From: Lachnospiraceae bacterium
Lineage (GTDB): Bacteria; Bacillota; Clostridia; Lachnospirales; Lachnospiraceae
DNA length: 37,800 nucleotides
Direction: 5' to 3'
Assembly (NCBI GenBank): GCA_016282435.1
Contig: JAEEKN010000190.1
Coordinates: 1 to 37,800, forward strand
Shown here: piece by piece, positions 1-37,800 of the stretch
Layout: each line of letters opens with the position of its first letter
Numbering within the stretch: the stretch's first letter is position 1
The notes under the pieces: model-generated
Databases searched by the model: none
The model's input: only the letters and a program-made list of their open reading frames with translations
What the model was told of the DNA's origin: nothing
Made by a program: the position numbers and the translations under genes

Positions 1-2
1 AT

Positions 3-104
3 AAGATGGTTGAAATAGATGATTCTGTAGACTACAGTGAGTATCTGTATGAACTCCTGGGTAACTATGATGATCTGGAAGAAGTACTTGAAAATCACGG
101 ATGA
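3..104 (+). CDS. C-terminal fragment of an unidentified protein (…KMVEIDDSVDYSEYLYELLGNYDDLEEVLENHG*), truncated by window edge
   Basis: Open frame 3 from the window start to TGA at 102-104, immediately upstream of hisH and its RBS (aagagga). Confidence 0.5.
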   Translation, partial: KMVEIDDSVDYSEYLYELLGNYDDLEEVLENHG

Positions 105-119
105 TAATAAGAGGACAAA

Positions 120-827
120 ATGAGTAAAATAGCAGTAATAGATTACGATGCAGGAAATACTATGAGCGTTATGAATGCTCTGAAGTTTTTAGGGTATGAA
201 GTAACGCTTTCTAATATTCCTGAAGAATTATATAAGGCGGATCATGTAATATTTCCCGGAGTTGGAGCGTATGCTGATTCGATGAACAAACTTAGAGAGT
301 ATGGTCTGGTTGAACCTATAAAGGAAATCGTAGCAAAGAAAACTCCTTTTTTAGGAATCTGTCTTGGTATGCAGCTGATATTTAACAGTAGTACCGAGAA
401 TGCAGGTGACTTAGGGGTATCGAATATAGAAGGTCTTGGATTACTTGATGGTATTATATCAGGCTTCAAAGAAAATCCGGATTTTATGAAATTAGCATAT
501 GCAAATAATGCTAACTCAATAAATGAAATACAGGATGAAAAACAGTCCGTATCTCAAATAAAAGTTCCTCATATGGGATGGAATTCTTTGAACATACAGA
601 ACAAGGATTCAAAGTTGTTCAGAGGTATTAATGACGGATGCTACGTTTACTTCGTCCATTCGTTTTACCTGAATGCTAAAAATCATGAAGATGTTGCAGC
701 TACTACAGAGTATGGCATAACCTTCGATAGTGCTGTAGAGCATGATAATATCTTTGGTTGCCAGTTCCATCCGGAGAAGAGTGGAGATGTAGGTATGGAG
801 ATATTAAAGAATTTCTGCTCATTATAA
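120..827 (+). CDS. hisH: Imidazole glycerol phosphate synthase, glutamine amidotransferase subunit
   Basis: Class I GATase motifs: IAVIDYDAGN, FPGVGAYADSM, PFLGICLGMQLIF, VPHMGWN, YFVHSFY, GCQFHPEKSG. Confidence 0.97.
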   Translation: MSKIAVIDYDAGNTMSVMNALKFLGYEVTLSNIPEELYKADHVIFPGVGAYADSMNKLREYGLVEPIKEIVAKKTPFLGICLGMQLIFNSSTENAGDLGVSNIEGLGLLDGIISGFKENPDFMKLAYANNANSINEIQDEKQSVSQIKVPHMGWNSLNIQNKDSKLFRGINDGCYVYFVHSFYLNAKNHEDVAATTEYGITFDSAVEHDNIFGCQFHPEKSGDVGMEILKNFCSL

Positions 828-851
828 TATATAATTAGAAAAGGTGTATAG

Positions 852-1613
852 ATGTTTACAAAAAGAATCATACCCTGTCTTGATGTTAAGGACGGAAGGG
901 TTGTTAAGGGAACTAATTTCATAAATCTTAGAGATGCGGGAGATCCGGTAGAAGTAGGAGCAAACTACAGTAAATGTGGAGCTGACGAGCTGGTGTTCCT
1001 TGATATTACGGCGTCATCCGACAAACGAAACACTACTGTAGATATGGTTAGAAAAGTAGCGGAAAATGTATTCATACCGTTTACTGTTGGTGGAGGGATC
1101 CGTACGGTAGATGATTTTCGTACAATACTTAGAGCAGGAGCGGATAAAGTAGCAGTTAATTCTGCGGCAATTGATAATCCTCAGATAATCAGTGATGCGG
1201 CTATGAAGTTCGGAAGCCAGTGTGTAGTCGTAGCTATCGATGCAAAAAGAAGAGCTGATGGAAATGGCTGGACCATCTACAAGCATGGCGGAAGAATAGA
1301 TATGGGTATCGATGCTGTAGAGTGGGGCCGTAAAGCGTATGAACTCGGAGCCGGTGAAATACTTCTAACAAGTATGGACTGTGACGGAACAAAAGCCGGA
1401 TATGACTGTGAACTTACCCGTGCAATCTCCGATGTCGTAGATATACCGGTTATAGCATCGGGCGGAGCAGGAACATTTGAACATTTCCTTGATGCGTTTG
1501 AACAAGGACATGCTGATGCCGTGCTTGCAGCTTCTCTTTTTCACTATAAAGAGATGGAAATTTCGGATTTGAAGAAATATCTTAAAGATAAAGGAATTTC
1601 AGTTAGAATGTGA
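852..1613 (+). CDS. hisF: Imidazole glycerol phosphate synthase, cyclase subunit
   Basis: [62 protein letters not shown]; adjacent to hisH. Confidence 0.98.
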
Positions 1614-1617
1614 TATG

Positions 1618-1652
1618 AACACCATGAGTCATTAAATATGATTCATGGTGTT
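1618..1652 (+). terminator. Hairpin directly after hisF stop, putative terminator/3' stabiliser
   Basis: AACACCATGAgTCAT taaat ATGAtTCATGGTGTT, near-perfect inverted repeat followed by A/T-rich sequence. Confidence 0.7.
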
Positions 1653-1665
1653 ATTTATATTATTA

Positions 1666-1948
1666 CTCACTAAAGTTGAGAGCTTAAGAAGAAACTTTAA
1701 GGTGAGGGTGCGGAAGTGCAGGTATGGGATAAAACCATAAAGCGGCAGAGGATATGCATGATTTACGTACAATATCGGAATGAGGCAAAAATCGATTATC
1801 CGAATCGATTTTTGAGCGTAGTACAAGTGTGCCCGGTATCAAGCGGGCACACGATTGCAAGCGTCCGAAATGAAGATATGTACGGAAACATAGCATATCC
1901 CTGCGGTAGCGTAAACGGGTTTTAGACCATACCGGCATTTATGCACCC
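1666..1948. ncRNA. Candidate structured non-coding element (strand undetermined; 5' hairpin plus large branched inverted-repeat structure)
   Basis: Nested complementary segments: CTCAC-TAAAGTT/AACTTTA-GTGAG (1666-1706); GGGTGC/GCACCC (1706-1711/1943-1948); GGTATGG/CCATACC (1721-1727/1927-1933); TAAAACC/GGTTTTA (1730-1736/1918-1924); GCAG-GGATATGC/GCATATCC-CTGC (1745-1757/1893-1904); GTAC-ATATC/GATAT-GTAC (1767-1776/1875-1883); terminal hairpins AAAAATCGAT/ATCGATTTTT (1787-1813) and GTGTGCCCG/CGGGCACAC (1827-1852). No convincing ORF. Confidence 0.5.
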
Positions 1949-1966
1949 GTAAAATAGACATGATAC

Positions 1967-1997
1967 CAAAACAGGCTTCCCATAAAGAGAAGCCTGT
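1967..1997 (-). terminator. Rho-independent terminator for the minus-strand activase gene
   Basis: 9-bp stem ACAGGCTTC/GAAGCCTGT with a 9-nt loop; minus-strand read continues with TTTTGG. Confidence 0.75.
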
Positions 1998-2006
1998 AAC
2001 ATTTTC

Positions 2007-5000
2007 TTACTGCATCTTCCTCATCGCAGCCGAAAGCATCAGTTTGATACGGTTCAGCTGGTTGACTTCGCTGGCACCGGGATCGTAGTCGACAGCCACG
2101 ATATTAGACTCGGGATACTGACGCCTGAGCTCTTTGATCACACCCTTACCTACGATATGGTTCGGCAGGCATGCGAAAGGCTGAGCACATACGATATTCG
2201 GTGCACCGGATTTTATCAGTTCCACCATCTCGCCGGTCAGGAACCAACCTTCACCGGTCTGGTTACCGAGAGAGCAGATAGAAGAAGCCATCTCGGCCAG
2301 TTCTTCGATTCTGGCGGGAGGATCAAACCTCTTACTCTTTTCAAAGGCAAGACGTGATTCCTTACGACAGAACTCGATGATATTTATGATCATCTTGTTG
2401 AATTTAACATCTTTTTTGCTCTTACCCAGGCACTCATATTTGAACTTGGCATCGAATGAACAGTAAAGAATGAAATTGATAAGTTCGGGACAGATAACCT
2501 CTGCACCCTCTTTTTCCAGCTGCTCGATCAGATGATTATTTGCCATGGGAGCATATTTTACCAGAATTTCACCTACGATGCCGACTCTGGGCTTCTTGAT
2601 GCTCTCGTCGAGAGGCAGTTCATCAAACTCTTTTATGATATTTCTGACATTCTTTTTGTACTCGGACCAGAACAGAGTATATCTGAAATCCTTTCGGGAC
2701 AGAGACTTGCATACTATATCCAGCCACTTCTTGTGAAGAGCATTTGCTGAACCCGGAACAAGTTCGTAAGGCCTCGTACGGTAAAGAACCTTCTGGAAGA
2801 TATCACCGTAGCATAAAGCATGCATAACTTTGACTATCAGAGAAGGAGTAAACTTAAATCCGGGATTCTTCTCTATACCTGAGGTACTGATGGACAGAAC
2901 AGGAACCTGAGGCATACCTGCTTTTGCCAGAGCACGACGGATAAGACCTATATAGTTTGTAGCACGGCATCCGCCACCGGTCTGGGTATATATAACACCT
3001 ACTTTGTTAACATCGTATTTACCTGACTGAAGAGCCTGTATAACCTGACCTACAACTATAAGTGAAGGGTAGCAGGCATCATTGTTTACGTATTTAAGAC
3101 CGACATCTACAGCACTTCTGTCATCATTCTGAAGAATCTCAAGATGATAACCTTCCGAACGGATGGCAGCTTCGAGAACCTCAAAATGAATGGGAGACAT
3201 CTTGGGCGCTATCAGGGTATAATCCTTACGCATGGCCTTTGTGAATACAACTCTTTCAACCGCAGCTGAATGAACGTGGGGAACATAATGGTTCTTCTCA
3301 CGGTCCTTGATAGCGGAGAGGAGAGAACGGATCCTGATTCTGGCGGCACCTAAGTTGTTAACTTCATCAATCTTTAGTACAGTATATATCTTGCCCGAAG
3401 CATTCAAGATATCCGAAACACCATCTGTGGTCACGGCATCAAGACCGCAACCGAAAGAGTTGAGCTGAACGAGCTCCAGATTCTTCTGGGTACGTACAAA
3501 TGATGCGGCAGCGTAAAGACGTGAATGGTACATCCACTGATCGACAACTATTAGAGGACGGTCAACTTTTCCGAGATGTGACACACTGTCTTCGGTCAAA
3601 ACTGCTACGCCGTAAGAATTAATCATCTCGGGGATACCGTGGTTAATCTCGGGATCGATATGGTAGGGACGACCTGCCAGAACGATACCCTTCCTGCCGG
3701 TACGTCTCATATATTCGAGTGTCTCTTCGCCCTTGCGTTCAACATCACTTCTGGCACTGGCAAGTTCGATCCATGCCGCACGTGATGCCTGCATAACTTC
3801 GTCGGGAGTAAAATCATTGTAGAACGGTGCGTTTTTATCACAGAATATCTGTACCAGTCTGTTGGTGATGATATCTTCGCTTTCAAATGAAAGGAAAGGA
3901 TTGGCATAAACTATATCAGGGTCGCGAAGTTCTTCGACATTGTTCTTGATATTCTCACCGTATGAAGTTACTATAGGGCAGTTATAATGATTGCCCGCGC
4001 CTTCGGCCTCTTTTCTTTCATAAGGAATACAGGGATAGAAGATAAATTTGCATCCCTGTGAAAGCAGCCACATGATATGTCCGTGTGCCAGCTTTGCGGG
4101 GTAACATTCCGATTCTGAAGGAATGGATTCTATACCCATCTCATAAATTTTACGACTGGAGAGGGGAGAAACCACTACTTTATATTTTAATTTTGTAAAG
4201 AATGTAAACCAAAACGGATAGTTTTCATAAATATTCAGAACTCTGGGGATTCCGACAACGCCTCTTACAGCCTCTTTTTCAGGAAGAGGAGTGTAGCCGA
4301 ATATTCTCTCGAGTTTATAATCAAACAGGTTCGGGATGTTGTCCTTGTTCTTTTCTCCTCCGATACCTCTTTCACAGCGGTTACCGGATATAAAACGTCT
4401 GCCGTCGCTAAACTTGTTTATCGTCAGCATACATGTATTTGTACAACCCTTACATCTGCTCATGGATGTCTCAAATGTAAGAGCAGTGATCTCGTCGATC
4501 GTGAGCATGGTGGTTTTTAGCTCGGGTTCATAATCCCTGCGGGCTATGAGAGCTGCACCGAATGCACCCATGATACCGGCGATATCTGGACGGATACAGT
4601 CACATCCAAGGATTGTTTCAAGAGCACGCAGTACCGCATTGTTATAGAAGGTACCACCCTGAACTACGATGTGCTCACCGAGGTCTTTGGGATCTGTAAC
4701 CTTTATAACCTTGTATAAAGCGTTTTTGATGACCGAATAAGCAAGACCCGAAGAAATATCTGCTACGGTAGCGCCTTCCTTCTGTGCCTGCTTTACTTTG
4801 GAATTCATAAATACGGTACAACGGCTTCCGAGATCTATGGGATTCTCGGCAAATAACGCGATATTTGAAAAATCAGCTATTTCATAATCAAGTGATTTGG
4901 CAAAAGTCTCGATAAAGGAACCGCAGCCCGAAGAACATGCTTCGTTCAGCTGTACGGAATTAACTGCACCGTCCTTTATCCTGATGCACTTCATATCCTG

Positions 5001-6290
5001 GCCGCCTATATCGAGTATGCAGTCTACATCGGGATCAAAAAAAGCAGCAGCCTGATAATGAGCAACGGTCTCAACTTCACCCTGGTCGAGCATGAGGGCA
5101 GCCTTTATCAGGGCTTCGCCGTAACCGGTGGAGCATGATCTCACTATTTTGACGCCTTCCGGAAGATTTCCGTATATCTCCTTGATAGATCTGATAGCAG
5201 TCTTTAAGGGGCTTCCGTTGTTGTTGGAATAGAAAGAATACAGAAGTTCGCCCTTCTCGCCTACTAGAGCAACCTTTGTAGTAGTCGAACCGGCATCTAT
5301 ACCTAAGAATGCATTTCCTTTGTATGAGCTTAAATCAGCCTTTTTTACAGAATGGGAAGCATGTCTTTTCTTAAATGCCTCAAACTCATCCTCTGAAGAG
5401 AACAGAGGAGTCATTCTGGTAACTTCAAACTTTATATCCACATGGTTCCTAAGAGTGGTCATAAGGTCTTTGAGACTGAATATCTTTATATCCTTTATGT
5501 CCATCTGCTTTCCGCCGGGAAGCATGCAGGAATTAAGAGCTGCTCCGGTAGCCGCAAAAAGATGTGAATCGGCAGGTGAGATAGCAGTCTCATCGGTAAG
5601 CTTAAGAGTTCTGATAAATGCAGCTTTAAGTTCCGAAAGGAATGTCAGAGGTCCTCCGAGAAAGGCAACCTTTCCTCTGATGGGCTTGCCGCATGCCAGA
5701 CCGGAGATGGTCTGGTTTACAACTGCCTGGAAGATAGATGCGGAAAGATCGGGCTTTGTAGCACCTTCATTTATAAGGGGCTGTATATCGGTCTTTGCAA
5801 ATACACCGCATCTGGCAGCTATAGGGTATATGGCTTTATAACTTTTTGCATATTCATTGAGTCCTGCCGCATCTGTCTTCAACAGTGAAGCCATCTGGTC
5901 GATAAAGGATCCGGTACCACCGGCACAGATACCGTTCATACGCTGCTCTATGGTGGAGCCGAAGTATATGATCTTCGCATCCTCACCACCAAGCTCTATG
6001 GCTACATCGGGTTTTACGGGTAGCTGTTCAACAGAAGTGGATACGGCGATAACTTCCTGAGTAAAGGGAATACCCAGAAAATCAGCGATGGCAAGACCGC
6101 CGGAGCCGGTGATAGAGCATGCGGATTCTATATCAGGATATTTTTTCAGGCACTCATCGATGAGGTCTGCTAAAGTTTCCTGAATATTCGCAAAATGCCT
6201 TCTGTAATCTGAAAACAGTTTGTTGTTTTTCTCGTCGAGTAACATTACCTTGACGGTTGTAGAACCGATGTCAATACCAAACTTATACAT
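2007..6290 (-). CDS. Acyl-CoA dehydratase activase (2-hydroxyglutaryl-CoA dehydratase activator family; two BadF/BadG/BcrA/BcrD ATPase domains plus C-terminal DUF2229/dehydratase-like region)
   Basis: 1427 aa. Two ASKHA phosphate-1 motifs ([33 protein letters not shown]), [13 protein letters not shown] and [23 protein letters not shown] and RCTVFMNSK, and a C-terminal Cys-containing region. Confidence 0.93.
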
Positions 6291-6400
6291 TTCTTACTTG
6301 TTCCGAACGTGCTTAAAACCTTGATTTTTAGACACGTGGCTTTCCTTTCAATCTTAAGTAGTTTTTAAAACAACGTGACGTAATTTTCACAATCTTAGTA

Positions 6401-6429
6401 AGTATAGCAAATTTCTACTTTAAATACAA
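6401..6429 (-). promoter_or_regulatory. Sigma-A-like promoter for activase gene (TTGTAT-N17-TATACT, extended TGC)
   Basis: Read on the minus strand: TTGTAT ttaaagtagaaatttgc TATACT, ~110 bp upstream of the start codon. Confidence 0.6.
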
Positions 6430-6492
6430 GAAAAGTTTTATTTTTTTATAGATTGTTAATAAATTGGAACAAAGATATTTTTCTTTACTTTT

Positions 6493-6520
6493 TTGTTTAA
6501 AAATGGTAAAATAACATAAT
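6493..6520 (+). promoter_or_regulatory. Possible sigma-A promoter for GH115 gene (TTGTTT-N16-CATAAT)
   Basis: Hexamers with acceptable spacing, 38 bp upstream of the predicted start. Confidence 0.4.
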
Positions 6521-6558
6521 GTATGTCTATTTAGAATGAATGTGTGGAGGGATGTAAT

Positions 6559-9390
6559 ATGGGATTTACTCTGGCAGATAAAAACGGTGCGGTGAAGATT
6601 GTTCTGTATAAAGATGAATATAAAGGTGTTAAGAGGGCTGCAGACTGGCTCTGTGATGATATAAAAATTGTAACGGGCAGGGAACCGGAGCTGATAACGG
6701 ATGCTACGGAACTGCCTGAAAGCGGAAATATCCTGATAGCAGGAACACTAGGAGTATCGAAGCTGGCCGAGGATACTGCACGGACACTCGGGATAGATAT
6801 CTCGGGGATACAGGGAAAAAGAGAGGTGTTCGGAATCTTTGTAAAGGATAATACCGTACTGATACTCGGTAGTGAGAAGAGGGGCACCATATACGGACTT
6901 TTACATATTTCGGAACTGATAGGAATTACCCCTATGAAGTATTTCGGAGATCTGGTTCCTGTGCATTATGATACCATAGTATTCGAAGAAGGTGCCGGGG
7001 AAAAGAAAGAAGGGACACTGAAGATAGATCCTTCATGTATATCAAAGGAACCTTCCGTAAAGTACAGAGGCTTCTTTATAAATGATGAGTGGCCCGCATT
7101 CGGAAACTGGTGCAACAGGCATTTTGGCGGATTTACCGCAGAGTGTTACGAAAAAGTGTTTGAATATCTGTTAAGACTTAAGGGCAACTATATGTGGCCT
7201 GCTATGTGGAGCTCTATATTCAGCATGGACGGTCCTGACTTAAAATCTGCTGAACTTGCGGATGAACTGGGCGTGGTAATGGGTACATCCCATCATGAGC
7301 CCTGCTGCCGTGCGGGAGAGGAATTCCAGAAGCTCAAGAAACAGTATCCCGAGTATGGGACGGACTGGAGCTTCCTCACCAACCGTGAGGGTGTCACAAA
7401 GTTCTGGGAGGACGGACTGAAGCGCAGCGGTAAGTTTGAGAACGTGATCACTGTCGGAATGCGCGGAGAAGCGGATTCGAAACTTTTTGCTGACGCCACA
7501 CTAGAAGATAATATAAATGTATTAAAGAATGTCATCAATTGTCAGAAGGAACTGATATCAAAATATACAGACGGAAAGCAGCCTTTGATGCTGGCTGTAT
7601 ATAAAGAAGTAGAGGAATACTATAAAGGCAGTGCGGATACCCCCGGACTTAAAGACTGGGACGGACTGGACGGTATCACTCTTATGCTCTGTGATGACAA
7701 TTTCGGTAATCTGCGTCTGATGATGGATGATAACAAGCGTGATCACAATGGCGGTTACGGAATGTATTATCATTTTGACTATCATGGAGGTCCGGTATCG
7801 TATGAGTGGATAAACAGCTCATATCTGCCCAAAATCTGGGAACAGATGACCACTGCTTATGATTTCGGTATCAGGGATATCTGGATAGTGAATGTCGGAG
7901 ACTTAAAGAACCAGGAGCTCCCGTTAAGCTATTTTATGAATCTGGCTTATGACTATGAAAAGTATGGTTCGGAAGCAAAAGACAATTATATAGGTTATCT
8001 TGACGAGTGGGTGAACAAACAGTTTGCAGGCCTCGATAAAGAAACTATAGATGAGATAAAAGAAGTGACAGAGGGTTATACCAGGATCAATAATATCGTA
8101 AAGCCCGAGGTGCTCGGCGAGAATACATACAGCCTTGAACATTTTAATGAAGCTATAAAGGTACTGAAGATAGTAAATAAACTCGAGAAAAAGGCTCTTG
8201 AACTGGATAACAGCATCAAGGGTGCATATCATGATACATATTTCAGTCTGGTGGGATTCCAGGCTCTGGCATCGTTCAATCTTGTAAAAATGCAGATATA
8301 TGCCGGAATGAACAAAAAATATGCTACGCAGGGACGTGTGACTGCCAATAAATACGCAAAATACGTAAAGGAATGCATAAAGAGGGATAGGGAGCTTACT
8401 GAAATCTACCATACTTTCGCAGAAGGAAAGTGGTACGGAATGGGGCTTTCCAAGCATATAGGCTTCAGGGCATGGAACGAAGAAGGCTGCCGTCTGCCCG
8501 TTATGGTATATGTGGAAACAGAGAGCAAAAATGACCTCGTAGTGGCAGATGATGATTCGGATAAGTTCAGTGGAGGCGGCGCTTGGACATCACGTCCTTT
8601 GAGACTGTCAGGATTTGATTACAGGGGAAAAGGAAGCATGTGCATAGCCACAGCGGGCAGTGAACCTGTGACGTATACACTTGAGTGTACTGATCCGGAT
8701 ATAGTATTTACTTCCGGAAAAGACAAGAATTTCGTACTGTCGGGTATAGCGGACAGTACGAATAATGCTCATATCAGTGTACAACTGAAGGAGAACGGAA
8801 AACCCGGAAAACATGAGTTTGCGGTAAAGACCAATGCAGGAAGAGTAAAGGTATTCTTTGAAGTAAAAGAAACGGCAAATATCATAGCCGTACAGGCTGA
8901 AAGCTACATAGAACTTAAAAAGGGAAAAGATGGGGAGTTCAGGGAACTTAAAGATTTTGGAAGGCTTCTTCCCGGAGAAGAACATTCGGCCCTTAAGGCA
9001 TTCCCTCAGGACAGAAGTTTTAAGGATGCACCTGTTGCCGTTTATAAGGTAAATGTACCCGCAGATGGCAGATACGGAATGATAGTATATACAGCTCCTT
9101 CCAATCCTTCTTCGGCAGATAACAGGATACCTTTTGGCCTCACGGTTAACACCGGGGAAAAACAGATCATAAACACTATACCGGAAGGATATGTGGGCGG
9201 CGAGAATTACTGCGGTGACTGGTGCAGGGCTGTACTGGAGAATGTCAGAAGAACAAAGGTAGATGTGACACTGAAGAAAGGTGAGAACACCATAGAATTT
9301 GAAGCGACAGAACCCGGTTTTGTCCTGGAAAAATTTGAACTCGTACCGGACGGAATGGATCTGCCGTACAGCAGGCTCGGATGTATATGA
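6559..9390 (+). CDS. Glycoside hydrolase family 115 (xylan alpha-glucuronidase-like), no signal peptide visible
   Basis: KYRGFFINDEWPAFGNWCNRHFGGFTAECYEKVFEYLLRLKGNYMWPAMWSSIF…GTSHHEPCCRAGEEF…VGMRGEADSK…YHFDYHGGPVSYEWIN are GH115-type blocks. Start set to ATG 6559 because GGAGGG lies just upstream (the ORF track starts at 6544). Confidence 0.92.
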   Translation: MGFTLADKNGAVKIVLYKDEYKGVKRAADWLCDDIKIVTGREPELITDATELPESGNILIAGTLGVSKLAEDTARTLGIDISGIQGKREVFGIFVKDNTVLILGSEKRGTIYGLLHISELIGITPMKYFGDLVPVHYDTIVFEEGAGEKKEGTLKIDPSCISKEPSVKYRGFFINDEWPAFGNWCNRHFGGFTAECYEKVFEYLLRLKGNYMWPAMWSSIFSMDGPDLKSAELADELGVVMGTSHHEPCCRAGEEFQKLKKQYPEYGTDWSFLTNREGVTKFWEDGLKRSGKFENVITVGMRGEADSKLFADATLEDNINVLKNVINCQKELISKYTDGKQPLMLAVYKEVEEYYKGSADTPGLKDWDGLDGITLMLCDDNFGNLRLMMDDNKRDHNGGYGMYYHFDYHGGPVSYEWINSSYLPKIWEQMTTAYDFGIRDIWIVNVGDLKNQELPLSYFMNLAYDYEKYGSEAKDNYIGYLDEWVNKQFAGLDKETIDEIKEVTEGYTRINNIVKPEVLGENTYSLEHFNEAIKVLKIVNKLEKKALELDNSIKGAYHDTYFSLVGFQALASFNLVKMQIYAGMNKKYATQGRVTANKYAKYVKECIKRDRELTEIYHTFAEGKWYGMGLSKHIGFRAWNEEGCRLPVMVYVETESKNDLVVADDDSDKFSGGGAWTSRPLRLSGFDYRGKGSMCIATAGSEPVTYTLECTDPDIVFTSGKDKNFVLSGIADSTNNAHISVQLKENGKPGKHEFAVKTNAGRVKVFFEVKETANIIAVQAESYIELKKGKDGEFRELKDFGRLLPGEEHSALKAFPQDRSFKDAPVAVYKVNVPADGRYGMIVYTAPSNPSSADNRIPFGLTVNTGEKQIINTIPEGYVGGENYCGDWCRAVLENVRRTKVDVTLKKGENTIEFEATEPGFVLEKFELVPDGMDLPYSRLGCI

Positions 9391-9719
9391 AAAAAGAATG
9401 TGCAATGTACCAATCCATGGTAGAGCCCTTTTTGGAGGGTAAGCTTTCGGGTTCCAACAGGTCTGATTTTATTGAACATGTAAAATCGTGTAAAGTATGC
9501 CATGAAGAACTTGAAATATACCATGTTATATATTCCGTGCTTGATGAGCTGGATACCGATTCGGGGAAAGAAACCTCGAATTATATGGCTTCTCTGGAGA
9601 AAAAACTCGGATCGGGTTCTGGATCTGATTCGGTGCTTTTCGGGATGAACGCGGCTTACGGATTTGCGATAGCCGGACTGGCTTCGATCCTGGCGGGAGT
9701 ACTGTTATTACTTATTTAG
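9387..9719 (+). CDS. Small zf-HC2 (anti-sigma-factor-like zinc finger) protein with one C-terminal TM helix
   Basis: HVKSCKVCHEEL (H-x3-C-x2-C) plus the hydrophobic tail AYGFAIAGLASILAGVLLLLI. ATGA overlap with the GH115 stop if the start is 9387. Confidence 0.75.
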   Translation: MKKECAMYQSMVEPFLEGKLSGSNRSDFIEHVKSCKVCHEELEIYHVIYSVLDELDTDSGKETSNYMASLEKKLGSGSGSDSVLFGMNAAYGFAIAGLASILAGVLLLLI

Positions 9720-9732
9720 AAAGGTTATTGGC

Positions 9733-12570
9733 ATGGATAACGAATATTTATTGCTCATAGACGGTTCGAGTTTGCTGACAACACAGTACTACGGCAATCT
9801 TCCCAGGGAGATCCTTTTCGCGAAAAACGATGAAGAGAAGAAAAAGCACTATCACAAGATAATGCAGACCAAGACGGGCATTTATACCAATGCTGTTTAT
9901 GGTTTTATGAGAACGCTCTTAAAAATCATAAACGAACAGAAGCCAAAGTATCTCGCCATAGCATGGGATAAAAGCAGGAATACTTTTAGGCGTGAGATAT
10001 ACAGTGAGTATAAGGGAAACCGCGGAGAGACACCTGCCCCGTTAAAGGAACAGTTTATTCTCTGTGAAGAATTACTCGAAAAGATGGGCATCAGGCAGTT
10101 TATGGATGACAGGTTCGAAGCAGATGATTTCTGCGGTACGCTGTCCAAGAAGTTTGAAAATGAGCTCCCTGTAAAGATATTTACGAAGGATAACGATTAC
10201 CTTCAGCTCGTAACTGAACGTACGGGTCTTTGGCTCATGCATTCGACTGCACAGAAAACAGACGAACTGTATAAAAAATACGGTATCGCTCAGGATGGAA
10301 GCGTGCCGGAGAGAGCATTCCCGCTCACCAAGGAACTTGTAAAGCAGGAATTCGGAGTATGGCCCGAATCCATAAATTCATTAAAAGGACTTCAGGGCGA
10401 TTCATCAGATAACATAAAGGGAGTACCCGGGGTAGGACCCGCTACTGCGGTAGCTCTTATCGCAAAGTACGGAAGTGTTGAAGCTCTGTACGATGATATC
10501 AGGGATCTCTCTGACAAGGAGCAGAAGGCAAAGGCAGCAGAATGGAAGACAGAACTCGGGATCAGCAGGTCACCTTTCGGTCCTTTGTTAAAACAAAGCG
10601 ATACAGAGCTTGTGGGTGAAAAGGCTGCCATGATCAGCAAACAGCTGGCAACCATAAAATGTGACATCCCGCTTGAGATAACACTTAGTGATCTCGAATA
10701 TAAGCCCGATATCAATGCTGTAAGGAACGAATTTGCACGACTTGAGTTTAACTCGTTAAAGATAGAGAGTAACGCATCGGATACAAACAAAAAGAAGAAT
10801 GAGACAGAGATCATTACAGATTTTAACAGGGCGCTTGTATTAAAAGAGGAACTGTTAAAACAGACGGGTATCCTGGGATGTGCCATATGCTATGATGACG
10901 GATCGAGGATAAAAGGTTATGCGCCGGAGACCATACTTGGCATGGCGTTTGCCGGTGAGGGGAAGAACTATTATATCAGCTGTGAAGGCTTTATAACCGG
11001 TGAATTGTTGTCGGATATCCTGAAATCGCTTATCGCGGCAGATAAGCATATAAGCTTTATAGATATAAAGAAGGCATTTAAGATAATCGGTGAGATACGA
11101 ATAAGAAACTGCTTTGACGTATCGATAGCGGCGTATCTTATGAATCCGCTTCTTGGAAGTTACCTCTATAATGACGTAGCTTCTATAGCAGGAACGGACA
11201 TACCTGCATCAAGGCAGGAGATCATAGGTAAATTAACATATAAAGAGGCATTTGAACAAAAGCCCGAAGCACTTCGCAGTCTTCTGATAAAAGAGGCCGA
11301 GACGGCGTTCGAGTGTACCGAAATACTTATAAATGAACTAAAAGAAGCCGGTATGTATAAACTCTACACCGATATAGAACTTCCTCTGACCATGGTACTA
11401 AAGCAGATGGAGGAGAACGGAGTAAGGGTTCTAAAGGACGCGCTCGATGAATTCGGCAGCAGGCTCGACAAAGAAATCGGGGTGCTGGAAGAGGCAATAT
11501 ACGAGGGCTGCGGAGAAAAGTTCAATATTAACTCTCCGAAACAGCTCGGAACCATATTGTTTGAAAAACTAAAACTTCCTTATGGGAAAAAGACCAAAAC
11601 GGGATATTCCACATCTGCGGATGTACTCGAAAAACTGAAGCTGGAAGACCCTGTAGTTGAGAAAATACTGAATTACAGGACTCTTAGTAAACTGAAGTCC
11701 ACGTATGCAGAAGGACTAAAGGACTATATAGATGACGACGGAAGGATCAGGACCAGCCTGAACCAGACTGTCACAGCGACAGGCAGGCTTTCAAGTACGG
11801 AACCAAATCTCCAGAACATTCCCATCAGGGAATCTGTAGGAAGGGAACTTCGAAAGGTTTTCGTACCGGATGAAGGTAAAATATTCATAGATGCCGATTA
11901 TTCGCAGATAGAACTGAGGATACTGGCATCCCTGTCAGGTGACGAAAGACTCATAGACGCCTACAGGAACTCAGCGGATATCCATCAGAGCACAGCGGCA
12001 GCAGTATTCAAAGTGCCGGTGGAGGAAGTGACTAAGGAACTCAGAAGCCGTGCCAAGGCTGTAAACTTCGGTATAGTGTACGGTATCAGTTCATTCGGAC
12101 TGGGTACAGACTTAAATATTTCGAGAAAAGAAGCAGAGGGCTATATAAAGAGCTATTTTGAGACATATCCCGGGGTAAAGAAATATCTCGATACTCAGGT
12201 GGCAGACGCCGGGAAAAACGGTTACAGTACTACTCTTTGCGGTAGAAGGAGACCCATACCGGAACTTACGTCCACAAACTTCATGCAGAGGTCTTTCGGT
12301 GAGAGAATAGCCATGAATTCACCGGTCCAGGGCAGTGCGGCAGATATCATCAAAATAGCCATGCTGAAGGTGTATGAAAGACTCAAGGCAGAATGTCCCG
12401 AAGCAAAACTTTTACTGCAGATACACGATGAACTGCTGGTTGAAGTAGATGAAGAAAAAGCTGATATTGTAGAAAAAATCATGACTGAAGAGATGCAGTC
12501 GGCAGTGGACCTTCCAGTATCGCTTGAAGTGGGTGTGGCCCGCGGAAAAAGCTGGTATGAAGCTCATTAA
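9733..12570 (+). CDS. polA: DNA polymerase I
   Basis: 5'-nuclease domain (LKGLQGDSSDNIKGVPGVGPATA), TATGRLSSTEPNLQNIPIR, DADYSQIELRILASLSGD, AVNFGIVYGISSFGL, QIHDELLVEV. Confidence 0.98.
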   Translation: MDNEYLLLIDGSSLLTTQYYGNLPREILFAKNDEEKKKHYHKIMQTKTGIYTNAVYGFMRTLLKIINEQKPKYLAIAWDKSRNTFRREIYSEYKGNRGETPAPLKEQFILCEELLEKMGIRQFMDDRFEADDFCGTLSKKFENELPVKIFTKDNDYLQLVTERTGLWLMHSTAQKTDELYKKYGIAQDGSVPERAFPLTKELVKQEFGVWPESINSLKGLQGDSSDNIKGVPGVGPATAVALIAKYGSVEALYDDIRDLSDKEQKAKAAEWKTELGISRSPFGPLLKQSDTELVGEKAAMISKQLATIKCDIPLEITLSDLEYKPDINAVRNEFARLEFNSLKIESNASDTNKKKNETEIITDFNRALVLKEELLKQTGILGCAICYDDGSRIKGYAPETILGMAFAGEGKNYYISCEGFITGELLSDILKSLIAADKHISFIDIKKAFKIIGEIRIRNCFDVSIAAYLMNPLLGSYLYNDVASIAGTDIPASRQEIIGKLTYKEAFEQKPEALRSLLIKEAETAFECTEILINELKEAGMYKLYTDIELPLTMVLKQMEENGVRVLKDALDEFGSRLDKEIGVLEEAIYEGCGEKFNINSPKQLGTILFEKLKLPYGKKTKTGYSTSADVLEKLKLEDPVVEKILNYRTLSKLKSTYAEGLKDYIDDDGRIRTSLNQTVTATGRLSSTEPNLQNIPIRESVGRELRKVFVPDEGKIFIDADYSQIELRILASLSGDERLIDAYRNSADIHQSTAAAVFKVPVEEVTKELRSRAKAVNFGIVYGISSFGLGTDLNISRKEAEGYIKSYFETYPGVKKYLDTQVADAGKNGYSTTLCGRRRPIPELTSTNFMQRSFGERIAMNSPVQGSAADIIKIAMLKVYERLKAECPEAKLLLQIHDELLVEVDEEKADIVEKIMTEEMQSAVDLPVSLEVGVARGKSWYEAH

Positions 12571-12598
12571 CATTTCAAATATGAGAGGTGGATGACGG

Positions 12599-13198
12599 AT
12601 GAAAGTCATAGGGCTTACCGGTGGGATAGGTAGCGGTAAATCATTTGTAGCGGATATAGCGGAAAAGCATTTTAATATCCTGCATATAAATACCGACGAG
12701 ATAGCACGAAGGCAGATGCTAAAAGGCGGAACAAGCTATGGAAAAGTAGTGGAAGAGTTTTCAAAGTATTCGGATCGGTTATTGGATGAAGACGGAGAGA
12801 TAAACCGTCAGGTTCTGGGAAAAATAGTCCTTAACGATGAAAATCTTATAAAAAAGCTTGATTCGCTTACTCATCCCGATGTAATAGAAGAAGTAAACGG
12901 GATAATAGCTTCGGAAAAAGAGAAGAAGGAAAAGGATGCGGTTCTCATAGAGACGGCACTTTTATACGAAGCAGGTATAGACGGCATGTGCGATGAAGTT
13001 TGGTATGTATATGCACCGATGGCTACCAGAAGAAGGCGGCTCAAAGATTCCAGAGGGTACAGTGAAGAGAAGATAGACGGTTTCTTTAGCAAACAGCACT
13101 CTGAGGAAGACTTTTTAAGGCTGGCAGACAGAACGGTTCCGAACGGTGAGGATGTTACGGAAGCGGATATGGTGAAAATTATTAAAGGGTATTTGTGA
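12599..13198 (+). CDS. coaE: Dephospho-CoA kinase
   Basis: MKVIGLTGGIGSGKSFVADI, NTDEIARR, LTHPDV, VLIETALLYEAG; follows polA. Confidence 0.96.
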   Translation: MKVIGLTGGIGSGKSFVADIAEKHFNILHINTDEIARRQMLKGGTSYGKVVEEFSKYSDRLLDEDGEINRQVLGKIVLNDENLIKKLDSLTHPDVIEEVNGIIASEKEKKEKDAVLIETALLYEAGIDGMCDEVWYVYAPMATRRRRLKDSRGYSEEKIDGFFSKQHSEEDFLRLADRTVPNGEDVTEADMVKIIKGYL

Positions 13199-13297
13199 AA
13201 TTTATTACACATAATCCGGCATAAAAGGAAAAATAAGTTAAAGAAGTATAAAAATTAATATATACATATAAAAATATACAGAAACGGAGATAACAGT

Positions 13298-15367
13298 ATG
13301 AATGAGATTAAATTCCCTGATAACACAGTATTTGGCCTGGATATAGGCACAAGAAGCGTTGTTGGTACCGTAGGTTACATGAAGCCTACAGGAGAGTTTG
13401 TGATCCTGTCACAGAAGACAGAGTGTCATGAGACCAGAGCTATGCTTGACGGACAGATCCATGATATTGACAAGGTTACTGAGACGGTCCAGAAAGTAAA
13501 AACAGAGCTTGAAACAGAACTGGGCAGGGAACTGAAGACCGTTTGCATAGCAGCTGCGGGCAGAGTACTGAAGACCATAAATATCAGGGTGGAATATGAC
13601 CTCGGTGAGGAAAACACCGTAAACGAAGAGATGCTCCACAATCTTGAAATGCTCGGTATGGAGCAGGCAAAAGAAAATGTTCATTCCGAATCGGATGACG
13701 ATACCGAATATTTCTGCGTAGGATATTCGATAGTAAGATATTATCTCGGAAGTGTACAGCTCACAAATCTTATCGGACATCACGGAAAGAAAATCGCAGC
13801 TGATTTTCTGGCTACATTCCTCCCGAAAGATGTAATAGACGGTCTCTATACCGTATGTGAGAGAGTAAAGCTGAACGTACTGAGCCTTACACTTGAACCT
13901 ATAGCAGCCATCAATATAGCTATTCCGGAAAAGTTCAGGCTCCTGAACCTGGCTTTGGTAGATATCGGCGCCGGAACATCGGATATCTGTATCACAAAAG
14001 AGGGTACCATCACAGGATACGGCATGCTTCCGTGCGCAGGTGATTTCCTGACCGAAAGCATCATGTACGAACTTCTCACAGATTTCCCTACGGCAGAGAA
14101 TATCAAGCTGGCATATGCAAAGAAAAGAAAAAAGATGCAGTACAGGGATGTTATGGGAAGCCGTCAGGTTATAGAAGCTACAAAAGTAAAAGAGATACTT
14201 GAAAGTCCCTTCAGGAAACTGACCGCATCAATATCGGACAAGATAAAGGAACTTAACGGAGGAGACAAGGTAGGAGCTGTATTTATCGTAGGCGGCGGCG
14301 GAAAGAACGCTGAATTTACCGAGATGCTGGCAGAAGCTATGGGTCTTCCGAAGACCAGAGTGGTTCTGAGAGGTAAAGAGGTATTTACAACCGTGACCAC
14401 ACAGGAAGGTAAGTCGGTAAAGGATCCGATGCTTGTAACACCTATCGGAATCTGCATGAATTATTACAAGAATAACAACAATTTTATAACACTCACTATA
14501 AACGGTGTGGAGATAAAGCTGTATGATAACGGCAATTTGAACGTTATGGATGCCATCGTAAGCTACGGTATGTCAAACGCAGGAATCTTCCCAAAGAGGG
14601 GTGCGGATCTGAAGTATACCGTAAACGGTGCAGAGAGAGTGGCAAGAGGCAAGAATGGTGACTCATCCGTTATCATAATAAATAATGAGGAGAGCAGCGT
14701 GACCGCGCCGATAGCATCCGGTGATGATATAGTGGTAAAGGAATCGACCGTAGGAGAAAAAGGCCATATAAAGATCTCCGAGATACCTGAGTACAAGGAA
14801 GGAATCTTCTTTATAATAAACGGCAAGCAGTCTCAGTTTGAAAGAAAAGTAAAGGTAAACGGTGAGGAAAAACAGGCTGATTATGATGTAAAAGAGGGCG
14901 ATTCCATAGAAATAGCCGATTACTATACTTTGAGCGAATTGTTTACAATACTTGATGTGTCAGAGCAGTTTAAGGTGACCGTGAACAATAAAGAAATCGA
15001 TATGGCTTCATACGATAAAGATGAAAAAGTATTCGGTAATTATATAATTGATGTTACATCGGCACCTGTATCCGTTTCAAGACCGGCTGCAGCACCGGCA
15101 GAGCCGGAAGTTAAGGCGGTACCCCATATGCCTTCGTTCATGAACCAAAAAAAAACTGACGAGATAACAGTGACCGTAAACAAGACACAGGTAACCTTAA
15201 AAGGCAAAACAAGTTATACATTTGTTGATATCCTTGATTTCTATACGTTTAACATCACTGCTGCAACAGGCAACAAGCTGATAACAAAAGTAAACGGAAA
15301 AGAAGCGGACTTCTTTACTGCCATAAAGGAAGGCGATGTGGCTGAATTATACTGGGAGAAGATCTGA
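13298..15367 (+). CDS. FtsA-like (SHS2/actin-fold) protein with ~280-aa C-terminal beta-rich extension
   Basis: FGLDIGTRSVVGTVGYM, AAAGRVLKT, LALVDIGAGTSDICITKEGTI, FIVGGGGKNAEFTEMLAEAMGLPKTRV. The C-terminus has repeated '…VNG…IKEGD…EL' blocks. Confidence 0.88.
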   Translation: MNEIKFPDNTVFGLDIGTRSVVGTVGYMKPTGEFVILSQKTECHETRAMLDGQIHDIDKVTETVQKVKTELETELGRELKTVCIAAAGRVLKTINIRVEYDLGEENTVNEEMLHNLEMLGMEQAKENVHSESDDDTEYFCVGYSIVRYYLGSVQLTNLIGHHGKKIAADFLATFLPKDVIDGLYTVCERVKLNVLSLTLEPIAAINIAIPEKFRLLNLALVDIGAGTSDICITKEGTITGYGMLPCAGDFLTESIMYELLTDFPTAENIKLAYAKKRKKMQYRDVMGSRQVIEATKVKEILESPFRKLTASISDKIKELNGGDKVGAVFIVGGGGKNAEFTEMLAEAMGLPKTRVVLRGKEVFTTVTTQEGKSVKDPMLVTPIGICMNYYKNNNNFITLTINGVEIKLYDNGNLNVMDAIVSYGMSNAGIFPKRGADLKYTVNGAERVARGKNGDSSVIIINNEESSVTAPIASGDDIVVKESTVGEKGHIKISEIPEYKEGIFFIINGKQSQFERKVKVNGEEKQADYDVKEGDSIEIADYYTLSELFTILDVSEQFKVTVNNKEIDMASYDKDEKVFGNYIIDVTSAPVSVSRPAAAPAEPEVKAVPHMPSFMNQKKTDEITVTVNKTQVTLKGKTSYTFVDILDFYTFNITAATGNKLITKVNGKEADFFTAIKEGDVAELYWEKI

Positions 15368-16155
15368 TGGAATTTTGCAGTATAGCGAGCGGCAGCAGCG
15401 GTAACTGTATATTTGTGGGAACCGATGAAGCAAATATACTGATAGACGCGGGAGTAAGCGCAAAAAAAATATGTGAAGGCCTTAGAGGTATAGATATAGA
15501 TCCTTTTGATATTGACGGAATTTTTATCACACACGAACATGTGGATCATATCCAGGGACTTCAGAATTTTGTGAAAAAGTACGGCACAAAAGTGTTTGGA
15601 ACGGCTAAAACCCTGAAGGCGATATACAGCAAAGGGAACGGCGAATTCGGGGAGAGTGAATTTGAAGAAATAAATCCGGATATTGACATTTGTTTAAAAG
15701 ATGCTATAATTACTCCGTTTGCTGTTTCTCATGATGCGGCCGATCCGGTAGGGTATCGTGTCGAATCCGGAGGAAAAAGATTTGCGGTAGCCACAGACCT
15801 CGGTACCTTTGATGATTATATAGTGGAACACTTAAAGGAACTCGATGGATTGTGTCTTGAAGCAAATCATGACATAAACATGTTGATGGTAGGAAAATAT
15901 CCGTACCAGCTGAAACAACGTGTCGCAGGACCGAAGGGGCATCTTTCAAACGATGCAGCCGCGGATCTTCTGTGCAGGATTTTCTGTGACAGGTTGAAAT
16001 ATGTACTGCTTATTCATCTGAGTAAGGATAATAACTATGCCGAACTGGCATACGAAACAGTGAGAGCAGAGCTTCTCACAAGATGTCCGCACAGGGAACT
16101 GACCCTTCATGTAGCGGGAAGAAACACTCCGTCGGACATTTTTTCGATACTGTGA
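15367..16155 (+). CDS. MBL-fold metallo-hydrolase (WalJ/YycJ-like)
   Basis: FCSIASGSSGNCIFVGTDEANILIDAGVSAKKI, GIFITHEHVDHIQGL, AVSHDAADPVGYRVESGGKRFAVATDLG, LEANHDINML, GHLSNDAAADLL. Confidence 0.93.
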   Translation: MEFCSIASGSSGNCIFVGTDEANILIDAGVSAKKICEGLRGIDIDPFDIDGIFITHEHVDHIQGLQNFVKKYGTKVFGTAKTLKAIYSKGNGEFGESEFEEINPDIDICLKDAIITPFAVSHDAADPVGYRVESGGKRFAVATDLGTFDDYIVEHLKELDGLCLEANHDINMLMVGKYPYQLKQRVAGPKGHLSNDAAADLLCRIFCDRLKYVLLIHLSKDNNYAELAYETVRAELLTRCPHRELTLHVAGRNTPSDIFSIL

Positions 16156-16181
16156 TATTTCACAGGAAATTAACACATGGT

Positions 16182-16210
16182 TTGAAATTTTGTTAAAATA
16201 TAGATATAAC
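16182..16210 (+). promoter_or_regulatory. Sigma-A promoter TTGAAA-N17-TATAAC
   Basis: Hexamers with 17-bp spacer directly upstream of the ACT-domain gene. Confidence 0.6.
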
Positions 16211-16224
16211 ATGGAGGAAGCAAA

Positions 16225-16497
16225 GTGCAAAAGGTAGTCATTACTGTATTAGGCAAAGATAAGGTTGGAATCATGGCAAAAGTCTGCACATATCTTGCAG
16301 ATAAAGGAATCAATATTTTAGATATCTCACAGACCATAGTATCCGGTTATTTCAATATGATGATGATCGCAGATATGGGACAGGCAGGAGGAGACTTTGA
16401 GAAAGTCAGAACCGAACTTGATGAACTCGGAAACGGTATCGGCGTTCAGGTAAGGATCCAGCGTGAAGATATTTTTGATATGATGCATAGACTTTGA
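16225..16497 (+). CDS. ACT domain protein (UPF0237)
   Basis: [51 protein letters not shown] start with RBS GGAGGAAG. Confidence 0.95.
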
Positions 16498-16514
16498 TAG
16501 AAGGAGTAATTAAC

Positions 16515-17879
16515 GTGATTAACATTTCGGAAGTAAATGAAACGAATGAAATGATACAGCATGAGAACCTTGATGTACGTACCATCACGATGGGTATCAG
16601 TCTTTTTGACTGTATTGATTCGTCTCTGGAGAAAACCAGGAAAAACATATACGACAAAATATGCTATAAAGCAGGGAAACTGGTAGAAACAGGAGAGCAT
16701 ATTTCAAAAAGCTACGGTATACCTGTAGTAAACAAGCGTATATCTGTCACCCCCATTGCTACGGTAGGATCGTCCTGCTGTATGTCTGAAGAACATTATG
16801 TGGAGCTGGCTAAGACTCTTGACAAGGCTGCGGAAAACGTAGGCGTAAACCTGATAGGCGGTTATTCGGCTATGCTTGCCAAAGGTAATACCGATAAGGA
16901 ATTGGTATTCCTTAATTCGATACCTCAGGCATTAAAGGTTACTTCCAGAGTGTGCAGCTCTGTAAATGTCGGATCTTCCAGAACCGGTATAAACATGGAT
17001 GCCGTAAGACGTATGGGTGACATAGTTCATGAGACGGCTGTTGCTTCATACGGTACAGAGAGTCTCGGAGCGGCAAAGCTTGTGGTATTCTGCAATGCTC
17101 CCGATGACAATCCTTTTATGGCAGGCGCTTTCCACGGTATCACAGAGGGTGAGAGTGTCATAAATGTCGGCGTCAGCGGTCCCGGCGTTGTAAAGAAGGC
17201 ACTGGAATCCGCCAGAGATGCCAATTTTGAGGTACTTTGCGAGACTATAAAGAAAACAGCTTTTAAGATTACAAGAGTAGGTCAGCTCGTAGCACGTGAA
17301 GCTGCACAGATGCTAGGCGTTCCTTTCGGAATCGTAGATCTGTCACTGGCTCCCACCCCTGCGGTAGGTGACAGTGTAGCAGATATACTAAAGGAGATAG
17401 GACTCGAACATCCCGGAGCACCCGGAACCACAGCCGCACTTGCGCTTCTGAACGATCAGGTGAAGAAGGGCGGCGTTATGGCGAGCTCATACGTCGGCGG
17501 CTTGAGCGGAGCATTTATACCCGTTAGTGAAGATCAGGGTATGATAGATGCGGTGGAAGCAGGAGCACTGACTCTTGAAAAGCTTGAGGCAATGACCTGC
17601 GTATGTTCTGTAGGTCTTGATATGATAGCCATTCCCGGAGATACTTCTTCGGAAACCATCGCCGGTATCATCGCCGATGAAATGGCTATCGGTATGATAA
17701 ACAACAAAACAACTGCAGTCAGACTTATTCCTGCCATCGGTATGAAAGTCGGTGACAGCCTGAACTTCGGCGGTCTGTTCGGTTACGCACCCGTTATGCC
17801 TGTAAATACATTTGCATGCAATAAGTTCGTAAACCGCGGAGGTAGAATTCCGGCTCCGATACACAGCTTTAAGAACTGA
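16515..17879 (+). CDS. UPF0210/DUF711 (PFL-like) family protein
   Basis: [84 protein letters not shown] start at 16515 preferred (AAGGAG at 16501); the ORF track starts at TTG 16494. Confidence 0.94.
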
Positions 17880-17898
17880 TTGTACATGAGGAATGGAA

Positions 17899-19458
17899 AT
17901 GAAAGATTTTGATGACGAGAACCTGGAGTTCGATGACGATCTCCCGGAACTTGACCTGAGCGATCTGGATTTTTTGGATGAAGAAACAACGAAAGAATCC
18001 AAACACACTCAGCTGAAGAAGTATGAAGAAGATCTCGATGATTCGGAGGATCTGGCCGAGCTTATAAAAGCAGAGGCATTTAAGGCACTTGATGTACCTG
18101 AAGAACCATTAAAAGTTCCCAGCAAGTATTCACTTGATGAGGATGATGACGATGCAGAATACTTTGATTATACGGAAGATGATTTTGATGAGGATGACGG
18201 ATCAAAGAAATACAAGCATCTCGGATTAAAAATAGTACTCGGTATTATATTATTTTTCATGGCAGCCGCGGCTTTCCTGGTATTTACGAAGCCCGGAAGA
18301 AACATACTTACAAAGCTTGCCGGTATATGGATACATGACAATGTAAATAAGTATGTGGAGGATGATCCGTACTGGTATTATCCGACAGGTGTTGATAAGG
18401 ATAAGACGGGAACTGCTACCATTATCCCACTCGAAGATCCTACGCCTACGGATGAAGAGCTTGTAAAAGTAGTTACAAAGAACCGTTCGGAAGATTACGT
18501 AAAGACATATTTGTTGTTTGGTATTGAGGAAATAGGAGGTGCGGCAAATACCGATGCCATTCTTCTTTTATCGGTAAATACCAAGGATAAAAGGATTAAA
18601 CTGACTTCACTTCTTCGTGATACATACGTTGATATACCCGGATATTATCCGAACAAGATAAATTCCGTATATGCGCACGGTATGAAAACGGGTGAGACCA
18701 CCGAAGAGAAGAAGATGAACGGCGGACATCTGCTGATGGAGGTCATCTCCAATACATATGATATCGATATCACGGGCTTTGCCTGCGTAAACTTTAACAG
18801 TCTGGAGAAAATCGTGGACAGACTCGGAGGACTTGATCTTGAACTCGGCGGAACCGAGGCGGATTATCTGCGCAGGACCAATTATATATCGAATCCCGCA
18901 TACAGAACTGTTGTAAAGGGATGGAACCATATGAACGGCAATCAGGTTCTCGGATATTGCCGTGTAAGAAAGGTAGCAACCCTCGGAGGAGCGGCAAATG
19001 ATTACGGACGTACATTAAGACACAGACGTGTTATAAACGCCGTAGTTCAGCAGTATAAGAGCCTTTCTCTGACGGATATGTATTTTGTTCTTCAGGATAT
19101 TCTGGGATATGTTGTGACAGATCTCACTCAGGAACAGATATCCGAACTGTTAAGCGATGTAGTTGAAAACAAGATATTTGATATGGACCAGATGAGGCTT
19201 CCTGCCGATGAACTCTTTAGGGACAGCGGTAAGAAGGGCGTATTTAACGGAAAGTATAACGTAACTTACGCTATAGTACTTGACAAATATCGTGAAGAAA
19301 ATATAAAGAAGTTCCATGAATTCGTATTCTTGGACGGACAGGAGCCCGAGATAACCGGAGAGGCAGACTCGTCGGGTGAACCGGTACCTTCCGGAACGGT
19401 AACACCGGTCGCCACACCGGTTGCATCACCTACTGCTGCGCAGGCACAGGGTCAGTAA
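17899..19458 (+). CDS. LytR-CpsA-Psr (LCP) family protein 1, acidic N-terminal cytoplasmic tail, Pro/Thr-rich C-terminus
   Basis: One TM helix, then DAILLLSVNTKDKRIKLTSLLRDTYVDIPGYYPNKINSVYAHG, LGGLDLELGGTEADYL, HMNGNQVLGYCRVRKVA, DYGRTLRHRRVI. Confidence 0.94.
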   Translation: MKDFDDENLEFDDDLPELDLSDLDFLDEETTKESKHTQLKKYEEDLDDSEDLAELIKAEAFKALDVPEEPLKVPSKYSLDEDDDDAEYFDYTEDDFDEDDGSKKYKHLGLKIVLGIILFFMAAAAFLVFTKPGRNILTKLAGIWIHDNVNKYVEDDPYWYYPTGVDKDKTGTATIIPLEDPTPTDEELVKVVTKNRSEDYVKTYLLFGIEEIGGAANTDAILLLSVNTKDKRIKLTSLLRDTYVDIPGYYPNKINSVYAHGMKTGETTEEKKMNGGHLLMEVISNTYDIDITGFACVNFNSLEKIVDRLGGLDLELGGTEADYLRRTNYISNPAYRTVVKGWNHMNGNQVLGYCRVRKVATLGGAANDYGRTLRHRRVINAVVQQYKSLSLTDMYFVLQDILGYVVTDLTQEQISELLSDVVENKIFDMDQMRLPADELFRDSGKKGVFNGKYNVTYAIVLDKYREENIKKFHEFVFLDGQEPEITGEADSSGEPVPSGTVTPVATPVASPTAAQAQGQ

Positions 19459-19473
19459 TTTGGAGATTTTTAA

Positions 19474-20856
19474 ATGGAAGAAAAGAATGATTTGGTAGTT
19501 GTGGAAAAAGAGGAGATTTCCGAAGACCCGACTGAAGATTTTGCAGAAGAACTGGAAGAAATGGAGCATGAAGCCGAGGATAATGAACTGATAAAGACTC
19601 TCGGTGAATCAATAAACAAACAGGTAGAACTTGAACTGGAACCTCTGGTACCCGACGGTACGGAGGAGGTTCCGGAAAGTGAGCCTGACAGTCCCGAGGA
19701 ACCTCCGAAAGGATTCCGGGGATTTATAAAAAGAGTTCCGACGTGGATTTATATCGTCACCGGAATATTAGCATTTATAGTAATACTCGTAGTGATATTA
19801 AATGCCAGCGGTCTCGGAGAAAAGCTTCTCATAAAGCTAGGAGCGAATGTGGCAGCCATTACGGTTGACTATAAACCTCTCGATTTTGAGAATATCGAAA
19901 TAGACACGGAAAATGTCGAAGATATATCGGAATTTATGGATCTGCTCACTCCGATACCTACGGAAGAACTGACTCCTACACCGGAGCCGACGCCCACACC
20001 TCCGCTGTATGATAAAAAGATCATAAACATACTTTTACTTGGTGAAGAGTGTATAGGAAGCGGTTCAAGCAGGGGCAGAACCGATATGATAGTTTTGGCT
20101 ACCATAGATACCATCACGAAAACGGTAAAACTGACCTCGCTTATGCGTGACAGTTTTGTTCAGATCCCGGGATATGACGACAACAGGATAAATGCTGCAT
20201 ATGCTCTGGGTGGAGTGCCGCTTCTGTATCAGACCATAGAGAAGAACTTTGATATAGTTCCTGATAACTATGTACTGGTGAGATTTGATGATTTTGAAAA
20301 AGTGGTAGATTCTGTCGGCGGTGTGGACATCACATTGTCAAAAACCGAAGCCAAATATCTGAATAAAACAAACTATATTTCAAAGCCTCAGTACAGGACT
20401 GTCGTTGAAGGACTGAACCATATGAACGGTAATCAGGCTCTGGGATACTGCCGAGTAAGATATGTGGCACATGACGGTGAGAAGAACGATTTCGGTCGTA
20501 CCACAAGACACAGGGTCATGATATCGGCACTGGTGGAAAAAATAAAGAACCTGGGATATACGGATCTTTTCAGGGTAGCTATGGAGTGCCTGCCGATGGT
20601 AACAACAGATGTCACAGCAGATGAGATAGAGAAGTACATTCATATGGTACTGGATATCGGCGGAGCAGACATCAATATAAAAGAAATGCGTATACCCGCT
20701 GACGGAACTTATAATTTTGTAACTATAAGAAAGATGAGTGTCACCCAGCTCGATATACAAAAGAACAAAGAATTATTACATGAATTTATATACGGGGAAA
20801 ATGTAACTGAAGGGGATAAAGATAATGGAAATACAAATGTGGAGGGAAATCCTTGA
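19474..20856 (+). CDS. LCP family protein 2 (paralogue of the preceding gene), Pro/Thr linker
   Basis: DMIVLATIDTITKTVKLTSLMRDSFVQIPGYDDNRINAAYALGG, HMNGNQALGYCRVRYVA, DFGRTTRHRVM; extracytoplasmic linker TPIPTEELTPTPEPTPTPP. Confidence 0.94.
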   Translation: MEEKNDLVVVEKEEISEDPTEDFAEELEEMEHEAEDNELIKTLGESINKQVELELEPLVPDGTEEVPESEPDSPEEPPKGFRGFIKRVPTWIYIVTGILAFIVILVVILNASGLGEKLLIKLGANVAAITVDYKPLDFENIEIDTENVEDISEFMDLLTPIPTEELTPTPEPTPTPPLYDKKIINILLLGEECIGSGSSRGRTDMIVLATIDTITKTVKLTSLMRDSFVQIPGYDDNRINAAYALGGVPLLYQTIEKNFDIVPDNYVLVRFDDFEKVVDSVGGVDITLSKTEAKYLNKTNYISKPQYRTVVEGLNHMNGNQALGYCRVRYVAHDGEKNDFGRTTRHRVMISALVEKIKNLGYTDLFRVAMECLPMVTTDVTADEIEKYIHMVLDIGGADINIKEMRIPADGTYNFVTIRKMSVTQLDIQKNKELLHEFIYGENVTEGDKDNGNTNVEGNP

Positions 20857-21628
20857 ACCTTATGCTTTGGCCGTGGATGAGCTGAAAGTAAAGTTTGAGC
20901 ATGTTCAGAACTCGTACAGAAATGCCGGATTATATTCACCCATAGAACAGATTTACGGGCGTGTAAAATCTATATCGTCATTGCTTGAGAAAGTTCAGAA
21001 GAAGCATATATCTCTCGATGATATAGAGGATAATATAGATGACATAGCCGGAATAAGGATAATATGCCAGTTCGTGGAGGATATATACAAGGTAGCCGAA
21101 CTGATAAACAAGAGAAGCGATATGATAGTCATAGAGGAGACTGACTATGTAAAGAATCAGAAGTCTTCCGGTTACAGAAGTTATCATATGGTGGTAAAGT
21201 ATGTGGTGGAAACCATAAACGGACCCAAGGAGCTTCATGTAGAAATCCAGATCAGAACCCTGGCTATGAATTTCTGGGCGACTATAGAGCATTCACTGCA
21301 GTATAAGTACAAGCAGAACATGCCTGCTTCACTGCGTGCCAGACTTCTTAAAGCAGCTGATGCCATCGGAGTCCTTGACAGTGAGATGGCTGAGGTACGT
21401 GAGGAAATCATGGATGCCCAGAACACATTTACATTACGTACGAATCTTGTGGCAGACATACTGAACAATATCCAGAATCTGTATAAGGCTGCTAACAAGC
21501 GTGAGATTATAAAGATACAGGATGAATTCTTTAAGATATATGCATCGGAAGATCTGGAGCATCTGGAACGTTTTGCAAAGGAACTTGATACCATTTCGGA
21601 AGGCTACAGAGCACAGAGCTTGAGGTAG
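20825..21628 (+). CDS. Small alarmone (p)ppGpp synthetase, RelQ/YjbM (SasB) type
   Basis: PYALAVDELKVKFE, SPIEQIYGRVKSISSLLEK, DIAGIRIICQFVEDIY, VKNQKSSGYRSYHMVVKY, HVEIQIRTLAMNFWATIEHSLQYKY; no HD domain. Overlaps the LCP2 stop by 32 bp. Confidence 0.95.
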   Translation: MEIQMWREILEPYALAVDELKVKFEHVQNSYRNAGLYSPIEQIYGRVKSISSLLEKVQKKHISLDDIEDNIDDIAGIRIICQFVEDIYKVAELINKRSDMIVIEETDYVKNQKSSGYRSYHMVVKYVVETINGPKELHVEIQIRTLAMNFWATIEHSLQYKYKQNMPASLRARLLKAADAIGVLDSEMAEVREEIMDAQNTFTLRTNLVADILNNIQNLYKAANKREIIKIQDEFFKIYASEDLEHLERFAKELDTISEGYRAQSLR

Positions 21629-21641
21629 TAGATGAGAAATT

Positions 21642-21745
21642 TTATACTCGTTAAAGTTTTTAATTACACCTCATCCGGCTGCTTTGCAGCCACCTTCTCC
21701 TCAAGGGGAGGCTTAAAGTGAAAATATATACGTTAATGAGTATAA
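21642..21745. repeat. Repeat element A: MITE-like, 104 bp, 13-bp terminal inverted repeats (12/13)
   Basis: TTATACTCGTTAA (21642-21654) versus TTAATGAGTATAA (21733-21745), with internal hairpins GGCTGC-ttt-GCAGCC and CTCC-tcaa-GGGGAG. Degenerate relatives at 22182-22211 and (reverse) 25972-26026. Confidence 0.65.
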
Positions 21746-21895
21746 CAAAACAGAAGATATCCCCCACCTCTTAGCGTAGCGAAGGTGGGGGAAAATCTTC
21801 GTTTCAGGCGGGGTTAAAGCCCCGCCTGAAATGAGATGCGAAGCATCGTTTTGTTACCGAGGAAACGCTGAAAGCGTTTTCGAGGTGACATTGAC
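21741..21895 (+). repeat. Repeat element B copy 1 (with internal 77-bp insertion)
   Basis: TATAACAAAACAGAAGA…GATGCGAAGCATCGTTTTGTTACCGAGGAAACGCTGAAAGCGTTTTCGAGGTGACATTGAC; the same unit occurs at 24565 and 27188. Confidence 0.8.
21758..21834. repeat. 77-bp double-hairpin insertion inside repeat B copy 1
   Basis: CCCCCACCT…AAGGTGGGGG and TTTCAGGCGGGG-ttaaag-CCCCGCCTGAAA; absent from repeat B copies 2 and 3. Confidence 0.65.
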
Positions 21896-21900
21896 TTAAT

Positions 21901-21944
21901 AAAAGACAGGGGAGGGCAGATATGTACCGATTCCTGTCTTTTTT
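21901..21944 (+). terminator. Rho-independent terminator of the LCP/alarmone synthetase operon
   Basis: AAAAGACAGG…CCTGTCTTTTTT. Confidence 0.85.
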
Positions 21945-21979
21945 GAGGTGATAATAACAGTTATACCGAATTAGTGTAT

Positions 21980-22178
21980 TTATTCACGTTACTATTCACA
22001 GCTGTTCAAAACGCACTCATAAACCTTCCGTCTGCGCCGGAAGTCGTCGCATTCGCGACTTATGTTTACTCGTGAGTTTTGTCCAGCTTCCACTGCTTAA
22101 TCTGCATAAATGCCTGCCTGCAAGCAAGCTTGCGTCAGGCATTCACGGCAGATTAGCTGTGAATAGTAACTTATTCAC
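21980..22178. mobile_element. Repeat element D: 183-bp MITE-like element (21988-22170) with perfect 16-bp TIRs and flanking 8-bp direct repeats
   Basis: GTTACTATTCACAGCT (21988-22003) and its exact reverse complement AGCTGTGAATAGTAAC (22155-22170); TTATTCAC directly flanks both ends (21980-21987, 22171-22178). Two internal cruciform arms; no ORF. Confidence 0.75.
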
Positions 22179-22181
22179 ACA

Positions 22182-22211
22182 TTATCCGACTGCTTTGCAG
22201 TGGACTTCTTC
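22182..22211. repeat. Degenerate fragment of repeat element A
   Basis: TTATCCGACTGCTTTGCAGTGGACTTCTTC resembles TCATCCGGCTGCTTTGCAGCCACCTTCTCC of element A. Confidence 0.55.
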
Positions 22212-22241
22212 TTGACAAAAAAGCTGAAAATATAGTAAAAT
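22212..22241 (+). promoter_or_regulatory. Promoter TTGACA-N18-TAAAAT upstream of the rRNA methyltransferase gene
   Basis: Consensus -35; -10 at 18 bp spacing; abuts the repeat A fragment. Confidence 0.6.
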
Positions 22242-22284
22242 TATAATTTATAGGAAGAAAAGAACTTAAAAATGGACGGGGAAA

Positions 22285-23784
22285 ATGGAAGATAATAAAA
22301 ACTGGCTTCCGGGAGAATTCCTGGATGAAATGAAAAAGATGCTGGGAAGTGAATACGAGGATTTCGTAAACTCATATGATAAAGAGTATTACAGGGGAAT
22401 GAGATGTAATACTTTAAAAACCGACCCATCCGAGTTTGAAGAGAAAGCTCCGTTCATTTCCGGAAGAATTCCGTGGACAGATAACGGTTATTACACCAAA
22501 GAAGACGATCAGCCCGCAAAACACCCATATTATTTTGCGGGACTGTACTATATTCAGGAGCCTAGTGCCATGCTACCGGCTCAGATACTCCCGGTAGAAC
22601 CGGGGGACAAGGTGCTCGATCTGTGTGCTGCACCGGGAGGAAAAACCACCGAACTGGGTGCAAAGCTATCGGGTAAAGGGGTACTTGTAAGTAATGATAT
22701 CAGTGCCTCAAGAGCAAAAGCCCTCGTAAAAAACGTTGAACTTTTTGGGATAAAGAATGCAGTGGTCATAAGCGAAGCTCCGGACAAGCTGGCCGAACGC
22801 ATGGAAGGATATTTTGATAAAATCCTGGTGGATGCACCGTGCTCCGGAGAAGGAATGTTCAGAAAAGTACATTCTATCGCAAAGAACTGGGAACAGTACG
22901 GCTCTCAGTATTATGCTGATATTCAGAGACAGGTTCTTCCTTCTGCAGTAAAGATGTTAAGGCCGGGCGGATATATGGTATATTCCACTTGTACTTTTTC
23001 AAGGCTTGAAGATGAGGACAGTATAAAGTTTATCCTCGAAAACTATCCCGATATGGAAGTTGTCGATGCCATAGACTTTGATGATGAAAGATATAAAGGA
23101 TTTTGCAAGGGATTTTCAGACGAGGATGACTCAAAGTCAGGAAATGTCAATCTGAATAAAACTATCAGACTGTTTCCTCATCGTATAAACGGAGAGGGAC
23201 ACTTTGTAGCATTACTTCGAAAGAAAAGTACCATGGATTCCGGGTTAACCGAAAATGACGGAAGTACAGGTGCTTTGCAGTCTGCTGAAAAGAACGGTGA
23301 CAGTAATCAGGAAAATATAAAGAAAAATACATATGATACCACTCTCAGAAAAAAATACAAAAAAGTTAGTAATGAAGCCTTTGACTTTTTTGAGAAAATC
23401 GGATTTGAGATAAACGCATCAAAACTCTGGGTAAATGATGACAGGATATTCATGATGCCCGACGGATTACCGGACCTGAACAAACTGAGAGTCTTAAGAA
23501 CGGGATTGTTCCTGGGTGAGATGAAAAAGGAACGGTTTGAACCGTCACAATCCCTGGCACTGGCTCTTAAAAAGAGTGAATATGACAATGTGCTGGAATT
23601 AAGTTCTTCTGACGACAGAACTGTCAGGTACCTAAAGTGTGAAAGCATAGATCTCGACGACGCGGAAGATAATGTCAGGGATGGATATTGCCTGGTAACT
23701 GTCGACGGACATCCTCTGGGATGGGGTAAAGTAGACAAAGGAAGGTTTAAGAATAAATATCTGCCTTCCTGGAGATTACAGTAA
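22285..23784 (+). CDS. RsmF/RsmB-type 16S rRNA m5C methyltransferase (NOL1/NOP2/Sun family)
   Basis: VLDLCAAPGGKTTELGAKL, ILVDAPCSGEGMFRK, LRPGGYMVYSTCTFSRLEDE, FPHRINGEGHFVALLRK. Confidence 0.94.
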   Translation: MEDNKNWLPGEFLDEMKKMLGSEYEDFVNSYDKEYYRGMRCNTLKTDPSEFEEKAPFISGRIPWTDNGYYTKEDDQPAKHPYYFAGLYYIQEPSAMLPAQILPVEPGDKVLDLCAAPGGKTTELGAKLSGKGVLVSNDISASRAKALVKNVELFGIKNAVVISEAPDKLAERMEGYFDKILVDAPCSGEGMFRKVHSIAKNWEQYGSQYYADIQRQVLPSAVKMLRPGGYMVYSTCTFSRLEDEDSIKFILENYPDMEVVDAIDFDDERYKGFCKGFSDEDDSKSGNVNLNKTIRLFPHRINGEGHFVALLRKKSTMDSGLTENDGSTGALQSAEKNGDSNQENIKKNTYDTTLRKKYKKVSNEAFDFFEKIGFEINASKLWVNDDRIFMMPDGLPDLNKLRVLRTGLFLGEMKKERFEPSQSLALALKKSEYDNVLELSSSDDRTVRYLKCESIDLDDAEDNVRDGYCLVTVDGHPLGWGKVDKGRFKNKYLPSWRLQ

Positions 23785-23787
23785 AAA

Positions 23788-24501
23788 ATGGACAGAATAG
23801 ATAAATTACTATCGAACTATGGTGGAGTGTCGAGAGCCGAAGCCAAAAATCTGCTTAAAGCCGGACGGGTATCGGTAAACGGAACGCCGGTACGGGATCC
23901 TGCTTTTAAAGCCGGGGAATCGGATGAAATCCTCTTAGAAGGGAAAAAGATAATCACGAAGAAATACAGGTATTTTATGTTAAACAAACCTGCAGGATAT
24001 ATATCTTCGACCGAGAAGGAACCTGGGGATGACAGCCCGAATGTGATCGACCTGTTTAAGGAGGAAGGAATAAAAGGGTTGTTTCCTGTCGGAAGACTTG
24101 ATAAAGATACTACAGGGCTTTTGATCGTTACAAACGACGGAGAACTCGGACACAGGCTGACCTCACCGGGAAAACATGTTGATAAGACTTATGAGGCCAA
24201 GGTCAAGGGCATATTGACTCAGGAACATGTTGCCTCATTCAGTAAAGGATTTGATTTTAAAGAGTTCTCATCTGCGCCGGCGGTTCTGGAGATTTTGAAA
24301 GTGAATGAAACCACGGAATATTCAGTTGCCAGAGTAACGATAAGTGAGGGCAAGTTCCACCAGGTAAAGCGTATGTTTTTGAAAGTCGGATGTGAGGTAG
24401 TGGAACTAAAGCGCATATCCATGGGAAATATGAAGCTTGATGAAAGCTTGAAACCCGGTGAATACAGGGAACTTAGCGAAGATGAAGTAAAAAATATATA
24501 G
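23788..24501 (+). CDS. RsuA-family pseudouridine synthase
   Basis: S4 domain RIDKLLSNYGGVSRAEAKNLLKAGRVSVNG, LNKPAGYISSTE, LFPVGRLDKDTTGLLIVTNDGELGHRL, SEGKFHQVKRMFLKVGCEVVELKRISMG. Confidence 0.95.
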   Translation: MDRIDKLLSNYGGVSRAEAKNLLKAGRVSVNGTPVRDPAFKAGESDEILLEGKKIITKKYRYFMLNKPAGYISSTEKEPGDDSPNVIDLFKEEGIKGLFPVGRLDKDTTGLLIVTNDGELGHRLTSPGKHVDKTYEAKVKGILTQEHVASFSKGFDFKEFSSAPAVLEILKVNETTEYSVARVTISEGKFHQVKRMFLKVGCEVVELKRISMGNMKLDESLKPGEYRELSEDEVKNI

Positions 24502-24564
24502 ATGTTAGAGGCTGATTGACGAGGTCGTATTAAATTAGTTAATCAGAATAATTGCGCTTAAGAT

Positions 24565-24642
24565 TATAACAAAACAGAAGAGATGCGAAGCATCGTTTTG
24601 TTACCGAGGAAACGCTGAAGGCGTTTTCGAGGTGACTTTGAC
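24565..24642 (+). repeat. Repeat element B copy 2 (uninterrupted)
   Basis: TATAACAAAACAGAAGAGATGCGAAGCATCGTTTTGTTACCGAGGAAACGCTGAAGGCGTTTTCGAGGTGACTTTGAC. Confidence 0.8.
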
Positions 24643-24668
24643 ATAGAATTACAGATATAAGGTGAAAT

Positions 24669-25337
24669 ATGAAAATTCTGGATAATATAGAAGCCGTGAT
24701 ATTTGATATGGACGGTACACTGGTGGATTCCATGTGGATGTGGAAGCAGATAGATATAGATTATCTCGGAAAATTCGGGATGGAGCTTCCGGAAGACCTG
24801 CAAGAATCCATAGAAGGTATGAGTTTCAGAGAGACGGCAGTGTATATCAAAAACAGGTTCAATATTCCTGAAGACATAGAAACCATGATGGATACATGGA
24901 ATAATATGGCATATGAATTCTACAAAACAAAGGTGGATTTTAAGCCGGGAGCCAGAGATTTTGTACTGGAATTAATGAAAAGAGGGATAAAAACAGGAAT
25001 AGCTACCAGTAATTCAAACGAACTGGTGGATGCGGTACTGGGACACCTTGATGCAAAAGACTATTTTCAGGAAATACACACATCTTCTGAAGTGGAACAT
25101 GGAAAGCCATATCCGGATATCTATCTTCTGGTGGCTGAAAAACTGGGTGTGGCACCGGAAAAATGTCTGGTGTTTGAAGATATCCTTCCGGGAATACTGG
25201 CCGGAAAAGCGGCAGGTATGAAAGTATGTGCGGTATATGATGATTATTCGCATCAGGAATTATCCGTAAAGATAAAGAATGCCGATTATTATTTCAAGGG
25301 ATTTGATATTCTGATGGAAAATAAATCATTTTTGTGA
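24669..25337 (+). CDS. HAD-superfamily phosphatase (beta-phosphoglucomutase-like)
   Basis: AVIFDMDGTLVDSMWMW, GIATSNSNELVDAVL, HGKPYPDIYLLVAEKLGVAPEKCLVFEDILPGILAGKAAGMKVCAV. Confidence 0.93.
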   Translation: MKILDNIEAVIFDMDGTLVDSMWMWKQIDIDYLGKFGMELPEDLQESIEGMSFRETAVYIKNRFNIPEDIETMMDTWNNMAYEFYKTKVDFKPGARDFVLELMKRGIKTGIATSNSNELVDAVLGHLDAKDYFQEIHTSSEVEHGKPYPDIYLLVAEKLGVAPEKCLVFEDILPGILAGKAAGMKVCAVYDDYSHQELSVKIKNADYYFKGFDILMENKSFL

Positions 25338-25357
25338 TTACCGGGATGAGGTGGAAT

Positions 25358-25945
25358 ATGAATTTTAAGAAAAAGGGCGAGCTGGGTTATATCAGCTTCA
25401 TGAAGTCGTTTAACCTGCTGGTAGCGATAGTATTGTTCGTTATAGCAGCTGTTATATTTATCATAGGTATGTCCATATACGATACCAAGGGTAATATTCT
25501 GACGATAGTAGGTGCATTGTTTATTATCCCCGCAGCCAGATTTATGACGGTATGGTTCCTGTTCCTGCCGTTTAAGTCAGCTGCGAAAGAACAGTATGAT
25601 AAAGTGTTTTCTCTGATGAAACAGGGTAATCTACTGTATACTGATGTAATATTTACATCAACAGAAAAGGCATACGGAGCCATGTTCCTGGTCCTCACAG
25701 GGGATAAAATACTGGCATATGTACCTAAAAATTGCAATAAGCTGCAGGATTACCTGGCAGATATCATAAAAAGACGTGCTTTTGATATAAAAGTAACATG
25801 TACCGATGATGAAAAGAAATTCGAAAACTTTTTAAAGAGTGCAGATTCCTATGCTGAAAAGGTTTTTGAGGACGAAGATGAGAGAACAGGTGCTGATAAG
25901 GAAAGAGCCAGACTGATGGAAGTGCTTGAAAGTTTCATGCCTTAA
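25358..25945 (+). CDS. Conserved hypothetical membrane protein (two TM segments)
   Basis: LLVAIVLFVIAAVIFIIGM and ILTIVGALFIIPAARFMTVWFLF. Start chosen at ATG 25358 (RBS gaggtgg). Confidence 0.7.
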   Translation: MNFKKKGELGYISFMKSFNLLVAIVLFVIAAVIFIIGMSIYDTKGNILTIVGALFIIPAARFMTVWFLFLPFKSAAKEQYDKVFSLMKQGNLLYTDVIFTSTEKAYGAMFLVLTGDKILAYVPKNCNKLQDYLADIIKRRAFDIKVTCTDDEKKFENFLKSADSYAEKVFEDEDERTGADKERARLMEVLESFMP

Positions 25946-25971
25946 TGACTTTGATACACATGCAGTGAATG

Positions 25972-26026
25972 TTTTATACTCATAAATATATACTTTTTTG
26001 CTTTAAGACTTCTCATTGAGGGAAAG
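25972..26026 (-). repeat. Degenerate, reverse-oriented fragment of repeat element A
   Basis: TTTTATACTCATAAATATATACTTTTTTGCTTTAAGACTTCTCATTGAGGGAAAG aligns with the reverse complement of 21690-21747. Confidence 0.55.
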
Positions 26027-26062
26027 CTGACTTATGATGTGACATTGACATCGTTAAGTCAG
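26027..26062. repeat. Intergenic hairpin
   Basis: CTGACTTA-t-GATGT-gacattg-ACATC-gt-TAAGTCAG. Confidence 0.6.
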
Positions 26063-26109
26063 TGTTAATTCAATGATCTGTATATGAATGCAATATAAGG
26101 AAAAAGAAA

Positions 26110-27192
26110 ATGCGTGAAATAATCGTCGGGAAAAATGAGGACGGACAGCGTCTGGACAGAATACTTACGAGGCTTTTTCCCAATGCCGGAAAAGGCTTTA
26201 TTTTTAAGATGCTGAGAAAAAAGAATATTGTTCTGAACGGTAAAAAAGCGGAAGGCAGCGAGAGACTGGCTGTCGGCGATGAGATAAAGCTGTTTTTTTC
26301 TGAAGAGTCATATGAGAAGCTCACCGGAGGGAATACCGGAGCTTTAATAAGTGGGGATAATAAAAAAGAAACCGGTGATATACGCGGGAATATAAAAAAT
26401 CAAGGGAACAAAGTAAGTCAGGATAAAAAGTCGAAGTCGTCCGGTAACTTCCGGGAAATGATAGTATATGAAGATGAAGATGTGATAATACTTAATAAAC
26501 CTAAAGGAGTGTTGTCACAGAAGGCAAGTGATAACGATATTTCCCTAAATGAAATGCTGATATCATATATGTTGGAACAAGGGATGATTGATGAAAAACA
26601 GCTGTCCACTTTCAGACCCTCCATGTGCAACAGACTGGACAGGAATACTTCGGGACTGATATGCGGAGGAAAAACGCTAAAAGGACTTCGGGGACTCTCG
26701 GATCTGTTTAGGTCTAGGGACTTAAATAAATACTATCTTTGTATAGTATTGGGAACAGTAGAGAAAGAAGAACGTATCGAAGGGTATTTAAGTAAGGACG
26801 AAAAAACAAATAAAGTAAAGATATCCGGAATATCAAAAGAAAGCTCACCGGTTAATGAAAAAAGCGAACATGGCTCCGATTTAAAAGAATCAAAGATTGC
26901 CACAAAATATAAGCCGGTAAAAACCGGAAACGGATGTACACTTTTGGAAGTAGAACTTCTGACGGGAAAAACTCACCAGATAAGAGCTCATCTTGCTTCA
27001 ATCGGGCATCCTATAGCAGGAGATATGAAGTACGGTGATGAGGGATTTAACCGTATGGTAAGGGACAGATATAAAGTCAGGAGTCAGTTGCTTTTTGCAT
27101 ATAGACTGGAATTCCCAAAAGACTGCGGGGAGCTCACACAGCTTAACGGAAAGGAAATAAGACTCGAAAAACCGGCGGAGTTTTTTATATAA
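26110..27192 (+). CDS. RluA-family pseudouridine synthase with S4 domain and Lys/Ser-rich insertions
   Basis: QRLDRILTRLFPNAGKGFIFKMLRKKNIVLNGKKA, DVIILNKPKGVLSQ, NRLDRNTSGLICGGKT, TGKTHQIRAHLASIGHPIAGDMKYGD. Confidence 0.94.
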   Translation: MREIIVGKNEDGQRLDRILTRLFPNAGKGFIFKMLRKKNIVLNGKKAEGSERLAVGDEIKLFFSEESYEKLTGGNTGALISGDNKKETGDIRGNIKNQGNKVSQDKKSKSSGNFREMIVYEDEDVIILNKPKGVLSQKASDNDISLNEMLISYMLEQGMIDEKQLSTFRPSMCNRLDRNTSGLICGGKTLKGLRGLSDLFRSRDLNKYYLCIVLGTVEKEERIEGYLSKDEKTNKVKISGISKESSPVNEKSEHGSDLKESKIATKYKPVKTGNGCTLLEVELLTGKTHQIRAHLASIGHPIAGDMKYGDEGFNRMVRDRYKVRSQLLFAYRLEFPKDCGELTQLNGKEIRLEKPAEFFI

Positions 27193-27263
27193 CAAAATAG
27201 AAGATGCGGAGCATCGTTTTGTTACCGAGGAAACGCTGCAGGCGTTTTCAAAGTGACTGTGAC
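27188..27263 (+). repeat. Repeat element B copy 3, beginning at the rluA-like stop codon
   Basis: TATAACAAAATAGAAGATGCGGAGCATCGTTTTGTTACCGAGGAAACGCTGCAGGCGTTTTCAAAGTGACTGTGAC. Confidence 0.78.
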
Positions 27264-27285
27264 ATCGGTTCAAAGGAGGAAAAGT

Positions 27286-27819
27286 ATGCCATCTTGGAAT
27301 TCCAGAGGGCTTCGAGGATCGGCCCTTGAAGAGAGCATAAATATGACAAATGATAAATACAGGGAACAAAAGCTTGCTCTCATACAGAAAATTCCGACTC
27401 CCATTACGCCTGTTGAGATGGATAAGGCTCACGGGCACATAACCCTGGCATATTTTGATAAAAAAAGTACTGTAGACTACATAGGTGTGGTACAGGGAGT
27501 TCCGGTATGCTTTGATGCGAAGGAATGCGCTTCGGATACTTTTGCACTCCAGAACATCCATGAGCATCAGGTCCTGTTTATGCGAGATTTTGAAGCGCAG
27601 GAAGGGATAGCATTTATCCTGATATATTTTACTAAACGTGATAGCTACTATTATATGCGTGATGAGGAACTCGAAAAATACTGGAAGAGGGCTGAAGACG
27701 GCGGGAGAAAAAGCTTTAGAATCGACGAACTGGATGAGGAGTACTTTTTTAAATCCAAGAATGGGTTCTATATACCGTATCTTGAGCTTTTGAACAGGGA
27801 CCTGGCTTCAAGAGACTAG
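27286..27819 (+). CDS. recU: Holliday junction resolvase
   Basis: SWNSRGLRGSALEESINMTNDKYREQKLALIQKIPTPITPV, STVDYIGVVQGVPVCFDAKECASDTFALQNIHEHQVLFMRDFEAQEGIAFILI resembles B. subtilis RecU. RBS AAAGGAGGA precedes ATG 27286. Confidence 0.93.
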   Translation: MPSWNSRGLRGSALEESINMTNDKYREQKLALIQKIPTPITPVEMDKAHGHITLAYFDKKSTVDYIGVVQGVPVCFDAKECASDTFALQNIHEHQVLFMRDFEAQEGIAFILIYFTKRDSYYYMRDEELEKYWKRAEDGGRKSFRIDELDEEYFFKSKNGFYIPYLELLNRDLASRD

Positions 27820-27837
27820 ATAACGATAAAAAAACAG

Positions 27838-27866
27838 TTGACAATCTCAAAAGTATTCGTTATAAT
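27838..27866 (+). promoter_or_regulatory. Perfect-consensus sigma-A promoter of the hisZGDB operon
   Basis: TTGACA (27838-27843), 17-bp spacer, TATAAT (27861-27866). Confidence 0.88.
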
Positions 27867-27948
27867 ACGAACAATTCATTATGATACTATGATAATATGG
27901 TAGCACTTCACAGTGATAAAGCAATCTTGATAAAGGTGGTAATTATTT

Positions 27949-29049
27949 ATGAACAAAAGAGTATTCACAACCCCTGAGGGAGTCAGAGACATATATGACG
28001 GAGAATGCAGAGCAAAGATAGATATAGAAGCGAAGCTCAGAAACAAACTCCATCTTTACGGATTTGAAGATATTGAAACCCCTACATTTGAATATTTTGA
28101 GGTATTCAGCGAGGAACGCGGAACCGTAAAAGCTAGAGATATGTATAAGTTTTTTGACCGTGACGGAAATACTCTGGTACTTCGTCCCGATATGACACCT
28201 TCTATAGCCAGATGCGCGGCAAAGTATTTTAAAGAGGAGAAGAATCCTATAAGATTTTGCTACTGCGGACATACATTTATAAACAATTCCGAATATCAGG
28301 GAAAACAAAAAGAAACCACACAGCTTGGCTGTGAACTGATAAATGACTCATCTGTCATAGCCGATGCAGAGATGATAGCGGCTACCATAGACTGTTTGCT
28401 GACCGCAGGATTAAAGAACTTCAGAATGGATATTGGTGATGTCAGATTTTTCAAAGCACTTATAGCTGAAACCGGACTTGATGAAGATAAGATTAATGAT
28501 TTAAAATATTATATAGTAGACAAAAACAGCTTCGGATTAAAGGATTTCTTAAGAGAAGAAAACGTAAGTGAGGATTTAAAAACCATACTTGCAGATCTTC
28601 CTCAGCAGTTCGGAGGTGTTGAATGCCTCGAAGAGATCGGTTCCATGACCACTAATAAAGATGCATTGATGGCTATAGATCATTTAAAGAATCTGTATGA
28701 ACTGATGAAGATTTACGGATTTGAAAAGTATGTAGGATTTGATCTCGGAATGATCAGCAAATATGATTATTATACAGGTATCATATTCAATGCGGTAACC
28801 TATGATATCGGAGAACCCATAGCTTCGGGCGGAAGATATGATAATCTGGTAGGACAGTACGGTAAGGATGCCGCAGCCATAGGAATGACCATTATCACGG
28901 ATAAACTGATGCTGGCACTTTCAAGACAGGGACTGTTAAGCAAAAAATCAGAGGAAATCGAAGAGATAAGCTCTGAAGATGATGTGGTGGCAGCCATAAA
29001 AGCAGCTGTAGCTGACAGAAACCACGGAATAAGCTGCGTAGTCCATTGA
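27949..29049 (+). CDS. hisZ: ATP phosphoribosyltransferase regulatory subunit
   Basis: HisRS-like: TPEGVRDIYDGE, LVLRPDMTPSIARCAA, RFCYCGHTFIN, QLGCELI, YYTGIIFNAV, IASGGRYDNL; paired with short-form HisG. Confidence 0.95.
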   Translation: MNKRVFTTPEGVRDIYDGECRAKIDIEAKLRNKLHLYGFEDIETPTFEYFEVFSEERGTVKARDMYKFFDRDGNTLVLRPDMTPSIARCAAKYFKEEKNPIRFCYCGHTFINNSEYQGKQKETTQLGCELINDSSVIADAEMIAATIDCLLTAGLKNFRMDIGDVRFFKALIAETGLDEDKINDLKYYIVDKNSFGLKDFLREENVSEDLKTILADLPQQFGGVECLEEIGSMTTNKDALMAIDHLKNLYELMKIYGFEKYVGFDLGMISKYDYYTGIIFNAVTYDIGEPIASGGRYDNLVGQYGKDAAAIGMTIITDKLMLALSRQGLLSKKSEEIEEISSEDDVVAAIKAAVADRNHGISCVVH

Positions 29050-29071
29050 AGTGAGCGGAAGAGGTGAAAAC

Positions 29072-29719
29072 ATGAGATATATTACTATAGCCCTGGCAAA
29101 GGGCAGACTTGCAAAACAGTCCATGAAAATACTTAATAAACTAGGTATCACATGTCCTGAAATGGACGATCCCGATACCAGAAAGCTGATATTTGAAGAT
29201 CCTGAGCACGGATTCAGATTCTTCCTGGCAAAAGCCAACGATGTTCCGACTTATGTAGAGTACGGAGCAGCAGATATAGGAATAGTTGGAAAAGACACAA
29301 TAGTTGAAGAAGGCAGAAGCCTTTATGAAGTTCTGGATCTGAACCTTGGGAAATGCAGGATGTGCGTAGCAGGACCTGCCAGTGCCAGAGAGAGTCTGAA
29401 TAACGGTTCGCTTATCAGGGTGGCTACAAAGTATCCGAAGATAGCCAAGGATTATTTCAACGATACAAAGCATCAGACTGTGGAAATCATAAAATTAAAC
29501 GGTTCCATAGAACTGGCACCCATTGTGGGTCTGTCGGAAGTAATAGTGGATATCGTGGAGACCGGATCCACACTGCGTGAGAACGGACTGGAAGTTCTCG
29601 AGGAAATACTTCCTCTGTCTGCTAGAGTAGTGGTAAACAAGGTCAGCATGAAGATGGAACAGGAACGTATCACGAAGCTTATAAACGATATGAGAAATAT
29701 AGTTACGGCAGAAGCCTGA
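29072..29719 (+). CDS. hisG: ATP phosphoribosyltransferase catalytic subunit (short form)
   Basis: ITIALAKGRLAKQSMKIL, ADIGIVGKDTIVEEG, RVATKYPKIAKDYF, LNGSIELAPIVGLSEVIVDIVETGSTLRENGL. Start 29072 preferred (RBS gaggtg). Confidence 0.97.
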   Translation: MRYITIALAKGRLAKQSMKILNKLGITCPEMDDPDTRKLIFEDPEHGFRFFLAKANDVPTYVEYGAADIGIVGKDTIVEEGRSLYEVLDLNLGKCRMCVAGPASARESLNNGSLIRVATKYPKIAKDYFNDTKHQTVEIIKLNGSIELAPIVGLSEVIVDIVETGSTLRENGLEVLEEILPLSARVVVNKVSMKMEQERITKLINDMRNIVTAEA

Positions 29720-29746
29720 ATCAAATACGAAAAGGAGAGACCGGAT

Positions 29747-31033
29747 ATGAAAATAGTAAAATTAGATGAAAATTCAAAAAAGGATTTGCTGGTAAAACTC
29801 TTAAAGAGAAGCCCTTCACAGTATACCGAGTATGAGAACAGGGTATCTGAGATCATCGAAAATATCAGGGCAGGAAAAGACAGGGCGTTATTTGACTATA
29901 CCAAGCAGTTTGATAAATGTGATATCAATGAGAAGAATGTTGAAGTAACAGAAGAAGAATTTAAGGAAGCATATGAGACTATAGATGCCGAGTTACTTGA
30001 AACTATCAGAAAATCGGCTGCAAATATCAAGGCATTCCACGAGAAGCAGAAACAGAGAAGCTGGTTCACCACAGAAGACGGAATATTCCTCGGTCAGAAG
30101 ATCACCGCAGTAGAAAAAGTGGGAGTTTATGTTCCGGGCGGAAGAGCAGCTCTCGCTTCATCAGTACTTATGAACATTATCCCTGCAAAAGTGGCAGGCG
30201 TTGACAGTATAAATATGTGTACGCCTCCTTCTGCTTCGGGTACTGTAAACAACGCTATACTCGTAGCAGCCAGGGAAGCAGGAGCCGACAGGGTATTTAA
30301 GGCAGGCGGAGCACAGGCTATAGCTGCCATGGCTTTCGGAACAGAGTCCGTACCGAAGGTGGACAAGATCGTAGGACCCGGAAATATATATGTGGCACTG
30401 GCAAAGAAGAGAGTATACGGAAATGTAGGAATAGACTCCATCGCAGGTCCCAGCGAAATCCTGGTTCTTGCTGATGAAACGGCAAATCCCCGCTATGTAG
30501 CGGCAGATCTGCTCAGCCAGGCAGAGCATGATGAACTGGCATCTGCTATACTTATAACCACCAGTCAGGAACTGGCAGAAAAGGTATCGGATGAAGTAAA
30601 GGCATTTACAGAAAAGCTTTCCAGAAAAGCTATAATAGAAAAATCACTTGAGAACTATGGTTATATCCTGGTAGCCGACAATATGGAAGAAGCATGCGAT
30701 GCTGTTAACGAGATAGCATCGGAGCACCTGGAGATATTGACAGACAAGCCTTTTGAGACACTCTCGAAGATCAGAAATGCCGGAGCTATATTCCTCGGAC
30801 AGTATTCAAGTGAGCCTCTGGGTGATTATTTCGCAGGACCGAACCACATACTTCCTACGAATGGGACAGCCAGATTCTTCTCACCTCTGTCTGTAGATGA
30901 CTTCATAAAGAAGTCGAGTGTCATCTGCTATTCGAGAGAAGCACTTGAACCCGTTCACAAGGATATCGAAAGATTCGCGCTTGCAGAGGGACTTACCGCA
31001 CATGCAAATTCTGTAGCTGTAAGATTTGAATAA
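29747..31033 (+). CDS. hisD: Histidinol dehydrogenase
   Basis: VGVYVPGGRAALASSVLMNIIPAKVAGV, GGAQAIAAMAFGTESVPKVDKIVGPGNIYVALAKK, AGPSEILVLAD, LLSQAEHDELASAILIT, GPNHILPTNGTARF. Confidence 0.98.
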   Translation: MKIVKLDENSKKDLLVKLLKRSPSQYTEYENRVSEIIENIRAGKDRALFDYTKQFDKCDINEKNVEVTEEEFKEAYETIDAELLETIRKSAANIKAFHEKQKQRSWFTTEDGIFLGQKITAVEKVGVYVPGGRAALASSVLMNIIPAKVAGVDSINMCTPPSASGTVNNAILVAAREAGADRVFKAGGAQAIAAMAFGTESVPKVDKIVGPGNIYVALAKKRVYGNVGIDSIAGPSEILVLADETANPRYVAADLLSQAEHDELASAILITTSQELAEKVSDEVKAFTEKLSRKAIIEKSLENYGYILVADNMEEACDAVNEIASEHLEILTDKPFETLSKIRNAGAIFLGQYSSEPLGDYFAGPNHILPTNGTARFFSPLSVDDFIKKSSVICYSREALEPVHKDIERFALAEGLTAHANSVAVRFE

Positions 31034-31062
31034 TGAATTTAATATGGGGAGAAGGAATTCAT

Positions 31063-31647
31063 ATGAGAACAGCTGAAGTCAGCAGAAAAACAAAAGAAAC
31101 GGACATATATATAAAACTTAACCTTGACGGAACAGGTAAATCGGATATAGATACCGGTATCGGCTTTTTCGACCATATGCTCATCAGTTTTGCAAAGCAC
31201 AGCTTTATAGATCTGGAGGTAAAGGTAAAGGGAGACCTTCAGGTGGATGGGCATCACAGTGTAGAGGACACGGGTATCGTTCTGGGAGAAGCGCTGAAGC
31301 AGGCACTGGGAGATAAAGCCGGCATAAAGAGATATGGAAGCAGCATACTTCCAATGGATGAGACACTGGTGATGGCTGCTGTGGATTTCTGCGGAAGACC
31401 TTATCTCAACTACAACCTGACATTTACTATGCCCAGGATAGGAGAATTGGACAGCGAGCTCATCAGGGAATTCTTCTATGCAGTATCGTATTCGGCTGCT
31501 ATGAATCTGCACATAAAGCAGCTGGACGGAACAAACTGCCATCATATAGCTGAAGCAGCATTTAAGGCATTCGCAAAAGCTGTGGATGAAGCGAAAACAG
31601 TGGACCCCAGAGTAACGGGCACATTATCCACCAAGGGAAGTCTGTAA
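31063..31647 (+). CDS. hisB: Imidazoleglycerol-phosphate dehydratase
   Basis: GIGFFDHMLISFAKH, DLQVDGHHSVEDTGIVLGEAL, SILPMDETLVMAAVDFCGRPYL, DGTNCHHIAEAAFKAFA. Start 31063 preferred (RBS gggagaagg). Confidence 0.97.
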   Translation: MRTAEVSRKTKETDIYIKLNLDGTGKSDIDTGIGFFDHMLISFAKHSFIDLEVKVKGDLQVDGHHSVEDTGIVLGEALKQALGDKAGIKRYGSSILPMDETLVMAAVDFCGRPYLNYNLTFTMPRIGELDSELIREFFYAVSYSAAMNLHIKQLDGTNCHHIAEAAFKAFAKAVDEAKTVDPRVTGTLSTKGSL

Positions 31648-31660
31648 AAAATCAACAATC

Positions 31661-32983
31661 CTAGTCAAATATAACAGGACCGGTTTTAAGTTCTTCTGTG
31701 AAACCGGTCTTGAATTTATTTGAGCAGATCTGTTCGTAAAGGCCTGCCGCATATATATCAAGCTTATACGCCGGATTATCCAAAGGTCCGGCGGAGGGCT
31801 TGGTGATGATATTGATGTCATCGGAGTATCTGAGGTTACGCAGGAACTCTGAACATGATTTTTTAAAGCCGAGAACTCTCAGATAAGGTTTGTATGATAT
31901 ATTATTATCCGTGTCGTTTTCGGTTACGGAGCGGTACGGACGGATATCATAAAAATGTGTTTGGGCGGCAGCGGTATAAAAAGGAGAAAGCAGTATCCTA
32001 AAGAGAGCACGGCTTATTCCTGTATATGTAAAACATTTTGATTTTAGGTTCATGATGAGATCCGATATTAATATCTTTTTACCTCTAAAGTTTGTAAGCT
32101 TATGGATCACGTCGGGATTTATATCAGGGATGGAGAACAGTTCTTCGTCTGACATGGTATTTAAACGCATATACAGTACGGAACTAAAATCATCCTCGGT
32201 TATGGGGAGGGATTTACCGTAGTTATCTTTGATAATATCGTAAGAAACCAAGGGTAAAGCTCCGGATAAACCTTCGGATAAAATCGCCGGGTCACTTTTA
32301 GTGATGGCGTTTGAATACAGATGGTTTCGAACAGCTGTAGCCGATGAATATTCGGAGATTTCGGTGTCAAAATGATCTGACCCCATTCTTTTTATGGCAA
32401 CGGGTTTAATGCTATGGCAGGGGTTCCCCGCAGATTCGCATGATAAACGGTATTTATTTATGGCTCTGATGTATTCCAAGCCCAGAAGATTGTTGGGAGA
32501 ATACAGAAGAGGCTGAAGGTTGCCGAGAGAATCGCTTAAGACTTTTGAAAATGCTGAGGGATAGGATTCTCCGCTTTTGATATGTTCAGATAATTTTTCC
32601 TTAAAGCTATCTGTTCCGGTCTCGTCGGATATGATATCAGCACATTTTATCAGGGAATCGGTATCACCGCTTTCACTTCCGAAGCACAGATAATCTATGA
32701 GCCCTGTAGATGAGAGAAGATTTACTGCACCCGTTGCAAATGCTTCGGCACTTCCGAGACTGTAAAGACAGGGAAGTTCGAAGACGATATCTGCTCCGCA
32801 CTTTAATGCCATCTCGGCGCGGAGGTATTTATTGCATACTGCGGGAGCACCGCGCTGAACGAAATCACCGCTCATGATGACTACACAGCAGTCGGCACCT
32901 GTTTTAGAACGAGCCTGTTCTATCAGGTACTTGTGGCCGTTATGGAAGGGATTAAATTCTGCTATGATTCCTAAAGTTTTCAT
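31661..32983 (-). CDS. tmcAL: tRNA(Met) cytidine acetate ligase / YlbM-like nucleotidyltransferase
   Basis: MKTLGIIAEFNPFHNGHKYLIEQAR, VVIMSGDFVQRGAPA, GADIVFELPCLYSLGSAEAFATGAV, LCFGSESGD. Start 32983 has RBS AGGAG; the ORF track extends to 33037. Confidence 0.93.
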   Translation of the reverse strand: MKTLGIIAEFNPFHNGHKYLIEQARSKTGADCCVVIMSGDFVQRGAPAVCNKYLRAEMALKCGADIVFELPCLYSLGSAEAFATGAVNLLSSTGLIDYLCFGSESGDTDSLIKCADIISDETGTDSFKEKLSEHIKSGESYPSAFSKVLSDSLGNLQPLLYSPNNLLGLEYIRAINKYRLSCESAGNPCHSIKPVAIKRMGSDHFDTEISEYSSATAVRNHLYSNAITKSDPAILSEGLSGALPLVSYDIIKDNYGKSLPITEDDFSSVLYMRLNTMSDEELFSIPDINPDVIHKLTNFRGKKILISDLIMNLKSKCFTYTGISRALFRILLSPFYTAAAQTHFYDIRPYRSVTENDTDNNISYKPYLRVLGFKKSCSEFLRNLRYSDDINIITKPSAGPLDNPAYKLDIYAAGLYEQICSNKFKTGFTEELKTGPVIFD

Positions 32984-33093
32984 GAGTGGCTCCTGATGCT
33001 TTGATAATTTTATGATCATGCAAATGATACTCTGCATCTTCAGTTTTATTATATCATAAAAATGAAATTGTATACAAGCTGTAAAAAATTTTC

Positions 33094-33122
33094 TTGTTAT
33101 TCAGATATTTATATGCTATTAT
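33094..33122 (+). promoter_or_regulatory. Putative hisA promoter TTGTTA-N17-TATTAT with extended TGC
   Basis: Hexamers with 17-bp spacing, ~54 bp upstream of the hisA ATG, in the divergent tmcAL-hisA gap. Confidence 0.6.
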
Positions 33123-33175
33123 GTTATTAAGAATAGAGGAAAAAAGAAGAAAAGACAGAGAGAAAGAGGTACGAA

Positions 33176-33904
33176 ATGAGAATATATCCCGCTATAGATA
33201 TCAGAGGTGGTAAATGCGTGAGACTCCGCCAGGGAGTATATGCAGATATGACTGTTTATAACGACGATCCCGTAAAAGTGGCATTGGGATTCAGGGAGGC
33301 AGGAGCCGAGTATATACATGTCGTAGATCTGGACGGAGCACTGGAAGGATACAGTGTAAACGCCGAGGTGATATCGAAGATAGCAAAAGAGACGGGACTT
33401 CCCGTACAGACGGGCGGCGGAATCAGAAGTCTGCAGAATATTGAGACCAAGATAAATGCAGGCGTAGCCAGAGTCATCATAGGAACCAAAGCTGTAAAAG
33501 AACCTGAGTTTATGAAAGAAGCTATAGAAACTTTTGGAGTCGACAGGATAGTGGCGGGCCTTGACGGAAGAAACGGAAAGGCAGCCGTATCAGGCTGGGA
33601 AAAGGAAAGCGAACAGGATATCATAGACCTGGCATTGCAGTTTAAAGGATACGGATTAAAGACTGTGGTATATACCGATATTTCGAGAGACGGAATGCTG
33701 ACAGGACCTGACTATAACTATACATCAAGACTGGTAAAAGAGACAGGACTTGATATCATAGCATCGGGTGGAGTGAGCTCTGAAGAAGATATAGACAGGA
33801 TCTCCGAATACGGTGTGGAAGGCGTCATTACCGGAAAGGCTATATACGAGGGCAAGATAAATCTTGCAAGAGTGTTAGAAAAGTACAGCTCAATCCGGAG
33901 ATGA
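33176..33904 (+). CDS. hisA: ProFAR isomerase
   Basis: IYPAIDIRGGKCVRLRQGVY, YIHVVDLDGALEG, VQTGGGIRSLQNIE, VVYTDISRDGMLTGPD, IIASGGVSSEEDI. Confidence 0.97.
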   Translation: MRIYPAIDIRGGKCVRLRQGVYADMTVYNDDPVKVALGFREAGAEYIHVVDLDGALEGYSVNAEVISKIAKETGLPVQTGGGIRSLQNIETKINAGVARVIIGTKAVKEPEFMKEAIETFGVDRIVAGLDGRNGKAAVSGWEKESEQDIIDLALQFKGYGLKTVVYTDISRDGMLTGPDYNYTSRLVKETGLDIIASGGVSSEEDIDRISEYGVEGVITGKAIYEGKINLARVLEKYSSIRR

Positions 33905-34000
33905 AAAGAGGAAGGTGGCTACAAATCAAACGGTAGATGTGTACATAGTTTGGTAAATAAGAATATTGAGTGAAGAAATAATAGGAAAATGGAGTATGAC

Positions 34001-35314
34001 ATGAAAAAAATAATTACCTACATTAATTGTGAAAACGAAACGATGGAGAATGTCGTAAAGACCAGCCGGGAGTACGAGAACAACGGTGCGGATGAACTCT
34101 TTATATACAGTGCGGCTGAGTCTGAAGCAGAGATAGAGAGCCTGCTTGCTACGGTAAAAGAAGTAGTAAGACGTGTTGACATACCCGTCATGATAGGGAC
34201 CAGGGCAAAAAGATTTGAGGATATCAAAAAAGCATTTTATACAGGTGCAAAAAATGTAGTGCTTAGATATAAAGATATCCAGGGAAACGACCTGATAAAG
34301 CAGGGAGCTGAAAGATTCGGAAAAGACAGTATAATAATAGCTGTCAATATGGATCCCGAAACCACGACGGATGAATTATCGGATAAAGAAATATTTGATT
34401 CGGAATATTACGGCGGAGTATTATTTAAGCATGTAGTAATCTCGGAGAAACTAAAGAAAACAATACAGGATATGAAGGTTCCGGTCATAATAAGAGACAG
34501 CCTGGTAAGGAATGATATAAATTCTCTGATAAGTATCGACGGGGTAGAGGGAGTAGCTACCAACTTCTATGCATCTAAAGCACTTCCTTCCGATACACCT
34601 TTTATAGACGGACCCAGCACTCAGGCCGGTAACGGGATCATGAAGGTAAAGAGGAACCTCAAAGAAGAAGGCATCGATGTAAATACATTTGACAGCAAGC
34701 TTAAGTTCAGCGACCTTAAGAAAAACAGCGACGGTATGGTTCCTGTAGTAGTACAGGATTACAGGAATAATGAAGTTCTGATGCTCGCTTACATGAATGA
34801 GGAGGCATTTAACAGAACTATAGAAACAGGACTTATGACCTATTTCTCCAGATCCAGACAGGAACTCTGGATAAAGGGAGAGACCTCAGGACATTATCAG
34901 TATGTGAAGGAACTTATAGCTGACTGTGATAATGACACACTTCTCGCAAAAATAGATCAGATAGGGGCAGCGTGCCATACAGGAAACCGTTCATGTTTCT
35001 TTAATGAGATGTTAAAGCATGAATACGAAGAGAAAAATGCATATGCGGTACTGAAGAACCTGTATGATGTGATAGTGGACAGAAAACTTCATCCAAAGGA
35101 AGGATCATATACGAATTATCTTTTTGATAAAGGAATCGACAAGATCTTAAAGAAATGCGGTGAGGAAGCTACCGAGATAGTTATAGCTGCCAAGAATCCG
35201 AATGCCGAGGAGCTGAAATATGAGATAGCCGATTTCCTGTATCATGTATCTGTGCTCATGGTTGAGTGCAATGTGGACTGGGAAGACATAGTGGAGGAAC
35301 TTGCTAACCGCTGA
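34001..35314 (+). CDS. hisIE: HisIE (PRA-CH / PRA-PH) with N-terminal degenerate HisF-like TIM-barrel domain
   Basis: His[58 protein letters not shown]…[27 protein letters not shown]. His[47 protein letters not shown]…[13 protein letters not shown]. The N-terminal ~220 aa align by eye with HisF. ATG 34001 preferred by GGAG spacing. Confidence 0.94.
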
Positions 35315-35336
35315 TAGGGAAGAAAGGAGGCTCTTT

Positions 35337-35519
35337 ATGGAGAACGGACTTAAACCCTGCCCGTTTTGCGGGTCAAAAGACATCAGAGTGATCGACAGGA
35401 TCAATGTATCGGACGGATATCACAATTTTTATCACATCAAATGTAAAGGATGCGGTGCATCTACGGATGAATGCAAATCCATGTTTGATGCGAATGTTGC
35501 ATGGAACAGAAGAGTATGA
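35337..35519 (+). CDS. Lar-like (restriction alleviation family) zinc-ribbon small protein
   Basis: LKPCPFCGSKDIRVI…YHIKCKGCGASTDECKSMFDANVAWNRRV; CPFCG/CKGCG plus the terminal AWNRR motif typical of the family. RBS GAAAGGAGG. Confidence 0.82.
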   Translation: MENGLKPCPFCGSKDIRVIDRINVSDGYHNFYHIKCKGCGASTDECKSMFDANVAWNRRV

Positions 35520-35526
35520 TATTAAA

Positions 35527-35568
35527 AGAACAAAAGCGGGAGGTGTGAAATCCTTCCGCTTTTGTTCT
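35527..35568 (+). terminator. Strong terminator after the hisIE/Lar-like unit
   Basis: AGAACAAAAGCGG-gaGG…CCtt-CCGCTTTTGTTCT. Confidence 0.88.
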
Positions 35569-35668
35569 CTATCTATTTATTCGGCAAATGTGAAGTATAA
35601 TCCGTATCTCTGTGTGTGCTGTCTGAATTCACATTAGTTTACATATAGCTTTTTTATATAGTTTATGA

Positions 35669-35674
35669 TATAAT
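35669..35674 (+). promoter_or_regulatory. Extended -10 promoter (TGaTATAAT) of the lipoprotein gene
   Basis: TTTATGATATAATG; upstream 'atatagcttttttatata' block is shared with the 37.6-kb promoter. Confidence 0.6.
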
Positions 35675-35754
35675 GGTATATGAAGGCGAAGCAAGGTATA
35701 TGAATGTGGAGTATGGTGTGTGAACACGAAGCATAGAATATGAATGCGGAGTTT
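35675..35754 (+). repeat. Four 20-bp degenerate tandem repeats in the leader of the lipoprotein gene
   Basis: GGTATATGAAGGCGAAGCAA / GGTATATGAATGTGGAGTAT / GGTGTGTGAACACGAAGCAT / AGAATATGAATGCGGAGTTT. Confidence 0.8.
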
Positions 35755-35822
35755 GGTACGCAGAATAACTTGGGCGGAACGAATGAAGGGCTCAAATATA
35801 GGCTCGTATAGGAGAACATTTT

Positions 35823-37490
35823 ATGAGAAGATTAGGTATTAAAGGTATTGTGGCATTACTGATACTGATCTGCGCGGCGTGCATATGCTGTGGCTGCAGT
35901 TCGAATGTTGATTTTCAGGATCCCCTTGTAGAACGATGTGTACGGGAAGCGTTGGGAAAGGGTGAGAAAGATCCTGTCACAAAAAAAGAATGTGCCGATC
36001 TAAAGGAATTGAAGATCGACTGTGATAAGGGTCAGACCCTCATATGGGATAATGTCAGACTCTCGTATCTGCGTGGAAACTATGTGGATCTGTCAGATAT
36101 GAAGTACCTTACAGGGCTCACTTCTTTGGAAATCAATAATAATTCGGCGTATGATATGCTGGCAAATCTGGATGCAGTAACAAACTGTAAGAAGCTGAAT
36201 AAGCTGTCTTTTAATGATAATTCATCTGAAACAAGTACGTTCTGGGACTGGAAGTATACCCTGAAAGACTATGAAAAAATCATTCAGCAGTTACCCGAGC
36301 TAAAAACCTTAAGCCTCGATATCACATATCCCGATGAACTTCTGGAATGGATCAGGGGAGAGAAAAAGGATCTGGTAATAGAAAGAAGAGAAGAATACAA
36401 TTATAATCCCATAAGAGTTCTATATCCTGTGGACACCGAGGGCGTATATCCCTTGACATCCTATGAGCAAATACCGGAAGACATCGAAGACCTCGTACTT
36501 ATTGAGATCGGATCAGCAGAAGTGGATTTTAATTTCTTCAAAAAATTCAAAAATTTAAGATCCCTTGTTCTGAGCGGAGTATTCAATATTTACAATGAAG
36601 CGACAAAAATGCTCCCGGATGAAGAACTGTTCGAGGTCAAAAACATTGAAGCCATAAAAGAAAACACGAATCTGTATTCGTTAACAATCAGCGGAGCAAG
36701 AGGCGATTTCAACGGTATCAGTGAACTGAACGGATTAAAGGAACTGGCTATAGTATCGAGCCGCGTGAATGACACTTCTTTTATATCAAAACTCGATAAT
36801 CTGAGGGAACTGACATTTTATAGCAATGTTTCAAACGGATTTTCTGAGAATCTGAAGAAAAACATAAAGAAAAAGTCCCATTTGAAATTTATGAATGTAA
36901 ATTCATTTGATTTTGAGGACACCGCATGGCTCTCGGACCTTCCGTCACTGGAAGCAATAAAATTCCCATTCTCCAGTCCGATGACGTTCTTTGGAGAGAC
37001 TGGTTTTCCTACGAAGCTTCTGGAAGGCCTTAAAAATTGTAAGAATGTAAAGTATCTGGCTGCATATTTTATGATGGATGATAAAAACTTAGATATTTCT
37101 TCACTCATGAATATGGATCAGCTTCAGTATGTATATATCTGGAAAAATAATGAGGATGTCATAGGAGTTGAGAAATTAGCAGGTAAAAAGGGACTTAAGT
37201 CGCTGGTATTAAGCACTAAAGAAGTAGCTGAGATAAATAAATGGCTGCAGACCGGAGCAGAAAATGAAAGCCTGGGTAGACTTTTGCTCGGAGACTATGT
37301 AAAATACTATGGTTTTTACGATGCATACCGTGCACGGAGCGGAGAAGAATGGTTACGGTCACTGTTCACCCCGGCTAAGGAAGGATTCAGGAAATGCTAC
37401 GATAATCATATCTTATGCGGCGGATATGACAGACTGATCTATCTTTACGGATCGTTGGAAGGTATCGAAGACTTTTTGAACGATACGTGA
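35823..37490 (+). CDS. Leucine-rich-repeat-like lipoprotein
   Basis: Lipoprotein signal MRRLGIKGIVALLILICAACICCGCSS; repeated LxxLxLxxN-type segments (LTSLEINNNS, LRSLVLSGVF, NLYSLTISGA, LKELAIVSS, LRELTFYSN). Confidence 0.8.
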   Translation: MRRLGIKGIVALLILICAACICCGCSSNVDFQDPLVERCVREALGKGEKDPVTKKECADLKELKIDCDKGQTLIWDNVRLSYLRGNYVDLSDMKYLTGLTSLEINNNSAYDMLANLDAVTNCKKLNKLSFNDNSSETSTFWDWKYTLKDYEKIIQQLPELKTLSLDITYPDELLEWIRGEKKDLVIERREEYNYNPIRVLYPVDTEGVYPLTSYEQIPEDIEDLVLIEIGSAEVDFNFFKKFKNLRSLVLSGVFNIYNEATKMLPDEELFEVKNIEAIKENTNLYSLTISGARGDFNGISELNGLKELAIVSSRVNDTSFISKLDNLRELTFYSNVSNGFSENLKKNIKKKSHLKFMNVNSFDFEDTAWLSDLPSLEAIKFPFSSPMTFFGETGFPTKLLEGLKNCKNVKYLAAYFMMDDKNLDISSLMNMDQLQYVYIWKNNEDVIGVEKLAGKKGLKSLVLSTKEVAEINKWLQTGAENESLGRLLLGDYVKYYGFYDAYRARSGEEWLRSLFTPAKEGFRKCYDNHILCGGYDRLIYLYGSLEGIEDFLNDT

Positions 37491-37597
37491 TAAAAATATA
37501 ATTTTGTATATGATCAGAAGTTGGCAGGATTGTATAGCACGATCATCGGTCAGAAATAAAATCATAGCCGTGATCAGTATATATTTACTTAAAAAAA

Positions 37598-37628
37598 TAT
37601 AGCATTTTTATATAAAATATGCTATAAT
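37598..37628 (+). promoter_or_regulatory. Extended -10 promoter with overlapping inverted repeat TATAGCAT…ATATGCTATA
   Basis: TATAGCATTTTTATATAAAATATGCTATAAT; TGc-TATAAT; palindrome overlaps the -10. Confidence 0.6.
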
Positions 37629-37800
37629 GATATTGTGGAGTTGTAAATTATAATGATTTATGGAAGACTAACTATTAAAAGTCAAGAGAAAAAATGAGAA
37701 ATCTATAAAAATCCAAAAAGATATTTGCACGAATTTACAAATATAAAAAAATGTACGACAAAAAGAGCATCTTTATTGGTGCTCGCAAAAGAGATGTTGA

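Follow-up and report, generated by a model that had tools for sequence, protein, structure and literature searches.

The window, by which we mean the whole stretch of DNA analyzed (37,800 nucleotides; positions 1-37,800 of the forward strand of contig JAEEKN010000190.1, from the assembly GCA_016282435.1 of a rumen Lachnospiraceae bacterium), carries near its start two convergent genes which, following an earlier note on this DNA, we take to be hisF and the gene of a 2-hydroxyacyl-CoA dehydratase activase-type protein (hereafter activase), the latter having orthologues in all 24 genomes of the genus. Between the hisF stop codon (1613) and that of the activase gene (2007) lies a large branched structure, hereafter called the rod (table 1), flanked on each side by one terminator-like hairpin, that of hisF occupying 1619-1660. 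The earlier note had counted a separate 5' hairpin as part of the structure; this small hairpin (TCACTAAAGTT..AACTTTAAGGTGA, 1670-1705) is absent from the other copies described below and falls outside the rod, so that the conserved unit spans about 1705-1949.

Table 1. Features of the rod and its flanks in the window (helices numbered as in the text)
Feature	Position	Strand	Remarks
hisF (253 aa)	852..1613	+	ORF; gene points at the rod
Whole rod (outer arms and core)	1705..1949	+	fold z = -11.76; arms pair in every copy
Left (5') outer arm	1706..1727	+	pairs with 1927-1948; sequence unique to the window copy
Outer pair GGGTGC/GCACCC	1706-1711 / 1943-1948	+	read from sequence
Outer pair GGTATGG/CCATACC	1721-1727 / 1927-1933	+	read from sequence
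Conserved core	1725..1927	+	R1 match, 201 bits, E = 9.6e-50, the window copy being one of the ten R1 model sequences
Inner closing stem, TAAAACC strand, conserved	1730..1736	+	helix 1
Middle stem, 5' strand GCAG-a-GGATATGC	1745..1757	+	helices 2 and 3
Variable upper rod stem, 5' strand GTAC-AATATC	1767..1776	+	helix 5
Head hairpin A	about 1786..1814	+	helix 7
Head hairpin B, loop GTATCAAG	1827..1852	+	helix 9
Variable upper rod stem, 3' strand GATATGTAC	1875..1883	+	helix 5
Middle stem, 3' strand GCATATCC-CTGC	1893..1904	+	helices 2 and 3
Inner closing stem, GGTTTTA strand, conserved	1918..1924	+	helix 1
Right (3') outer arm	1927..1948	+	pairs with 1706-1727
Terminator-like hairpin of the activase gene	1971..2000	-	between activase stop and rod; from the fold
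Activase-type protein (1427 aa)	2007..6290	-	ORF; stop located 3' of the rod

Folding of positions 1640-2000 gave -145.9 kcal/mol (z = -12.07), a value reached by none of 100 shuffled sequences, and the rod alone (1700-1955) was equally unmatched by 200 shuffles; the fold of the reverse strand is strong as well, though weaker than this (z = -9.34). The seven complementary segment pairs listed in the earlier note are all present, in the order given there, and recur in the minimum-energy fold. The local hairpin TATGG..CCATA, proposed as a competitor of the outer stem, is not conserved, because its arm sequence differs in every copy. A pseudoknot between the loop of hairpin A (TTATCC) and GGATAA suits several copies and was rejected, since it fails in those with other loops. 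Searches of Rfam 15 returned no match in the window or in six related loci, and at relaxed stringency (E up to 10) chance-level matches alone, none covering the rod; these searches rule out a known RNA family, and the rod is a previously uncatalogued element in the sense that Rfam 15 does not hold it. No match was found in a phage collection or a plasmid collection, which speaks against a phage or plasmid element as far as these two collections reach, and we found no description of the rods in the open-licence literature.

The rod is not confined to this locus. A DNA search of its own genome recovered ten good diverged copies and fragments (74-83% identity), and a covariance model built from ten copies (R1) retrieved 11 full or near-full copies there. 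Within the genus R1 had 1-34 matches in each of 9 of the 24 genomes and none in the other 15; 37 genomes of other genera, drawn from the same sample, gave no R1 match. In total 119 distinct copies were gathered over 10 genomes, almost all of which belong to a single clade of rumen Lachnospiraceae, and the tree of the activase gene places the rod-positive genomes in one clade of the genus with one negative member, the coding DNA of this clade being 76-90% identical. A strict pattern scan of GTDB representatives hit ruminant metagenome-assembled genomes alone, all but one of them named Lachnospiraceae; a metagenome-assembled genome labelled Ruminococcus, with the record title Ruminococcus sp. 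RGIG8224 (L096), contains one rod copy with a flank resembling a Lachnospiraceae site and so may be a matter of contamination or naming.

Beyond the genus, R1 weakly matched three other genera, in each of which a closer search gave 2 to 14 matches. A second model (R2), constructed from one of these genera and showing double changes in 30 of its 47 pairs, has at least 20 matches in all six genomes of its own genus, and in return matches the window genome (E = 2.5e-10 to 1.7e-6) and positions 1741-1913 of the window (E = 5.3e-6). Matches extend to 11 further genera, all of them Lachnospiraceae, so that the design occurs in 12 genera including that of the window; the calibration behind the E-values was short, so that least confidence attaches to single weak matches (G093, G260, G176), and for the two weaker matches in G177 the opposite strand gives the better fold. 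Of 292 genomes sampled across the class, the window genome alone was matched. Those distant relatives whose folds were computed form giant rods topped by a head of two hairpins, in which the second loop is mostly CAUCA. Elsewhere in the window, the intergenic region 21700-22000, located 3' of an ORF ending at 21628, folds with high stability into multiple hairpins (-123.5 kcal/mol, z = -12.18) but is not identified as a rod copy by R1 or R2.

Pairing is under selection in these copies. In an alignment of 110 copies standard pairs make up 95.4% of cells, double changes occur in 52 of 59 pairs, and the covariation score is 0.411 versus 0.156 for shuffled alignments (0 of 500) and at most 0.088 for slid partners, values that lean towards structure because the alignment was fitted to the model. 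Every helix of the rod covaries: the inner closing stem (helix 1) is 98.5% paired with double changes in all seven pairs, helix 7 is 99.9% paired with double changes in 10 of its 12 pairs, helix 9 has double changes in 10 of 10, and the variable upper stem (helix 5) is 88.9% paired. The loop of hairpin B reads AUC[AG] in all 99 copies of the window clade that were measured. Tests independent of the model agree with the alignment. Left arms share 30% identity between copies, which is near random; native arm duplexes have -41.5 kcal/mol versus -14.9 kcal/mol for swapped arms, the arms pairing within each copy. Along 72 orthologous pairs we counted 845 double changes that preserve pairing versus about 149 expected from the same divergence, numbers that give the size of the effect and not a probability, since the pairs overlap and share ancestry. 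Because paired bases change together between copies, cells appear to preserve the folded shape and not the sequence.

The conserved fold is that of the + strand. The + strand folded better than the - strand in 72 of 75 comparisons. When folding was restricted to Watson-Crick pairs, so that neither strand was favoured, mismatches within + strand helices were G.U (G.T in DNA) in 112 cases versus A.C in 55, and A.G in 82 versus C.T in 9; unpaired bases on this strand are 43% A and 11% C. Such one-strand tolerance of G.U and purine-rich mismatches fits RNA but could also reflect single-stranded DNA.

The copies have a characteristic genomic position. The 3' end of the rod faces the stop codon of the right-hand gene in 83 of the 113 copies for which such a gene was called (p = 6e-7), the 5' end lies next to a stop codon in 47 of 102 without bias, and 27 of the gaps holding rods are convergent versus 6 divergent. 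Most copies abut a gene to which their favoured strand is antisense, and in 46 it is antisense to both neighbours. Genes examined next to rods are of ordinary kinds (for example gyrA-like, carB-like, IF-2, MTHFR and FlhB). Twenty-seven sites are common to two to five species, with the interior lying in opposite orientation between species at about five of them; in the best-read case the arms remain in place. The hisF-activase site itself differs among relatives of the window genome: G003 carries a rod oriented as in the window, in G008 the rod follows the activase stop, G001 retains a degraded rod and G006 an arm remnant, while the junction is empty in three sister species (G010, G016 and G019). 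The rod is thus multi-copy, covarying, selected on one strand and retained at the same sites across species. The observation reported in the earlier note is confirmed, and its interpretation as an ncRNA gene is supported in part: what it took for a single gene between hisF and activase is one member of a dispersed family.

Several other arrangements were seen at individual loci. One rod of G003 (L125) is flanked on both sides by several degenerate copies of the arm motif GACGGGCGGCAGGGATGGCTG, as if arms alone had multiplied. Two rod-less members of the genus carry other long hairpins, different in sequence, after the same activase gene (L129 in G023 and L132 in G011). A G006 contig (C63) that could be read as a 4-kb composite between half elements was discarded as such: its ends share exactly 141 nt, an identity better explained by an assembly break in near-identical copies. 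The same contig encodes a putative DNA cytosine methyltransferase and a following ORF (L051).

Rods also vary in their parts. Some copies have no head, retaining the long arms and the TAAAACC/GGTTTTA stem, and others have one to three extra head hairpins; the heads with extra hairpins at L063, L064 and L065, two of which share a TATGTCGTAAGGAGGGGCCCACTA hairpin, suggest module insertion. Back-to-back inverted rod pairs are present in several genomes. In the distant genus of G343 the rod has apparently spread recently, for this genome has 18 matches, many nearly identical, in differing surroundings. Most G343 copies have the 26-bp palindrome GTTTCATAAAGTATACTTTATGAAAC on both sides, as a rule 321-326 bp apart, and two tandem rods share the middle palindrome site; the palindrome occurs 0 times in 1.13 Mb of other loci and resembles the core site of a site-specific recombinase, which is a predicted role. 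In G343 such palindromes also bound other short repeats, about 240 and 390 bp in length (L302, L306 and L311), which adjoin rods and form short arrays with them.

Comparison with known systems places the rods near several classes of bacterial repeats. Like REP sequences and REPINs, rods are extragenic, dispersed and hairpin-forming, with compensatory stem changes, and occur as inverted doublets; hairpins of the former have been considered as single-stranded DNA or mRNA, and REPINs, whose stems also show compensatory changes, are thought to move via RAYT enzymes (Accession PMC3116915). Unlike them, rods are about 250-350 nt long, have a branched head and show variable ends with a conserved interior, the reverse of the REPIN pattern; no RAYT gene lay beside a rod in eight loci. 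At about 100-200 bp, ERIC and other MITE-like repeats are shorter; they fold as RNA and can affect mRNA stability, and the effects of ERIC depend on orientation (PMC2229807, PMC10969869). Rods share with ERIC and the neisserial MITE-like repeats an intergenic, palindromic nature, tens of copies and location at gene 3' ends (PMC2229807, PMC10969869); as described, however, the enterobacterial and neisserial repeats are set apart by conserved terminal repeats and target duplications. In pneumococcus, BOX, RUP and SPRITE favour convergent gaps, and like rods they are structured, over-represented between convergent genes and spread in the past but now slowly, BOX being modular as rod heads are; they differ in host and size, and copy-specific arms have no apparent counterpart among them (PMC3049150).

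Large RNAs of Rfam such as raiA, ROOL, GOLLD, HEARO and 6S resemble the rod in their large covarying RNA-like fold without ORF, but the rod has no Rfam 15 match. Invertons likewise have an interior, here of about 200 bp, between inverted repeats and an orientation that differs between species at some sites; in rods, however, the conserved TAAAACC/GGTTTTA is only 7 bp and the arms change from locus to locus, which makes a common recombinase site in the window clade doubtful. By analogy, rods may work somewhat like REPIN, ERIC and BOX-type repeats, yet they lack the defining traits of each.

On balance we favour, at a confidence falling just short of even, a dispersed non-autonomous element whose + strand RNA rod is kept at gene 3' ends and has a cis role at the boundary of transcription units. 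The window sequence would be one copy of such an extragenic Lachnospiraceae element, a rod of 250-350 nt with arms specific to species, locus and copy and a two-hairpin head. Copies would spread by an enzyme encoded elsewhere, and resident ones would be kept because their + strand forms the rod as RNA; we infer that the rod is kept as a strand-specific fold, probably as RNA, and transcription is predicted. The head loops (AUCA in hairpin B, a CC-containing one in hairpin A) may be the contacts for a common factor, with the arms as no more than a stiff duplex. The least certain step is a cis action of this RNA where transcription units reach their 3' boundary, which might consist in blocking or processing transcripts that enter the 3' end of the neighbouring gene; its weakness is that most copies have their favoured strand antisense to the gene they abut, an orientation that makes a cis role in the mRNAs of those genes awkward.

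A mobile element of single-stranded DNA, whose + strand would fold while DNA is replicated and present its head to a trans-acting enzyme, so that selection is for mobility and not for a cellular role, is unlikely but deserves serious weight. It would account for the many copies, their patchy distribution across the genus, the inverted back-to-back pairs, the selection on one strand and the near-identical G343 copies between palindromes. Selection for transposition alone does not explain, however, why pairing is kept at shared sites in species whose coding DNA differs by 10-20%, and the termini are unconserved in the window clade. A search for movers, covering Y1 transposase and reverse transcriptase families, found RAYT-like genes in 12 of the 24 genus genomes, with no rod-like hairpin beside the eight RAYT-like loci of element-bearing genomes; RAYT or a reverse transcriptase was accordingly rejected as the mover, the genes being present in about half of the genus and unlinked to rods.

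We regard as distinctly improbable that every rod is a small RNA gene of its own, the copies together making up a family of structured RNAs that act in trans and bind a protein or RNA partner through the head, even if head loops conserved across genera, freely varying stems and A-rich unpaired positions would suit it. TATAAT-like motifs are not enriched upstream of the copies (130 forward versus 118 reverse), and a T-run within 12 nt follows 3 of 107 copies on the + strand and 16 of 107 on the - strand, without enrichment of T-runs or terminators and without the hairpin followed by a T-run that marks intrinsic terminators; an independent RNA gene is therefore not supported. The position next to stop codons is also unexpected for independent genes, and at the same site in sister species the rod is simply absent. 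A role of the arms as guides to other genes was rejected, the arm part of the query having given short chance-level matches alone in the search of the own genome.

That the rod is a neutral long palindrome, its arms corrected by template switching without any function, is very doubtful. The interior inverted at several shared sites with arms staying in place is what inverted repeats would produce, and head-less mini forms do have perfect arms; passive correction, however, cannot tell strands apart, so the strong strand bias of the mismatches argues against it, as do internal loops that are conserved instead of corrected to perfect pairing and the fixed loop of hairpin B. The MITE alternative raised in the earlier note stood as regards multiple copies but not near-identity (in the window genome) or target duplication, and a classical MITE mobilised by an IS transposase via terminal inverted repeats, although consistent with small, dispersed, hairpin-forming, intergenic copies in more convergent than divergent gaps and with empty sites, is scarcely credible in the window clade, since conservation is lowest at the ends (column identity 0.28-0.35 versus 0.5-0.83 in the core), direct repeats outside the arms equal the swapped control over 107 copies with no target duplication signal, in keeping with the absence of terminal direct repeats stated in that note, and no conserved terminal inverted repeats are common to the copies, the arms being inverted repeats only within a copy.

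The favoured reading, an RNA rod kept at gene 3' ends, can be extended to an as yet undescribed Lachnospiraceae-wide class of mobile cassettes that would settle at gene 3' ends and then persist as strand-specific RNA rods, their invariant head of two hairpins being recognised by a dedicated factor and their arms able to adopt whatever sequence is self-complementary, a possibility we advance tentatively and still short of an even chance. As a rule, dispersed bacterial repeats are identified through conserved ends, and their folding is regarded as incidental. The rods present the contrary situation: their end sequences vary freely whereas the fold endures, with a preference for one strand, and this design is found again across genera of a family that is major in the rumen and gut. 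Should single-stranded DNA be the answer, the rods would point to a mobile system guided by shape and not by the sequence of the ends; should the + strand RNA exist, each genome would hold an unannotated structured 3' element at tens of loci.
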